DNA of 64,000 bases, taken from positions 434,001 to 498,000 of the forward strand of contig NZ_JAPELL010000002.1 in NCBI RefSeq assembly GCF_026094475.1, read 5' to 3'. How positions within the stretch are numbered: the stretch's first letter is position 1; the number at the start of each line of letters is the position of its first letter. A program made the translations under genes and the position numbers. Below are positions 1-64,000 of the stretch, piece after piece. The notes beneath the pieces were generated by a model. That model was given only the letters and a program-made list of their open reading frames with translations. It made no database searches and was not told where the DNA came from. The DNA is from Homoserinimonas sedimenticola (GTDB lineage: Bacteria > Actinomycetota > Actinomycetes > Actinomycetales > Microbacteriaceae).

Positions 1-140
1 GAGCATGGCATGGGATGATCCTCACATCCGCCACTGTCATCCACATTGGGTTCCCCGGGGATGCTCAGCGGGAGGGAATATCTGGCGGGTCGCTGCGTTG
101 AGCACAGTACATGCAAACGTATAGAAGAGAGGTTCCCGCC
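1..140. other. Upstream intergenic stretch
   Basis: I see no convincing end of an upstream gene here. It holds the ribosome binding site GAGAGG at 127-132 for the first gene and an 8-base palindrome CCCCGGGG at 53-60. A TTGAGC (98-103) is present, but no well-placed TANNNT partner is visible. Confidence 0.4.
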
Positions 141-1259
141 ATGAGCGGCATGCAGTTCGGCATCTTCAGTGTCGGTGACATCACGACCGACCCCACGACG
201 GGTCGGACGCCGACGGACGCCTCGCGACTCCAGGACATTCTGACGATCGCGCGCCACGCCGAGGAGGTCGGCCTCGATGTCTTCGCGATGGGCGAGCACC
301 ACAACCCGCCCTTCTTCCCCTCAAGCCCCGTCGCCATCAACAGCTGGGTGGCCGCGAAGACCGAACGCCTCATCCTCTCGACCGCGACGACGCTCATCAC
401 GACCAACGATCCCGTGCGGCTCGCGGAGGACTACGCCACTCTGCAGCACCTCTCGGGCGGCCGCATGGACCTCACGCTTGGCCGCGGCAACACGGGCCCC
501 GTCTACCCCTGGTTCGGGGAGGACATCCGCCAGGGCATCCCGCTCGCGCTTGAGAAGTATGCGCTCCTGCGTCGGCTCTGGCGTGAGGACTACGTCGACT
601 GGAGCGGTAAGTTCCGCACCCCGCTCCAGGGCTTTCAGTCGACGCCGCGCCCGCTCGACGGCGTGCAGCCCTTCGTCTGGCACGGCAGCATCCGCAGCCC
701 TGAGATCGCCGAGCAGGCCGCCTACTACGGCGACGGATTCTTCGCCAATCACATCTTCTGGCCCGCATCGCACACACAGAAGATGGTGCAGTTCTACCGC
801 CAGCGCTTCGAACACCACGGGCACGGCACGGCTGAGCAGGCGATCGTGGGGCTCGGCGGCCAGGTCTTCATGCGCAAGAACTCGCAGGATGCCGTGCGGG
901 AGTTCCGTCCCTACTTCGACAACGCACCCGTCTACGGCCACGGGCCGAGTCTCGAGGACTTCACGGAGCAGACGCCGCTGACGGTCGGCAGCCCGCAGGA
1001 GGTCATCGACCGCACACTCGGCTTCCGCGACTATGTGGGCGACTACCAGCGCCAGCTCTGGCTCATGGACCACGCGGGCCTGCCGCTCAAGACGGTCCTC
1101 GAGCAGCTTGACATCCTCGGGGGAGAGGTCGTCCCCGTGCTCCGCGAGGAGTTCGCCAAGAACCGGCCGACGACGGTGCCGGATGCTCCCACTCACGACG
1201 CCCGCCTGGCTGCCGCCGCGGTCGCCGAGGCCGAGGAGCGGGCGGAGGTCGCATCATGA
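141..1259 (+). CDS. LLM class flavin-dependent monooxygenase
   Basis: A bacterial luciferase-like (LLM) monooxygenase, expected to oxidise an unidentified small molecule using O2 and reduced FMN in the cytoplasm. The 372-residue protein starts with the barrel strand QFGIFSVGD and has the family segments MGEHHNPPF, LTLGRGNTG and HGSIRSPEIAEQAA. ATG 141 is preferred over the in-frame ATG 111 because GAGAGG lies 8 bases before it. Its TGA overlaps the next ATG (ATGA), so it is co-translated with an FMN reductase. That pairing matches the CE1758/CE1759 enzyme duo as I remember it. The substrate cannot be deduced. Confidence 0.88.
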   Translation: MSGMQFGIFSVGDITTDPTTGRTPTDASRLQDILTIARHAEEVGLDVFAMGEHHNPPFFPSSPVAINSWVAAKTERLILSTATTLITTNDPVRLAEDYATLQHLSGGRMDLTLGRGNTGPVYPWFGEDIRQGIPLALEKYALLRRLWREDYVDWSGKFRTPLQGFQSTPRPLDGVQPFVWHGSIRSPEIAEQAAYYGDGFFANHIFWPASHTQKMVQFYRQRFEHHGHGTAEQAIVGLGGQVFMRKNSQDAVREFRPYFDNAPVYGHGPSLEDFTEQTPLTVGSPQEVIDRTLGFRDYVGDYQRQLWLMDHAGLPLKTVLEQLDILGGEVVPVLREEFAKNRPTTVPDAPTHDARLAAAAVAEAEERAEVAS

Positions 1260-1879
1260 CGGTGACGCGCAGGCTCGCCGTCGTCTCGGGCGGGCTGAGC
1301 CAGCCTTCCTCGACGCGAATGCTGGCGGATCGTCTCGCCAAGACGACCGTCGCCGAGCTCTCGCGCCGTGGGGTGGAGGTCGACCTGACGGTCGTCGAGT
1401 TGCGAGATCACGCCCGCGACCTCACCAGCATGATGCTTACCGGTTTCGCCTCCCCGGCCCTCGAGGCCGTCATCGAGTCGGTGACGGGTGCGGATGGGGT
1501 GATCGCGGTGACGCCCGTCTTCAGCGCGTCCTACAGCGGTCTCTTCAAGTCCTTCTTCGACGTGATCGATCCGGCCGCGCTCGAGGGGATGCCGGTGCTT
1601 GCGGCCGTAACCGCGGGCACTCCACGGCACTCGCTCGTCATCGACCACGCCCTGCGTCCGCTCTTCGCCTATCTGCGCGCGGAGGTCGTGCCGACGGGAG
1701 TCTTCGCGGCGACCGACGACTGGGGTTCCGATGCGGGCGACGAACTCGCCGTGCGCATCGAGAGGGCCGCGCGTCAGCTCGCTGATCGAGTGGAGGCGAC
1801 TGAGCGCTCAGGCCTCAATGGCGACCCGTGGGGCTTCGGCAGTGTCGCGAGCGGATTCGAGGGTTTCTCGCCGGGGTGA
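1256..1879 (+). CDS. NAD(P)H-dependent FMN reductase (CE1759-like)
   Basis: A flavodoxin-fold reductase of 207 residues that most likely supplies reduced FMN to the monooxygenase encoded just upstream. The N-terminal segment VVSGGLSQPSSTRMLADRL is a typical FMN phosphate-binding loop. The stretch TPVFSASYSGLFKSFFDVID is the second flavin-contacting region of NADPH-dependent FMN reductases. The ATG overlaps the upstream stop by four bases, which indicates translational coupling. The gene ends 12 bases before the stop of the convergent alcohol dehydrogenase, with a compact palindrome covering both stops. The partner assignment is inferred from the overlap. Confidence 0.85.
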   Translation: MTVTRRLAVVSGGLSQPSSTRMLADRLAKTTVAELSRRGVEVDLTVVELRDHARDLTSMMLTGFASPALEAVIESVTGADGVIAVTPVFSASYSGLFKSFFDVIDPAALEGMPVLAAVTAGTPRHSLVIDHALRPLFAYLRAEVVPTGVFAATDDWGSDAGDELAVRIERAARQLADRVEATERSGLNGDPWGFGSVASGFEGFSPG

Positions 1880-1894
1880 GCCGGGGCCCGCTCA
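1877..1894. terminator. Short palindrome over two convergent stop codons
   Basis: TGAGC at 1877-1881 is mirrored by GCTCA at 1890-1894, and the two arms contain the stops of the FMN reductase and the alcohol dehydrogenase. It could act as a weak bidirectional terminator. There is no T-tract, so support is modest. Confidence 0.35.
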
Positions 1895-2935
1895 GGGCAC
1901 GATCACCGCGCGCCCCCTCAACGTGCCCTCGTGCAGACGCTCGTAGGCCTTGGGGGCGTCATCCAGGCTGAAGCGCTCCGTTTCGACGTGGATCTGTCCC
2001 CGGCGGGCCAACTCAAGCACCTCGATCAACTCGTCGCGCGTGCCCCAGTACGGCGCTCTCACGGCCACGTCGTACGCGGTCGTACCGAAACCGACGGGCA
2101 CGGCGCCGCCGCCGACACCGATCATCGCGATCTCGCCCTCGTGCCCCGCCATGGGGGCGGCCAGATCGGCTGTCGCCTGGATGCCCACGCAGTCGAAGAT
2201 CGCGTCGGCCCCGCGTCCGCCCGTCAGTTCCCGAACGGATGCGACGGCCTCCGGATTGCTCAGGAATGTCTCATGTGCGCCGACGTCTCGAGCGAGGGCG
2301 AGCTTGTCTTCGGAGACATCGAGCGCGACGACAGTAGACGCGCTGATCGCCCGGAGGATCTGGATCGCCACGTGACCGAGCCCTCCCGTGCCGATCACGA
2401 CGGCGGTGCTGCCGGCGCCCAGCTTGTGAAGGCTGCGCTTGATGGCGTGGTAGGGGGTGAGTCCCGCATCCGTCAGTGAGACGTTGGCGACGGGGTCGAG
2501 GTCGCCAAGGGGCACGAGATGCCGGGCGTTGTCGACGAGCAGGTACTCGGCCATGGCGCCGGGTGCGCCGAGCCCGGGCGGCTGGATGCCCTGTTCCACC
2601 GCGTTGAGGCAGATTTGCTCCTTACCCTGGGCGCAGTTGTGGCAGTGGCCGCAGCCCCATGGCCCGTAGACGGCCACGGAGTCGCCGACGGCGACCTCGG
2701 TGACGCCCTCTCCGAGCGCGTGGACGATGCCCGCGCCTTCATGGCCGAGCGTGAGCGGGAGCGCCCACCCGGCTGCCAGGAAGGCCTCCTCGCTCTGCGA
2801 CATGACGAACTCGTCGGAGTGGCAGACGCCCGCAGCCGTGACTTTGAGGAGAACCTGCCCGGGGCCGGGCTCAGGGGTGGGCACCTCGACGACCTCGGGA
2901 GCGGCTCCGATTTCTCGATACTGGAGGGCTTTCAT
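1892..2935 (-). CDS. Zinc-dependent alcohol dehydrogenase
   Basis: A medium-chain, zinc-binding NAD(P)-dependent alcohol dehydrogenase of 347 residues. Catalytic-zinc ligands are visible as Cys38-His39 and the GHE motif at 64-66. Structural-zinc cysteines are at 95, 98, 101 and 109. The Rossmann motif GTGGLG lies at 182-187. The frame stays open far upstream, but ATG 2935 is chosen because GGAAGGA sits just before it and the canonical N-terminus MKALQYREIG starts there. It is transcribed divergently from a short-chain dehydrogenase 133 bases away, so the two may share regulation and act on successive steps. The substrate is unknown. Confidence 0.9.
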   Translation of the reverse strand: MKALQYREIGAAPEVVEVPTPEPGPGQVLLKVTAAGVCHSDEFVMSQSEEAFLAAGWALPLTLGHEGAGIVHALGEGVTEVAVGDSVAVYGPWGCGHCHNCAQGKEQICLNAVEQGIQPPGLGAPGAMAEYLLVDNARHLVPLGDLDPVANVSLTDAGLTPYHAIKRSLHKLGAGSTAVVIGTGGLGHVAIQILRAISASTVVALDVSEDKLALARDVGAHETFLSNPEAVASVRELTGGRGADAIFDCVGIQATADLAAPMAGHEGEIAMIGVGGGAVPVGFGTTAYDVAVRAPYWGTRDELIEVLELARRGQIHVETERFSLDDAPKAYERLHEGTLRGRAVIVP

Positions 2936-3068
2936 GGCATGTCCTTCCGTTCGGTGATGGTGCGTCCAATTCCACCCCGCACACCTGAGAGTCGGCGCAC
3001 CGTCCCGCTTGACCCCTCTGCCCGTGGGAGCATCGGAAGTGACAGCAGCACGAAAGGAATCCGACCTC

Positions 3069-3878
3069 ATGAATGACCCCATCGTTCTTCCCGGGCTCGC
3101 AGGCAAGGTCGTCGTCGTCACGGGAGCGGCCGGGGGGCAGGGCAGGGCCGCAAGTCTCGTGCTCGCAGCATCCGGCGCGGTCGTCGTTGCCACGGACCTC
3201 GCCGACGGCGAGGCCCCCGATCTCGCGGATGCCGCGGCACATCTCGCCGGCACAATCGAGTATCACCGCCTCGACGTGTCGAGCGAGGGGGACTGGGCAC
3301 GGCTGGCGCGGGAGCTGGCGGCCCGTGGACCCGTACATGGACTGGTGAACAATGCGGGGATCCCGTTCCGCTCCCGGCTGGGTGAGATGGCGCTCGCCGA
3401 TTGGAACCGAGTGCTGGGCATCAACCTCACGGGCCCCATGCTCGGCATCCAGGCGCTGGCGCCCCTCATGACGGAGGGTGGCTCGATCGTCAACGTCGGT
3501 TCTCTCGCGGCGCTCAACGCGCACCACACCGTGTCCTACACTGCGAGCAAGTGGGGGCTGCGGGGGCTGACGCACGTCGCCGCGACGGAGTATGGGGGCC
3601 GTGGCATCCGGGTCAACATCGTGCACCCGGGGTATGTGGAGACGCCAATGATGGCGTCGGCACCCGCCATCATGACGCAGGCCCAGCTCGCACTCACGCC
3701 GCTCGAGCGAACAGCGCAGCCTGAGGAGGTCGCCTCGGTCGTCGCCTTTCTCGTCTCGGACGCCGCGTCCTATGTGACGGGCGCGGAGATTCCTGTCGAC
3801 GGCGGTTTCTCTTCCTCGGCCGGCGTCAAATACATGTCGGACACTATCCGGGCGGCGCAGGAGAACCCATCGACCTGA
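3069..3878 (+). CDS. SDR family oxidoreductase
   Basis: A classical short-chain dehydrogenase/reductase of 269 residues. It has the nucleotide-binding motif TGAAGGQG at 18-25, NNAG at 94-97, and the catalytic Ser145, Tyr157 and Lys161 in SYTASK. The C-terminal VDGG segment is also typical. The frame opens at 3009, but ATG 3069 fits the family N-terminus and has AAAGG at 3053-3057. It sits between a divergent alcohol dehydrogenase and an alpha/beta hydrolase, suggesting a shared catabolic route for a cyclic or hydroxylated compound. That route is inferred from context only. Confidence 0.88.
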   Translation: MNDPIVLPGLAGKVVVVTGAAGGQGRAASLVLAASGAVVVATDLADGEAPDLADAAAHLAGTIEYHRLDVSSEGDWARLARELAARGPVHGLVNNAGIPFRSRLGEMALADWNRVLGINLTGPMLGIQALAPLMTEGGSIVNVGSLAALNAHHTVSYTASKWGLRGLTHVAATEYGGRGIRVNIVHPGYVETPMMASAPAIMTQAQLALTPLERTAQPEEVASVVAFLVSDAASYVTGAEIPVDGGFSSSAGVKYMSDTIRAAQENPST

Positions 3879-3886
3879 GTGATTGC

Positions 3887-3918
3887 GGTCATCAGTTGAA
3901 TCGTCTTCCCTGATGACC
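3887..3918. promoter_or_regulatory. Perfect 9-bp inverted repeat before the hydrolase gene
   Basis: GGTCATCAG at 3887-3895 and CTGATGACC at 3910-3918 form a perfect inverted repeat with a 14-base centre. The right arm falls at the expected -35 position of a promoter with -10 TAGCGT at 3930-3935. An operator is therefore more likely than a terminator, and no T-tract follows. Confidence 0.5.
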
Positions 3919-3986
3919 TCGTGCGCGGCTAGCGTGGCAAGGCCCCGCGGGGTCGAACACGCACGAACGATAACGGAGTCACACGC

Positions 3987-5159
3987 ATGTACATGTATTT
4001 TCCGACGAACTATGTCTGGAGCATGGCGGTCGTCGCATCGCTCAACAATGGGGGGTTGATCGACGAGATCGATCGGGCGTGCAAGCCGGTCCTTGAGGCA
4101 TCCCGCAATGGTGACGACGCGGGCACCGACCTGCTCTACGCCTCGTGGGAGGCGGTTGCCAACCGGCTCATTCGTGAGGCCGAGGCCGACGAGGCCGCGG
4201 GACGGCGCATCACGGCGGGCGACAAGTTCTACCGGGCGAGTCTCTACACCTCGCAGGCCGAGCGCCTGCAGTCGCCCAAGTGGGAGGGGCGCAACGCCGC
4301 ATACCAGAAGTCGATCGACCTGCTCTTCAAGCACATCGAGCTCGCGGGCGCGCCCGTCCGCAAGATCGAGATCCCCTTCGAGGGCTCGTCGATGCCCGGC
4401 TACTTCTACCAGGCGGAGAGCCTCGACGGCCGCCCGACACCCGTCGTCATCCAGTGGAACGGCCTGGACTCCACCAAGGAGATGATGTACTACTCGCAGT
4501 TCCCTCAAGAACTCGCGCGCCGCGGTATCTCGACCCTCATGGTCGACACCCCCGGCTCGGGAGAGGCCCTTCGCCTGCGGGGTCTCAAGTCCCGCTTCGA
4601 CACCGAGGTGTGGGCGGCGGCCTGCGTCGACCTCATCGAGTCGGCTGCGGCATCCGGTGACATCGCGGTCGACCCCGAGCGCATCGGGCTCGTCGGCTGG
4701 TCGCTCGGCGGCTACTACGCGCCGCGCGCCGCCGCGTTCGAGAAGCGGATCAAGCAGGTCGTCGCCTGGGGTGCCAACCACAACTGGGGCGAGGTGCAGC
4801 ACGGCCGCGTCAACCGTGAGGGCGAGAACCCCGTGCCCCACTACTGGGACCACGTCATGTGGGTGTGGGGTGCCGACACCAAGGAGGAGTTCCTCGCGAC
4901 GGCTGACAAGGTCACCCTCAACGGCGTCGTTGAGCACATCACCGTGCCCTTCCTCATCACGCACGGCATCGGCGACCGCCAGATCAACGTCAAGTACGCA
5001 GAGCAGAGCTATGAGCAGGCGGTCAACAGTCCCAAGCGCCAGCTGCGTATCTTCGACGAGAGCGAGGGTGGCACCGAGCACATCTCGATCGACAACATGC
5101 TCCCCGTTGCGGGCTACATCGCCGACTGGGTGCAGGAGACCTTCGCCGAGCAGGCCTGA
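3987..5159 (+). CDS. Alpha/beta hydrolase, FrsA/DHPON-hydrolase-like
   Basis: A 390-residue alpha/beta hydrolase with a helical N-terminal domain (about 1-125) ahead of the catalytic domain. The likely triad is Ser239 in GWSLGG, Asp330 in HGIGDRQ and His365 in GTEHIS. This architecture matches the FrsA-like group that includes the 2,6-dihydroxypseudooxynicotine hydrolase of Arthrobacter, which cleaves a C-C bond. A C-C or ester hydrolase role is therefore plausible, but the substrate is unknown. CGGAG at 3974-3978 supports ATG 3987. It follows the SDR gene by 108 bases containing its own promoter and inverted repeat, so it may be induced separately. Confidence 0.82.
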   Translation: MYMYFPTNYVWSMAVVASLNNGGLIDEIDRACKPVLEASRNGDDAGTDLLYASWEAVANRLIREAEADEAAGRRITAGDKFYRASLYTSQAERLQSPKWEGRNAAYQKSIDLLFKHIELAGAPVRKIEIPFEGSSMPGYFYQAESLDGRPTPVVIQWNGLDSTKEMMYYSQFPQELARRGISTLMVDTPGSGEALRLRGLKSRFDTEVWAAACVDLIESAAASGDIAVDPERIGLVGWSLGGYYAPRAAAFEKRIKQVVAWGANHNWGEVQHGRVNREGENPVPHYWDHVMWVWGADTKEEFLATADKVTLNGVVEHITVPFLITHGIGDRQINVKYAEQSYEQAVNSPKRQLRIFDESEGGTEHISIDNMLPVAGYIADWVQETFAEQA

Positions 5160-5182
5160 TCCACTTCGCGGTGCAACTAGCA

Positions 5183-5217
5183 GAGCGCCCGGGAGCCGCG
5201 TAGGCTTCCGGGCGCTC
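5183..5217. terminator. Bidirectional terminator hairpin
   Basis: GAGCGCCCGG (5183-5192) pairs perfectly with CCGGGCGCTC (5208-5217), and the stem extends inward through GAGCC/GGCTT. It lies between the convergent hydrolase and baeRF genes. Confidence 0.75.
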
Positions 5218-5241
5218 GTACGTCTCGCGGATGCTGCTGTC

Positions 5242-6354
5242 TCAGGTCTCCAGCTCGAAGCGCAGCATCGCAGCGATCCCCTGCTTGCCGGGCAGGTCTC
5301 GCTTCTGCACGGCGCGCACTGTGCCGCCCAGGCGCAGCACTCGCACGGCGATCTCGTCGAAGATGCCAAAGCTCGTGGCACCGGGGACGGGCGCCGGGGT
5401 GATGTCGCCATCTGCGTCGATGATTCCCTCGCTATCATCGGCGACATCGAAGTGCAGCTCCTCGACCGCCCCCATGCTCGCGGCGCGCGCGATGTCGGCG
5501 ACATTGACGCTGGCCCGGCCGTGGTTGAGCCTGGTCCCGAAGGTCTCGCGCCACTCGGCGAGGGAGTTCTCGTAGTCCTTCCGCAGTGCGCCCCTGGCCT
5601 TGTCCTCGAGGTCCTGAAGGCTGAGGGAGGAGGGGTTGACGTCGACGCACTCCTCCAGGAGCAGCGGGTAGCTGTTGACTTCGCGATAGGCGGAGAGCAT
5701 CTCATTGGAGGCGGCGAGCACGAGGGGAGCCTGCCGTCCGTTGATCGCCCGGATGACGGCTTCCTGCACGATGCGGCAGTATTTGCGCAGCTCGACCTTG
5801 TCGCCCGTCGCCCCTTGCGCTCGGTGCATGTCGGCGGCCCCCGAGTTCTCGGCGCGTTCGAAGACGGAGTGGATGTCGTCGGGCAGGTCGAGCGGGATCT
5901 CGGTCGGGCCGACGTCTGCCGAGATGGAGGCGAGGCGCGCGCTGCCCTCCGTCACGGCGAGCACGTATCCCGTGCGGGCGAATGCGAGCGAGCGCAGCAG
6001 CGGGCCGATGTCGAAGCGGTCGCCCACCGCGACCCGTGAGGGCACGGGAGTTTGCACGCGGTACTCCCGCGCGAAGTCGGGGGTCGCGAAGATCACGGCG
6101 CCTTGCGCGAGGTGCGTCCAAAACTCTCCCTCAACGACCTCGTCGAGGCGGCGGCGGACCGCCGTCCGCACATCCGTGTCGATATCGGCCGCCTCAAGCT
6201 GCCGGTCGGCCTCCTTCATCGCGTTCTTGTACTCGAGCCTGAGGCGCTCGACCTCGCTCGCGACGGGGGACGTCGGCAGCGAGATCATGACACTCGCGTC
6301 GGAGCGCCGGTCGGCCAGTTCTGTGATGTCTTCCAGTGTGGGTGTGGCCTTCAT
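5242..6354 (-). CDS. baeRF-type (eRF1-like) protein
   Basis: A 370-residue protein resembling the bacterial archaeo-eukaryotic release-factor-like (baeRF) families, probably family 3. These are related to eRF1/Pelota and are thought to act in ribosome rescue or RNA-related stress; no member here has a proven role. Supporting segments are SVMISLPTSP near the N-terminus, FATPDFAREYRV, VGDRFDIGPLLRSLAF and the closing KQGIAAMLRF. ATG 6354 is chosen over upstream starts because TACCGT (6361-6366, minus strand) lies exactly 12 bases before it, as at many leaderless genes here. It is divergent from pnp, where rpsO is usual. Confidence 0.7.
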   Translation of the reverse strand: MKATPTLEDITELADRRSDASVMISLPTSPVASEVERLRLEYKNAMKEADRQLEAADIDTDVRTAVRRRLDEVVEGEFWTHLAQGAVIFATPDFAREYRVQTPVPSRVAVGDRFDIGPLLRSLAFARTGYVLAVTEGSARLASISADVGPTEIPLDLPDDIHSVFERAENSGAADMHRAQGATGDKVELRKYCRIVQEAVIRAINGRQAPLVLAASNEMLSAYREVNSYPLLLEECVDVNPSSLSLQDLEDKARGALRKDYENSLAEWRETFGTRLNHGRASVNVADIARAASMGAVEELHFDVADDSEGIIDADGDITPAPVPGATSFGIFDEIAVRVLRLGGTVRAVQKRDLPGKQGIAAMLRFELET

Positions 6355-6360
6355 GCCTCC

Positions 6361-6366
6361 ACGGTA
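6361..6366 (-). promoter_or_regulatory. -10 element, leaderless baeRF gene
   Basis: TACCGT on the minus strand, 6 bases from the ATG at 6354. Confidence 0.55.
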
Positions 6367-6458
6367 GGCGTGACGTCCCCACCGTGTTCCGACGCTCATG
6401 CGATTCAAAGGGAAGGCGTCGCCTCGGCGCGCCCCTAGGCTCTCGCGGGTCGCACTGT

Positions 6459-6464
6459 TAGACT
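6459..6464 (+). promoter_or_regulatory. Candidate -10 element of pnp
   Basis: TAGACT in the divergent baeRF/pnp region. It would start transcription near 6471 and give pnp a leader of about 235 bases. Confidence 0.4.
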
Positions 6465-6489
6465 ACCGACGGTCGCCTCAGTGCGACCG

Positions 6490-6695
6490 AAGCAACAAAG
6501 AGCACGAAAATCAACGGAGCAGGCCGGCACGAGGCTGGTCACCGGTGGTGAGCTTCCAGTCCCTCTTCGAGGTCCTGGCGCCTTTCTACTGTTGGCCAGA
6601 GCCCGGCGCACGCGCCATCGCGCGCGCCCCTGACTGCCCGCTCCTGCTCCGATGTTCGAGTCGCGCCCACACGGGGGGCGACGTTAAACAAAGGA
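6490..6695 (+). ncRNA. pnp 5' leader, likely Actino-pnp RNA
   Basis: The 352 bases between baeRF and pnp hold no gene. The transcribed part contains a structured stretch with GGCTGGTCACCGGTGGTGAG followed by a hairpin at 6556-6578 (CCAG/CTGG outside, CCTC/GAGG inside). Position and appearance fit the Actino-pnp motif, a conserved structure found in 5' leaders of actinobacterial pnp genes and presumed to mediate autocontrol by PNPase. I recognise it by context and partial sequence only; a covariance-model search would decide. Confidence 0.55.
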
Positions 6696-6706
6696 GAGAG
6701 CCCTTT

Positions 6707-8959
6707 ATGGAGGGTCCAGAGATCAAGTTCGCCGAAGCCGTACTCGACAACGGCAAGTTCGGCACCCGCACCGTCCGGTTCGAGACGGGCCGGCTCGCGC
6801 AGCAGGCCCAGGGCGCCGTCGCCGCCTACCTCGACGAGGACACGATGCTGCTGAGCGCCACGAGCGCCGGCAAGCACCCGCGGGAGGGCTTCGACTTCTT
6901 CCCGCTCACGGTGGATGTCGAGGAGCGCTCCTACGCCGCCGGCAAGATTCCCGGCTCGTTCTTCCGTCGTGAGGGCCGCCCCTCGACGGAGGCGATCCTC
7001 GTCTGCCGCCTCATCGACCGGCCGCTGCGTCCGTCGTTCGTCGACGGCCTCCGCAACGAGGTCCAGATCGTCATCACCGTCCTCAGCATCGCTCCCGGCG
7101 AGTTCTACGACGCGCTCGCGATCAACGCGGCCTCCGCGTCGACCCAGATCTCGGGCCTGCCCTTCAGCGGCCCGATCGCGGGCATCCGCCTCGCCCTGAT
7201 CGACGGCCAGTGGGTGGCCTTCCCCAACGCCGAGCAGCTCGAGCGCGCCGTCTTCGACCTCACCGTCGCGGGCCGCGTCGTGACCGACAAGGACGGCAAC
7301 GAGGATGTCGCGATCATGATGGTCGAGGCCGAGGCAACGGAGGCCTCGTGGGGTCTCATCCAGGGTGGTGCGACCAAGCCCGACGAGACCGTCGTCGCGC
7401 AGGGCCTCGAGGCGGCCAAGCCGTTCCTCAGCCAGCTCGTCAAGGCGCAGGCGGAGCTCGCGGCCCAGTCGGCCAAGGAGATCCAGGAGTACCCCGTCTT
7501 CACGGCGTACGACCAGGAGACCTACGACGTCGTCTCGGGCCTCGCGCACGAGCGTCTCACTTCGATCTATCAGATCGCCGACAAGACCGAGCGCCAGAAT
7601 GCGGATGACGCGCTCAAGGACGAGGTCAAGGCCGCTGTTGCCGCCAAGATCGAGGCCGGCGAGCTTCCCACGGATGCCGCGGCGCAGGTGTCGGCGGCAT
7701 ACAAGTCGGTCACGAAGAAGATCGTGCGCGGTCGCATCCTCACGGAGGGCGTCCGCATCGACGGCCGTGGCCTGGCGGACATCCGTCCGCTCGACGCCGA
7801 AGTGCAGGTCATCCCGCGCGTGCACGGCTCCGCGATCTTCCAGCGCGGTGAGACCCAGATCCTCGGTGTCACGACGCTCAACATGCTCAAGATGGAGCAG
7901 CAGATCGACTCGCTGAGCCCCGTCACGCACAAGCGCTACATGCACCACTACAACTTCCCGCCCTACTCGACGGGTGAGACGGGTCGTGTGGGCTCGCCCA
8001 AGCGTCGCGAGATCGGCCACGGCTTCCTCGCCGAGCGGGCCCTCGTGCCGGTCCTCCCGGGCCGCGAGGAGTTCCCCTACGCGATCCGCCAGGTGTCCGA
8101 GGCACTCGGCTCCAACGGTTCGACCTCGATGGGTTCGGTCTGTGCCTCGACGCTCTCGCTCCTCAACGCGGGTGTGCCGCTGCGCGCTCCCGTCGCGGGC
8201 ATCGCGATGGGTCTCGTCTCCGACGAGGTCGACGGTGAGACCCGCTATGCGGCGCTGACCGACATCCTGGGAGCCGAGGATGCCCTCGGTGACATGGACT
8301 TCAAGGTTGCGGGCACGAGCGAGTTCATCACGGCGATCCAGCTCGACACGAAGCTCGACGGCATCCCCTCGTCGGTGCTCGACGGCGCGCTCAAGCAGGC
8401 GAAGGATGCCCGCACGGCAATCCTCTCGGTCATCAACTCGGCGATCGACGAGCCTGACGAGATGGCGCCGACGGCGCCGCGCGTGATCTCGGTGCAGATC
8501 CCGGTCGACAAGATCGGCGAGCTGATCGGCCCCAAGGGCAAGACGATCAACCAGATCCAGGACGACACGGGTGCCGACATCTCGATCGAGGATGACGGAA
8601 CCGTCTACATCGGTGCTGTCGACGGCCCCTCGGCCGAGGCCGCCCGCGCCGCCGTCAACGCGATCGCGAACCCCCTCAACCCCGAGGTGGGCGAGCGCTT
8701 CCTGGGCACGGTCGTCAAGATCGCCACCTTCGGTGCCTTCGTCTCCCTCATGCCCGGCCGCGACGGCCTCCTCCACATCTCGGAGGTGCGCAAGCTCGCG
8801 GGCGGCAAGCGGGTCGAGAACGTCGAGGACGTTCTCGGAGTGGGCCAGAAGATCCAGGTCGAGATCACCAAGATCGACGACCGTGGAAAGCTCTCGCTCG
8901 CGCCCGTCATCGACGAGGCTGAGGCGGCCTCCGGCGACAGCGAGTCGCAGGAGGGCTGA
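6707..8959 (+). CDS. pnp: Polyribonucleotide nucleotidyltransferase
   Basis: PNPase degrades RNA 3'-to-5' by phosphorolysis and can add heteropolymeric tails; it is a trimer in the cytoplasm. The 750-residue product contains two RNase PH-like domains joined by a helical linker, a KH domain ([20 protein letters not shown]) and a C-terminal S1 domain ([20 protein letters not shown]). The catalytic second RNase PH domain has [23 protein letters not shown] in segments. ATG 6707 has AAGGAGAG at 6691-6698. It is monocistronic here, ending in a hairpin before a convergent gene, rather than following rpsO. Confidence 0.98.
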
Positions 8960-8973
8960 GTCCCCGCGTCATC

Positions 8974-9010
8974 CGGATGCCCGTCCCGCTCGTCGCGGGG
9001 CGGGCATCCG
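8974..9010. terminator. Terminator hairpin after pnp
   Basis: CGGATGCCCG (8974-8983) pairs with CGGGCATCCG (9001-9010), with further CCCGC/GCGGG pairing inside, followed by TCGTTT. It separates pnp from the convergent small membrane protein gene. Confidence 0.75.
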
Positions 9011-9023
9011 TCGTTTCGCGGCC

Positions 9024-9329
9024 CTACACCGACACGATCGTCATCCACGCCACGACGGCGAAGATGACGACGATCGCGATAGTGAGGGTGGCGAGCAGGC
9101 CGAGACGCAGCCGGTCGCGGCTCACGCCGAAACGGATCGCGACCATCGCGAGGTAGGCCACGACGATCGCGACCATGCCCGTTGTGGCAGCACCGACTGG
9201 CGGCAGCTCGCGCATGAACCACAGCAGCACGAGGCACAGGATCGAGATGAACGCCGCGACGATGAGCCAGATGCGGCCCGAGTCGCTCGTGAGTGCCTTC
9301 TGCTGCGTCACCTTCTGAGATTCCGACAT
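9024..9329 (-). CDS. Small three-helix membrane protein
   Basis: A 101-residue protein I cannot assign to a known function. A short polar N-terminus precedes three hydrophobic segments, about 20-39, 46-66 and 77-98, with RFGVSRDRLR as a positively charged loop between the last two. A good ribosome binding site (AGGAGG, 6 bases before the ATG) supports it as a real gene. It converges on pnp and is divergent from the aldo/keto reductase gene. Confidence 0.7.
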   Translation of the reverse strand: MSESQKVTQQKALTSDSGRIWLIVAAFISILCLVLLWFMRELPPVGAATTGMVAIVVAYLAMVAIRFGVSRDRLRLGLLATLTIAIVVIFAVVAWMTIVSV

Positions 9330-9409
9330 GTGACACCTCCTGCGTCAACGCTGCCACCGTCACCTGCGCGGCGCCAGTCTTCGGGGGTGGAGGATCGCGA
9401 CTTAGGGAA

Positions 9410-9415
9410 TATCGT
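9410..9415 (+). promoter_or_regulatory. -10 element, leaderless AKR gene
   Basis: TATCGT starting 12 bases before the ATG at 9422; no ribosome binding site is visible. Confidence 0.5.
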
Positions 9416-9421
9416 GGACGA

Positions 9422-10336
9422 ATGAGGCGGATCGGGGGCACGGGTCTCGCGGTCGCACCGATCGGTTTGGATGGCGGGGTCTTCGGATGGGTCTCGGGCT
9501 CCAAGGAGGCTGCCGCAATGCTCGACGCCTTCGTGGGAGCCGGGGGAGGCCTTGTCTACACTGCGGACCACTTTGCTGGCGGCCGCAGCGAGGTCATGAT
9601 CGGCTCTTGGCTCCGCTCGCAGCGCGACACCTCGGGTGTCGTGGTGGCGACGACGATCGGTCAGCACGCGGATGCTCGGGGTCTGTCACCTCGCATGGTG
9701 GCGCGTGCGACCGAGGCCTCCCTTCGCCGCCTCGGCACTGACCGCATCGACATTCTCACGCTGGATGGGCACGACTCGAGTGTTCCCATCGACGATACGC
9801 TCGAGGCGGTCGACCTCCTCGTGCGGGCCGGAAAGGTGGGGCATGTCGCGGTACTGGGGCATACGGCCGCTCGGGTTCGCGCGATGCAGGGGCGTTCGGC
9901 CGAGGCCCGCTACCCCCATGTGATGGGCGTCTTCGAGGAGTACTCCCTCATGGCTCGGGGGGTTTTCGAGCGCGAGTTCGCGCCTTTCGTAGAGCAGACG
10001 GGCACGGCATTCTTCGCACTGCGTCCTCTCGCGCATCGCTTCCTCACGGGGGGAGTGAGCGGGCGGGCGGATGTCGCGGACTCGCCGCTGTGGGGGCGCG
10101 CTCTCGATCACGTCGGGCGGAAGGGGTCGAGAGTCCTCGACCGCCTCGCTCAGGTGGCACAGCAGTTGGGGGCGTCCCGCGCTCGGGTGGCGGCCGCGTG
10201 GGCGATCTCAAAGCCGGGTGTCACGGCCGCCATTGTGGCGGCGCGGTCGACAGAGGAGCTTCTCGATGTGCTCGAGGCCAGGGGGCTGGCGTTGACCCGA
10301 CAGCAGATGGCGAGTCTCGACGACGTCTCGTCGTGA
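9422..10336 (+). CDS. Aldo/keto reductase-fold protein lacking the catalytic tetrad
   Basis: A 304-residue protein with aldo/keto reductase sequence throughout. Landmarks are the start RRIGGTGLAVAPIGLDGG, SLRRLGTDRIDIL, LVRAGKVGHVAVLG and a C-terminal AAWAISKPGVTAAIVAARS. All four residues normally needed for catalysis appear replaced. Tyr46 stands where Asp is expected in DTADVYG, and Phe51 replaces the catalytic Tyr. Thr78 replaces Lys in the ATK strand, and Asp115 replaces His after IDLYQL. It may bind NADP(H) or a ligand without reducing it. It converges on a TetR gene, 21 bases apart. The start rests on the leaderless -10. Confidence 0.8.
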   Translation: MRRIGGTGLAVAPIGLDGGVFGWVSGSKEAAAMLDAFVGAGGGLVYTADHFAGGRSEVMIGSWLRSQRDTSGVVVATTIGQHADARGLSPRMVARATEASLRRLGTDRIDILTLDGHDSSVPIDDTLEAVDLLVRAGKVGHVAVLGHTAARVRAMQGRSAEARYPHVMGVFEEYSLMARGVFEREFAPFVEQTGTAFFALRPLAHRFLTGGVSGRADVADSPLWGRALDHVGRKGSRVLDRLAQVAQQLGASRARVAAAWAISKPGVTAAIVAARSTEELLDVLEARGLALTRQQMASLDDVSS

Positions 10337-10357
10337 GGTTGGGCGAGGCGTGAGCCG

Positions 10358-11023
10358 TCAGATGCCGATGAGGCAGTGATCGCTGAGGCGCGAGAGCGCC
10401 GCCGCCGTTGCAATGGGGTCGCCCACATAGCCTCCGACCATGGCGCCGTCGCGCAGCAGGATGAACTCGTCTGCCGCATCGCCGGGGAGGCTGTGCCCCG
10501 CGAGTCGGAACTGCTCGGCGATGAACGCGGCATACCAATCGCGATGCGCCGTGACGACCTTGCGGACCTCGTGCGTGCGGTCGGGGTATTCGCTCGCCGC
10601 GTTGGCGAAGGGGCACCCCCGGAAGTCGTCCCGCTGCGTGTCGCGTTGGATGCCGGCGACGAGGGACCGGAGCACCTCCGCCGGGTCGCTGATCTCCGCC
10701 TCGATGGCATTGACAGCGGCGACCGTCTCCTCGTGCACCGACTGGATGTAGGTGAGGATAAGGGCGTCTTTCGACCCGAAGTGCTTGTAGAACGTCGCCT
10801 TGGTCACGCTCGACTCGGCGATGAGCCGGTCGATGCCGACGGAGCGGATGCCCTCGTAGTAGAAGAGGCGCATGGCCGTTGCGAGGATGCGGGCGCGGGC
10901 GCCGGGGCCCGAGGTGAAGGCGGGCGCGGTTGAGTCGGCCGGGATCGAGATGCCCGCCACGGGCGTCGTGACGGGAACACCTGCGGGGTCACGCTGCGCG
11001 GCGCGACTTTCTGAAACCGTCAC
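10358..11023 (-). CDS. TetR/AcrR family transcriptional regulator
   Basis: A 221-residue ligand-responsive repressor. After a 40-residue disordered N-terminus, the DNA-binding domain runs from about 42 to 90, with its helix-turn-helix near 64-83 (IDRLIAESSVTKATFYKHFG). The C-terminal ligand domain includes GCPFANAASEYPD, a segment common in TetR regulators of efflux or detoxification genes. GTG 11023 has GAGGGAG upstream. The target may be itself: a 20-bp near-perfect palindrome at 11251-11270 covers the -35 region of a minus-strand promoter. The convergent aldo/keto reductase is another possible target. Confidence 0.85.
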   Translation of the reverse strand: MTVSESRAAQRDPAGVPVTTPVAGISIPADSTAPAFTSGPGARARILATAMRLFYYEGIRSVGIDRLIAESSVTKATFYKHFGSKDALILTYIQSVHEETVAAVNAIEAEISDPAEVLRSLVAGIQRDTQRDDFRGCPFANAASEYPDRTHEVRKVVTAHRDWYAAFIAEQFRLAGHSLPGDAADEFILLRDGAMVGGYVGDPIATAAALSRLSDHCLIGI

Positions 11024-11250
11024 AGCGTGACTCCCTCGGGCATTCGGCTAGGTGTTGAACAGTGGCGAACGCGCACCCCGGCGGTGTTCGGGTCATCCGC
11101 CGGAGTGCTTCGCGATTCGGGTTCGCGTTCGTTCGCTCTCAGTGGTGCAGGCCTTGGTGCAGGCCATCCATCTTCGGGTGATGGAACCGGGCCGGTGGGG
11201 TTGGGGGTCCTTTCCTGACCTGGTGCATTCAGGCTAGCAAGATTAACGGG

Positions 11251-11270
11251 GACAGACAGCTCTGTATGTC
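11251..11270. promoter_or_regulatory. Palindromic operator candidate for the TetR regulator
   Basis: GACAGACAG (11251-11259) faces CTGTATGTC (11262-11270), matching at 8 of 9 positions around a CT centre. It occupies the -35 region of a minus-strand promoter whose -10 is TAGCCT (11231-11236 on the plus strand as AGGCTA). The length and ACAGAC arms are typical of TetR-family operators. Confidence 0.55.
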
Positions 11271-11371
11271 GGCTTTTTGGGGTACATTTTCCGCATTCCG
11301 GGGGGCATTTCCTTTTCGGGAGACGGGCTGCGACTCCGCGCGGAGGCACGGGCAGCGAAGTCCGAGTGGCT

Positions 11372-11377
11372 TAGGCT
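11372..11377 (+). promoter_or_regulatory. -10 element of the M16 peptidase gene
   Basis: TAGGCT starts 12 bases before TTG 11384 and 15 before ATG 11387, so the transcript is leaderless or nearly so. Confidence 0.45.
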
Positions 11378-11386
11378 CGACTCTTG

Positions 11387-12757
11387 ATGAACGGTGCTCT
11401 GGAGCTTCCCCTGACCGTGGGAGAGACAACCTTCGCGGCAGCGGGGGAGTGTCTGGTTCGCCGTACCGTCCTTCCCTCTGGCGTACGAATCCTCACTGAG
11501 TCCGTTCCATCCGCACGCAGTGCGACGATCGGCTTCTGGGTCGCGGTGGGGTCACGCGACGAGGAGGGCAGCGCCCTCGGCTCGACTCACTTCCTCGAGC
11601 ACCTTCTCTTCAAGGGCACGTCGCGGCGCAGCGCACTCGACATCGCGGTGAGCTTCGACGAGGTCGGGGGTGAACACAACGCCGCCACCGCCAAGGAGTA
11701 CACCTGTTACTACGCGAAGGTCCGCGACACGGACGTCCCCATGGCCGTCGATGTACTGGCGGACATGGTTACGTCCTCGCGCCTCGATCCCGGCGAGTTC
11801 GAGACGGAGCGCGGCGTGATCCTCGAGGAGCTCGCCATGGCCGAGGACGACATCGCCGACTTCGCGGGGGAGCGATTCTTCGAGGCACTCTTTGCGGGGC
11901 ATCCGCTCGGCCGTCCCATCGGGGGCAATCCGGGCACGATCTCGGCGGTGACCCGCGATGCCGTCCACGCGCACTACCGCCGCTACTACGCGCCCCACGA
12001 GCTCGTCGTGACAGTTGCGGGGGCGATCGACCACGACCAGCTGGTCGCGGCGGTGGAGGCGCACCTGCGCCGGGGCGGCTGGAATCTCTCGGTTGAGCGC
12101 GAGCCTGCCGCGAGGCGCCGTCCGAAGCCGCCCGTGAGCGGTGAGTCCTCGCAGCAGGTCATCGCGCGGCCGAGCGAGCAGGTCAATCTCTATCTTGGAG
12201 TTCCCGGTCTCGCAGCGGCGGACGAGCGCAGGAATGTGCTCTCGGTGCTCAGCTCCGTGCTGGGAGGCGGCATGTCCTCGCGCCTCTTCCAGGAGGTGCG
12301 TGAGCGTCGCGGGCTCGCCTACTCCGTGCACTCCTTCGCCTCGAGCTATTCCGACGCGGGCGTGCTCGGCATGTACGCCGCCTGTTCTCCCGGGCGCGCC
12401 CGTTCCGTCGCGGAGCTCATGCTGGCGGAGTTCCGCGCGATCGCGCGCGACGGCGTCACTCAGGAGGAGCTGCGTCGCGCCCTCGGCCAGCTCGGAGGAG
12501 CTTCGGCCCTCGCGCTCGAGGATTCCGACACGCGCATGTCGCGGCTCGGGAGAGCCGAGATCACGACGGGGGAGTTCATCGACCTCGATGAAGCCCTCAG
12601 CCGCCTCGCCCGCGTCACGACAGCGGATGTCGCGGCTCTCGCCTCTCAACTCGCGGAGGGTCCCCTCACCGTGACGGCCGTCGGCCGTGTCGATGAGTCC
12701 CTCGCCGGGGAGTCCCTGATCGGCGAGACAGCACTGCAACGAAACGAAGGAGCGTAG
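11387..12757 (+). CDS. M16 family zinc metallopeptidase
   Basis: A processing-peptidase-like (pitrilysin family) metallopeptidase of 456 residues. The inverted zinc motif HFLEH lies at 68-72, with the third ligand Glu near 147 in ERGVILEEL. The second half contains the typical inactive domain with LSSVLGGGMSSRLFQEVRE and the arginine/tyrosine loop RRGLAYSVHSF. Its position downstream of pnp and upstream of dapB is the common actinobacterial order, here interrupted by three inserted genes. An in-frame TTG at 11384 is an alternative start. Seven bases separate it from the phosphatase gene, so they are probably co-transcribed. Confidence 0.9.
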   Translation: MNGALELPLTVGETTFAAAGECLVRRTVLPSGVRILTESVPSARSATIGFWVAVGSRDEEGSALGSTHFLEHLLFKGTSRRSALDIAVSFDEVGGEHNAATAKEYTCYYAKVRDTDVPMAVDVLADMVTSSRLDPGEFETERGVILEELAMAEDDIADFAGERFFEALFAGHPLGRPIGGNPGTISAVTRDAVHAHYRRYYAPHELVVTVAGAIDHDQLVAAVEAHLRRGGWNLSVEREPAARRRPKPPVSGESSQQVIARPSEQVNLYLGVPGLAAADERRNVLSVLSSVLGGGMSSRLFQEVRERRGLAYSVHSFASSYSDAGVLGMYAACSPGRARSVAELMLAEFRAIARDGVTQEELRRALGQLGGASALALEDSDTRMSRLGRAEITTGEFIDLDEALSRLARVTTADVAALASQLAEGPLTVTAVGRVDESLAGESLIGETALQRNEGA

Positions 12758-12764
12758 GACGACG

Positions 12765-13367
12765 ATGTCCCACTTCATCTACCTTGTCAGGCACGGCGAG
12801 CAGCAGGATGCCGAGCATGGCCTTCCCGACGGCCTGCTCTCTCCGCGCGGTCGCCGCCAGGCCACCCTCATCGCCGACCGCTTGAGCGGCGTGCCGTTCA
12901 CAGGCGCGTGGCATTCGCCGCTGCAGCGCGCGGCAGACACGGCCAACACCATCACGGAACGGCTGCCCGGCATCACCTCAGAGCCCTCGGCGCTCCTCTT
13001 CGACTGCATCCCTTCGGGGCCCGGCGTCGACATGCCCGCCGCCTTCGAGCCCTTCTTCGGTTCCGTCACGGAGGCGGAGATCGAGGCGGGGGAGGCGCAG
13101 ATGACGGATGCGGTCGCCGAGTGGATGACCCCCTCGCTCGACGACAAGCACACGCTTCTCATCACCCACAACTTTGTCATCGGGTGGTTCGTGCGCGAGG
13201 TCTTCGGCGCACCGTCGTGGCGCTGGATGGGCATCAATCAGGCGAACTGCGGGCTCACGATCATCCGGGTTCGCACGGTCAAGGCGCCTGAGCTCATCAC
13301 TCACAACGACCTCGGTCATCTGCCGCCGGAGCTGAGGACGGGCCTCCCGGTCGACCAGCCCTACTGA
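12765..13367 (+). CDS. Histidine phosphatase family protein
   Basis: A 200-residue phosphoglycerate-mutase-like phosphatase. The catalytic RHGE motif is at residues 9-12, a second arginine-containing block is SPLQRAADTANTI, and the later catalytic histidine is in LLITHNFVIGWFVRE. This branch of the superfamily contains broad-specificity phosphatases, so the substrate is open. GGAG in the end of the M16 gene can serve as its ribosome binding site. Its last seven bases overlap the convergent acetyltransferase gene. Confidence 0.87.
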   Translation: MSHFIYLVRHGEQQDAEHGLPDGLLSPRGRRQATLIADRLSGVPFTGAWHSPLQRAADTANTITERLPGITSEPSALLFDCIPSGPGVDMPAAFEPFFGSVTEAEIEAGEAQMTDAVAEWMTPSLDDKHTLLITHNFVIGWFVREVFGAPSWRWMGINQANCGLTIIRVRTVKAPELITHNDLGHLPPELRTGLPVDQPY

Positions 13368-13864
13368 GCCTCGGCTTGCACGTCCTTGCCGTACCAGTTG
13401 GTCGCGTTGGGGTTGTCGTTGTAGGGCTCGATGGGGCGGTAGCCGGCGCGGGCGTACAGGCGCCCTGCCGCCTCGAGGCTCGCGTTGGTGTCGAGCACGA
13501 CCTCGTCGGCACCGAGTTCGACGGCACGGCGTTCGAGCTCGGCGAGGAGGGCCGCCCCGAGCCCCGTGCCGCGCGTGTGGGGCTGCACATAGAGGTGCTT
13601 GATTTCGAAGCGGGCCGCGCCCGTGTCGGATGGGGCGATTCGGCGGATGCCGCCGCACCCGACATCGGCGGCATCGCCCGCAAGGTCCTCCCCCTCGACG
13701 ATGAGGAAGACGCCCCGCGGGGGCACGAAGTCGTCGGGGGAGGGGAACACGGTGCGATAGGCCTCTGGTCCGGCGGGAAAGCTCTCGGCGCGGGCGGAGA
13801 AGTACTCGGTGAGCAGGGCGAGGGCGGCATCGTCGGCCACCCCGGATTCGCGGAACACGGCCAT
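13361..13864 (-). CDS. GNAT family N-acetyltransferase
   Basis: A 167-residue acetyl-CoA-dependent acyltransferase. The pyrophosphate-binding motif A is VQPHTRGTGLGAALL, with R98-G99 and G101 aligned to the R/QxxGxG/A signature. A conserved aromatic segment, LYARAGYRPIEPYN, follows. The acceptor substrate cannot be inferred. The start at 13864 is supported by TAGACT 7 bases upstream on the minus strand, a leaderless arrangement. It overlaps the phosphatase gene tail to tail and is divergent from dapB with only 70 bases between. Confidence 0.85.
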   Translation of the reverse strand: MAVFRESGVADDAALALLTEYFSARAESFPAGPEAYRTVFPSPDDFVPPRGVFLIVEGEDLAGDAADVGCGGIRRIAPSDTGAARFEIKHLYVQPHTRGTGLGAALLAELERRAVELGADEVVLDTNASLEAAGRLYARAGYRPIEPYNDNPNATNWYGKDVQAEAQ

Positions 13865-13871
13865 GATCAGA

Positions 13872-13877
13872 AGTCTA
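13872..13877 (-). promoter_or_regulatory. -10 element, leaderless GNAT gene
   Basis: TAGACT on the minus strand, 7 bases from the ATG at 13864. Confidence 0.5.
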
Positions 13878-13922
13878 CGGCCCGTAGTCCACGAGCCACT
13901 GACCTGTGCTCCGGGCCCTTGC

Positions 13923-13928
13923 TAGATT
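13923..13928 (+). promoter_or_regulatory. -10 element, leaderless dapB
   Basis: TAGATT starting 12 bases before the ATG at 13935. Confidence 0.6.
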
Positions 13929-13934
13929 TGCTGC

Positions 13935-14678
13935 ATGGCAGTCACAGTCGCCGTCGTCGGCGCGAACGGCAGGATGGGCACCCTCGTCTCCCGCATCGTG
14001 GAGGAGGATCCCGAACTCGAGCTCGTCGCATCCCTCGGGTCTTCGTCGCCCTGGGAGGAGATGCTCGCGGCGGACCTCGTCGTGGATGTCACGCAGCCCG
14101 GTGTGACGGGCGATGTCGTGCGATTCGCGGTTGAGCACGGGCGCAAGGTTCTTGTCGGCACTTCGGGCTGGTCGGCCGAGCGCATCGACGAACTCAGGGG
14201 GAGCCTGGCCGCCAGCCCGGAAGCGGGGGTCATCATCATTCCCAACTTCTCCCTCGGCTCTGTGCTGGCGACGCGTCTCTCGAGTGTCGCCGCCCGGTTC
14301 TACGACTCGATCGAGATCATCGAGGCTCACCATGCGGGCAAGGTCGACTCTCCCTCGGGCACTGCCGTGCGGACGGCGGAGCTCATGGCCGAGGCCCGCG
14401 GTGCTCTGGGCCCCGTTGCCGCACCGCATGTGGACCAGCTCGCGCGAGGCCAGCAGGTGGCGGGCATCCCCGTGCACAGTCTGCGACTGCAGGGGGTCGT
14501 GGCGCGTCAGGAGGTCGTGTTCGGCGGCACGGGAGAGCTCCTCTCGGTCGTGCATGACACGATCTCGCCGGCGGCCTATGAGAAGGGCATTCGGCTGGCC
14601 CTTGCCGCGCTTCCCGCCGCCCACGGCGTGACGGTCGGTCTCGAGTCTCTCCTCGATCTCGGATCGCTCACCTCGTGA
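13935..14678 (+). CDS. dapB: 4-hydroxy-tetrahydrodipicolinate reductase
   Basis: DapB reduces 4-hydroxy-tetrahydrodipicolinate with NAD(P)H in the diaminopimelate/lysine pathway. The 247-residue protein has the nucleotide-binding motif GANGRMG at 9-15 and the catalytic/substrate block EAHHAGK at 130-136 followed by VDSPSGTA. The C-terminal IRLALAALPAAHGVTVGLE helix also fits the family. It is a likely leaderless gene. Its stop overlaps the GTG of a small membrane protein gene, and thyA and folA follow. dapA lies 4 kb downstream beyond an ArsR/SulP insert, so the pathway genes are split but close. Confidence 0.96.
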   Translation: MAVTVAVVGANGRMGTLVSRIVEEDPELELVASLGSSSPWEEMLAADLVVDVTQPGVTGDVVRFAVEHGRKVLVGTSGWSAERIDELRGSLAASPEAGVIIIPNFSLGSVLATRLSSVAARFYDSIEIIEAHHAGKVDSPSGTAVRTAELMAEARGALGPVAAPHVDQLARGQQVAGIPVHSLRLQGVVARQEVVFGGTGELLSVVHDTISPAAYEKGIRLALAALPAAHGVTVGLESLLDLGSLTS

Positions 14679-15124
14679 GCAAGAAGGTGGGCGTCGTCGT
14701 GATGGCGGCGCTGCTTCTGCTCTACATCGTCGCTGTCGGTCGGCTCGCCGTCACCCTCCTGGGGAGCGGAGACGGGGTCGCGATCGCGATGGGCGCCGCG
14801 CTCGCCGTGCTGCCCCTCCTCGCTGTCTGGGGGCTCATCGTCGAGGTGCTCTTCGGTGTGCGCAGCGAGCGCCTGCTAGGCCGCCTCGAGGACGAGGGCC
14901 GCCTTCCCGCGGAGGTGCTTCCCGCACGGGCGAGCGGACGACCAGACCGAGCGGCAGCTGATGCTGCCTTCCCCACCTATCGGGCTGAGGTGGAGGCGCA
15001 CCCGGAGTCGTGGCAGTCGTGGCTGCGTCTCGCGCTCGCCTACGACGCCTGCGGTGACCGGCGTCGCGCCCGCCACGCGGTGCGGCGCTCGATCGCGCTT
15101 TCCCGTTCTGCATCCGATCAATAG
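14675..15124 (+). CDS. Membrane protein with TPR-like C-terminus
   Basis: A 149-residue protein without a recognised name. Two hydrophobic helices lie at about 4-28 and 35-62. A short basic/acidic linker follows, then a C-terminal part ([32 protein letters not shown]) that looks like a single tetratricopeptide-type helical hairpin. The GTG start overlaps the dapB stop (GTGA), so it is translated with dapB. Genes of this kind between dapB and thyA are common in related genera as far as I recall; the role is unknown. Confidence 0.72.
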
Positions 15125-15145
15125 CCGGGCAGGGCCTGCGCGCGA

Positions 15146-15151
15146 TAGCAT
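15146..15151 (+). promoter_or_regulatory. -10 element, leaderless thyA
   Basis: TAGCAT starting 13 bases before the ATG at 15159. Confidence 0.5.
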
Positions 15152-15158
15152 CGAGCCG

Positions 15159-15968
15159 ATGAGCGCGTCGATCCCCACCCCCTACGAGGACCTGCTTCGG
15201 GACGTCTTCGACAACGGCGTCCACAAGTCCGATCGCACGGGCACGGGCACGCGAAGTGTCTTCGGTCGCCAGATCCGTTTCGACCTCGCGAAGGGCTTCC
15301 CGCTCATCACAACCAAGCGGGTGCACTTCAAGTCGATCGCGGTCGAGCTGCTCTGGTTCCTGCGCGGCGAGAGCAATGTCGCGTGGTTGCGTGAGAACGG
15401 CGTGACGATCTGGGACGAGTGGGCGGATGCCGCGGGCGAGCTCGGTCCCGTCTATGGCGTGCAGTGGCGCTCCTGGCCCACGCCGAGCGGCGAGCAGATC
15501 GACCAGATCAGCGACGTCATCGAGCAGATCCGCAGCAACCCCGATTCGCGTCGACTCATTGTGTCGGCCTGGAACCCGGCGGACGTGCCCATCATGGCCC
15601 TCGCGCCGTGCCACGCGCTCTTCCAGTTCTACGTGGCCGAGGGACGGCTCTCCTGCCAGCTCTACCAGCGCAGCGCCGACATGTTCCTCGGCGTTCCCTT
15701 CAACATCGCGAGCTATGCCCTGCTGACGCATCTCATCGCGGCGCAGACGGGGCTCGAGCCGGGCGATTTCGTGTGGACGGGCGGTGACTGCCACATCTAC
15801 GACAACCATGTCGAGCAGGTCCAGGAGCAGCTCGCGCGCGACCCCTATCCCTACCCCACGCTCCGCATCGCCGCAGAGCGTGACAGCATCTTCGACTACC
15901 GATACGAGGACTTCATCGTGGAGAACTACCAGCACCACCCGGCAATCAAGGGGGCGGTCGCCGTATGA
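15159..15968 (+). CDS. thyA: Thymidylate synthase
   Basis: ThyA methylates dUMP to dTMP using 5,10-methylene-tetrahydrofolate and releases dihydrofolate. The 269-residue protein carries the nucleophile Cys151 in [12 protein letters not shown]. It also has the phosphate-binding arginines in [12 protein letters not shown] and [10 protein letters not shown], and the late motif [15 protein letters not shown] 15159 is preferred over an earlier in-frame start because the family N-terminus begins there and a -10 element sits 13 bases before it. It overlaps folA by four bases (ATGA), which couples dTMP synthesis with dihydrofolate recycling. Confidence 0.97.
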
Positions 15969-16492
15969 CGACGCCGCGCATCGGACTCATCTGGGCTGAG
16001 GCAGAGGGCGGCATCATCGGCCGTAACGGCATCATGCCGTGGAACGTGCCCGAGGATCTCGCTCACTTCAAGCAGACGACCCTCGGAGGTCCCGTCATCA
16101 TGGGACGCAAGACGTGGGATTCGCTGCCGCCGCGGTACCGTCCGCTGCCGGGGCGCCGCAACATCGTCGTGACGCGCCAGGCGCGGTGGGCCGCAGAGGG
16201 GGCGGAGGCTGCGCCATCCGTCGCCAACGCGCTCGCCCTGGCGGCAGACGACGCGGGCGACGACCGGCTGATCTGGGTCATTGGTGGCGGCGAGATCTAC
16301 GCGGCCGTGATCGACGAGGCCGAGCGTCTCGAGGTCACGGAGATTCGCGCGGCATTCGAGGGGGATGCCCGTGCCCCGCGCATCGGCGAGGAGTGGGCCG
16401 TCGTCTCCCGCGAACCCGCCGAGGGCTGGTTCGAGTCCCGGTCGGGCCTGTCGTATCGCTTCGTGAGCTACGAGCGCGCTGAGTCATCCTGA
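15965..16492 (+). CDS. folA: Dihydrofolate reductase
   Basis: FolA regenerates tetrahydrofolate from dihydrofolate with NADPH, completing the cycle started by ThyA. The 175-residue product has the start [17 protein letters not shown], the active-site segment [13 protein letters not shown] with the catalytic acid near Asp31, the cofactor block [12 protein letters not shown] and the later [12 protein letters not shown]. Its ATG overlaps the thyA stop. It converges on the SulP transporter gene with only 15 bases between the stops and no clear terminator. Confidence 0.96.
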
Positions 16493-16507
16493 AGGGCATG
16501 ATGCGCG

Positions 16508-18175
16508 TTAGTGACTCGCGACGAGTCCCCGCGCGTAGGTAATCGCCTGCGGCGTGTTCTCGAACACCCTTCCTGCCTGGCGCAGGTGGGGGGCGACGTT
16601 GAGCGTGCGCAGCACGCGGCTGTGCACGGGGTGCACGCCCGAGATGAGCACCGCGATCCCGCGGGCCTCGAGGCGCCGCACGGCATCGTCGACGATAGTT
16701 GCTCCTGTCGCGTCGAGGGTCGAGATTCGCGACATCCGGAGGATGACCACATCGACATCCGAGACTTCAGTGAGCTCGAGTAGGAATCGGTGCGCTGCTC
16801 CGAAGAACAGGGGGCCCTCGAAGCGGTATGCAACGATGCGGTCCGCGAGCAGGGCCAGTTCCTCAACGCTGTGGTCGCCGCGGTCTTCGTCGAGCGGCAC
16901 CTGTTCCAGCCTGGCGCTGCGGGAGACGCTGCCGAGGGCGAGTAGGGCAGCCACGATCACCCCGACGACGACCGCCGTGACGAGATCGACCGCGACCGTG
17001 ATCGCGAAGGTGAGGAACAGTACGATCGCGTCTGCCCGCGTCGAACGCACGAGTGCCGAGAGAGAACCGACGCCCACCATCTGGAGGCAGGTGGCGAGGA
17101 GCACGCCGGCGAGTGCCGCGAGCGGGATATGGCCGACGAGATCTGATGCCGCGTAGATAACGACGAGCAACACGAGCGAATGCGTGATCGCCGCGACGCG
17201 AGACCGGGCGCCCGCCCTGACGTTGACGGCGGTGCGGGCGATGGCGGCTGTGGCGGGCACGCCGCCGAAGAACGGCACGACGATGTTGGCAAGTCCCTGT
17301 CCGAGCAGTTCCCGGTCCGGGTCGTGCCGTTCACTGACGCTCATGGAGTCGGCGACGGTTGCACAGAGCAGGCTCTCAAGCGCGGCGAGGGCGGCGACCG
17401 CAAGGGCGGAGGGGAAGAGCGCTGGTACTGCGGCGAGGTCGATGAAGCTGCTCGTGGGTGCGGGGATGCCTGCGGGGATTTCGCCGATCGTTGGCAGACC
17501 GAGGCCGAGGAACTCCGCAAGTACCGTCGCGACGATGATCACGAGGATGGACGCGGGAACGGTCGGCAGCAATCTGGTGCCGGTCAGGATGACCGCCGCA
17601 ACACCAAGCGTCATGAGTAGCGGTGCCACGTCGATGTCGCTGGTCCAGCGCGCCACGGCATCGCCAGCGATAGCCCAAACCTGTTCTCCTTCGCCGGGGT
17701 CGAGTCCCAGCATGGCGGGAACCTGCTGCAGCACGATGACGACTGCGATCCCCGCGGTGAAGCCTTCGACGAGCGAGGTCGGCAGTAGGCGCACAGCCTT
17801 GCCGATGCCCGACACGGCGAGGGCGACGAGAACGACGCCGGCCATGACGCCGACGAGCAGCACCCCCTGGGTGCCGAAGTCGTGCACGACGGGCAGTAAC
17901 ACGACGGTCATGGCGCCGGTTGGCCCGGAAATCTGTAGGTTGCTACCGCCGAAGACGGCAGCAATGATCCCTGCGATGACGGCGGTCGTGAGCCCCGCTT
18001 CTGCTCCAAGGCCGGATGCGACGCCGAAGGCGAGCGCGAGCGGTAGCGCCACAACTGCGACAGTGAGTCCCGCGACGAGGTCTCGTCCGGGGGACCGGCG
18101 GGCCGTGCGCAGGTCCGCGGGCCCTGGTAGCAGCGAGAGCAGCCGTCGCAGTTCCTTCGGCAGTCGCCCGGTCAT
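16508..18175 (-). CDS. SulP family anion permease with STAS domain
   Basis: A 555-residue secondary transporter of the SLC26/SulP family, which moves sulfate, bicarbonate or related anions across the membrane. The N-terminus (PGRDLVAGLTVAVVALPLALAFG) is the family signature, followed by about 12-14 hydrophobic segments to residue 430. A cytoplasmic STAS domain runs from about 445 to 545 (VVILRMSRISTLDATGA). Its ATG overlaps the arsR stop by four bases, so it is the likely target of that regulator. The pair sits between folA and dapA and looks like an insert in a usually continuous block. Confidence 0.9.
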   Translation of the reverse strand: MTGRLPKELRRLLSLLPGPADLRTARRSPGRDLVAGLTVAVVALPLALAFGVASGLGAEAGLTTAVIAGIIAAVFGGSNLQISGPTGAMTVVLLPVVHDFGTQGVLLVGVMAGVVLVALAVSGIGKAVRLLPTSLVEGFTAGIAVVIVLQQVPAMLGLDPGEGEQVWAIAGDAVARWTSDIDVAPLLMTLGVAAVILTGTRLLPTVPASILVIIVATVLAEFLGLGLPTIGEIPAGIPAPTSSFIDLAAVPALFPSALAVAALAALESLLCATVADSMSVSERHDPDRELLGQGLANIVVPFFGGVPATAAIARTAVNVRAGARSRVAAITHSLVLLVVIYAASDLVGHIPLAALAGVLLATCLQMVGVGSLSALVRSTRADAIVLFLTFAITVAVDLVTAVVVGVIVAALLALGSVSRSARLEQVPLDEDRGDHSVEELALLADRIVAYRFEGPLFFGAAHRFLLELTEVSDVDVVILRMSRISTLDATGATIVDDAVRRLEARGIAVLISGVHPVHSRVLRTLNVAPHLRQAGRVFENTPQAITYARGLVASH

Positions 18176-18516
18176 GGTCTGCCGTCGAGGCTCTCGAGCA
18201 TTTCGCGGGAGTCGCGGAGGCTGCTCACAATGATCTGTCTCGCGACCGCGAGGAGCTGCGACATCCGCTCATCCCGAAGCGCGTAGTGGATACTGTTGCC
18301 CTGCCGCCTGGTTGTGACGACTCCGGCTCGGCGCAGCACTGCGAGCTGCTGCGACAGCGTGGACATCTCGAGGTCGACCAGGCTGGCGATCTCACCGACA
18401 GTTCGTTCGCCCTCCGAGAGGGTTTCCAGCACGCGGATACGGGCGGGGTGCCCCATCGCCTTGAAGAGTTCTGCCTTGACCTGCGCCACGGGGAGATCGG
18501 AGGTCGAAGGGTTCAT
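18172..18516 (-). CDS. ArsR/SmtB family regulator without cysteines
   Basis: A 114-residue winged-helix repressor. Helix-turn-helix residues run through VGEIASLVDLEMSTLSQQLAVLRRAG, and the wing is VTTRRQGNSIHYALRDE. The protein contains no cysteine, so the Cys-thiolate metal or redox-sensing sites of ArsR, CadC or BigR are absent; the signal must be of another type. It overlaps the SulP permease gene and most likely controls it. TATGAT lies 6 bases before the ATG and is embedded in an AT-rich palindrome, consistent with autorepression. Confidence 0.86.
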   Translation of the reverse strand: MNPSTSDLPVAQVKAELFKAMGHPARIRVLETLSEGERTVGEIASLVDLEMSTLSQQLAVLRRAGVVTTRRQGNSIHYALRDERMSQLLAVARQIIVSSLRDSREMLESLDGRP

Positions 18517-18522
18517 CTCTCC

Positions 18523-18540
18523 ATCATATATGAATATTCA
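18523..18540. promoter_or_regulatory. AT-rich palindromic operator at the arsR promoter
   Basis: TGAATATTCA (18531-18540) is a perfect palindrome and CATATATG (18525-18532) another, in otherwise GC-rich DNA. The minus-strand -10 TATGAT (18523-18528) is part of it. ArsR-type operators are commonly of this ATATGAATATTC kind. Confidence 0.6.
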
Positions 18541-18598
18541 CAACTAGCGAAGCTGGCCCGGGGGCCTTCCCGACGACGTGAACGCCGCGTGCGAGCGG

Positions 18599-18604
18599 TA
18601 ATCT
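18599..18604 (+). promoter_or_regulatory. -10 element, leaderless dapA
   Basis: TAATCT starting 12 bases before the GTG at 18611. Confidence 0.6.
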
Positions 18605-18610
18605 CGGTGT

Positions 18611-19588
18611 GTGAGCTCTCTCGAGAATCCCTTCGGCCAGGTCCTGGTAGCCCTCGTCACGCCGTTCACGGCAGACGGTGAGGTCGCATGGGATGACGTC
18701 GAGAAGCACATCGACGATGTCGTGTCGGGGGGTGCCGATGGCGTCGTCGTGACCGGCACGACGGGCGAGACGAGCACGCTCACCGACCGTGAAAAGATCC
18801 GGCTCGTGGAGGCCGCCAAGGCGGTCGCGGGCGACCGGGCGAAGATCATCACGGGCGGCGGCTCCAATGAGACTGCACACGCGATCGAGCTCTACAAGGC
18901 GAGCGAGAAGGCGGGCGCCGACGGTGTCATGATCGTGACGCCGTACTACAACAAGCCGACGCAGGCGGGCATCCTGACGCACTTTCGTCTCATTGCGGAT
19001 GCCACAGACCTTCCTGTCATCCTCTATGACATCCCCGGCCGCACGGGGGTTCCGATCCGTTACGAGACGATCCTGCGGGCCGCGCAGCATCCGAACATCC
19101 TGGCGGTCAAGGATGCCAAGGGCGACTTCAGCGAGGTCAGCCGCGTGCTCAATCAGACCGACCTCATGTATTTCTCGGGTGACGACGCAAACGTCCTGCC
19201 ACACCTCTCCATCGGCGCGACAGGGCTCATCGGGGTGACGGCGAACATCGCGCCGGCCCCCTACCGGGTCATCGTCGACGCCGTCAACGCTGGTGACCTT
19301 GCCACGGCGACCGCGGCCCACAAGTCCCTCGAGCCGCTCGTGCGCGCCGTCATGACTCACGTGCCCGGCACGGTCGCCGCGAAGTACATCCTTCACGGCC
19401 TCGGCCGCATCGGCTCACCGCGAGTGCGACTGCCGCTCGTCGGGCCTGAGGACTTCGAGGCCGCCGTGATCGAAGACGAGATCGCCCTCGTGGGTGAGAT
19501 TCCCGGTCTCGACCTCAGCAACTTCCGTCCCGACCGCAACGCTGCGGCGGGTGGGGCTCTTCCCAAGGTGGCCGGCACGACCCGCTGA
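18611..19588 (+). CDS. dapA: 4-hydroxy-tetrahydrodipicolinate synthase
   Basis: DapA condenses pyruvate with aspartate semialdehyde, the first step of the diaminopimelate/lysine branch. The 325-residue protein has the Schiff-base Lys167 in ILAVKDAKGD, Tyr139 in YDIPGRTG and the TGTTGE motif around residues 48-53. The GTG start is fixed by a -10 element 12 bases upstream, giving a leaderless transcript. The RNase J gene follows after 77 bases, the usual actinobacterial order. The C-terminus is somewhat longer than in E. coli, as expected for this phylum. Confidence 0.96.
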   Translation: MSSLENPFGQVLVALVTPFTADGEVAWDDVEKHIDDVVSGGADGVVVTGTTGETSTLTDREKIRLVEAAKAVAGDRAKIITGGGSNETAHAIELYKASEKAGADGVMIVTPYYNKPTQAGILTHFRLIADATDLPVILYDIPGRTGVPIRYETILRAAQHPNILAVKDAKGDFSEVSRVLNQTDLMYFSGDDANVLPHLSIGATGLIGVTANIAPAPYRVIVDAVNAGDLATATAAHKSLEPLVRAVMTHVPGTVAAKYILHGLGRIGSPRVRLPLVGPEDFEAAVIEDEIALVGEIPGLDLSNFRPDRNAAAGGALPKVAGTTR

Positions 19589-19626
19589 GCGCCTCCCGAC
19601 AACTTCACACCGGGGGCTAGCGGCCC

Positions 19627-19632
19627 TACACT
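19627..19632 (+). promoter_or_regulatory. Candidate -10 element of the RNase J gene
   Basis: TACACT, giving a leader of about 27 bases that contains the hairpin GGCCC-GAC-GGGCC (19634-19646) and the ribosome binding site ACAGGA. Confidence 0.45.
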
Positions 19633-19665
19633 CTGGCCCGACGGGCCGCGACACCACAGGACGCC

Positions 19666-21342
19666 ATGAACTCACACATCTATGCACCCGCGAAGCTCCA
19701 GCCGGGGACCCTTCGCATCATCCCGATCGGCGGTCTTGGCGAGATCGGCCGCAACATGACGGTCTTCGAGATCGACGGCAAGCTGCTCATCGTTGACTGC
19801 GGTGTGCTCTTTCCCGAGGAGCACCACCCCGGTGTCGACCTCATCCTGCCGGACTTCACGCCCATCCGCGATCGGCTCGACGACGTGTTGGGCGTCGTGC
19901 TCACGCATGGGCACGAGGACCACATCGGGGCCGTGCCCTACCTGCTGCGTCTCCGCCAAGACATTCCGCTGATCGGCTCCAACCTCACGCTCGCCCTCAT
20001 CGAGGCGAAGCTCAAGGAGCACCGCATCACGCCCTACACGCTGACGGTGACGGAGGGGCAGAAGGAGACCTTCGGGCCCTTCGATCTCGAGTTCATCGCG
20101 GTCAACCACTCGATCCCCGACGCGCTCGCGGTGCACATCTCTACCGCGGCCGGCACGGTCCTGCACACCGGCGACTTCAAGATGGACCAGCTCCCGCTCG
20201 ATGACCGCATCACCGACCTGCGCGCGTTCGCTCGGCTCGGCGAGGCGGGGGTCGACCTGTTCCTGCCCGATTCGACCAACGCGGATGTCCCGGGGTTCAC
20301 GGCGCCTGAACGTGGCATCGGCACCGTGCTCGAGTCCGTCATCGCGAAGGCGCCGCGTCGCGTCATCGTCGCGAGTTTCTCGAGCCACGTGCACCGGGTG
20401 CAGCAGGTCCTCGACGCGGCGCACGCGAACGGGCGCCGCGTCGCCTTCATGGGGCGGTCGATGGTGCGCAACATGTCGATCGCGGCCGAGCTCGGCTATC
20501 TAAAGGTGCCCGAGGGGGTGCTGATCGACCAGAAGAAGGCGCACGAGCTTCCCGACGATCGCATCGTCTACATGAGCACGGGCTCCCAGGGTGAGCCGAT
20601 GGCCGTCCTCGCGCGGATGGCCAACATGGAGCACAAGATCGAGATCGGCCACGGAGACACCGTGATCCTTGCGTCGAGCCTTATTCCGGGCAACGAGAAC
20701 GCCGTCTACCGGGTCATCAACGGGCTGACCAAGCTGGGTGCGAACGTCGTACATAAGGGCAACGCCAAGGTGCATGTCTCGGGGCATGCGAGCGCGGGTG
20801 AGTTGCTGTACTGCTACAACATCCTCAAGCCGAAGAACGTGCTTCCCGTGCACGGCGAGTACCGCCACCTCGTTGCGAACCAGCAGCTCGCGGTGCAGAC
20901 GGGGGTCCCCGAGGAGAACACGATCATCGCGGAGGACGGCACCGTGATCGACCTCCGCGACGGCGAGGCGGCGGTCGTAGGGCAGCTCGATCTCGGTTAC
21001 GTGTACGTCGACGGCTCGACCGTGGGCGAGATCACGGATGCCGACCTCAAGGATCGTCGCATCCTCGCTGAGGAGGGCTTCATCTCGATCTTCGCCGCCG
21101 TCGACGCACAGACGGGCCAGGTGATCGTGGGGCCGGAGATCCAGTCGCGAGGCTTCGCTGAGGATGAGGCGGTCTTCGACGCCGTCAAGCCGCAGATCGT
21201 CAAGGCGCTCGCGGAAGCGGCGGAGAACGGAACGCGCGACACTCACGCCTTCAGTCAGGTCATCCGGCGCACGGTCGGGCGCTGGGTCAACACGCAGCAC
21301 CGCCGTCGGCCCATGATCGTCCCGGTCGTCATCGAGGCGTAA
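19666..21342 (+). CDS. rnj: Ribonuclease J
   Basis: A beta-CASP metallo-beta-lactamase nuclease with endo- and 5'-3' exonuclease activity on RNA. The 558-residue protein carries the zinc motif HGHEDH at 81-86, the later DSTNADVPG block, the beta-CASP segment VIVASFSSHVHRVQQV and the motif KVHVSGHAS. ATG 19666 has ACAGGA upstream. It follows dapA, the standard actinobacterial neighbour. Together with pnp in the same window it covers two major RNA decay enzymes. Confidence 0.95.
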   Translation: MNSHIYAPAKLQPGTLRIIPIGGLGEIGRNMTVFEIDGKLLIVDCGVLFPEEHHPGVDLILPDFTPIRDRLDDVLGVVLTHGHEDHIGAVPYLLRLRQDIPLIGSNLTLALIEAKLKEHRITPYTLTVTEGQKETFGPFDLEFIAVNHSIPDALAVHISTAAGTVLHTGDFKMDQLPLDDRITDLRAFARLGEAGVDLFLPDSTNADVPGFTAPERGIGTVLESVIAKAPRRVIVASFSSHVHRVQQVLDAAHANGRRVAFMGRSMVRNMSIAAELGYLKVPEGVLIDQKKAHELPDDRIVYMSTGSQGEPMAVLARMANMEHKIEIGHGDTVILASSLIPGNENAVYRVINGLTKLGANVVHKGNAKVHVSGHASAGELLYCYNILKPKNVLPVHGEYRHLVANQQLAVQTGVPEENTIIAEDGTVIDLRDGEAAVVGQLDLGYVYVDGSTVGEITDADLKDRRILAEEGFISIFAAVDAQTGQVIVGPEIQSRGFAEDEAVFDAVKPQIVKALAEAAENGTRDTHAFSQVIRRTVGRWVNTQHRRRPMIVPVVIEA

Positions 21343-21440
21343 CGCCCGAGTGGGCTGCTCACCCGCTGCTTGAGTAGGTGCGCAGGGGCAGTATCGAAAC
21401 CACGCCGACCGCCTAACCCGCCATCGTCGGTGCCCGCCGG

Positions 21441-21446
21441 TACCGT
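21441..21446 (+). promoter_or_regulatory. -10 element, leaderless ftsK
   Basis: TACCGT starting 12 bases before the ATG at 21453. Confidence 0.55.
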
Positions 21447-21452
21447 TGTCGC

Positions 21453-24170
21453 ATGGCTACGAGCACCAGGTCGACCTCGCGCGCGCGCTCGAATTCGACG
21501 CGCCAGACGAAGTCCCCCACGCGCACGGCGGCCACCAAGAAGCTGCCGGCGCAGAAGGCTTCGGCCCCGCTTACCCAGGAGCAGGGCGTCATCACTCGCG
21601 CCTGGCTGGGGATGGCGCACTTCGTCGGGGGAGCTGCGCGGCTCTTCGGCAAGGAGTCGCTGGCCCCCGAGGAGCGCCGCGACGGCGTTCCCTTCCTCAT
21701 TTTCCTGCTCGCGATCGCTGGGGCAGCGGTCGAGTGGTTCCTGCCCAACGACCCCGTAGCCGCGGCACTCAACGCCTGGACCTTCGGCGGACTCCTCGGC
21801 CGGGTGGCCTACGGACTCCCCGTCATCATGGTCGTGTTCGCGCTGTGGCTATTCCGCCACCCCGCGTCGGTTCACGACAACGGGCGCATCGGTATCGGCC
21901 TCGGTGTCCTACTCGTGAGCGTGAGTGGCCTCTGCCACATCTTCGGCGGGGCGCCGAGCCCGAGCGAGGGCACGGTAGCGCTCGCCGGCGGCGTCGTTGG
22001 CTGGGTCGCGGGGCAGCCTTTCGTCCATCTGGGAGTCGCGTGGCTCGGCGTCGTCGTGGCGTCGCTCCTACTCATCCTCTCGATCTTCATCATCACGAAG
22101 ACGCCGCCCAACCGCATCGGCCGCCGCCTGCGCGAGCTCTACGCCTACCTCTTCGGCGAGCAGCTGCCGGAGGGGGCCGAGCGCCCGGCGAAGACTGACG
22201 GAACGGTCGAGTTCGGCGACTTCGATGATCTCGGCATCGATCCCGCCGAGGCGGCGACCCTGCCATGGTGGCGCCGCAACAAGACCCAGCGGGAGACGGA
22301 CCCCGCCTTCGATAGCCCTGTTCTGGCGCGGGAGGAGGAGGCCGAGGCGTCCGGCACCGAGGTGATCGAGGCATCCGACGAGCACTTCGGCGTCGAGTTG
22401 ATCGAGGAACTGACGAAGGCCGAGGACGCCGTCAAGCGCTTCACGGGCGAGGTGGACCCGGCGGCGCAACACGGCACGGGCATCCGGGATGATGGGGAGG
22501 CCGCGGGCGAGCTTCTCCCAGGATTCTCCGACTCCGCCTCAGAGCGGGGACGGCAGGGCGAGTTCGACGAGCAGCACGAGCAGCCGGAGCGGCCCTACCG
22601 CCTGCCCGCCTCCTCGGTGTTGAAGCAGGGCACGCCGCCGAAGTCGCGCTCCAAGGTCAACGACGATGTCGTCGCTGCCATCACAGAGGTGCTTGCACAG
22701 TTCTCGGTCGACGCGAAGGTCACGGGGTTCACGCGCGGTCCGACCGTCACCCGCTACGAGATCGAGCTCGGCCCGGGCGTCAAGGTCGAACGCGTGACGG
22801 CGCTCAGCAAGAACCTCTCCTATGCCGTCGCGAGCAATGAGGTACGTATTCTTTCGCCGATCCCCGGCAAGAGCGCTATCGGCATCGAGATCCCTAACAC
22901 CGACCGCGAAATCGTCTCTCTCGGCGATGTGCTGCGTTCCAAGGCGAGCAGCGCAAGCCGCCACCCCATGACGATCGGTGTCGGCAAGGATGTCGAGGGC
23001 GGCTTCGTCGTCGCCAACCTTGCCAAGATGCCCCACCTCCTGGTCGCCGGATCGACCGGCTCGGGCAAGTCGAGCTTCGTCAACTCCATGATCACGTCGT
23101 TGCTCATGCGGGCGAAGCCCTCTGAGGTGCGCATGGTGCTCATCGACCCCAAGCGAGTCGAGCTGGCCCCCTACACGGGCATCCCGCACCTCATCACGCC
23201 CATCATCACGAACCCCAAGAAGGCCGCCGAAGCGCTCGCCTGGGTCGTGAAGGAGATGGACATGCGCTACGACGATCTCGCAAGCTTCGGCTACCGCCAC
23301 ATCGACGACTTCAACGCTGCCGTCATCAACAACGAGATCGTGCTGCCGGAGGGCAGCCAGCGCAAGCTCAAGGCCTATCCCTACCTCCTGGTCGTCGTGG
23401 ACGAGCTCGCGGACCTCATGATGGTCGCGCCGCGCGACGTCGAGGAGTCGATCGTGCGCATCACCCAGCTCGCCCGCGCCTCGGGCATCCATCTCGTGCT
23501 TGCGACGCAGCGGCCGAGCGTCGACGTCGTCACTGGGCTCATCAAGGCCAACGTGCCGAGCCGCCTCGCCTTCGCCGTGAGCAGCATGACCGACTCCCGC
23601 GTCATCCTCGATCAGCCGGGAGCCGACAAGCTGATCGGTCAGGGTGACGCCCTCTTCCTGCCCATGGGGGCGTCGAAGGCGATCCGCGTGCAGGGCGCCT
23701 GGGTCGGTGAGGAGGAGGTCAACGCCGTCGTCAAGCATGTGACGCAGCAGGCGCGGCCCGAATACCGCGACGATGTCGCCGCCGTCGCCGAGAAGAAGCA
23801 GATCGACAGCGACATCGGAGACGACCTCGAGGTGCTGCTTGCGGCGGCCGAACTCGTCGTCAGCACTCAGTTCGGCTCGACCTCCATGCTGCAGCGCAAG
23901 CTTCGCGTCGGCTTCGCGAAGGCGGGCCGGCTCATGGACCTGCTGGAATCCCGCGAGATCGTGGGGCCCTCCGAGGGCTCCAAAGCCCGCGACGTCTTGG
24001 TCACGCCTGAGCAGCTGCCCGGCGTGCTCGCAAAGTTGCGTGGGGAGGAATCGCCCGCTCCCGCGAGCGCCTCGGCCCCCGTCGACCCTGTCGCTGAGAT
24101 GACGAGCGGCTACGATGAGGTCGAGGCGTCGGATAACGAGGATGCCTGGCAGCTGACCGACAGGGAGTAG
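21453..24170 (+). CDS. ftsK: FtsK/SpoIIIE DNA translocase
   Basis: A septal ATP-driven DNA pump that clears chromosome ends and aligns dif sites at division. The 905-residue protein begins with a basic, Ser/Thr/Arg-rich tail, then about four transmembrane helices (about 85-220) and an acidic linker to about 390. The motor follows: Walker A GSTGSGKS around 533-540 (Lys539) and Walker [11 protein letters not shown] with Asp650. A gamma winged-helix domain (about 800-870, [24 protein letters not shown]) recognises KOPS-like sites. pgsA follows four bases after the stop. Confidence 0.95.
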
Positions 24171-24174
24171 GCAC

Positions 24175-24786
24175 GTGAGGCTCCCTCTGGCACTGCGCGG
24201 GCGGATGATCCGTGCGGGCGACTCCGCCCCGAGCATCCTCAATGTTCCCAACCTCATCACGATCGCGCGCATTCTCATGGCGCCCGTCTTCTTCTGGATG
24301 CTGCTGGCCGACGCCGGTGAACTCGGCCCGCTGCGCTGGGCGGCGGCGGCCGTCTTCGTGATCGGCATTGCCACAGACAGCATCGACGGGCATCTGGCGC
24401 GAAGCCGCAACCTCGTGACGGACTTCGGCAAGCTCATGGACCCGATCGCCGACAAGGCGCTCACGGGCGGCGCCCTTGTCTGTCTCGCTCTCCTCGGTGA
24501 GCTGGCGTGGTGGGTCGTGATTGTGATCCTGGCGCGCGAGATCGGCATCACGATCTATCGGATGCTGGCGCTGCGCGACCGTGTCATCCCCGCGTCGCGC
24601 GGCGGCAAGCTCAAGACCGTGCTCCAGGCGGTCGCGATCTCCTTCTTCCTGGCTCCGCTCTGGATCGTCCTCGGCGATTGGGTGCACTGGCTCAATGGAG
24701 CCCTCATGACGGCCGCGGTCGCCGCCACCCTCGTGTCGGGGCTCGACTATGTCGTCGCGGGCATCCGCGAGAGGCGCAGGGCGTGA
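24175..24786 (+). CDS. pgsA: CDP-diacylglycerol-glycerol-3-phosphate 3-phosphatidyltransferase
   Basis: PgsA makes phosphatidylglycerol phosphate at the membrane. The 203-residue protein contains the complete CDP-alcohol phosphotransferase signature: D71-G72, A75-R76, G85, D89 and D93. Several transmembrane helices surround it. The GTG start follows the ftsK stop by four bases, and its own stop overlaps the pncC start (GTGA), so ftsK-pgsA-pncC form one transcription unit. This order is usual in actinobacteria. A cardiolipin synthase of the same fold is a less likely alternative. Confidence 0.93.
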   Translation: MRLPLALRGRMIRAGDSAPSILNVPNLITIARILMAPVFFWMLLADAGELGPLRWAAAAVFVIGIATDSIDGHLARSRNLVTDFGKLMDPIADKALTGGALVCLALLGELAWWVVIVILAREIGITIYRMLALRDRVIPASRGGKLKTVLQAVAISFFLAPLWIVLGDWVHWLNGALMTAAVAATLVSGLDYVVAGIRERRRA

Positions 24787-25262
24787 GCCGGTCCGCCGAG
24801 CTGGTGCGCCGGCTCATCGAGCGCCGGCTCACAATTGCCGTCGCCGAGTCGCTCACGGGTGGGCTCCTTGTCTCCGAACTGATCGCCACCCCTGGCGCTT
24901 CCGAGACGGTCCTCGGTGGTGTCGTCGCCTACAACACGGAGCTCAAGCAGACGCTGCTGGGGGTGGACGCAGGCATCTTGAATGTCCACGGGCCCGTGCA
25001 TCCGGATGTGGCGGCGCAGATGGCGGCCCGCGTGCGGGATGCCCTCGCGGTCGGCGGAGTCTCGGCCGACGTCGGGGTTGCGACGACGGGGGTCGCGGGT
25101 CCGGACCCCCAGGACGGGCATCCACCCGGCGAGGTGTACGTCGCCGTCGCGATCAATTCTGACGTGCGTGTCACGGCGCTGACGCTCCAGGGTGATCGGG
25201 CTTCGATCCGCCGCCGGGCGATGGAGGCCGCTGTCGATGCGGTGCTCGAGCGCCTCGCCTGA
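24783..25262 (+). CDS. pncC: Nicotinamide-nucleotide amidase (CinA C-terminal type)
   Basis: A stand-alone CinA C-terminal domain of 159 residues, expected to deamidate NMN to nicotinate mononucleotide in pyridine-nucleotide recycling. The active-site region AESLTGGLLVSEL (Ser23, Thr25) and the segment VVAYNTELKQTLLGV are typical, as is GVATTGVAGPDPQDGHPPG. The N-terminal pyrophosphatase domain found in full CinA is absent, as usual upstream of recA in actinobacteria. GTG 24783 overlaps the pgsA stop. Confidence 0.92.
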   Translation: MSRSAELVRRLIERRLTIAVAESLTGGLLVSELIATPGASETVLGGVVAYNTELKQTLLGVDAGILNVHGPVHPDVAAQMAARVRDALAVGGVSADVGVATTGVAGPDPQDGHPPGEVYVAVAINSDVRVTALTLQGDRASIRRRAMEAAVDAVLERLA

Positions 25263-25327
25263 GGTGGGCCCTCGCGTGCCGCGTCCGGGGGAGTGCCCCC
25301 GGGAATAGGCGCCGCTACGATCGTGTT

Positions 25328-25359
25328 ACAGACGGTGTATTCACAAGCACCGTACAGAC
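25328..25359. promoter_or_regulatory. Inverted repeat with flanking direct repeats upstream of clgR
   Basis: ACGGTG (25332-25337) faces CACCGT (25348-25353) across 10 bases, and the hexamer ACAGAC occurs at 25328-25333 and again at 25354-25359. A -10 candidate TAGAGT follows at 25369-25374. This could be an operator for ClgR itself or another stress regulator. Confidence 0.45.
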
Positions 25360-25421
25360 TGCGATGGCTAGAGTTTCACGCACGCTAGGCTTTCAGTCAC
25401 GACATCTTTGGGGAGGGTCCA

Positions 25422-25733
25422 ATGGTTCTCGTTCGTCAGGAAATCGGGGACGTTCTGCGGGACTTTCGCCTGCAGAAGGGGCACACCCTTCGCCAGGTCG
25501 CGAGCCGCGCGAGTGTCGCGCTGGGCTATCTGAGCGAGGTTGAGCGGGGCCAGAAGGAGGCCAGCTCTGAGATTCTCGCCTCGGTCGCGGAGGCGCTCGA
25601 CACGCCCATCTCTGTCATCATGCACGAGGTCGGCGACCGGATGGCGATCATCGAGGGTCTCAATGTCATTCCAGACACGGTTCCCGAGCACTTCGGTTTC
25701 GAGCCGTCCGAGGCCGACATGGCGGTCCGCTGA
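25422..25733 (+). CDS. clgR: XRE-family regulator ClgR
   Basis: A 103-residue helix-turn-helix activator of clp protease and stress genes in actinobacteria. The domain runs LRQVASRASVALGYLSEVERG, with the highly conserved continuation QKEASSEILASVAEALDTP. Its place between pncC and recA is the standard one. A GGGGAGGG ribosome binding site precedes the ATG. Known ClgR is unstable through Clp degradation via its C-terminus; here the C-terminus is short and ends EADMAVR. The 159-base upstream gap contains an inverted repeat that may be its control site. Confidence 0.9.
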   Translation: MVLVRQEIGDVLRDFRLQKGHTLRQVASRASVALGYLSEVERGQKEASSEILASVAEALDTPISVIMHEVGDRMAIIEGLNVIPDTVPEHFGFEPSEADMAVR

Positions 25734-25787
25734 TCCGTCCGCGATCGGCCCCTCATTCTCGGTTGTCGTTCTCATGCGCTGCGGGTG

Positions 25788-26015
25788 ATGCCCTTGCGTC
25801 TCAGTGAGTTCTGGATCGCGGTTTCGGAGGAATTCGGCGAGGCCTACGGGCGGATGCTCGTGCACGACCTCGTGCTGACGGAGGTCGATGGCTTCACGGG
25901 CGAGCAGGCGTTGGCCGCGGGGCGGCCCCCGCGAGAGGTGTGGCACGCGCTCTGCCGTGCGGCCGATGTTCCCGAGTCGCGGCGCCACGGGGTGGGGCGT
26001 CTTCGGGAGGCCTGA
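25788..26015 (+). CDS. DUF3046 family protein
   Basis: A 75-residue protein of the actinobacterial DUF3046 family, whose genes almost always lie just upstream of recA. The segments LSEFWIAVSEEFGEAYGRMLVHDLVL and ALAAGRPPREVWHALCRAADVPESRR match the family pattern. The function is unknown. The start is uncertain: GTG 25785 and TTG 25794 are in frame and no strong ribosome binding site is visible. It ends 322 bases before recA, a gap that holds the recA promoters. Confidence 0.75.
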   Translation: MPLRLSEFWIAVSEEFGEAYGRMLVHDLVLTEVDGFTGEQALAAGRPPREVWHALCRAADVPESRRHGVGRLREA

Positions 26016-26077
26016 GCTTTTTCTGCGCTCGGCGCGAGAGATGGGGCGATTGCCGCGACACGCCGGCCCAGGATGCT

Positions 26078-26093
26078 TCGAACATCTGTTCGG
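26078..26093. promoter_or_regulatory. LexA box (SOS box) of recA
   Basis: TCGAACATCTGTTCGG has the exact GAAC-N4-GTTC core of the Gram-positive SOS box. It overlaps a -35 (TTCGAA, 26077-26082) placed 18 bases from a -10 TAGGCT (26101-26106), so bound LexA would block this promoter. Confidence 0.88.
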
Positions 26094-26163
26094 ATGGGAG
26101 TAGGCTCCTTCACAGCGGAAGGTCGAAGGCAGTTCTCACACTGTCGTCCTGTGCGCCGATGCA

Positions 26164-26186
26164 ATGTCGGTGGTGGGACCTAGTGT
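26164..26186 (+). promoter_or_regulatory. RecA-NDp-like (PafBC-type) promoter
   Basis: ATGTCGGTGG (26164-26173) followed after 7 bases by TAGTGT (26181-26186) closely resembles the mycobacterial LexA-independent DNA-damage promoter consensus (TTGTCRGTGG, short spacer, TANNNT), which PafBC activates. Confidence 0.6.
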
Positions 26187-26337
26187 CTGAGGTGCTGGCG
26201 ATAGCCGTCAACCAGCCTTGTCGTACGCGGTCAGACCTTGCACCATCGGTCGGTTCGTCAGGCGACAGAAGACAGGCACACCACCCCCAGTCACGACCGA
26301 GCATCGCCCGGGAGTGCGATACGACAGGAGCTTTGAA

Positions 26338-27414
26338 ATGGCATCAGCAGCCGACCGCGAGAAGGCGCTCGACACCGCCCTCGCACAGATCGACCGTCAG
26401 TTCGGCAAGGGCTCGGTCATGCGCCTCGGCAGCGACGAGCGCGCTCCCGTTCAGGTCATCCCGACGGGCTCGATCGCTCTTGACGTCGCCCTCGGCATTG
26501 GCGGGCTCCCGCGGGGTCGCATCGTCGAGATCTACGGCCCGGAGTCATCGGGCAAGACCACGCTCACGCTGCACGCGATCGCCAACGCTCAGCGCGCCGG
26601 CGGCATCGCAGCCTTCATCGACGCGGAGCACGCCCTCGACCCTGAGTACGCCAAGTCGCTCGGTGTCGACATCGACTCCCTTCTCGTCTCCCAGCCCGAC
26701 ACGGGTGAGCAGGCCCTCGAGATCGCGGACATGCTCGTGCGTTCCGGCTCGATCGACCTCATCGTCATCGACTCTGTTGCCGCGCTCGTGCCGCGCGCCG
26801 AGATCGAGGGCGAGATGGGTGACTCCCACGTGGGTCTCCAGGCCCGTCTTATGTCGCAGGCCCTGCGCAAGCTCACGGGTGGTCTCAACTCGACCGGCAC
26901 GACAATGATCTTCATCAACCAGCTGCGCGAGAAGATCGGGGTCTTCTTCGGTAGCCCCGAGACCACGGCGGGCGGCAAGGCGCTCAAGTTCTACGCCTCG
27001 GTGCGACTGGACATCCGACGCATCGAGACCCTCAAGGAGGGCACCGAGGCGGTCGGTAACCGCACCCGCGTGAAGATCGTCAAGAACAAGATGGCTCCGC
27101 CCTTCAAGCAGGCCGAGTTCGACATCCTTTACGGCGTCGGCATCTCTCGTGAGGGGAGCCTCCTAGACTTCGGTGTCGAGCATGAGATCGTGCGCAAGTC
27201 GGGGGCCTGGTACACCTACGACGGCGACCAGCTCGGACAGGGCAAGGAGAACTCGCGGCGCTACCTGAGCGAGAACCCCGAGGTGGCGAAGGAAATCGAA
27301 GACAAGATCAAGGTGAAGCTCGGCATCACCAAGGACCCAAGCGCGGCGGTCGACGATTCCAACGTCGAGCCGATCGCCTCGAAACTCTCGGGTCGCAAGG
27401 CCGCGAGCGCCTGA
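26338..27414 (+). CDS. recA: Recombinase RecA
   Basis: RecA forms filaments on single-stranded DNA for strand exchange and triggers LexA self-cleavage. The 358-residue protein carries Walker A GPESSGKT at 67-74 (Lys73), the [10 protein letters not shown] Walker B strand and the L2 loop region [12 protein letters not shown], and ends in an acidic then basic tail. ATG 26338 is fixed by ACAGGAG and the family N-terminus. It is the first gene of a recA-recX unit and carries both a LexA box and a PafBC-type promoter upstream. Confidence 0.98.
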
Positions 27415-27418
27415 CGGG

Positions 27419-28078
27419 GTGTCCTCCGAGAAGATGTCGTCGGCAAAGGCCGGTGACGGGGGCGAGCACCTCGCTCCCGTCACCTACCTTCCGAGTGCCC
27501 GCGAAGCGGCATGGGCTGTTCCGGGCGTCACGGAACCCTCACACGACGCGGCAGAGAGCCGGGGCGACGAGGCACGGGTACCCGAGCGGCAGGCCAGGCG
27601 GGCGAGCAACGTCAGCATGGCCGGCCTGGGGCGGCGCAACATGTCGCGCTGGGAGCTTGAGCGACTTCTCCGTGCGCGTGAACTTGACGAGCTTGCGATC
27701 GAGAGTGAACTGGCTCGGCTTGAAGGAGTCGGCCTGATCGACGACGCGGCGCTGGCTCACACGCTCGTCCGCACGCAGCACGAGCGAAAGGGCCTGGGGC
27801 GTCAGGCCATCGTCGCCGAGTTGCGACGGCGACACATCGACCAGGAGATCATCGACGCCGCCCTGGCGGAGCTCGACGGCGACGACGAACGCGAGCGTGC
27901 CTTCGCCCTCGCAGAGAAGCGCGGTGCCCAACTCGCGGGCTACGACCACGAGACCGCGACGCGGCGGCTCACGGGATTCCTCCAGCGCAAGGGCTACAGC
28001 AGCGGCATCATACGCGACGCGGTGACGCACGCGCTCGGCACGTCGCGGCGGGGCGGGAGCACCGTTCGCTTCGAGTGA
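27419..28078 (+). CDS. recX: Recombination regulator RecX
   Basis: RecX binds and destabilises RecA filaments. The 219-residue product has a low-complexity N-terminal extension of about 65 residues. The three-helix RecX repeats follow (MSRWELERLLRARELDELAIESELARLEGVG, then RRHIDQEIIDAALAEL and LTGFLQRKGYSSGIIRDAV in segments). The GTG start lies five bases after the recA stop; an ATG at 27434 is an alternative. Co-transcription with recA is the normal arrangement and keeps RecA activity in check after SOS induction. Confidence 0.92.
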   Translation: MSSEKMSSAKAGDGGEHLAPVTYLPSAREAAWAVPGVTEPSHDAAESRGDEARVPERQARRASNVSMAGLGRRNMSRWELERLLRARELDELAIESELARLEGVGLIDDAALAHTLVRTQHERKGLGRQAIVAELRRRHIDQEIIDAALAELDGDDERERAFALAEKRGAQLAGYDHETATRRLTGFLQRKGYSSGIIRDAVTHALGTSRRGGSTVRFE

Positions 28079-28103
28079 CCTCCCGAGGTAGCATCCGCGC
28101 GTC

Positions 28104-28109
28104 TACCAT
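28104..28109 (+). promoter_or_regulatory. -10 element, leaderless lipoprotein gene
   Basis: TACCAT starting 12 bases before the ATG at 28116. Confidence 0.5.
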
Positions 28110-28115
28110 GGACGG

Positions 28116-28556
28116 ATGCGCGAGCGTCGACGGGCCACGACTGTTGCGGGCGTCGGGATGCTCGCGGTACTTCTCGTCGGCTGCATGGGAGGATCCCCGC
28201 AACCGACATCGTCACCAGAGCCTCCCTCGCCCACCCCGATAACCGAGGAGCTGCGAGCGGAACAGTCCCTCGTCGAGAGCACGTGGACGGGAATCGACAG
28301 CGCGGGGGACACGACGAGCTTCACCTTCGAGGCCGACCACACGGTGACCGTGAACTACAACGGCCGGCAGTGGGACGACGCATCCGACACCTGGTCCTTG
28401 AGCGACGGGGTGCTGACAGTCACCGTTCATATCGACGAGACTCACGGCGACATCGTCTACCGGGCTCCCTACGACGAGGGAGCTGCGTCCCTCGCCTTCG
28501 ATGGCACCGCGAGCATGAGCGGACGCACCCTCAACGTGACGCTCGAGCGCCGCTGA
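28116..28556 (+). CDS. Small secreted lipoprotein
   Basis: A 146-residue protein with a basic N-terminus (MRERRR), a hydrophobic stretch and a lipobox LLVGC, so Cys23 would be lipidated and the protein anchored outside the membrane. A Pro/Ser/Thr-rich linker (about 27-43) leads to a beta-rich domain of about 95 residues with alternating strands ([21 protein letters not shown]). I do not recognise a family; the fold may be lipocalin- or META-like. It stands alone between recX and miaB with its own leaderless promoter. Confidence 0.72.
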
Positions 28557-28614
28557 AGGCGAAGATCGCCAGGGCGGCCCGCACCCGCGCGCTCGGGTTA
28601 GGCTTGCTGGCATC

Positions 28615-30165
28615 ATGACGACCCTCGCACCACCTCAGCACGCACCATCGGCCGAGACGATGGGCAAGCGCACCTATGAGGTGCGCACCTACGGCTGCCA
28701 GATGAACGTCCACGACTCGGAGCGTCTGAGCGGAGCGCTCGAGGCCGCCGGCTATGTGCGCGCGGAGGACGAGCAGGCCGACGTCGTCGTCATCAACACA
28801 TGCGCCGTGCGGGATAACGCCGACAACAAGCTCTACGGCAACCTGGGGCAGCTTGCCTCGATCAAGCGCGGCCACGAGGGCATGCAGATCGCGGTTGGCG
28901 GCTGCCTCGCGCAGAAGGACAAGAGCGTCATCCTCGAGAAGGCGCCCTGGGTCGATGTCGTCTTCGGCACCCACAACATGGGCTCGCTTCCGGCGCTCCT
29001 CGAGCGGGCGCGACACAACGGCCGAGCCGAGATCGAGATTCTCGAGTCTCTCGAGGTCTTCCCCTCGACCCTGCCGACCCGTCGCGAGTCGACCCACAGC
29101 GCGTGGGTGTCGATCTCGGTCGGCTGCAACAACACCTGTACCTTCTGCATTGTCCCCTCGCTCCGCGGCAAGGAGAAGGATCGCCGTCCCGGCGACATCC
29201 TCGCGGAGATTCAGGCGCTCGTCGACGACGGGGCCATCGAGGTCACGCTTCTCGGGCAGAACGTCAACTCCTACGGCGTCGAGTTCGGCGACCGTCAGGC
29301 CTTCGGCAAGCTCCTTCGCGCGGCGGGGCAGATCGAGGGGCTTGAGCGCGTTCGCTTCACGAGTCCGCACCCCGCGGCCTTCACGGATGACGTGATCGAC
29401 GCGATGGCTGAGACGCCGAATGTCATGCCGCAGCTTCACATGCCACTTCAGTCCGGCTCGGACCGCATCCTCAAGGCGATGCGCCGCAGCTACCGCTCCG
29501 AGCGCTTCCTCGGCATCCTTGAGCGGGTGCGCCATCGCATCCCTCACGCCGCGATCTCGACCGACATCATCGTCGGCTTCCCGGGGGAGACGGAGGAGGA
29601 CTTCCAGGAGACGCTCCGGGTGGTCGAGCAGGCGCGCTTCGCCTCAGCCTTCACCTTCCAGTATTCGATCCGCCCAGGCACGCCTGCCGCGACCATGCCC
29701 GACCAGGTGCCGAAGGAGGTCGTGCAGGAGCGCTACGAGCGGCTCGTCGAACTGCAGGATCGCATCTCGTGGGAGGAGAACCAGCGGCTCGTCGGCACGA
29801 CGGTCGACGTCATGGTTTCCGCGGAGGGAAGCAAGGATGCCGCCACTCACCGGCTCTCGGGACGCGCGGAGGACAGCCGCCTCGTGCACTTCTCGCTGCC
29901 GGAGGGTGGCCCCGCACCACGTCCGGGCGACATCGTGACGGTCACGGTGAGCGATGCCAAGCCGTTCTACCTGATTGCGGATGCTGCCCCCGGCGTTGTT
30001 CCGCCGGTGCGGCGCACCCGCTCTGGCGACGCGTGGGATCGTGCGCAGGCCGCCTCGTGTGGGACGCCTTCGGCGAACGAGGCTCCCGGCCGTGTCTCGC
30101 TCGGCCTGCCGTCCCTGCGGGTCGCGACGGTTCCCATCTACGATTCGGCTGATGGCGAGCGCTGA
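28615..30165 (+). CDS. miaB: tRNA-2-methylthio-N6-dimethylallyladenosine synthase
   Basis: MiaB adds the 2-methylthio group to i6A37 in tRNAs reading UNN codons. The 516-residue radical-SAM protein has the N-terminal cluster cysteines at 28, 63 and 97 ([18 protein letters not shown]) and the SAM cluster CNNTCTFC at 171-178. A TRAM domain follows. A C-terminal tail of about 60 residues beyond the TRAM domain is common in actinobacteria. TAGGCT at 28599-28604 puts the transcript start only a few bases before the ATG. It overlaps miaA by 14 bases, which joins the two steps of the same modification. Confidence 0.95.
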
Positions 30166-31114
30166 GCGCCCACTCATCGTCATCGTCGGCGCGACCGGCA
30201 CGGGCAAGAGCGAACTCTCGCTCGACATCGCTGAGCGTCTCGGGCAGGCGGGGGAGCGCTCGGAGATCGTCAACGCTGATGCGATGCAGCTCTACCGGGG
30301 CATGGATGTCGGCACGGCCAAGCTCGCCCCTCACGAGCGCCGCGGCATCCGTCACCACATGCTCGACGTTCTCGAGGTCGATGAGGAGGCGAGCGTCGCG
30401 GCATACCAGGAGGAGGCGCGCTCCGCGATCGCCTCGATAGCGGCACGTGGCGCGACGCCGATCCTGGTCGGCGGCTCGGGTCTCTACATCTCGTCGGTGC
30501 TCTTCGACTTCCGCTTTCCCGGCACCGATCCCGTCGTCCGGTCGCGGCTCGAGTCCGAACTCGAAAGTGCAGGGCCGGGCGTGCTCTTCGCGCGGCTGCG
30601 GGAGCGCGATCCGGAGGCTGCGGCATCCATCGGCCCGCACAATGGGCGCCGCATCGTCCGCGCCCTCGAGGTCAACGAGATCACGGGGCAGCCCTTCGGG
30701 GCGGGCCTCCCCGAGGATGCACCGTGGTGGCCCGATACGCGCATCATCGCGCTTGAGGCGCCCCGTGACGCCCTCGTGCGGCGACTTGATGACCGTGTGG
30801 AGCGCATGTGGAGCAGCGGCCTGCTGACGGAGGTCTCGCACCTGATCGAGGCGGGGATCGAGCGCGGAGTGACGGCGCGACGCGCGATCGGCTACGCCCA
30901 GGCGATCGGTCAGTTGCGGGGCGAGCTCGACGAGGCGACGGCGATCGAGCAGACGCAGTCCCTCACGCGCCGTTACGCTCGTCGGCAGGTCGGGTGGTTC
31001 CGTCGCTACCGCCACGCCTCCTGGCTTGGGCACGACGATCCCGAGCGGGTGGATGCCGCGATGCGCCTCGTGCTCGCATCGAGCTCTTCCCCCGTATCCT
31101 TGAGGGATGCCTGA
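30152..31114 (+). CDS. miaA: tRNA dimethylallyltransferase
   Basis: MiaA prenylates A37 of tRNA with dimethylallyl diphosphate, producing the substrate of MiaB. The 320-residue product has the P-loop GATGTGKS at 13-20, the motif [25 protein letters not shown], and a C-terminal tRNA-binding segment [22 protein letters not shown] 30152 lies inside the end of miaB and is the family start; the frame itself opens earlier. Its last 8 bases overlap dapF, so miaB-miaA-dapF form one unit, although dapF also has its own promoter candidate. Confidence 0.95.
31095..31100 (+). promoter_or_regulatory. -10 element before dapF, inside miaA
   Basis: TATCCT starting 12 bases before the dapF ATG. GAGGG directly before the ATG could instead serve translation from the operon transcript. 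Confidence 0.4.
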
Positions 31115-31982
31115 GATCCACTTTACGAAGGGCCACGGCACGGGCAACGACTTTGTGCTGTTCGCCGACCCCGAGGGCGCCATTGACCTGAATGCCGAAC
31201 AGCTCGCGGCGATCGCGGACCGCCATGTGGGCGTCGGGGGTGACGGCGTCATCCGTGCAGTCCGCTCCGCGAATCTGCCGGAGGGTGAGGCGGCCCTTGC
31301 GGAGGACGAGGGGGCCGAGTGGTTCATGGACTACCACAATGCGGACGGTTCGCCCGCCGAGATGTGTGGCAACGGCATCCGGGTCTTCGCGGAGTACCTG
31401 ACGGCCTCGGGCCTCGTGGATCTGGGTCGCAGCGATACGCTCACGGTCGCCACCAGGGGCGGCGTGAAGGATCTGCAGCGCAATCAGCGAGGCTTCCAGG
31501 TTGACCTGGGGTCGTGGCAGCTTGACGGCAGCGATCCGCTCGTCCGAGCCCGCGGGGTGTCGGTGGCCCGTCCTGGCCTTGGTATCAATCTCGGCAATCC
31601 GCACGTCGTCGTCGCGCTCTCCTCGCTTGAAGAGCTTGCGGCCGCCGACCTCACGGTCGCTCCCGTGCTGGAGCCCGCCGCGCCCGAGGGGGCGAACGTG
31701 GAGTTCGTCGTGCCGCACGACCCGCTGGTGGCCGACGGCGTCGGGCACATCACGATGCGCGTGCACGAGCGAGGGAGCGGCGAGACGCTCTCGTGCGGCA
31801 CGGGGGCGGCGGCCGCGGCCCTCGCCACGCGGCACTGGGCGGGGGAGGGCGCTCCCCACCACTGGCGTGTCGAGGTTCCCGGTGGGACCCTCGGGGTGCG
31901 GATGTGGCCTGCTGAGGATGGCGAGCACGTCTCGCTGAGCGGCCCGGCCGTGCTCGTCTACGAGGGCACGCTGTCGATCTGA
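31107..31982 (+). CDS. dapF: Diaminopimelate epimerase
   Basis: DapF interconverts LL- and meso-diaminopimelate, needed for peptidoglycan and lysine. The two catalytic cysteines are Cys87 in AEMCGNGIR and Cys230 in LSCGTGAAA. The N-terminal [14 protein letters not shown] and the central NLGNPHVVV are family marks. At 291 residues it is of normal length. It converges on the RsmC-like methyltransferase gene, 16 bases apart. With dapA and dapB this window holds three lysine/DAP pathway genes. Confidence 0.96.
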
Positions 31983-31998
31983 CAGCTCGGCGGTGAAG

Positions 31999-32607
31999 TC
32001 AGCGCCGCCGCACCCGAAGCACGCGGTAGCCCTTGTTGGTGGCGGCTCGCGAGACGGTGAAGCCCTCGGGCAGCGCCCCCTCCATCCAGCGGTGGAGGGA
32101 GTCGGAGCCGAGGTTGCGCTGAACGACGAGCCAGGCATCCGTCGCAGCGTCCATCCGCGGCAGCCAGTGCAGCAGCATGTCGTGGAGCACGCTCTTGCCC
32201 ACCCGGATGGGCGGATTCGAGCGGATGCCCATGAATGTCACGTCGGCGGGAACATCCTGAGGCAGCACGGCGTTGACATTGTCGAGGCCCAGCGTCTCGG
32301 CGTTGCGGCGCACGAGATCGAGGGCGCGCTCGTTGACGTCGACGGCCCACACGGTCGCGTGCGGCGACTCGAGGGCCATCGTGAGTGCGATCGGCCCCCA
32401 GCCGCAGCCGAGATCCAGTAGGTTCCCGCCAGGAGGCGGCGGGGGCGTGTGGGAGAGCAGCACCTGCGTGCCGGCGTCGATCCGATCGGGGCTGAACACA
32501 CCACCGGCCGTCGTGAGCGTTCGCGGCAGACCCGCGAGCGTGACGACGAGTGGACGGAGCTTGAGCTCACTCTCCGGGGCAGCGGAGAAGTAGTGCTCAT
32601 TAGACAT
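31999..32607 (-). CDS. RsmC-like class I SAM methyltransferase
   Basis: A 202-residue methyltransferase similar to the catalytic half of RsmC/RlmG rRNA guanine N2-methyltransferases. The SAM-binding motif is NLLDLGCGWGPIALTMA and the base-flipping catalytic motif is NPPIRVG. The substrate is probably a guanine in rRNA, but the exact site is not predictable. The frame stays open upstream through hflX, yet ATG 32607 is the family start. It is divergent from hflX with 42 bases between the start codons, so the two promoters overlap. Confidence 0.85.
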   Translation of the reverse strand: MSNEHYFSAAPESELKLRPLVVTLAGLPRTLTTAGGVFSPDRIDAGTQVLLSHTPPPPPGGNLLDLGCGWGPIALTMALESPHATVWAVDVNERALDLVRRNAETLGLDNVNAVLPQDVPADVTFMGIRSNPPIRVGKSVLHDMLLHWLPRMDAATDAWLVVQRNLGSDSLHRWMEGALPEGFTVSRAATNKGYRVLRVRRR

Positions 32608-32636
32608 GGAGAGAAACCTATCGAATTGGCAGGAGC

Positions 32637-32648
32637 TAGGGTTAACCC
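32637..32648 (+). promoter_or_regulatory. hflX -10 element and overlapping palindrome
   Basis: TAGGGT (32637-32642) begins 13 bases before the hflX ATG. It overlaps the perfect palindrome GGGTTAACCC (32639-32648), which lies across the expected transcription start. Confidence 0.5.
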
Positions 32649-32649
32649 A

Positions 32650-34173
32650 ATGACTGAACGTGAGACTGACGAGCGTCGCGACGATGATGTTATCGACCGC
32701 GTTCTCGCGAGCGCCGAGAGGCGCGCAACCGGGTCGACCATCTTCACGAGCGGCCGCGCCCAGGCGCTCCAGCAGGCGGATGCCTCGCTCAGGATCGACG
32801 CGGATGGCGAGCAGTTCGATCGCGAGGAGCGCGAGGCACTGCGTCGCGTCTCCGGGCTGTCGACCGAGCTCGAGGATGTCACCGAGGTCGAGTATCGCCA
32901 GTTGCGGCTCGAGAAGGTCGTCCTGATCGGCATCTACGCCCAGGGGAAGCTCCAGGAGGCGGAGAACTCGATGCGCGAGCTCTTCGCGCTCGCGGAGACG
33001 GCGGGTGCCGTCGTGCTCGACGGCCTGCTGCAGAGAAGGACGACGCCCGACCCGAGCACCTACTTCGGCAAGGGGAAGGCGGAGGAGCTGCGCGGCGTGG
33101 TCGCCGCGGTCGGCGCCGATACGGTCATCGTGGATGGTGAGCTTGCCCCGAGCCAGCGTCGCGCTCTCGAGGACGTCATCAAGGTCAAGGTCATCGACCG
33201 CACGGCCGTCATTCTCGACATCTTCAGCCAGCACGCGAAGAGCCGCGAGGGCAAGGCTCAGGTGGAACTCGCCCAGCTCGAATACCTTCTTCCGCGCCTG
33301 CGCGGGTGGGGTGAGTCGATGTCTCGCCAGGCCGGTGGGCAGGTCGGCGGTGCGGGGGCCGGCATGGGCAGCCGTGGTCCGGGTGAGACCAAGATCGAGC
33401 TCGACCGCCGCCGCATCCATTCCCGGATGGCGAAGCTGCGTCGACAGATCAAGGAGTTCGCCCCAGCCCGGGAAGCGAAGCGGGCGAACCGCAACCGCTT
33501 CGAGGTGCCGAGCGTGGCGATCGCCGGCTATACCAACGCGGGCAAGTCGAGCCTGCTCAACCGCATCACTCGTGCGGGCGTGCTCGTCGAGAACGCTCTC
33601 TTTGCGACGCTCGATGCGACCGTCCGTCGCTCGGAGACGGCTGATGGGCGGCAGTACACCCTCACCGACACGGTGGGCTTCGTGCGCAATCTGCCCCACC
33701 AGCTCGTCGAGGCGTTCCGCTCGACGCTCGAGGAGGTCGCGGAGGCGGATGTCATCGTGCACGTCGTCGACGCCTCTCACCCTGACCCGGCGAGCCAGCT
33801 CTCGACCGTACGCGACGTCATCGGCGAGGTGGGCGCGCGCGACATCCCCGAGATCGTCGTCTTCAACAAGGTGGACCTCGCCGACGACGATCAGCGTCTG
33901 CTGCTGCGCGGCCTCGAGCCCGACGGCATCTTCGCCTCCGCCCGCACGGGGGAGGGCGTGGAGGAGCTTCTCGCGCGCATCGCCGAGCTTTTGCCGTCGC
34001 CCGATGTGGAGCTCGAGCTTCTCGTGCCCTTTGATCGCGGTGAGGTCGTGGCATCCCTACATGACAGGGCGATCATCGACTCCACCTCCTACGAGGAGGG
34101 CGGCACTCGCCTTCGCGTGCGGGTGCGCCAGCAGGATGTCGCGGGGCTGTCGGAGTTCCGCGCGGGCGAGTAG
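32650..34173 (+). CDS. hflX: GTPase HflX
   Basis: HflX is a ribosome-associated GTPase that splits stalled or hibernating ribosomes. The 507-residue protein has the N-terminal nucleotide-binding domain (STYFGKGKAEELRG) and the glycine-rich linker ending GSRGPGETKIE. Its G domain has G1 GYTNAGKSS from residue 293, DTVGFVRNLPHQLVEAFRST, and G4 NKVD. ATG 32650 is fixed by the leaderless -10 element. It ends at a bidirectional terminator shared with the convergent ABC permease gene. Confidence 0.95.
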   Translation: MTERETDERRDDDVIDRVLASAERRATGSTIFTSGRAQALQQADASLRIDADGEQFDREEREALRRVSGLSTELEDVTEVEYRQLRLEKVVLIGIYAQGKLQEAENSMRELFALAETAGAVVLDGLLQRRTTPDPSTYFGKGKAEELRGVVAAVGADTVIVDGELAPSQRRALEDVIKVKVIDRTAVILDIFSQHAKSREGKAQVELAQLEYLLPRLRGWGESMSRQAGGQVGGAGAGMGSRGPGETKIELDRRRIHSRMAKLRRQIKEFAPAREAKRANRNRFEVPSVAIAGYTNAGKSSLLNRITRAGVLVENALFATLDATVRRSETADGRQYTLTDTVGFVRNLPHQLVEAFRSTLEEVAEADVIVHVVDASHPDPASQLSTVRDVIGEVGARDIPEIVVFNKVDLADDDQRLLLRGLEPDGIFASARTGEGVEELLARIAELLPSPDVELELLVPFDRGEVVASLHDRAIIDSTSYEEGGTRLRVRVRQQDVAGLSEFRAGE

Positions 34174-34204
34174 GCGCGCCTCCGGCCGCAGCCGAAGGCG
34201 CGCC
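34173..34204. terminator. Bidirectional terminator after hflX
   Basis: GGCGCGCCT (34173-34181) and AGGCGCGCC (34196-34204) are perfect inverted repeats between the convergent hflX and ABC permease genes. Confidence 0.75.
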
Positions 34205-34209
34205 CTGCC

Positions 34210-35076
34210 TCACGCGTCGCGCCCCTTGAGGGCGAGAGCGCCCAGGACGAGGGCTACCGCGGCCCAGGCCGATGCGACGAGCGCGGCGACGGGCGGTGCG
34301 AGCACGGTGGGGGCCTCCATGCCGGGTGGCAGGGCCGCCTCGGTGTCGCTCGGAATCGTCATCATGGCGTTGCCGGCCGAGTCGAGCATGTAGGGGACGA
34401 TGTCCTCGATGCCATCGATCCAGATGCTGAGCACGCCGAGGGCCATGGGGATCACCATGAGCACAGCGACTGTGATCGCTATGCCGCCGGCTGCCGAGCG
34501 CACGAGGGTGCCGATTCCGAGCCCGAAGAGGCCGACGATGCCCAGGTATGCGGCGGCGCCGAGCATCGCGAGCAGCTCCTCGCTCCCGAGCGGCACGGCA
34601 AGGTCGTAGGAGCCGAGGAACGGGAGCGCCACGAGGTAGGCGCCCAGGGAGCTCACGGCGCCCAGCAGGAACATCCAGACGAAGACCACGACGGCCTTCC
34701 CGAGGAGCACGGCGAGGCGGCCAGGCACTGCGGCGAGACTCGAGCGGATCATCCCCGTCGAGTACTCGCCGGAGATCGTCAGCACGCCCTGGATCGCGGC
34801 TACGAGCATCCCGAAGAACGCGCCCGTCGTGACGGCGGTCATCGTGACGCTCTGGCGCATCTCGTCGTTGGGCTCGATCGGCTGCCCGTCGGGCCCGACT
34901 GCCGTGAAGTTGGCGGTGAGGGCGAAGAGGAGCGCGATGCCCAGCCAGAGCACGAGGATGATGCCCGTGGTCCAGTAGGTCGAGCGCAGGCTCGTGAACT
35001 TGATCCACTCGGAGCGCACGACGCGGCCGAGTGTGAGGTGTGCATCCTGGCGCACGGTGGCGGATGTCGCGGTCAT
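34210..35076 (-). CDS. ABC-2 type transporter permease
   Basis: A 288-residue integral membrane subunit with about six hydrophobic segments and the starting motif LGRVVRSEWIKFTSLRSTYWT, typical of ABC-2 permeases that work with DrrA/BcrA-like ATPases. A conserved ISGEYSTGMIRSSLAAVPGR block follows the second helix. It is encoded immediately downstream of its ATPase (four-base overlap). It most likely exports a lipid, antibiotic or peptide; the substrate is unknown. Confidence 0.87.
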   Translation of the reverse strand: MTATSATVRQDAHLTLGRVVRSEWIKFTSLRSTYWTTGIILVLWLGIALLFALTANFTAVGPDGQPIEPNDEMRQSVTMTAVTTGAFFGMLVAAIQGVLTISGEYSTGMIRSSLAAVPGRLAVLLGKAVVVFVWMFLLGAVSSLGAYLVALPFLGSYDLAVPLGSEELLAMLGAAAYLGIVGLFGLGIGTLVRSAAGGIAITVAVLMVIPMALGVLSIWIDGIEDIVPYMLDSAGNAMMTIPSDTEAALPPGMEAPTVLAPPVAALVASAWAAVALVLGALALKGRDA

Positions 35077-35999
35077 CGGGTCTCCTCCACGGCGGCGGGT
35101 GTTCCGCCCGCGCGATACTCGATCTCGTCCTGCGTGAGCGCCATGTAGGCCTCCTCGAGGGAGCTGGCGACGGGAGTGAGCTCGTGCAGCACGACGCCGC
35201 TCCGCGCGGCGGCCTCGCCCACCTGCTCCGCCGTGGCTCCGCTGACGCTGAGCGCGCCGTCGGACAGCGTGCTGTGCTGAGCCTCCGGGAGGGCTGCGGC
35301 CAGCAGGTCGGGGCGCGGGGTGCGCACGCGCACGGTCGCTCCGCCCGCCCCCGCAATGATCTCGTCGACGGGGGCATCCGCCAGCACGCGACCACGGCCG
35401 AGCACGATGATGTGGTCGGCGGTCTGTGACATCTCACTCATGAGGTGGGAGGAGAGGAGCACCGTCCGCCCCTCCCCGGCGAGGTGGCGCACGAGCTTGC
35501 GCACCCACTGCACACCCTCGGGGTCGAGGCCGTTGACGGGTTCGTCGAGGATGAGGGTCGCGGGGTCGCCGAGTAGCGCTGCGGCGATTCCGAGCCGCTG
35601 TCCCATGCCGAGGGAGAAGCCGCCGACGCGCTTGCGGGCGACGCTCGAGAGACCCGTCAGTTCGATGACCTCATTCACCCGCTGCTTGCCGATGCCGTGC
35701 GTGGCCGCCATGGCGAGCAGGTGGTGGTACGCGCTGCGTCCTGTGTGCATGGCCTTCGCGTCGAGGAGCACGCCGACTTCGCGCAGGGGAGCTCGCTGCT
35801 CGCGGTAGGCCTTGCCGTTGACGGTGACCGCTCCTGCCGTCGGGCGGTCGAGCCCGACGATCATTCGCATCGTCGTCGATTTGCCGGCGCCGTTGGGGCC
35901 GAGGAAGCCCGTGACGATTCCGGGTCGCACGGTGAAGTCGATTCCATCGACCGCCGTGCGGCTGCCATAGCGCTTGCTGAGCGCCGTCGCCTCGATCAT
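35073..35999 (-). CDS. ABC transporter ATP-binding protein (DrrA-type)
   Basis: A 308-residue ATPase driving the permease encoded downstream. Walker A is GPNGAGKST, the signature is FSLGMGQRLGIA and Walker B is LILDEPVNGLDPEG, followed by the H-loop in LLSSHLMSE. The C-terminal 90 residues are the extension common in DrrA/BcrA exporters. ATG 35999 has GGAAGG five bases upstream; a GTG at 36005 is an alternative. A perfect 8-bp-arm palindrome lies 20 bases upstream across the predicted transcription start. Confidence 0.9.
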   Translation of the reverse strand: MIEATALSKRYGSRTAVDGIDFTVRPGIVTGFLGPNGAGKSTTMRMIVGLDRPTAGAVTVNGKAYREQRAPLREVGVLLDAKAMHTGRSAYHHLLAMAATHGIGKQRVNEVIELTGLSSVARKRVGGFSLGMGQRLGIAAALLGDPATLILDEPVNGLDPEGVQWVRKLVRHLAGEGRTVLLSSHLMSEMSQTADHIIVLGRGRVLADAPVDEIIAGAGGATVRVRTPRPDLLAAALPEAQHSTLSDGALSVSGATAEQVGEAAARSGVVLHELTPVASSLEEAYMALTQDEIEYRAGGTPAAVEETR

Positions 36000-36019
36000 G
36001 TGCACCTTCCGTTCACGTC

Positions 36020-36037
36020 GCGGGGCGGTCGCCCCGC
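36020..36037. promoter_or_regulatory. Palindrome at the ABC exporter promoter
   Basis: GCGGGGCG (36020-36027) faces CGCCCCGC (36030-36037). A minus-strand -10 TAGCGT (36045-36050) places transcription start next to it, so it may be an operator or a 5' hairpin. Confidence 0.4.
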
Positions 36038-36147
36038 CGAGACGACGCTAGGGCACGCGCGGGCATGGGGGCATCCTCCTGTGGAGGGATAACCGGCGAT
36101 GGATGCGGAGGTTGCGCGGGTGGCGGTTGAAGCGTGAAAGCCGGCGT

Positions 36148-36828
36148 CTAAACGGAGCGCAAGACGGCGACGACCTTGCCGAGCACCTCGGCGTAGTCGC
36201 CCAAGATCGGCGCGAAGGCGCTGTTACGGGGCAGGAGCCACGTGTGGCCGTCGCGCTGCTGGAACACCTTGACGGTCGCCTCGTCGTCGAGCATGGCGGC
36301 GACAATGTCGCCATTCTCGGCCGTCTTCTGCTGCCGCACAACGATCCAGTCGCCGTCGCAGATGGCGGCGTCGATCATCGAGTCGCCCACGACCTTGAGC
36401 ATGAAGAGGTCACCCTTGCCCACGAGTTGGCGCGGCACGGGGAACACCTCGTCGATTTGCTCCTCCGCCGTGATCGGGATGCCGGCCGCGATGCGCCCGA
36501 CGAGCGGCACCATGGCGGCATCGCCGAGGGGGGCGGATGCCGCGGCATCCGTGCTGGCGTCCGCCTCGTCGCGATCGCCCTGGGGTAGGTCGATGAGCAC
36601 CTCGATGGCGCGGGGCCGGTGCGGGTCTCGGCGAAGGTAGCCGCTCAACTCGAGCTGCCCGAGCTGGTGCGTGACGCTCGAGAGGGAGGCGAGGCCGACA
36701 GCGTCACCGATCTCGCGCATGCTCGGCGGGTATCCGCGCGTCGCGACGGCCCGCTGGATGAACTCGAGAATTGCGAGCTGCTTCTCGCTCAGGCTCTTGC
36801 GGCGCCGGGGTGATGCCTTCTCGTCCAT
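36148..36828 (-). CDS. lexA: SOS repressor LexA
   Basis: LexA represses DNA-damage genes and cleaves itself when RecA filaments form. The 226-residue protein has the N-terminal winged helix ([24 protein letters not shown]), the cleavage site Ala115-Gly116 in RIAAGIP, the nucleophile Ser150 in GDSM and Lys187 in EATVKVF. The acidic linker (about 84-100) is long, as in actinobacteria. GAGGAG precedes the ATG. Its promoter has -35 TTGTTT, a 17-base spacer and -10 TACAGT (36887-36892 region), with a LexA box over the -35, so it is autoregulated. Confidence 0.97.
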
Positions 36829-36911
36829 GGGCTCCTCGTCGGCCGAATGTCGGTGGGTGCTGCTTGGCTCTCAAGCAGTAATCGAAACTGTATCCGCCCC
36901 AGCGGTGTGAA

Positions 36912-36927
36912 ACAAACATGTGTTCGA
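36912..36927. promoter_or_regulatory. LexA box of lexA
   Basis: Read on the minus strand, TCGAACACATGTTTGT matches the SOS box with an imperfect right half (GTTT for GTTC). It overlaps the lexA -35 element, so it would give autorepression with moderate affinity. Confidence 0.72.
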
Positions 36928-36986
36928 GTGTGTCGCCGCATTTTTCGGGACGCATGCGCCAGATCGGGACTTGCGCCCGGCGACAT

Positions 36987-37002
36987 TCGAAGATATGTTC
37001 GG
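36987..37002. promoter_or_regulatory. LexA box of the LysM gene
   Basis: TCGAAGATATGTTCGG differs from the consensus only at the fourth core base (GAAG for GAAC). It contains the -10 TATGTT (36994-36999), which is 17 bases from TTGCGC (36971-36976). Confidence 0.68.
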
Positions 37003-37006
37003 TACA

Positions 37007-37052
37007 AAGATCCGCCCCCGGGGTTCCCGGCCGAATCCCGGGGCGGATTCTT
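37007..37052 (+). promoter_or_regulatory. Strong 5' UTR hairpin before the LysM gene
   Basis: TCCGCCCC starting at 37011 and its GGG extension pair with CCCGGGGCGGA ending at 37047, with one bulged C, and AAGA/TTCTT extends the base. The predicted transcript would begin almost at the stem, so it may stabilise the RNA 5' end or limit expression. Confidence 0.5.
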
Positions 37053-37098
37053 GCCAGGCCGCAGTTCACGCAGCACGACGGGCGAAAGGAGCAACCTC

Positions 37099-37446
37099 AT
37101 GAGCACGACCGCCACCAGCAGCGCCTCCTCCTCGGCGGCCCCCCGACTGCGCCTCACGCGGCGCGGCCGCATCGTCTTCACGACGCTCGCGGCGACGCCC
37201 CTTGTCGTGATCGCCCTCCTGCTCGGGCTCAACGGCGGTATGGCGACGGCGACCAACTCCTCGGGCGCTCCTCTCGAGTCCGTGACGATCTCGGCGGGCC
37301 AGTCCCTGTGGGCGGTCGCAAGCGAGGTCGCGCCTAACGAGGATCCTCGTGAGGTCATCGCCCGTTTCGTCGAGGTGAATCAGCTCGACTCGGTTGAGGT
37401 CGTTCCCGGCCAGCGGCTCTTCGTGCCCGCCGCCTACTCCGGCTGA
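37099..37446 (+). CDS. LysM-domain membrane protein, probable SOS cell-division inhibitor
   Basis: A 115-residue protein with a cytoplasmic Ser/Arg-rich N-terminus, one transmembrane helix (about 27-47) and an extracellular LysM domain (about 61-111, VTISAGQSLWAVASEVAPNED). The same arrangement, divergent from lexA and under a LexA box, is known for actinobacterial division suppressors (DivS, ChiZ/Rv2719c) and parallels YneA of Bacillus. It probably halts division during DNA damage by acting at the septal wall. The start is fixed by AAAGGAG at 37085-37091. No lytic domain is present. Confidence 0.8.
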   Translation: MSTTATSSASSSAAPRLRLTRRGRIVFTTLAATPLVVIALLLGLNGGMATATNSSGAPLESVTISAGQSLWAVASEVAPNEDPREVIARFVEVNQLDSVEVVPGQRLFVPAAYSG

Positions 37447-37531
37447 GTCCTGGCTCTCTCAGGCGAGGACTGGCCCTGTCGGGCGGCATTGCGCGCCGCT
37501 GCGGCCTGCTCCGCCACGGGTTCACCCCTCC

Positions 37532-37537
37532 TAAGAT
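37532..37537 (+). promoter_or_regulatory. -10 element, leaderless hisC
   Basis: TAAGAT starting 12 bases before the GTG at 37544. Confidence 0.5.
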
Positions 37538-37543
37538 GATGGG

Positions 37544-38638
37544 GTGGCTTCACTGGCAGACCTTCCCCTCCGCGACAACCTCAGGGGACTGACCCCCTAC
37601 GGCGCTCCTCAGAAGCAGGTGCGGGTCGCCCTCAACGTCAACGAGAACACGCATCCGATCCCGGAGGGCGTCGCGCATGATGTCGTGACCTCTCTTGCCC
37701 AGGCGCTCCTGGGCATCAACCGCTACCCGGACCGCGAGTTCACAACGCTGCGCGAACGCCTCGCGCGCTATGTCGGTCACGAGATGACGGCGGATCATCT
37801 CTGGGCGGCGAACGGCTCCAACGAGGTGCTCCAGCAGATCCTCCAGGCTTTCGGCGGGCCGGGCCGCACCGTTCTCGGATTTCCGCCCACTTACTCCATG
37901 CACTCGATCATCGCGGCGGGAACCGACACCACCTGGATCGCGGGGGAGCGGGATCCGGGCTTCGAACTCACACCGTCGCTCGTCACGGAGTGGATCGAGA
38001 AGACCTCTCCCGATCTGATCTTCCTCTGCGCCCCCAACAACCCGACGGGCACGCCGCTCGACCTCGATGCGATCACGGCCGCGTATGACGCGACGAATGG
38101 CATGGTTGTCGTCGACGAGGCCTATGCCGAGTTCGCCCCGGACGGAACCCCCAGTGCCCTGACGCTTCTCGAGGGACGCGAGCGGTTGATCGTCTCGCGC
38201 ACCATGAGTAAGGCCTTCGCCTTCGCCGGTGCCCGCGTGGGCTATATGGTGGCCGATCCCGCCGTGTGCGACGCCATTCGGCTCGTGCGCCTTCCGTACC
38301 ACCTCTCCGCGTTGACGCAGGCTGCGGCGATCGCGGCGCTCGACCACACGGATGAGATGCTCGCGATGGTCGACGACATCCGTGGGCAGCGCGATCGTCT
38401 GCTTGCTGAGCTGCCGAAGCTCGGCTTCACGGTGTGGCCGAGCGAGGCCAACTTCGTGCTCTTCGGCGGAGTGCACCAGCCGCACGCGCTCTTCGAGGCA
38501 CTGCTGGAGCGGGACATCATCATCCGTGACCTGGGCATCCCGCACCATCTGCGAGTGACGGCGGGCACGGAGCAGGAGACGACGCTGTTCCTGGAGACGC
38601 TCCAGGACCTTGGTGGCGCTGAGTTCGGCCGTCAGTGA
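37544..38638 (+). CDS. hisC: Histidinol-phosphate aminotransferase
   Basis: A PLP-dependent class I/II transaminase that makes histidinol phosphate. The 364-residue protein has NVNENTHP near the start, the cofactor-binding [20 protein letters not shown] and the Schiff-base Lys223 in [15 protein letters not shown]. It heads a hisC-hisB-hisH-priA cluster in pathway-typical actinobacterial order; hisD is not seen upstream. Broad-specificity aromatic transaminases share these motifs, but the his context settles the assignment. Confidence 0.94.
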
Positions 38639-38667
38639 ACGCCCGGCGGCGGATCGGGCGCCGTCGC

Positions 38668-38673
38668 TAGACT
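38668..38673 (+). promoter_or_regulatory. Candidate internal -10 element before hisB
   Basis: TAGACT in the 109-base hisC-hisB gap, giving a leader of about 68 bases. Confidence 0.4.
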
Positions 38674-38747
38674 GGGGGGCCGGGGCTGGAGCTCCGAAAC
38701 GGTGGCGTGACCGACCTGTCGCGCCGGTGCGAGACGAGGAATCACGA

Positions 38748-39371
38748 ATGGCAGAGCAGGCCGCAGGCCAAGGGCGCAGGGTGGCTCAGCTGAGCCGAGA
38801 GACGAGCGAATCGAGCATCGAGCTCTCGCTCGACCTCGACGGCACGGGTCGCGCCGACATCGACACCTCGGTGCCCTTCTTCGACCACATGCTGACGGCC
38901 CTCGCCAAGCACTCCCTTATCGACCTCACCGTGCGCGCGAAGGGCGACATCGAGATCGATGTGCACCACACGGTCGAGGACATCGGCATCGTCCTCGGCA
39001 AGGCTCTGGGTCAGGCTCTCGGCGACAAGGCGGGCATCTCGCGGTTCGGCGACGCCATGGTGCCGCTCGACGAGGCGCTCGTGAGCGCGGTCGTCGATGT
39101 CTCGGGGCGCCCGTTCCTTGTGCACGACGGGGAGCCGGCCGGTTTCGAGTTCCACCTCATCGGTGGTCACTTCACGGGTTCCATGGTGCGCCACGTCTTC
39201 GAGGCGATCACGTTCCACGCGGGCCTCACGGTGCACATCCGCGTGCTGGGCGGGCGCGATCCGCACCACATCGCCGAGGCAGAGTTCAAGGCGTTCGCCC
39301 GTGCGCTGCGCAAGGCGATCGAAGCGGATGCCCGCGTCAGCGGCATCCCGTCGACGAAGGGGGCGCTGTGA
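38748..39371 (+). CDS. hisB: Imidazoleglycerol-phosphate dehydratase
   Basis: HisB dehydrates imidazole glycerol phosphate. The 207-residue, single-function protein has the metal-binding repeats [36 protein letters not shown] and [15 protein letters not shown] with their characteristic histidines and glutamates. The E. coli-type phosphatase domain is absent, as in other actinobacteria. ATG 38748 has ACGAGGA upstream; the frame opens earlier without family sequence. Its stop overlaps the hisH GTG. Confidence 0.95.
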
Positions 39372-40006
39372 CCGCTGCCCGTCCGAGCGTTGCCGTGCTC
39401 GATTACGGCAGCGGCAACGTGCACTCGGCCGTCAAGGCGCTCGAGCTGGCGGGTGCCAACGTCGAGTTGACGGCGGATGCCGCGAAGGTGGCGGCGGCTG
39501 ATGGCCTGCTCGTGCCAGGAGTGGGTGCGTTCTCGGCCGTCATGAAGGCGCTGGAGGGCGTGAACGGTGCCGAGATGATCGACCGTCGCCTGGCGGGAGG
39601 TCGCCCGGTGCTCGGCATCTGCGTGGGTATGCAGGTCATGTTCGAGCGCGGTATCGAGCGCGGCCTCACGACGGAGGGTCTGGGGGAGTGGCCGGGCACG
39701 GTCGACCAGCTCGACGCCCCTGTCGTGCCGCACATGGGCTGGAATACCGTCGACGTTCCCGAGGATTCGGTTCTGTTCGACGGCGTTGCCGACGAGCGGT
39801 TCTACTTCGTCCACTCCTACGGCGCCAAGGAGTGGGGCATTGATGCGATGCCCCCGTTCCCGGCGGCGCGTCTCACGTGGGCGGAGCATGGCGGTCGCTT
39901 CCTCGCGGCGGTCGAGAACGGCCCTCTGAGCGCCACGCAGTTCCACCCGGAGAAGTCAGGAGAGCCGGGCATCCGCGTGCTCTCCAACTGGCTCCGCACG
40001 CTCTGA
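39368..40006 (+). CDS. hisH: Imidazole glycerol phosphate synthase, glutaminase subunit
   Basis: HisH releases ammonia from glutamine for HisF. The 212-residue class I amidotransferase has the nucleophile Cys85 in GICVGMQ and the His193/Glu195 pair in FHPEKSG. The N-terminal DYGSGNVHS and the oxyanion segment GVGAFSAV are also typical. The GTG start overlaps the hisB stop (GTGA). hisF is not in this window, so the partner subunit is encoded elsewhere. Confidence 0.95.
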
Positions 40007-40057
40007 CGCCGGCGAATTCGCGCGGCTTGGGATCGGGAGTAGTATCGGTGTCTTGTT

Positions 40058-40071
40058 GCGCGAAATCGCGC
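40058..40071 (+). other. Hairpin in the hisH-priA gap
   Basis: GCGCG-AAAT-CGCGC forms a perfect 5-bp stem with a tetraloop in the 112-base gap. A possible promoter (TAGTAT near 40039) lies just upstream, so it would be in the priA leader. Confidence 0.4.
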
Positions 40072-40118
40072 TCGAATCCCCCTCTTGCAACCTGGCGATC
40101 ACGCCGAGAAAGCCCTAG

Positions 40119-40868
40119 ATGAGCGAGTTCAACAAGACCCCAGGCCTCACGCTGTTCCCCGCTGTGGATGTCTCCGATGGCAAGGCCGTGCGTCTGACGC
40201 GGGGCGAAGCGGGCAGTGAGACAAGCTACGGGGATCCGATCTCCGCGGCGGAGTCGTGGGCGGCGCAGGGCGCCGAGTGGATTCACCTCGTCGATCTCGA
40301 TGCGGCCTTCGGGCGCGGCAGCAATCACGGCGTCATCAAGAAGGTGATCCGGCAGGTGCGCGGCGTGCTCAACATCGAGCTTTCGGGCGGCATCCGTGAT
40401 GACCGCTCGCTCGAGTCGGCGCTTGCGACGGGCGCGAAGCGTCTCAATCTGGGCACTGCGGCCCTGGAGAATCCGGAGTGGGCGGCGCATGTCATCTCCG
40501 AATACGGGGAGGCGATCGCGGTCGGGCTGGACGTGCGCGGCACGACGCTCGCGACGCGCGGCTGGACTCAGGATGGCGGCGACCTGTGGGCGGTCATGGA
40601 CCGACTCGAGGAGGCGGGATGCGCCCGCTATGTCGTCACGGATGTCACGAAGGACGGCACGATGCAGGGCCCCAATGTCGGGTTGCTTCGCGAGGTGCTC
40701 GAGCACACACCCAAACCCGTCATCGCCTCGGGCGGCATCTCGAGCCTCGACGACCTGATCGCGTTGCGCGAGCTTGTCCCCCTCGGGCTTGAGGGCGCCA
40801 TCGTGGGCAAGGCCCTCTACAACGGCGCGTTCACGCTGGCCCAGGCGTTGGACGTCGCCGGCGCGTGA
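40119..40868 (+). CDS. priA: Bifunctional HisA/TrpF isomerase (PriA)
   Basis: A (beta/alpha)8-barrel phosphoribosyl isomerase. In actinobacteria this enzyme serves both histidine (ProFAR isomerase) and tryptophan (PRA isomerase) synthesis. The 249-residue protein has catalytic Asp17 in FPAVDVSDG and Asp175 in TDVTKDGT. The PriA-type active-site loop [11 protein letters not shown] (Arg147, Trp149) supports dual specificity rather than plain HisA. Whether a separate trpF exists cannot be seen from this window. Its stop overlaps the GTG of the next gene. Confidence 0.92.
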
Positions 40869-41650
40869 CCTCGGGTCCGCACCACGAGCATCCGGTCGGT
40901 GGCACCGACTCGGCGGGCCAGCCGTGGGCGGGGCGCTCCTTCGGTGAGACCCCTTTTGCCGACGATGACGGCTCGGCTCCGCCCGAGTATCTCCGCGCCA
41001 TTGGCGCGTTTCGGGCCGGGCGTGCTGCCCAAGCGGATGTCGTGGACGCGCTCCGTGGGGTGCGCCTGCTGATTCCGCTCGTCGCATCGCTCGGGGAGTC
41101 CGGCACGAATGAGCGCGGCGTCACAGTGGACAAGAGCGCCGATCTCGCGATCGTGACGGTCGCGGGGCCCGACGGGCGCTCGGTGCTGCCCGTCTTCAGC
41201 TCTGTGGCCGCGATGCAGGCGTGGAATCCGAAGGCCCGCCCGGTTCCCGCCGATGCGGTGCGCGTGGCCCTTGCTGCGGCCGACGAGTCGACCGATCTCG
41301 TCGTGGTCGACCCGACGAGCGACACGGAGTTTGTGGTTCGGCGACCCGCACTGTGGGCGGTCGCCCAGTCCAAGGACTGGCGTTCTCCCCTCGATGACGA
41401 GGCGGTGAGTGCAGAGTTCGCGTCGTCAGCCCAGGGCGAGGCGGATGTCGCGGGCGTCTCCCTGCGCGCGGGGGATCCGGCTGCCCAGCTCCACGGTCCG
41501 GAGCTCGTGGTGGAGCTCGCACTGCGCCCGGGCCTCGACGAGGCGGCGCTCTCGACGCTGCTGTCCCGCCTGCAGGACCGCTGGTCCCGCAGCGAGGTCA
41601 TCGCGACGCGGGTCGACTCCCTCGCCCTTAGGGTCGTCGCTGCGACCTAG
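40865..41650 (+). CDS. SseB family protein
   Basis: A 261-residue protein with an SseB N-terminal-type domain over about 20-150 ([53 protein letters not shown] in segments). Proteins of this kind are frequent between his genes and infC in actinobacteria. Their function is unclear; the E. coli namesake was linked to sulfurtransferase activity without solid proof. The GTG overlaps the priA stop. Its TAG lies in the four-base sequence ctag, which also encodes the stop of the convergent DUF1844 gene. Confidence 0.75.
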
Positions 41651-42021
41651 CTCACGGGCCCCGTGAACTTCTCGCCGGGGCCCTTGCCCGGGGCATCCGG
41701 AATCGACGACGCCTCGCGGAAGGCGAGCTGCAGTGAGCGCAGCCCGTCGCGCAGGGGGCGCGCGTGTGAGTCGGAGAGGTCGGGCGCGGCGGCCGTGATG
41801 AGGCCTGCGAGGGCCGTGATGAGCTTGCGCGCCTCGTCGAGGTCGGTCTCTGCCCCGGGGTCGTCGGCAAGGCCGCACTTGACCGCGGCGGCGCTCATGA
41901 GGTGAACGCAGACGGTGTTGATGACCTCGACGGCGGGTACCTCGGAAATGTCGCGGGCGGCGCCGAGCGGCAGGTCGTAGATGTCGTTGCCGTGGGGTTC
42001 GGCGGACGGGGTATCGCTCAT
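41647..42021 (-). CDS. DUF1844 family protein
   Basis: A 124-residue acidic protein of the DUF1844 family, found next to infC in many actinobacteria. The conserved core is EVPAVEVINTVCVHLMSAAAVKCGL followed by DLDEARKLITALAGLITAAAPDL in segments, a helical region with a single CxxxL-type stretch. The function is unknown. ATG 42021 has GAGGA 8 bases upstream; a TTG directly before it is in frame. It is divergent from infC across a 292-base gap. Confidence 0.8.
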   Translation of the reverse strand: MSDTPSAEPHGNDIYDLPLGAARDISEVPAVEVINTVCVHLMSAAAVKCGLADDPGAETDLDEARKLITALAGLITAAAPDLSDSHARPLRDGLRSLQLAFREASSIPDAPGKGPGEKFTGPVS

Positions 42022-42313
42022 CAAGGGTTCCTCTGTTAGAATCGTTCGGGCTCCGGAGCCGATGTCGGTTTCGGATACGAAAGTGGAGATTCTCCCACCC
42101 GCGCTTGACCGCCCTGCTTCACAAGGTTACCGGGTTGTTGGCACCCCGCCGACGTGCACGTGAGTGCTCGCCGGTAGCAGTTCAGGGTGCCGTACCAGTG
42201 CTGTTCTCGTCGCCTGACGCAGCAGGCTGGTGTGAATCCTCACTCTCGTCGCCACGGCATCCGCCGCAGGCCAGGCACACAGTTTTTGCAGACGAGTACA
42301 CGAGGAGCACCGC
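42022..42313 (+). promoter_or_regulatory. infC: infC leader region
   Basis: The 292 bases before infC hold no gene. A -10 TAGAAT (42037-42042) would give a leader of about 265 bases. Within it I see a hairpin GCAC-GTGA-GTGC (42156-42167) flanked by CCG/CGG, and a second stem CCTG/CAGG near 42207-42220. A ribosomal-protein or IF3 autoregulatory leader is plausible but unproven. Confidence 0.45.
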
Positions 42314-42907
42314 ATCAGCGATCCCAGAACCAACGAGCGCATCCGCGTTCCCGAGGTCCGCCTTGTCGGCCCCGGGGGCGAGCAGGTCGGCGTAGTCCGC
42401 ATCGAGGAAGCGCTTCGTCTTGCCCAGGAGGCCGATCTCGACCTGGTTGAGGTCGCGCCGAACTCCCGGCCGCCCGTCGTCAAGATCATGGACTTCGGCA
42501 AGTTCAAGTACGAGACGGCGCAGAAGGCCAAGGAGGCCAAGCGCAACCAGTCGAACACGATCCTCAAGGAGGTTCGTTTCAGGCTGAAGATCGACACCCA
42601 CGACTACGAGACGAAGCGCAAGCGCGCCGAGGGCTTCCTCAAGCAGGGTGACAAGGTCAAGGCCATGATCCTGTTTCGCGGCCGTGAGCAGTCGCGCCCC
42701 GAGCAGGGCGTCCGTCTGCTGCAGCGTTTCGCGGAGGATGTGGCGGAGTTCGGTTCGGTCGAGTCGACGCCGACGATCGACGGGCGCAACATGACGATGG
42801 TCATCGGGCCGCTCAAGACCAAGGCTGAGGCGAAGGCTGAGGCGGATGCTCGCAAGCCGAGCAAGTCGCGTGAGCCCCAGGCCGAGGCCGGCCAGTCGGC
42901 GGAATAG
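42314..42907 (+). CDS. infC: Translation initiation factor IF-3 (ATC start)
   Basis: IF-3 binds the 30S subunit and rejects incorrect start codons. The 197-residue product begins [15 protein letters not shown], read from the rare start codon ATC at 42314 with GAGGAG six bases upstream. No ATG or GTG in this frame comes before the internal ATG 42488, which would remove the N-terminal domain. Rare start codons let IF-3 repress its own synthesis. The domains are N-terminal (about 1-75), linker [15 protein letters not shown] and C-terminal [17 protein letters not shown]. An Ala/Glu/Lys-rich tail is specific to this group. rpmI and rplT follow. Confidence 0.93.
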
Positions 42908-42968
42908 TCCGCCCCACGAGTTTCGCCCGTTCGGGCGTCATCGAGCACGACAGCAACAAAGGAGAGAA

Positions 42969-43163
42969 ATGCCCAAGCAGAAGTCCCACTCCGGGGCCAA
43001 GAAGCGGTTCAAGGTCACCGGCAGCGGCAAGGTCATGAAGCAGCAGGCCGGCATGCGCCACAACCTCGAGGTGAAGTCGGGTCAGCGCAAGCGCCGCCTC
43101 AACGCCGACCAGGTGCTGGCGCCGCAGGACGCCAAGGTCATCAAGAAGCTTCTCGGCAAGTAA
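42969..43163 (+). CDS. rpmI: 50S ribosomal protein L35
   Basis: The 64-residue basic protein begins [21 protein letters not shown], the L35 signature, and ends KVIKKLLGK. It assembles into the large ribosomal subunit. ATG 42969 is preceded by AAAGGAG with short spacing. It is the middle gene of the infC-rpmI-rplT operon. Confidence 0.96.
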
Positions 43164-43191
43164 CGCCGAGCCAGATCAAGGAACATAGAAA

Positions 43192-43578
43192 ATGGCAAGA
43201 GTAAAGCGGGCTGTCAACGCCCACAAGAAGCGTCGCGTCATCCTCGAGCGCGCCAGCGGTTACCGCGGCCAGCGTTCGCGCCTCTACCGCAAGGCGAAGG
43301 AGCAGGTCACCCACTCGCTCGTCTACGCGTACCGCGACCGTCGCGCCCGCAAGGGTGACTTCCGTCGCCTCTGGATCCAGCGCATCAACGCCGCGTCGCG
43401 CGCCAACGGCCTGACCTACAACCGCTTCATCCAGGGTCTCGGCCTCGCGGGCATCGAGGTCGACCGTCGCATGCTTGCCGACATGGCGGTCAACGACCCC
43501 AAGACGTTCACGGCCATCGTTGCGACCGCCAAGGCCGCTCTGCCGTCCGACACGTCGGCCCCCAAGGTTTCGGCGTAG
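43192..43578 (+). CDS. rplT: 50S ribosomal protein L20
   Basis: A 128-residue protein needed for early large-subunit assembly. The N-terminus [30 protein letters not shown] in segments is the RNA-binding tail, and the globular part contains [25 protein letters not shown]. In several bacteria L20 represses its own operon through the leader RNA. The upstream infC leader is the place to look for such a site here. Confidence 0.96.
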
Positions 43579-43596
43579 TCCGAGCCTTAGCGGCCC

Positions 43597-43602
43597 TAGA
43601 CT
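43597..43602 (+). promoter_or_regulatory. -10 element, leaderless rRNA methyltransferase gene
   Basis: TAGACT starting 13 bases before the ATG at 43610. Confidence 0.55.
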
Positions 43603-43609
43603 TGGGGCC

Positions 43610-44410
43610 ATGCTTGACAACCCGCGCTCACCCCGTGTGCGTGGCGTAGCGAAACTTCGCAAGAGAGACGCCCGGTCTGAGACCGGGCTCTTTCTTTTGG
43701 AGGGACCCCAGGTGGTCTCGGAGGCGCTCGAGTGGCGCCCCGAGCTGCTGGTGGAGCTCTACGTCACGCCCACGGCGCTTGAGCGGTATGAGGGGCTGGC
43801 GGATGCAGCATCCGCTGCCGACCTCGATGTGCAGTTCGTGACCGAGCAGGTGCTCGACGCGATGGCCGACACGGTGACGCCGCAGGGTGTTGTCGCGGTG
43901 TGCCGGCAGTTTCCTGTCGCGGTGAAGGACCTGCTCGCCGAGGAGCCCCGTCTCCTGGTCGTGCTGGAGGAGGTGCGGGATCCGGGCAACGCGGGCACGA
44001 TCATCCGTGCTGCGGATGCCGCCGGCGCCGACGGCGTCATCTTCAGTGGCCGCGCGGTCGACCTGTACAACCCTAAGGTCGTGCGTTCGACGACGGGATC
44101 GCTCTTCCATGTGCCCATCGCGGTGGGGGCTGACTTCCCGTCGCTTCGGGAGCGTCTTCGCGACTCCGGTCTGCAGGTGCTGGCTGCGGACATCAAGGGC
44201 GATGACCTCTTGGCGGCGCGCCAGGACGGCGTGCTCGCGGCGCCGACCGCCTGGCTCTTCGGCAACGAGGCGCGGGGTCTCAGCGACGACTTCCTCGCCC
44301 TCGCGGATCGCGCCGTCTCGGTGCCGATCTACGGCCGGGCCGAGTCGATGAACCTCGCGACCGCAGCATCCGTGTGCCTCTACGAGAGTGCCTTCGCGCA
44401 GCGCAGCTGA
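43610..44410 (+). CDS. TrmH (SpoU) family RNA 2'-O-methyltransferase
   Basis: A 266-residue SPOUT methyltransferase, probably acting on 23S rRNA. The N-terminal substrate-binding domain (FLLEGPQVVSEALE) is followed by the knot domain with motif 1 RDPGNAGTIIRAADAAGADGV, motif 2 WLFGNEARGLS and motif 3 IYGRAESMNLATAASVCLYE in segments. It follows rplT in most actinobacteria, often next to pheST as here, except that the gluABCD genes now lie between. A leaderless promoter supports ATG 43610. Confidence 0.9.
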   Translation: MLDNPRSPRVRGVAKLRKRDARSETGLFLLEGPQVVSEALEWRPELLVELYVTPTALERYEGLADAASAADLDVQFVTEQVLDAMADTVTPQGVVAVCRQFPVAVKDLLAEEPRLLVVLEEVRDPGNAGTIIRAADAAGADGVIFSGRAVDLYNPKVVRSTTGSLFHVPIAVGADFPSLRERLRDSGLQVLAADIKGDDLLAARQDGVLAAPTAWLFGNEARGLSDDFLALADRAVSVPIYGRAESMNLATAASVCLYESAFAQRS

Positions 44411-44420
44411 ACGGCTTATC

Positions 44421-44440
44421 GCGTTACAAACAGATAACGC
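44421..44440. promoter_or_regulatory. GlnR-like box upstream of the amino-acid importer
   Basis: GCGTTA (44421-44426) mirrors TAACGC (44435-44440). Inside it, GTTAC-N6-ATAAC (44423-44438) closely resembles the actinobacterial GlnR site GTNAC-N6-GNAAC. It lies about 50 bases upstream of the predicted transcription start, a usual activator position. Confidence 0.5.
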
Positions 44441-44475
44441 ATGCGAACGGTCACACCCGTAGTTGCTCCGCCCAG

Positions 44476-44481
44476 TAGGTT
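44476..44481 (+). promoter_or_regulatory. -10 element, leaderless gluA
   Basis: TAGGTT starting 13 bases before the ATG at 44489; this decides against the in-frame start at 44441. Confidence 0.55.
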
Positions 44482-44488
44482 TGTCTTC

Positions 44489-45301
44489 ATGACCCTGAAC
44501 GATGGTGGCGCTCATCCTGCCCCGGCATTCGAGACGACGAGCAACCCGATCCTGGCAAAGAAGGGGCAACCCCTTGTCGTCGTGGAGAACGTCGACAAGT
44601 TCTACGGCGACTTCCAGGCGCTCAAGGACATCAACCTGACGGTCAACAAGGGTGAGGTCGTTGTTGTCATTGGCCCTTCGGGCTCCGGCAAGTCGACGCT
44701 GTGCCGCGCCATCAACCGTCTTGAGACGATCTCCTCCGGTGAGATCCGCATCGACGGCAAGAAGCTGCCGGAGGAGGGCAAGGCTCTCGCCGCCCTCCGC
44801 GCGGATGTGGGCATGGTCTTCCAGTCCTTCAACCTCTTCGCTCACAAGACGATCCTCGAGAACGTCACGCTCGGTCCCATCAAGGTGCGCCGCCGCCCCA
44901 AGAAGGAGGCGGAGACGGATGCTCGCGCCATCCTCGACCGCGTCGGCGTGGGCGTGCAGGCGGAGAAGATGCCCTCCCAGCTCTCGGGCGGCCAGCAGCA
45001 GCGGGTCGCGATCGCCCGCGCTCTGGCGATGAAGCCCAAGGTCATGCTCTTTGACGAGCCGACCTCGGCCCTCGACCCCGAGATGATCAACGAGGTGCTC
45101 GATGTCATGGTGGGCCTCGCGAAGGAGGGCATGACCATGGTCGTCGTCACGCACGAGATGGGCTTCGCCCGCAAGGCTGCCGACCGCGTCGTGTTCATGG
45201 CTGACGGCGAGATCGTCGAGGAGAGCGACCCCGAGTCATTCTTCACCAACCCCCAGACTCCGAGGGCGAAGGAATTCCTCTCGAAGATCCTCGACCACTA
45301 A
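44489..45301 (+). CDS. gluA: Glutamate/polar amino acid ABC importer, ATPase
   Basis: The 270-residue energy-coupling subunit of a polar amino-acid importer. Walker [10 protein letters not shown] is at 62-70, the signature is [15 protein letters not shown] and Walker B is [14 protein letters not shown], with the H-loop in [10 protein letters not shown]. Closest families are GlnQ/GluA. The first 28 residues form a polar extension. It is first in a gene set of ATPase, binding lipoprotein and two permeases in the order of the corynebacterial gluABCD operon, which imports glutamate. The exact ligand may also be glutamine or aspartate. Confidence 0.93.
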
Positions 45302-45338
45302 CCGGTGGCGAGCTGACACAGCACAAAAGGAGACAGGC

Positions 45339-46214
45339 ATGCGAATCACCAAGAGCATGACTCTCGGCGCGGCGGCGATTGCTGCAGCGCTCGTCCTGAG
45401 CGGATGTAGCGACTCTGGCGCGGGCACCGAGCCCGAGGTCGACGAGAGCGTCGAGTTCGAGGCCGGCACGACCATGGCCGAGCTCAACGAGGCCGGCAGC
45501 ATCACGATCGGCACGAAGTTCGACCAGCCGCTCTTCGGCCTCCAGGGCCTCGACGGCGAGCCGGTCGGCTTCGACGTCGAGATCGGCAAGATCATCGCGG
45601 CAGAGCTGGGCATCGCGCCCGAGGACATCGATTGGGTCGAGACTGTCTCCGCCAACCGCGAGCCCTTCATCCAGGATGGCCAGGTCGACATGGTCGTGGC
45701 GACGTACACGATCAACGACACCCGCAAGGAGGTCATCGACTTTGCGGGCCCGTACTATGAGGCAGGTCAGGACCTCCTCGTGCTCGAGGGGAACCCCGAG
45801 GGGATCGAGGGTGCTGAATACTTCGAGGAGAACCCCGACGCGGCCGTCTGCACCGTGACGGGCTCGACGTCCCTGGCCAACATCCAGGAGTACACGTCCA
45901 ACGTGCTCCAGGCCGAGACCTACTCCGCCTGCCTTGAGCCGCTTCGCCGCGGCGAGGTCGTCGCCGTGACCACTGACAACGTCATCCTCGCGGGTCTTGC
46001 AGACCAGAACGAGGGCGAGTTCGAGGTCGTCGGCAACCCCTTCACGGCTGAGCCCTACGGCATCGGCATCGAGAAGGGCGACGACGCGTTCCGCACCTTC
46101 ATCAACGATGTGCTGGAGGAGGCCTACGAGGACGGCCGTTGGGCCGAGGCCTGGGAGGCCACGGCCGGCAGCGTGCTCGAGACGCCCGAGCCCCCGGCGG
46201 TCGACCGCTACTAG
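45339..46214 (+). CDS. gluB: Amino-acid ABC importer, substrate-binding lipoprotein
   Basis: A 291-residue periplasm-equivalent binding protein. The signal peptide ends in the lipobox LSGC (Cys23 lipidated), followed by an acidic spacer and the type II binding fold. The family-3 signature is GFDVEIGKIIAAELG, and the ligand-binding arginine is likely in SANREPFIQDGQVDMV. AAAGGAG precedes the ATG. A very stable hairpin follows the stop, which could raise the abundance of this subunit relative to the permeases. Confidence 0.93.
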   Translation: MRITKSMTLGAAAIAAALVLSGCSDSGAGTEPEVDESVEFEAGTTMAELNEAGSITIGTKFDQPLFGLQGLDGEPVGFDVEIGKIIAAELGIAPEDIDWVETVSANREPFIQDGQVDMVVATYTINDTRKEVIDFAGPYYEAGQDLLVLEGNPEGIEGAEYFEENPDAAVCTVTGSTSLANIQEYTSNVLQAETYSACLEPLRRGEVVAVTTDNVILAGLADQNEGEFEVVGNPFTAEPYGIGIEKGDDAFRTFINDVLEEAYEDGRWAEAWEATAGSVLETPEPPAVDRY

Positions 46215-46226
46215 GCACCATTCGCA

Positions 46227-46262
46227 GGCCGGCGGCCCTTCCTCGCGGAGGGGCCGCCGGCC
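46227..46262 (+). other. Intercistronic stem-loop between gluB and gluC
   Basis: GGCCGGCGGCCC (46227-46238) pairs perfectly with GGGCCGCCGGCC (46251-46262), with TCC/GGA extending into the loop. No T-tract follows, so it probably protects the upstream mRNA or reduces, rather than ends, transcription into the permease genes. Confidence 0.75.
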
Positions 46263-46306
46263 CTGCACACCACTCCATCACGACACCACCCGAGGAGGCC
46301 CCGCCA

Positions 46307-46954
46307 GTGGATGCCATCATCCAGTTCCTGCCGCAGTTCGGCGAGGCATTCCTCGTCACTTTGAGCCTGCTGGTCTTCTCGGGCCTCGGCGCTCTCGTGA
46401 TCGGCCTGATCATCGCGGCCATGCGGATCTCGCCGGTCGCCTCCCTACGGGCCTTTGCGACCGCCTACACCGAGATCCTGCGCAACACGCCGCTGACGCT
46501 CGTGCTGTTCTTCTGCGCGACGATCCTCCCGTATCTCGACTTCTATCCCGGGTATTACCCGCTGGCGCTCATTGGCCTCATGGCATACACCTCGCCCTTC
46601 GTCGCTGAGGCCCTGCGCTCCGGGATCAACGGCGTTGCGGTAGGTCAGGCCGAGGCGGCACGCAGCATCGGCCTCCCCTTCGGGCAGGTCGTGACCCTCG
46701 TGGTTCTCCCGCAGGCGATCCGGATGGTCATCCCGCCGCTCATCAATGTCTTCATCGCCCTGACGAAGAACACGTCCGTGGCAGGAGCGTTCTTCGTGGT
46801 CGAGATCTTCGCCGTCGCCCGCACCGCGGCAAACGAGCGAGGGGATTCGGTCATCGCTCTCCTCCTCGCCGCCGCTGCCCTTTACCTCCTAATCACGATC
46901 CCGCTCGGCATCGCTGCCGGTCGGGTCGAGAAGAAGCTGGCGGTGATCCGATGA
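46307..46954 (+). CDS. gluC: Amino-acid ABC importer permease 1
   Basis: A 215-residue HisM/GlnP-type permease with five predicted membrane segments and the cytoplasmic EAA loop GQAEAARSIGLPFGQVVTLVVLPQ that contacts GluA. The GTG start at 46307 is supported by GAGGAGG (46292-46298) eight bases upstream and by the typical N-terminus following it; the frame is open earlier but lacks family sequence. Its stop overlaps the ATG of the second permease, so both subunits of the heterodimer are made together. Confidence 0.92.
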   Translation: MDAIIQFLPQFGEAFLVTLSLLVFSGLGALVIGLIIAAMRISPVASLRAFATAYTEILRNTPLTLVLFFCATILPYLDFYPGYYPLALIGLMAYTSPFVAEALRSGINGVAVGQAEAARSIGLPFGQVVTLVVLPQAIRMVIPPLINVFIALTKNTSVAGAFFVVEIFAVARTAANERGDSVIALLLAAAALYLLITIPLGIAAGRVEKKLAVIR

Positions 46955-47880
46955 CCTCCGTTCTCTATGACGCTCCCGGCCCCAAGGCCCGCCGTCGCTC
47001 GCTCATCATCTCGATCGTGGGCGTGATCGTCATCCTCGGCGGGCTTGCGGCCCTCATTGCCGGGCTTGCCGCCCCTCGGGTCTCCGCCAATGGGACGGAG
47101 CAGCCAGGGCTTTTCGACGCCTCTCGCTGGGACATTTTCCTCGACGTGCAGGTCTGGCGGTTCATCGGCGAAGGCGTACTCAACACGCTCCGCATGGCCG
47201 CGGTCGCAGCCGTCTTCGCGATCGTCGTCGGCATCCTCTTCTCCTTCGGTCGCTCGGCGCTGACGCCCTGGGTTCGCACACCGTCGACCGTACTGCTCGA
47301 GTTCTTCCGCGGCATGCCCGTGCTTCTGTTGATCCTCTTCATCCTTCTCGTGTTCGGCGTCGAGCCCTACTGGGCGGGCGTCGGCGCCCTCGCCCTGTAT
47401 AACGGCGCAATCATCGGTGAGGCGCTGAGGGCAGGCATCCAGTCCCTCCCCAAGGGACAGCGGGAGAGCGGACTGGCGATCGGCCTCACCCCTCTGCGCA
47501 CGCGATTCATCATCGAGTTCCCGCAGGCATTCCGGCAGATGCTGCCGATCATCATCGCGCAGCTTGTCGTACTGCTGAAGGACACAGCGCTCGCCTACAT
47601 CGTGGGCTACCCGGAACTCCTGCGCACAACGACCACCTACATTGCCAACTTCTTCGGCAGCCGCTACGTCTTCTCCCTCTTTTTTGTGGCCCTCGCGATC
47701 TACCTCACGATGAACCTCCTGCTTTCGTGGGTGGCGCGTCTCATCGCGAAGCGCAGCGGCCCCAAGCTGGGCAAGACGATCGGCGCTGCAAGTGACAAGG
47801 GCGAGGACGACCCGCAGTTCATCGGGGGCCGAGTGAAGGCTGAGAATTACGGCGCGACCGGTGGCTGGGGGCCACGCTGA
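46951..47880 (+). CDS. gluD: Amino-acid ABC importer permease 2
   Basis: A 309-residue permease subunit, longer than its partner because of an N-terminal hydrophobic segment (about 20-43) and a polar C-terminal tail of about 45 residues. The EAA loop is GQRESGLAIGLTPLRTRFIIEFPQ. FFRGMPVLLLILFILL is a typical transmembrane motif of the family. It overlaps gluC by four bases and ends the importer operon; pheS follows after 42 bases with its own -10 element. Confidence 0.92.
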   Translation: MTSVLYDAPGPKARRRSLIISIVGVIVILGGLAALIAGLAAPRVSANGTEQPGLFDASRWDIFLDVQVWRFIGEGVLNTLRMAAVAAVFAIVVGILFSFGRSALTPWVRTPSTVLLEFFRGMPVLLLILFILLVFGVEPYWAGVGALALYNGAIIGEALRAGIQSLPKGQRESGLAIGLTPLRTRFIIEFPQAFRQMLPIIIAQLVVLLKDTALAYIVGYPELLRTTTTYIANFFGSRYVFSLFFVALAIYLTMNLLLSWVARLIAKRSGPKLGKTIGAASDKGEDDPQFIGGRVKAENYGATGGWGPR

Positions 47881-47908
47881 CCGCGACGGCATGACTCCGC
47901 CTCGCCGG

Positions 47909-47914
47909 TAGACT
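47909..47914 (+). promoter_or_regulatory. -10 element of pheS
   Basis: TAGACT 8 bases from the GTG at 47923, so the transcript is leaderless or starts within a base or two of it. Confidence 0.5.
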
Positions 47915-47922
47915 CGTCTCTC

Positions 47923-48960
47923 GTGTCAGAACCCCTCATCACCGAGTCCCGAGTCGCCGAGGCGGTGGATGCCGCGCTCGCGGCGATCGCCGACGCCGGC
48001 GACACGTCCGCGCTCAAGTCGGTCCGCTCCGCCCACCTCGGTGAGGCATCGACGCTCGCGAAGCTCAATGCGAGCCTGCGCGATGTGCCGAACGAGCAGA
48101 AGGCTGCTCTCGGCAAGCTCGTGGGGCAGGCCCGCGGCCGGGTGAACCAGGCCTTCGCGAGCCGCGAGGCGCAGGTCGCGGCTGAGGAGGAGACCGCGCG
48201 GCTCGCCGCGGAGGCGGTGGATGTCACGGCTCTTCCGTCGCGCTGGAACCCGGGCGCGCGGCATCCGCTCACCCTGCTCATGGAGCAGATGTCGGATGTC
48301 TTCGTCGGCATGGGCTGGGAGGTCGCGGAGGGCCCCGAGCTCGAGAACGAGTGGTTCAACTTCGACGCCCTCAACTTCGACGAGGATCACCCGGCGCGCG
48401 CGATGCAGGACACGTTCTTCATCGACCCTGTCGCGTCGCACCTCGTCATGCGCACGCACACCTCGCCCGTGCAGATCCGTTCGCTGCTCGAGCGCCCGCT
48501 TCCGGTCTACGTCGTCGCCCCGGGCCGCACGTACCGCACGGACGAGCTCGACGCGACGCACACCCCCGTCTTCAACCAGATCGAGGGCATCGCGATCGAC
48601 CGCGGCCTCACGATGGCGCACCTGCGCGGCACGCTCGAGCACCTTGCCCGGGCGATGTTCGGCGAGGAGGCGAAGATCCGCCTGCGCCCCAACTACTTCC
48701 CCTTCACAGAGCCGAGCGCAGAGATGGACGTCTGGCAGCCGAACGCCAAGGGCGGCGCGCGCTGGGTCGAGTGGGGCGGATGCGGCATGGTCAATCGCAA
48801 CGTGCTGCGGGCGGCCGGCATCGACCCCGAGGAGTACCAGGGCTTCGCCTTCGGAATGGGCATCGAGCGCACGCTGCAGTTCCGCAACGACATGAATGAC
48901 ATGCGCGACATGGTCGAGGGCGACATCCGCTTCTCGCAGCAGTTCGGAATGGTGGTCTGA
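47923..48960 (+). CDS. pheS: Phenylalanine-tRNA ligase alpha subunit
   Basis: The catalytic subunit of the heterotetrameric PheRS. The 345-residue protein has an N-terminal coiled coil (about 1-95), then class II motifs: motif 1 around HPLTLLMEQMSDVFVGMGWEV, motif 2 RTYRTDELDATHTPVFNQIEG and motif 3 GFAFGMGIERTLQFR. The GTG start is family-consistent. Its final base is shared with the pheT ATG (TGATG), giving tight coupling of the two subunits. Confidence 0.96.
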   Translation: MSEPLITESRVAEAVDAALAAIADAGDTSALKSVRSAHLGEASTLAKLNASLRDVPNEQKAALGKLVGQARGRVNQAFASREAQVAAEEETARLAAEAVDVTALPSRWNPGARHPLTLLMEQMSDVFVGMGWEVAEGPELENEWFNFDALNFDEDHPARAMQDTFFIDPVASHLVMRTHTSPVQIRSLLERPLPVYVVAPGRTYRTDELDATHTPVFNQIEGIAIDRGLTMAHLRGTLEHLARAMFGEEAKIRLRPNYFPFTEPSAEMDVWQPNAKGGARWVEWGGCGMVNRNVLRAAGIDPEEYQGFAFGMGIERTLQFRNDMNDMRDMVEGDIRFSQQFGMVV

Positions 48961-51455
48961 TGCGCGTCCCACTCTCGTGGCTCCGTGAGTTCGTCGACGT
49001 CCCCGCGGAGGCGACGCCCGAGGAGATCCACGCGGCACTCGTGCGCGTGGGCCTCGAGGAGGAGGACATCCACCGCGGCGAGCTTGTCGGCCCCATCGTT
49101 GTCGGCACCGTCCTCGAGTTTGTCGACGAGCCGCAGTCGAACGGCAAGACGATCCGCTGGTGCCAGGTCGACGTGGGGGAGTCTGAGCCGCGTGGCATCG
49201 TCTGCGGCGCCCACAACTTCTTCCCCGGTGACAAGGTCGTCGTGTCGCTGCCGGGCGCCGTGCTGCCCGGCCCGTTCCCGATCTCGGCCCGCAAGACCTA
49301 CGGGCACGTGAGTGACGGCATGATCGCCTCCGCGAAGGAGCTCGGCCTTGGGGAGGAGCACTCCGGCATCCTGCGCCTCACCGAGCTGGGTCTCGACCCC
49401 GCACCCGGCACGGATGCGATCGCCCTCCTCGGCCTCGACGATGTCGCGGTCGAGGTCAACGTGACGCCCGACCGTGGCTACGCCTTCTCGATCCGCGGCA
49501 TCGCCCGCGAGTACTCGAACTCGACGGGCGCCGTCTTCCGCGACCCCGCCCTCGCCCCCGCGCTGCTCGAGCTCGTCGAGGCCCCGCACACGGGCTTCCC
49601 CGTCACGGTCGCCGATCAGGCTCCCATTCGCGGGCGGAACGGATGCTCGGTCTTCGTCACGCGCGTCGTGCGGGGTATCGATCCGACCCGCCCGACCCCC
49701 GCCTGGATGGTGTCGCGCCTGCGGCTCGCGGGCGTGCGCTCGATCTCGCTCGCGGTCGACGTGACGAACTACGTCATGTTCGAGCTCGGCCAGCCGATTC
49801 ACGGCTACGATCTCGCGAAGCTGAGCGGCGGCATCACGGTGCGCCGGGCGAACGCGGGGGAGACCCTCACGACCCTCGACGACCAGGTGCGAAAGCTCAG
49901 CACGGAGGACCTGCTCATCACTGACGAGTCCGGGCCGATCGGGCTCGCTGGCGTCATGGGCGGCGCCGCGACCGAGATCTCGGATGCCACGAGCGACGTG
50001 CTCATCGAGGCCGCGAACTTCGACCCCGTCTCGATCGCCCGCACGGCGCGTCGTCACAAGCTGCCGAGCGAGGCGTCGAAGCGCTTCGAGCGCGGCGTGG
50101 ACCCGCTCGTCGCGGAGGCCGCAGCGGCGCGGGTTGCCCAGCTCCTCGTGGAGCTCGGCGGCGGCACGATCGACGAGCTCGGATCGTCCCTCATCGAAGC
50201 GCCCGCTCCCTCTACCATCACCCTGCGCGACGGCCTTGTCTCGGCGCTGCTCGGTGTCGAGTACACGCCCGAGGAGGTGCGCGGCTCGCTCGAGGCGATC
50301 GGGGCGCGGGTCGAGGCATCCGAGGGTGCGTTCCTTGTGACCCCGCCCAGCTGGCGGCCCGACCTCGACGATGAGCCCACTCTCGCGGAAGAGGTCGCGC
50401 GCCTCGTCGGCTACGACCGCATCCCCTCGATCCTTCCCGTTGCGCCTCCCGGCCGCGGCCTGACCCGCGAGCAGCGGATGCGGCGTGCCGCATCGACCAT
50501 GCTGGCGGCGGGTGGCCTCACCGAGGTGCAGTCCTACCCCTTCGTGTCGGCGGCGACGCACAAGCGCTTCTCGGGGGATGCCCCCGCCATGCGCCTTGCC
50601 AACGCGCTCGATGCCGAGGTGCCGCTCCTGCGCCGCAGCCTCATTCCCGGCCTGCTCGACACGGCGCGTCGCAACCTCTCCCGCGGCCTCACGGATCTTG
50701 CCCTCTTCGAGGTCGGCACCGTGTTCCTGCCGGAGGCGGGGAAGGCCTACGGCAGCGATTCACTCCCCGTCGGTAACGCCCACCCGGGCGACGACGTCGT
50801 CGCGGAACTGAATGCCGGCATCCCCCCGCAGCCGTGGCATGTCGCCGCGCTCTTCGTGGGCGACCGCGTCGTGCGTCAGCCCGGTGAGGCTGCCGTGCCT
50901 GCCTCGCTCGTCGATGCGATCGACGCTGCCCGTCAGCTGGGTGCGGGTCTCGCCGTGCCGCTGCGCGTCGAGCAGGGCAGCCACCCCGCGATGCACCCGG
51001 GCCGGACGGCTGAGATCTTCGCGGGCGATCGGGTGGTCGGGGTCGCTGGTGAGCTTCTTCCCGCGATCGCGGACGATCTCGACCTGCCGCGCGTCGTGGC
51101 GCTGCTGGAGCTCGACCTCAATGCCCTCATCGAGCTCGGTGCCCGGGAGGTCGTGACAGCGCCCATCTCGACCTACCCGGCGGCGACGCAGGACGTCTCG
51201 CTCGTCGTGCCGATGGAGGTTCCCGCGGGAGATGTGCTCGCCGCCCTCACGGAGGGGGCCGGCGCGCTGCTCGAGCATGCCGCGCTCGTCGACGACTACC
51301 GCGGCCAGGGCATCCCGGAGGGCAGCCGTTCGCTGACCTTCGCGCTGCGCTTCCGGGGGCCTGATCGCACGCTGACGGCGGCCGAGGCATCCGATGCGCG
51401 TCTCGCGGGCGTCGCACTCGCGGCGGAGCGTTTCAGGGCGTCCCTGCGCGAGTAG
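48960..51455 (+). CDS. pheT: Phenylalanine-tRNA ligase beta subunit
   Basis: The 831-residue partner of PheS. It contains an EMAP-II-like tRNA-binding domain (about 40-150) and the B3/B4 editing domain (about 210-365) that removes mischarged Tyr-tRNA. A B5 domain, a catalytic-like core and a C-terminal anticodon-binding FDX-ACB domain (about 735-830, PISTYPAATQDVSLVVPMEV) complete it. The length is typical. ATG 48960 overlaps the pheS stop. A 192-base gap with an arginine-rich leader ORF follows before argC. Confidence 0.96.
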   Translation: MRVPLSWLREFVDVPAEATPEEIHAALVRVGLEEEDIHRGELVGPIVVGTVLEFVDEPQSNGKTIRWCQVDVGESEPRGIVCGAHNFFPGDKVVVSLPGAVLPGPFPISARKTYGHVSDGMIASAKELGLGEEHSGILRLTELGLDPAPGTDAIALLGLDDVAVEVNVTPDRGYAFSIRGIAREYSNSTGAVFRDPALAPALLELVEAPHTGFPVTVADQAPIRGRNGCSVFVTRVVRGIDPTRPTPAWMVSRLRLAGVRSISLAVDVTNYVMFELGQPIHGYDLAKLSGGITVRRANAGETLTTLDDQVRKLSTEDLLITDESGPIGLAGVMGGAATEISDATSDVLIEAANFDPVSIARTARRHKLPSEASKRFERGVDPLVAEAAAARVAQLLVELGGGTIDELGSSLIEAPAPSTITLRDGLVSALLGVEYTPEEVRGSLEAIGARVEASEGAFLVTPPSWRPDLDDEPTLAEEVARLVGYDRIPSILPVAPPGRGLTREQRMRRAASTMLAAGGLTEVQSYPFVSAATHKRFSGDAPAMRLANALDAEVPLLRRSLIPGLLDTARRNLSRGLTDLALFEVGTVFLPEAGKAYGSDSLPVGNAHPGDDVVAELNAGIPPQPWHVAALFVGDRVVRQPGEAAVPASLVDAIDAARQLGAGLAVPLRVEQGSHPAMHPGRTAEIFAGDRVVGVAGELLPAIADDLDLPRVVALLELDLNALIELGAREVVTAPISTYPAATQDVSLVVPMEVPAGDVLAALTEGAGALLEHAALVDDYRGQGIPEGSRSLTFALRFRGPDRTLTAAEASDARLAGVALAAERFRASLRE

Positions 51456-51478
51456 TCACGCGGGCGCCCGGTAGGCGC

Positions 51479-51484
51479 TACAGT
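51479..51484 (+). promoter_or_regulatory. -10 element of the arg leader transcript
   Basis: TACAGT starting 12 bases before GTG 51491, the same spacing seen at leaderless genes in this window. Confidence 0.5.
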
Positions 51485-51490
51485 GTTCGG

Positions 51491-51577
51491 GTGGACATGA
51501 TCCGTGGAACCCGGCTCGGCGAGCGTCGCCCCGAGCTGTTCCGCGTGCGCCGACTCTCGGCGACGTCGCCTCGCTGA
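51491..51577 (+). CDS. Putative arginine-rich leader peptide
   Basis: A 28-codon ORF (GTG 51491, TGA 51575-51577) with a leaderless -10 element, located 70 bases before argC. Eight of 28 residues are arginine (positions 5, 8, 12, 13, 18, 20, 21 and 28), including two pairs. It overlaps the first of two mutually exclusive hairpins. That is the layout of ribosome-mediated attenuation for an arginine biosynthetic operon. High GC favours arginine codons by chance, so this remains a hypothesis. Confidence 0.4.
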
Positions 51578-51603
51578 CCGATTCGTTCAGCCGCCGCGTC
51601 GCC
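51548..51603 (+). promoter_or_regulatory. Alternative hairpins upstream of argC
   Basis: CGCCGA-CTC-TCGGCG forms a stem at 51548-51562. GGCGACGTCGCC (51559-51570) is a 12-base palindrome, and GGCGACG (51559-51565) can instead pair with CGTCGCC at 51597-51603. The first stem excludes the others, as in attenuators; a clear terminator T-tract is lacking. Confidence 0.4.
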
Positions 51604-51634
51604 GCCTCCGGCCTATCATTGTCCGTTCCTCTCA

Positions 51635-51640
51635 TAAGGT
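51635..51640 (+). promoter_or_regulatory. TAAGGT before argC: -10 element or ribosome binding site
   Basis: It starts 13 bases before the argC ATG like other leaderless -10 elements, but AAGG within it is also well placed as a ribosome binding site. TATCAT at 51614-51619 is another possible -10. Confidence 0.35.
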
Positions 51641-51647
51641 AGAACCC

Positions 51648-52694
51648 ATGACCCTCTCCGTTGCCGTCGCCGGCGCGAGCGGCTATGCGGGTGGCGAACT
51701 GCTGCGCATTCTTGCGGCCCACCCGGATGTCACGATCACGACCGTCACCGCCCACTCCAACGCCGGGCAGCCGCTCGTCGCGGCGCAACCACATCTCCGC
51801 TCGCTCGAGCACCTCGCCCTCGTCGACACGACCCCCGAGAATCTCGCGGGTCACGATGTCGTCTTCGTCGCCCTGCCGCACGGCAAGTCGGGCGAGCTGA
51901 CCGACCACCTGGGCGACGAGGCCCTCGTGATCGACTGCGGGGCTGACCACCGTCTCACCTCCGAGGACGACTGGGACAAGTTCTATGGCGGCGAGTTCTA
52001 TGGCGCCTGGGCCTACGGTCTTCCCGAACTCCTGCTCACTGACGGTTCGCGCCAGCGCGAGCGGCTGGTCGGCGCGCGGCGGATCGCGGTGCCCGGATGC
52101 AACGTGACCGCGATCACGCTGGGTCTCGCCCCGGGCATCCAGGCTGGCCTGCTGCAGCCGCAGGATCTCGTGTCGGTGCTCGCGGTCGGCACGTCGGGCG
52201 CAGGCAAGGCGCTCAAACCCCATCTACTCGCGAGCGAGATCCACGGCTCGGCGATGCCCTATGCGGTGGGCGGCACCCACCGGCACACGCCGGAGATCGT
52301 GCAAAACCTAGCGGCAGCGGGAGGGGAGGGGGCATCCATCTCCTTCACGCCCGTTCTGGTGCCGATGTCGCGGGGGATCCTGGCGACGAGCACGGCGCAG
52401 ATCGTGCCGGGGGTGGCCCTCTCCGACCTGCAGGCCGCGTGGGAGCAGGCCTACGCTGCGGAACCCTTCGTTTCTGTTCTGCCTGCGGGGGAGTTCCCGA
52501 AGACGGCCGATGTGCTCGGGGCCAACACCGCCCTCATGGGCCTCGCACTCGATGAGGCGACAGGGCGCGTCGTCGTCGTGAGCGCCATCGACAACCTTGT
52601 GAAGGGCACGGCGGGGGCCGCCGTCCAGTCGATGAACATCGCGCTGGCCCTTCCCGAGGCGACAGGACTGACGACGAACGGAGTGGCACCGTGA
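51648..52694 (+). CDS. argC: N-acetyl-gamma-glutamyl-phosphate reductase
   Basis: ArgC reduces N-acetylglutamyl phosphate to the semialdehyde with NADPH. The 348-residue protein has the Rossmann motif [12 protein letters not shown], the catalytic Cys151 in VPGCNVTA and the C-terminal [23 protein letters not shown] 51648 is the family start although the frame opens earlier. It is the first gene of argCJBDFH, and its stop overlaps the argJ GTG. Confidence 0.96.
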
Positions 52695-53893
52695 GCGGCG
52701 CGGGAGTCGAGGTCGGCACCTCCGACCCGGAGGGTGTGGGCGTGACCGCCCCAGCAGGTTTCGAGGCGGCGGGTGTCGCCGCCGGTCTCAAATCCTCGGG
52801 CGGGCTCGATGTCGCGCTCGTCGTCAACCGCGGGCCGTCGCAGGCGGCCGCGGCGGTCTTCACGAGCAACCGTGCCGTCGCCAACCCGATCATCTGGTCG
52901 CGGCAGGCGGTTTCCGATGGAGTCGTTTCGGCGGTCGTGCTCAATTCGGGCGGCGCCAACTGCTTCACGGGGTCCTTCGGTTTCCAGACGAGCCACCTGA
53001 CGGCGGAGGCTGTCGGTCGCGCCCTCGAAGTGTCGGCGGGCGACGTGCTCGTGTGCTCGACGGGGCTCATCGGCGTCGGCGACCAGAGCTTCCGCGACCG
53101 GGTGCTCGCGGGGGTCGACGCGGCGGCAGCAGCCCTCAGCGCAGAGGGCGGGGCGAACGCCTCCCGCGCCATCATGACGACCGACACGCGCCCCAAGACG
53201 GCGGTGGTTCGCCGCGACGGCTGGACGATCGGCGGCATGGCGAAGGGCGCGGGTATGCTCGCGCCGGGCCTCGCCACGATGCTCGTTGTGATCACGACCG
53301 ATGCCGAGCTCACGAGCGAAGAGCTGGATCAGGCGCTGCGCGCCGCTACCCGTATCAGCTTCGACCGCCTCGACTCCGACGGCTGCATGTCGACCAACGA
53401 CCAGGTGACCCTGCTCGCGAGCGGGGCATCCGGTATCCGCCCGGATCTGGGCGTGTTCACGGCGGCCCTGCAAGCACTCTGTATGGATCTGGCGTTCCAG
53501 CTGCAACGCGATGCAGAGGGCGCGAGCCACGACATCATCATCGAGGTCATGAGTGCCGCGAGCGAGGACGACGCCGTCGAGGTGGGGCGCTCGATCGCGC
53601 GCAACAACCTCTTCAAGGCAGCGATCTTCGGCAACGACCCCAACTGGGGTCGGGTGTTGGCGGCGATCGGCACGACGACGGCCGATTTCGACCCCTACAA
53701 CGTCGATGTCTCCATCAACGGCGTCCGCGTGTGTTCGAAGGGTGGCCCCGACCGGCCGCGCGAGGAGGTCGACCTGACTCCTCGGGAGGTCCTACTGCAG
53801 CTCGAGCTGAACGCGGGGCACTCGGGGGCGATCATCCTCACCAACGACCTCACGCACGACTACGTGCACGAGAACAGCGCGTACTCCAGCTGA
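52691..53893 (+). CDS. argJ: Bifunctional ornithine acetyltransferase/N-acetylglutamate synthase
   Basis: ArgJ recycles the acetyl group from acetylornithine to glutamate and may also use acetyl-CoA. The 400-residue precursor self-cleaves before Thr196, in the segment [14 protein letters not shown], to give two chains. [10 protein letters not shown] and the closing HENSAYSS are family marks. The gene overlaps argC by four bases and argB by one. The presence of ArgJ makes a cyclic acetyl pathway, so a dedicated argE is not needed. Confidence 0.95.
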
Positions 53894-54834
53894 TGACCGA
53901 CTCCACCGATCTCCAGGCAGTGCGGGCGCAGGCCCTCATCGACTCGCTCCCGTGGCTCAGGGCCTTCCAGGGGCGCATCATCGTCGTCAAGTTCGGCGGC
54001 AACGCCATGGTCGACGATGAGCTCAAGAGGGCGTTCGCGCAGGACATGGTCTACCTGCACCATGTGGGCATCCGGCCCGTCGTCGTGCACGGGGGAGGGC
54101 CGCAGATTTCCCGCGCCCTCGCGGAACGCGGCATCAGCAGTGAATTCCGCGGCGGACTTCGCGTCACAAGCCCCGAGGCGATGGAGGTCGTCCGGGAGGT
54201 GCTCACGCGCGAGGTGAGCGGCGAACTCGTCGACCTGATCAATGAGCATGGCAACCTTGCCCAGGCGCTCTCGGGGGAGACGCAGGGGCTCTTCACCGGT
54301 CAGCGTCGGGGCACGATCGTCGACGGTGAAGAGGTTGATCTCGGGCTCGTGGGCGACGTCGTCGGCGTCGACCCCGCCGTCATCACGGCGCTGCTCGATG
54401 CCGGCCGCATCCCGGTCGTCTCCTCGGTTGCTCCCGATGGGGACGTGCCCGGGCAAGTGCTGAACGTGAATGCGGATTCCGCGGCAGCATCCGTCGCGGT
54501 CGCCCTGGGCGCCGTCAAGCTGGTGGTGCTGACGGATGTCGCGGGGCTCTACTCGGACTGGCCCAACCGCGACTCGCTCGTCTCCCGGATTACGGCATCC
54601 GAGCTTCGTGCGCTCCTGCCCTCTCTCGAGTCCGGCATGATCCCCAAGATGACGGCCTGCCTTGAGGCGGTGGACGGCGGCGTCGACAAGGCCGCAATCA
54701 TCGACGGGCGGGTGGCGCACTCGATTCTGACGGAGGTGTTCCGAAGCAGCGGCATCGGCACCGAGGTTGTGCCCGATGCCACCCCTCACGAGACCGCCCC
54801 CGGCGACGAGACGACGACAGCGAAGGCAGAGTAA
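53893..54834 (+). CDS. argB: Acetylglutamate kinase
   Basis: ArgB phosphorylates N-acetylglutamate and is commonly the arginine-inhibited step. The 313-residue protein has the phosphate-binding VVKFGGNAM, the [13 protein letters not shown] substrate loop, and [12 protein letters not shown] followed by [17 protein letters not shown]. An N-terminal helix (about 1-25), typical of arginine-sensitive hexameric kinases, is present. A 20-residue acidic tail follows the domain. It shares its first base with the argJ stop, and argD starts immediately after its TAA. Confidence 0.95.
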
Positions 54835-58365
<3,531 letters not shown>

Positions 58366-58366
<1 letters not shown>

Positions 58367-59025
58367 TGGATGCGGCGCTTGCCGAGCTCCTCGCGGGAGA
58401 TGCGGTTACGGCGGCCCCGCGTCTGCTCGGCTCGCTTCTCTCGGTTGATTCCCCCGAGGGGCGCGTGTCGATCCGCATCACGGAGCTGGAGGCCTATCAC
58501 GGCGCGGCCGACCCCGGGTCACATGCTTTCCGCGGCCAGACGAGGCGCAACGCCGTCATGTTCGGCCCACCCGGGCATCTGTACACGTACTTCACCTATG
58601 GCATGCACACGTGCTGCAACATCGTTTGCTCACCAGAGGGCGTGGCATCCGGATGCCTCATCCGCGCGGGCGAGGTCGTGGAGGGCCTCAACCTGGCGCG
58701 TGCCCGCCGCCACACGTCTCGCTCCGATGCCGACCTTGCGCGCGGGCCGGGGCGCGTGTGTGTCGCCCTCGGTGTCACCCTCGATGACGGGGGAGCCGAT
58801 CTCGCGACGTCACGCATCCGGCTGACGTTGGGCGAGCAGGTGCCGGATGTTGCGACGGGCCCACGAACAGGCGTGTCCGGCCCAGGCGGCACCGAGGAGT
58901 TCCCCTGGCGTTTCTGGGTTCCCGGCGACCCGACCGTCTCGCCCTACAAGCGGCACGTGCCCAAGACCAGGAGCACCGTGGCGGGCAGGGCGACAAACGT
59001 CCCGAGGAATACATCCGACGGATGA
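58366..59025 (+). CDS. mpg: 3-methyladenine DNA glycosylase (AAG/MPG family)
   Basis: A 219-residue base-excision repair enzyme that removes alkylated purines. The family block runs TELEAYHGAADPGSHAFRG, then RRNAVMFGPPGHLYTYFTYGMHTCCNIV in segments, and later RAGEVVEG and ARGPGRVCVALG. The catalytic Glu is in ELEAY. A GTG at 58363 is in frame just before ATG 58366; both overlap the argH stop, so it is transcribed with the arg genes, a common actinobacterial neighbour arrangement. Confidence 0.93.
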
Positions 59026-59082
59026 CCCGGTGTGGTCCGCCCGGTCGATGTGTCGGCCGAGGCCTGACGACAGGCTGGATGC

Positions 59083-59802
59083 ATGAACTTCCACGACCCA
59101 GCAGCACTCCTGTCGGCCTCGCGCCTGACGGTCTCCTACCCCGGCACCCGGGCTCTCGACGGTGTCGATCTCACCGTCCGCGCGGGTGAGTCTGTCGCCA
59201 TCATGGGGCCGTCGGGCTCGGGCAAGACAACCCTCCTCCACGCTCTCGCGGGCATCATCACCCCGACAAGTGGCGAGGTGATCGTGACGACCGAGGCGGG
59301 TCTGGTCACCGTCAGTGCCCTCTCCGAGTCGGATCGATCGCGGCTGCGTCGCGAGGACTTCGGCTTTGTCTTCCAGCAGGGCCTCCTCATCCCGGAGCTC
59401 ACCGTCATCGAGAACGCGTCGTTGCCGCTCCTCCTCGCGGGCCAGTCCAGGGCGACGGCGGAGGCACACGCGGTCGCGTGGCTCGCTCGGCTCGGGCTCG
59501 CCGGGCTCGAGCGTCGCCGCATCGGTGAGCTCTCGGGTGGGCAGGCGCAGCGCGTTGCGATTGCCCGGGCGCAGGTCACGGGGGCGCGCCTCATCTTCGC
59601 CGATGAGCCGACGGGAGCGCTCGATTCGGCCACTTCACGCGAGACGATGACCGCCCTTCTCGAGGCTGCGACGGATGGCGGCCGCGCGCTGGTCGTTGTC
59701 ACTCACGACGAACAGGTGGCAGCTCGCTGTTCACGCATCGTGAGGTTGCGCGACGGACGCCTCGACGGGGCCGAGCGCGCGGGTTCTGAGGAGGCAGCAT
59801 GA
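59083..59802 (+). CDS. ABC transporter ATP-binding protein (LolD/MacB type)
   Basis: A 239-residue ATPase for a FtsX-like permease. Walker A is GPSGSGKTT, the Q-loop is FVFQQGLLIPELTV, the signature is [14 protein letters not shown] and Walker B is LIFADEPTGALDS. Enzymes of this subgroup usually power efflux or mechanotransmission rather than import. It overlaps the permease gene by four bases. No adjacent two-component system is seen, unlike BceAB-type modules. Confidence 0.9.
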   Translation: MNFHDPAALLSASRLTVSYPGTRALDGVDLTVRAGESVAIMGPSGSGKTTLLHALAGIITPTSGEVIVTTEAGLVTVSALSESDRSRLRREDFGFVFQQGLLIPELTVIENASLPLLLAGQSRATAEAHAVAWLARLGLAGLERRRIGELSGGQAQRVAIARAQVTGARLIFADEPTGALDSATSRETMTALLEAATDGGRALVVVTHDEQVAARCSRIVRLRDGRLDGAERAGSEEAA

Positions 59803-61190
59803 CCGCGACCACTACAACCACAGGCATCCCGGCTCGTCCCGCGCGGTCGCGCCGCGGCGCGCCCATTGCCCGTCTCACATGGATGCTGGCGCGCCCCGGT
59901 GCCGACTCGCTGTCGACATTGTTGCTCCCGGGGGTGGCGTTCGCGGTCACGACCGCGCTGCTGCTCACAGTGGCGGGGGGCGGCGCCATGTTCTGGCGCT
60001 GGCCCGATGAGGAGTGGGCTGCCACGTATCAGTTGCTGAGCGGTCTCGCCCTCGCCTTGCTCGTCATTCCTCTTGCCAGTCTCAGCGGCGCCGCGGCGCG
60101 TCTGTCGGCCCGCCGTCGTGATGACCGGCTAGCGACCCTCCGCCTGCTCGGAGCGACGGGCCGCGCGGTTGTCGCGATCACGGTCCTGGAGTCTGCCCTC
60201 ATTGCGTCGGCGGGAGCCGTCATCGGCGTCGTGCTCTACCTGGCGGCGACCCCTCTCGTGGGGCTGATCCCCTTCGGCGGCGCGCCAATCGGCGCCGCCG
60301 CGATTCTTCTTTCGCCGCTGTGGGTCGCCGCGATCGTCGTCGCTATCGTCCTGCTCGCGGCCGTCAGCGCGGTCGTGGGCCTGCGAAAGGTCGTCATCTC
60401 CCCGCTGGGTGTGCGTCTCAAGCAGTCGGCGCCCCGCGTTAGCTGGCTGCGGATGCTCGTGGGCGCGGTCGTCGTGATCGTCGCGTTTGTCACGCTCCAG
60501 AGCTTCGGGGTGCTGCCGAGCTACACGGCGATCGCGGTCGCGATCGCCGCGGCATTCGCGATCGGTGTCGGCGTGCTCAATCTTGTCGGTCCGTGGGTGA
60601 TCTGGCTCATTGCCCGCGTTCAGCTCTCCCGCGCCGGCACGGCTCAGAAGCTCATCGCCGCGAGAACCATGCTGGAGGCACCCAAGGTCGCATGGCGTCA
60701 GGTCAGCGGGCTGGCGATGACGAGCTTCGTCGCGGTGGTCGGCGGCACGGGTGTGTCGTTCCTCATCAAGGAGGGTGGGCCGGCAGATCAGGTCGTGCTC
60801 TTCAGCGACGTGCGCACGGGCATCATCATCACTCTCGTGGCCTCCTTCCTGATGGTCGCGTGCTCTGTTGGGGTGAACCAGGCCTCGGCGGTGCTTGATC
60901 GGCGCGATCTCTACGTCGGGCTCGACCGCGTCGGCATGCCTCGCGGGGTTCTCGAAGCAGCTCGGGCGCGCGGCATCATGGTGCCCCTCGCCTGGGTTTC
61001 GCTCGGGTCCGCGGCGCTCGGCGCGCTTCTGGTGTTTCCCCTGGCCGGCTACGCGCTCATCACGGCGCCGGCCTCGCTCCTTGTCATTGCTCTGGCCTTC
61101 GCGGTCGGCATAGCCCTGGTCAGCCTCGCGCTCGTAGCGACGAGGCCGGTTGTCACGAGGGTGCTTGAGCATCCGGAACGGGCTCAGTAG
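59799..61190 (+). CDS. FtsX-like ABC transporter permease
   Basis: A 463-residue membrane subunit with about eight to ten hydrophobic segments. Two FtsX-like cores are recognisable: around 75-175 (RRDDRLATLRLLGATGRAVVAI) and around 340-455 (RRDLYVGLDRVGMPRGVLEAAR). The extracellular loops are short, so no large substrate-binding domain is present. It forms an exporter with the ATPase encoded just upstream. The substrate is unknown; antimicrobial-peptide or lipid export is typical for relatives. Confidence 0.86.
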   Translation: MTATTTTTGIPARPARSRRGAPIARLTWMLARPGADSLSTLLLPGVAFAVTTALLLTVAGGGAMFWRWPDEEWAATYQLLSGLALALLVIPLASLSGAAARLSARRRDDRLATLRLLGATGRAVVAITVLESALIASAGAVIGVVLYLAATPLVGLIPFGGAPIGAAAILLSPLWVAAIVVAIVLLAAVSAVVGLRKVVISPLGVRLKQSAPRVSWLRMLVGAVVVIVAFVTLQSFGVLPSYTAIAVAIAAAFAIGVGVLNLVGPWVIWLIARVQLSRAGTAQKLIAARTMLEAPKVAWRQVSGLAMTSFVAVVGGTGVSFLIKEGGPADQVVLFSDVRTGIIITLVASFLMVACSVGVNQASAVLDRRDLYVGLDRVGMPRGVLEAARARGIMVPLAWVSLGSAALGALLVFPLAGYALITAPASLLVIALAFAVGIALVSLALVATRPVVTRVLEHPERAQ

Positions 61191-61218
61191 AGCAGGGGCT
61201 TCGCCAAGCTGCGGGTGG

Positions 61219-61224
61219 TACCGT
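61219..61224 (+). promoter_or_regulatory. -10 element, leaderless PAS-GGDEF gene
   Basis: TACCGT starting 13 bases before the ATG at 61232. Confidence 0.55.
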
Positions 61225-61231
61225 CCGGCGC

Positions 61232-62533
61232 ATGAAGAGTGCAGACGCAGGCCGGGCATCGCTGAGCGAGGAGGCGTCCGTGCGCCTGCGGCTCGTGGCG
61301 GACGTCATCCGGGAGATGCCATCCGCCGCCTTCATCACCGATGCGGGGCAGGCGACCGGTCGTCCCAGCATCCTTGCTGCCAACGCGGCCGCGATCGAGT
61401 TGACGGGGTATTCCTTTGCCGAAATGGAGGGCAAGTCGCCCATCATGTTCTCTCGGGAGACGGTGGACGAGGAGAAGCTGGCCGCCGCCCTTGCCGCGTT
61501 CCAGGCCGGCGAGGCTCATCGCTCGCGCACCGTGCAGAAGCGACCGGATGGCGCGCTCTACTACGTCGACTGGAGCATGACGCCCGTGCGTAACCAGGCG
61601 GGCGAGGTTGACTTTTTTCTCTGGCTTCAGGGAGACGTGAGCCAACGGGTCGAGGCGGAGGGTATGCGCGACACTCTTTTCGAAGCGCTCGACCTCGCGG
61701 AGGACTCGGTCATCATTTCGAGCGACGAGGGAATCGAGTTCGTCAACCGAGGGTTTCGGCGACTGAGCGGGCTTGACGAGGCCGACGTGCTGGGAAATGA
61801 GATAAACGCGCTCGAGATGGTGCCCATCGATCCGCGCACCCTTGAGCCCACGGATTTGGTGGCGCCCGACACACCGAGGATTCTGATTCGAGGACGAAGC
61901 ACAGCTGGCGCGAGCGTTTACCTCGACATCGCAACGACGGTCGTGGTGGACAAGACGACGGGTGCACGTCGCCTGGTCCATGTGGGCAAAGACGTGACTG
62001 AGGACATCATGCGTCGCTCGGAGGAGAGAGCCAGGGCAAATCGCGATCCTCTCACGGGCCTTCTCAACCGTCGCGGGGGCGAGGCGATGCTCGACGCAGC
62101 CCGTGCTGAGGCCCAAGCACGTGGAGGAACCTTCTCGGTCGTCATGGGCGACATCGACCGCTTCAAGAGCGTCAACGACCGCTACGGGCATCCCGTCGGT
62201 GACGCCGTGTTGCAAGCGGTCGCCTCGGCGCTCGAACAGAACGTGCGAGCGGAATCCTCGGTCGTGCGATGGGGCGGCGAAGAATTCCTCGTAGTACTAC
62301 CGGCGATGGCTCTTGACACGGCGGTACCTCTCGCCGAGCGGCTACGGGCGCTTGTAGCGGAAGCCGAGACGGAGCCGGCGGGCGCGGTGACCATCTCGCT
62401 CGGCGTCGCGGAGTGGTTTCCAGGAGAGGGGCTCGCGAGCGTTGTCTCTCGGGCCGACAAGGCACTGTACTCCTCAAAGACGCACGGGCGAGACAGGGTC
62501 ACCCGTGCGGCGCCGCCGCACTCGCCCGCCTGA
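61232..62533 (+). CDS. PAS-PAS-GGDEF diguanylate cyclase
   Basis: A 433-residue soluble signalling protein expected to make cyclic di-GMP. Two PAS domains come first: about 18-140 (ILAANAAAIELTGYSFAEMEGKSP in segments) and about 145-265 (ISSDEGIEFVNRGFRRLSGLDEADVLG). The GGDEF domain (about 275-425) has RDPLTGLLNRRG, GDIDRFKSVNDRYGHPVGD and the active-site loop GGEEF at 348-352. The inhibitory I-site RxxD is degenerate: RAES stands at that position, so product inhibition may be absent. No membrane segment or EAL domain is present. It is a single gene between the ABC pair and tyrS. Confidence 0.92.
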   Translation: MKSADAGRASLSEEASVRLRLVADVIREMPSAAFITDAGQATGRPSILAANAAAIELTGYSFAEMEGKSPIMFSRETVDEEKLAAALAAFQAGEAHRSRTVQKRPDGALYYVDWSMTPVRNQAGEVDFFLWLQGDVSQRVEAEGMRDTLFEALDLAEDSVIISSDEGIEFVNRGFRRLSGLDEADVLGNEINALEMVPIDPRTLEPTDLVAPDTPRILIRGRSTAGASVYLDIATTVVVDKTTGARRLVHVGKDVTEDIMRRSEERARANRDPLTGLLNRRGGEAMLDAARAEAQARGGTFSVVMGDIDRFKSVNDRYGHPVGDAVLQAVASALEQNVRAESSVVRWGGEEFLVVLPAMALDTAVPLAERLRALVAEAETEPAGAVTISLGVAEWFPGEGLASVVSRADKALYSSKTHGRDRVTRAAPPHSPA

Positions 62534-62541
62534 CGCGCTGG

Positions 62542-62547
62542 TACCGT
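62542..62547 (+). promoter_or_regulatory. -10 element, leaderless tyrS
   Basis: TACCGT starting 13 bases before the GTG at 62555. Confidence 0.55.
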
Positions 62548-62554
62548 TGACGTC

Positions 62555-63859
62555 GTGTCAACGACCGGGCAACTCCTTGAGCAGCAGAGCAACGACGATT
62601 CCTTTCCCTCTCTGTGGGACGAGCTGCGCTGGCGTGGCCTGATTCACGTTTCGACAGACGAGTCGGCCCTTCGGGAGCTTCTCGCTGGGCCACCGATCGT
62701 CTATTACTGCGGCTTCGATCCGACGGCCCCGAGCCTTCACCTGGGCAATCTGGTCCAGCTCCTCCTGCTGCGCCGCCTGCAGCTGGCAGGCCACCGGCCG
62801 CTGGCGCTGGTCGGCGGGTCTACGGGCCTCATCGGCGATCCCAAGCCGACGGCGGAGCGCACCCTCAACACTCCCGAGGTTGTGGCGGAATGGGTCGGCT
62901 ACCTTCAGGGGCAGGTGTCGAAGTTCCTGAGCTTCGAGGGCGAGAATGCGGCTCAGCTTGTCAACAATCTGGACTGGACCGCCCCGCTCTCCGCGATCGA
63001 CTTCCTGCGCGACGTGGGCAAGTACTTCCGCGTCGGCACGATGCTCAAGAAGGATGCTGTGAGCGCCCGTCTCAACTCAGACGCGGGCATCAGCTTCACC
63101 GAGTTCAGCTACCAGATTCTCCAGGGTATGGATTTTCTCCAGCTCTACCGCAATTACGGCTGCGTGTTGCAGACGGGTGGCTCCGACCAGTGGGGCAATC
63201 TGACGAGCGGCACTGACCTCGTGCATAAGGCCGAAGGGGTGAGCGTTCACGCGATCGGCACCCCTCTCATCACGAATTCCGACGGCACCAAGTTCGGCAA
63301 GAGTGAGGGCAATGCGGTGTGGCTGGATGCCTCGCTCACAAGTCCCTACGCGATGTACCAGTTCTGGCTCAACACCGACGACGCCGACGTGGTCGCGCGG
63401 CTGAAGGTCTTCACGTTTCTGTCGCGGGCGCGCATCGAGGAGCTCGAGCGCGCCGTGGCGGAGGAACCTTTCCGGCGGGAGGCCCAGCGCACTCTCGCGT
63501 TTGAGGTGACGTCGCTTGTCCATGGCACGGCGGCGACCGAGGCGGCGATCGCGGCGGCGCAGGCGCTCTTCGGTCAGGGCGAGCTTGAGTCGCTCGATGC
63601 GGCGACGCTTGAGTCGGCGCTCGCCGAGCTTCCTCATGCGGCAGCATCCCCAGGCGCAACGATCGCCCAGCTGCTTGTCGATGCCTCTCTCGTGAAGAGC
63701 CTGGGAGAGGCCCGTCGCGCGATCGAGCAGGGTGGTGTCTATGTCAACAACGTGAGCGTGACGGATGCCGCCGAAACGATCGACTCACACCTGCTTGCGG
63801 GCCGTCTCGCTGTGCTGCGGCGCGGCAAGAAGACGCTCGCGGGTGTCGTCGCGGGCTAG
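62555..63859 (+). CDS. tyrS: Tyrosine-tRNA ligase
   Basis: A class I aminoacyl-tRNA synthetase charging tRNA-Tyr. The 434-residue protein has the HIGH-equivalent HLGN at 62-65 after YYCGFDPTAPS, the tyrosine-binding QILQGMDFLQLY, and the KMSKS-equivalent KFGKS at 246-250. A C-terminal S4 RNA-binding domain covers about 365-425. The GTG start is fixed by the leaderless -10 element and by the family N-terminus. No T-box leader is present. Confidence 0.96.
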   Translation: MSTTGQLLEQQSNDDSFPSLWDELRWRGLIHVSTDESALRELLAGPPIVYYCGFDPTAPSLHLGNLVQLLLLRRLQLAGHRPLALVGGSTGLIGDPKPTAERTLNTPEVVAEWVGYLQGQVSKFLSFEGENAAQLVNNLDWTAPLSAIDFLRDVGKYFRVGTMLKKDAVSARLNSDAGISFTEFSYQILQGMDFLQLYRNYGCVLQTGGSDQWGNLTSGTDLVHKAEGVSVHAIGTPLITNSDGTKFGKSEGNAVWLDASLTSPYAMYQFWLNTDDADVVARLKVFTFLSRARIEELERAVAEEPFRREAQRTLAFEVTSLVHGTAATEAAIAAAQALFGQGELESLDAATLESALAELPHAAASPGATIAQLLVDASLVKSLGEARRAIEQGGVYVNNVSVTDAAETIDSHLLAGRLAVLRRGKKTLAGVVAG

Positions 63860-63905
63860 GTTCGGTCGGCCTCGTTAGGATGGGGCGAGCCAGCGAGGGG
63901 AGAGC

Positions 63906-64000
63906 GTGGAAGAAAAGCCTGATGTCAGCCGGGGCACCGGTGAGGCAGACCGTGCAGGGTCGGAGGGTTCGGCGCCGAGCGCGTTTTCGGCGGGAACGCC
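63906..64000 (+). CDS. Start of an unidentified gene (cut by the window end)
   Basis: GTG 63906 follows a ribosome binding site GGGGAGAG, and the frame stays open to the window end. The 31 visible residues are acidic and rich in Glu, Ser, Gly and Ala with no recognisable domain, as in disordered N-termini. A TTAGGAT element near 63875 could be its promoter. Confidence 0.5.
   Translation, partial: MEEKPDVSRGTGEADRAGSEGSAPSAFSAGT

Follow-up and report, generated by a model that had tools for sequence, protein, structure and literature searches.

Classical ribosome-mediated transcription attenuators (trp, his, ilv, leu) consist of a short leader ORF upstream of a biosynthetic operon, in which codons for the amino acid under control are repeated in tandem just before a competing RNA helix. 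To our knowledge, no leader-peptide attenuator of a bacterial biosynthetic operon has been described for arginine, and a literature search, mostly outside subscription journals, returned no arginine attenuator before such an operon, in agreement with the initial annotation of the locus studied here, which knew of none established in Microbacteriaceae. Among Actinobacteria, attenuators are known for trp and ilv (PMC1262725, PMC10272879). A 2005 actinobacterial survey reported attenuators for trp, ilv and cys, none for arginine, and, with Leifsonia xyli included, no conserved RNA structure before arginine operons (PMC1262725). For the mycobacterial cys operons, leaderless polycysteine uORF attenuators have been described (Canestrari 2020, as related in PMC13236596) and predicted (PMC1262725). 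In Salmonella, the orf34 uORF of speF senses arginine by tandem Arg codons, acting through Rho and alternative RNA folds (PMC6386406). Here, we examine the region upstream of argC in the window, i.e. the whole stretch of 64,000 nucleotides that was analysed, and conclude that it very likely harbors a ribosome-mediated attenuator by which expression of the argCJBDFH operon follows the charging of tRNA-Arg.

The pheT-argC gap and the occurrence of its leader ORF across the family

The host genome, of 2.84 Mb, belongs to Microbacteriaceae, a large family of bacteria from soil, and is close to Salinibacterium and Ruicaihuangia. The pheS and pheT genes (the latter ending at 51455) are located upstream of argC-argJ-argB-argD-argF-argH, the first of which, argC, spans 51648-52694 with its ATG at 51648; all features described below are on the plus strand. 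The gap between pheT and argC comprises 192 bases and contains a -10 element, a leader ORF and a helix. An N-terminal extension of argC (GTG at 51504, an open frame of 396 aa) was considered and discarded, as the frame is open in the nearest relatives only, the others having 349-351 aa. Neither argR nor argG is present in the arg cluster. The argG gene is situated elsewhere, with its own leaderless start and no leader, and the pathway is thus only partly under the leader. At L222 (G000, contig C9), as at the further argG loci examined in Microbacteriaceae (L218-L229), the start is of the leaderless type, e.g. TACGATTGAGACATG, and an Arg leader is missing.

The -10 element TACAGT (51479-51484) precedes by six bases the GTG of a 28-codon ORF with eight Arg (51491-51577), for which we propose the name argL, and which ends 70 bases before the argC ATG. 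These elements, all pointed out in the initial annotation, are read directly in the sequence. A sigma-70 consensus scan detected no TTGACA/TATAAT site, because the promoter is of the actinobacterial TANNNT type. In the 135 related leaders described below, the spacing from TANNNT to the start is 6 in 114 and 7 in 17 cases (131/135), and most display a -35 TTG approximately 18 nt upstream of the -10 (columns T90 T60 G87); a clear -35 is absent upstream of the -10 of the window's own leader. Judged by this TANNNT-N6/7-start geometry, transcription would begin at or next to the GTG, and argL would represent a leaderless uORF.

Upstream regions of relatives were gathered via ArgC and filtered for ORFs of 18-41 codons with at least five Arg and a start 6-7 nt after TANNNT. 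This recovered 135 distinct Microbacteriaceae argC upstreams, in 42 of 82 genera. A background of 1.35 Mb from the same genomes' loci, scanned on both strands, yielded a single match, equivalent to 0.0002 expected per upstream region; as the filter demands at least five Arg, the Arg fraction is itself selected, and only this background rate and the conservation within clades serve as fair tests. Indeed, each of the five genomes of the genus has a homologous 28-codon leader in this position; in L004, one of the five, only the leader skeleton is shared: VTHFRESVLGDRRLESVRVRRFSATLPC. The start and the -10 are conserved among relatives, a comparison that the initial annotation had proposed.

In the ArgC tree, leaders are found on either main branch and the state changes about 15 times, a pattern that suits an old element lost repeatedly, in a tree that cannot tell gain from loss. 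The motif was matched 20 times in 120 genomes, 18 of these at argC. The remaining two matches (L309 and L310) were considered as second copies and rejected, since they look like chance matches inside other coding DNA. Outside the family, no leader was detected in the 21 argC upstreams of other families and f20 that were placeable by the scan, nor was it found in Oerskovia and Cellulosimicrobium.

Several loci deviate in their layout. In L018, L026, L035, L020 and L147 (Frigoribacterium and genus code g5) there is no leader ORF and pheT ends 55-58 nt before argC; these loci keep GTCGCCGCC-like DNA and TTAGGGTAGAAGC, as if the leader had been deleted or replaced by the pheT end. The leader of L196 (-219 to -99) has 39 codons with 11 Arg, and that of L124 sits further from argC; both maintain the Arg-rich C-terminus followed by GGCG.

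The initial annotation had also observed that argR is missing from the cluster. In fact, ArgR (PF01316) is absent from the genome altogether, from all five genomes of the genus and from all 400 family genomes searched. An order-wide search matched 268 genomes, and the others that were followed up, a set that leaves out one unlisted genome, are Microbacteriaceae or lack argC, save one MAG that is 73% complete; with that exception, the sampled genomes with argC outside the family all possess ArgR. The ARG box, searched as TGNATN4ATNCA, shows the same division: of 31 argC loci from other families 15 have it, against none of 187 Microbacteriaceae upstreams. At L282, L284, L285, L294 and other loci outside the family the box (e.g. 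TGTATAGTTATGCA) immediately adjoins the start of argC and includes TATAGT, which resembles a -10, and operator and promoter of argC thus appear to overlap in the sister families. The leader is missing from half of the sampled genera, which are likewise devoid of ArgR, and arginine homeostasis in the family therefore does not depend on it. No match to Rfam, T-box included, was obtained at the gathering score for the window region and 15 loci.

Arginine codons and the downstream helix

In 184 pairs of related leaders, Arg is retained at 92% of the Arg sites, as compared to 69% for other residues, and the substitutions are evenly spread over the codon positions (606/776/685). The latter rules out a functional peptide, and combined these observations indicate that the Arg codons matter, and not the peptide as such, which otherwise drifts among relatives. 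Tandem control codons for the product of the operon are present throughout, with RR in 135/135 leaders, RRR in 98, and RR within the last ten residues in 127.

Leader Arg codons comprise 49% CGC, 26% CGA, 19% CGT and 5% CGG, with no AGR, against 55% CGC, about 3% CGA (2.7%), 8% CGT, 31% CGG and 3% AGR in argC. CGC, CGT and CGA thus make up 95% of the leader Arg codons, with CGA enriched tenfold and CGG avoided relative to argC; CGA is enriched beyond the last tandem too (19%), and the avoidance of CGG might partly serve RNA structure. The codons CGC, CGU and CGA are decoded by the tRNA-Arg with anticodon ACG, in which inosine is expected. The genome contains tRNA-Arg genes with anticodons ACG (one gene), CCG and CCT, as found among 45 tRNA matches of which two are partly masked and untyped. 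Hence, the restriction to CGC, CGU and CGA selects codons served by one tRNA-Arg. The last Arg pair, CGC CGA at 51548-51553 in the window, is the proposed stall site, and the same CGC-CGA combination is present in 94 of the 135 leaders. Strong de-attenuation by Arg pairs that include CGA was seen in an attenuator assay in Salmonella, since CGA is the codon read worst by the ICG tRNA (PMC4046918).

Immediately downstream, the minimum-energy fold pairs the 5' arm CGGCGACGT (51558-51566) with the 3' arm GCGTCGCCG (51596-51604), and none of 200 dinucleotide shuffles of the whole region folds as well (z -3.1). The span of the GGCGAC-GTCGCC pairing across loci has a median of 48 nt. Both arms are supported by swapping between loci, native arms reaching -21.2 kcal/mol against -19.4 +/- 0.34 (sd) for swapped ones, with 0 of 2000 swaps as good. 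Moreover, the helix covariation score is 0.161, to be compared with 0.085 +/- 0.020 for shuffles (0 of 500 as high) and at most 0.097 for slid controls. The compensatory changes that the initial annotation proposed to look for in relatives are accordingly seen, as exemplified by GGCGACG/CGTCGCC in the window, GGCGTCG/CGACGCC in L116 and GGCGGCACCG/CGGTGCCGCC in L110. Arm swapping and pair counts were used in place of RNAalifold, which on the window-type alignment recovered mainly a local stem, the loops being too variable; in the pair count the 3' arm is picked by best match, favoring the helix, and the swap test grants both sides the same free choice.

The local stem, CGCCGA(CTC)TCGGCG at 51548-51562, uses the last Arg codons as its 5' arm and TCGGCG (51557-51562) as its 3' arm, the latter overlapping the GGCGACG arm. 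In the window the helices 51548-51562 and 51558-51604 are thus mutually exclusive, and without translation the Arg-codon stem would also compete for the GGCGAC arm. The stem named in the initial annotation exists, but it is strong in the window's clade and not universal: six pairs are conserved in that clade only, four in most TAG-type leaders, and in ERR-ending leaders this control-codon stem is absent. Of the two CGTCGCC partners suggested for GGCGACG (51559-51565), only the copy at 51597-51603 can form the hairpin, because that at 51564-51570 overlaps GGCGACG itself.

More general is the position of the arm relative to the codons. Counted from the first base of the last Arg pair, the GGCG arm begins at a distance of 11 nt in 93 loci and of 8 nt in 19, together 112 of 133, and the stop codon varies in position, either overlapping the arm (TAG-GCGAC) or following 5-8 codons later, as in the window. 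As judged from the compared leaders, the constant feature is this spacing of 8 or 11 nt between Arg pair and GGCGAC and not the Arg-codon stem, which makes masking of the arm by a stalled ribosome the more general switch. The footprint of a ribosome reaches about 12-15 nt past the P site, and a ribosome on the last Arg pair would consequently cover the GGCGAC arm. By this geometry, with the 5' arm 8-11 nt after the first base of the pair, helix formation would depend on the ribosome position. Stalling at an earlier Arg cluster, such as the RRRR of Microbacterium, would leave the arm free, which counts against the proposal.

Proposed mechanism and alternative explanations

The attenuation design suggested in the initial annotation is supported by the conserved ORF, its Arg codons read by one tRNA, the fixed spacing, the covarying helix arms and the loss of ArgR and ARG box, albeit not as the textbook type, as there is no U-tract terminator. 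In the proposed sequence of events, the leaderless transcript would start at the GTG of the Arg-rich ORF. With charged tRNA-Arg(ICG) plentiful, the ribosome would complete the ORF and leave, allowing the freed GGCGAC arm, which begins 5 nt beyond the final codon of the Arg pair, to bind GTCGCC some 30-60 nt downstream. The resulting long GC hairpin and the C-rich stretch beyond it would then stop argC expression, most likely by premature transcription termination, Rho-dependent or non-canonical. When charged tRNA-Arg is short, the ribosome would stall on CGC-CGA, its footprint presumably covering the arm so that the hairpin cannot form, and argC would be transcribed and subsequently translated from its AAGG Shine-Dalgarno. 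For the feedback to make sense, the hairpin must repress.

The output step is the weakest part of this explanation and is suggested by the region between helix and argC. A C-rich, G-poor stretch at 51605-51634 is a possible Rho loading site (rut-like). The C/G ratio between helix and Shine-Dalgarno is 2.0 in leader loci, and from -55 to -15 it amounts to 1.61 with leader versus 1.05 without (p 6e-11). No intrinsic terminator was predicted in the window region, and a U-tract is absent after the 3' arm, with at most two T in the following 10 nt in 104 of 131 loci. Rho-dependent termination fits both the C-rich stretch and the missing U-tract.

Closer to argC, TAAGGT at 51635-51640 contains the AAGG of the Shine-Dalgarno, and the hexamer also fits a -10. 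AAGG is found near argC in 129 of 135 leader loci and in 9 of 56 loci without leader, which mostly have a leaderless-type start directly at argC without AAGG. The tie of AAGG to the leader thus suggests that argC is there built for translation from a longer transcript. This AAGG forms part of a TAAGGT placed 6-7 nt ahead of the argC ATG in the window, and the same holds at this position in 114 of the 135 loci. TAAGGT may possibly serve as both Shine-Dalgarno of the long transcript and second promoter, and as TAAGGT-N6/7-ATG the latter could bypass the leader.

The near-invariant AAGG and the missing U-tract terminator would equally suit translation attenuation, in which the leader governs ribosome access to the argC Shine-Dalgarno and not transcription termination, as described for the cysteine genes of M. 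smegmatis (PMC13236596). We regard this alternative as possible but unlikely: the predicted accessibility of AAGG comes out the same for a free (0.44) and a masked (0.46) leader part, and upon masking it goes up in 27, down in 21 and is unchanged in 77 of 125 loci, in a model that just deletes the masked part and ignores kinetics. Sequestration of the Shine-Dalgarno was discarded, as folding gave no consistent change of accessibility. It is also conceivable that a leaderless promoter of argC itself (TAAGGT-N7-ATG) drives the gene and that the upstream ORF is unimportant. In favor of this, TANNNT stands 5-8 nt ahead of argC in 115 of the 135 leader loci and in 42 of 56 loci without leader, the latter of the leaderless-argC type. 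Such an arrangement is improbable, given that no -35 is conserved upstream of TAAGGT, in contrast to the leader promoter, and that AAGG is nearly invariant only where the leader exists, as expected for a longer transcript.

Through reinitiation, a leader ORF is able to increase expression of the gene that follows it (PMC4833913), and a genuine but constitutive argL, aiding argC translation or transcript stability without sensing arginine, would sit well with an element missing from half of the genera. This is decidedly improbable, as it offers no reason for the retention of Arg amid a drifting peptide, the CGA enrichment and CGG avoidance, the fixed distance from Arg pair to helix arm, or the confinement of 18 of the 20 motif matches to argC. 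Finally, the initial annotation cautioned that GC-rich DNA, by making Arg codons common, weakens the case, and chance could in principle provide both Arg-rich ORFs and GC hairpins; indeed, when this DNA is read in its two other frames, Arg still accounts for 17%. Nevertheless, the background of 0.0002 per region, the family-wide conservation and the covariation refute a GC artefact, leaving chance a negligible probability.

Returning to the ribosome-mediated attenuator, a fuller scenario, which we hold to be about evenly poised between right and wrong, is that the ancestor of Microbacteriaceae lost the ArgR/ARG-box circuit and that arginine synthesis came under a leaderless-uORF attenuator, which reads a single isoacceptor, tRNA-Arg(ICG), via the weakest of its codons, CGA. 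While stalled, the ribosome would mask the 5' arm of a repressive hairpin that keeps a constant distance of 8 or 11 nt from the first base of the Arg pair. The output would be Rho-dependent without intrinsic terminator, and the stop codon could shift provided that this distance is preserved. The leader suggests how Microbacteriaceae could regulate arginine synthesis without the repressor kept by their relatives, a transcription factor being replaced by a 28-codon sensor. Arginine would be an added amino acid for leader-peptide attenuation, and the proposal bears on arginine producer strains and on the use of leaderless translation for sensing.

Comparison with known systems

ArgR/AhrC and the ARG boxes act on the same operon and in response to the same signal in the sister families as the leader would in Microbacteriaceae, but through a DNA-binding repressor, of which both protein and box are missing here. 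Arginine T-box riboswitches also read tRNA-Arg charging before arg genes, as proposed for the leader; unlike the arg leader, they bind the tRNA directly and contain no ORF. The speF orf34 of Salmonella also has tandem Arg codons, which there sense arginine, but governs ornithine decarboxylase and not arginine synthesis, and is an SD-led uORF on a transcript that starts 516 nt upstream of speF (PMC6386406). Its peptide core HIRRT-HIMM (DUF2618) is absent from the listed leaders by inspection.

Nearest in design are the mycobacterial cys uORFs, which, as far as the account in PMC13236596 goes, are also actinobacterial, leaderless and short, with codon runs near the stop and no terminator hairpin. 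They differ in their Cys codon runs and, within the same account, in that no conserved hairpin was found, whereas the arg leader combines Arg codons with a covarying helix 2-5 nt after the control codons. Compared to the classical attenuators, with which it has in common the short ORF and the tandem codons just before a putatively competing helix, the arg leader is distinguished by its amino acid, its leaderless ORF and the missing U-tract terminator. It would work like a ribosome-mediated attenuator, yet is not classed as the classical trp type since that terminator is absent; here, it is the repressive hairpin's own 5' arm that a stalled ribosome would mask.
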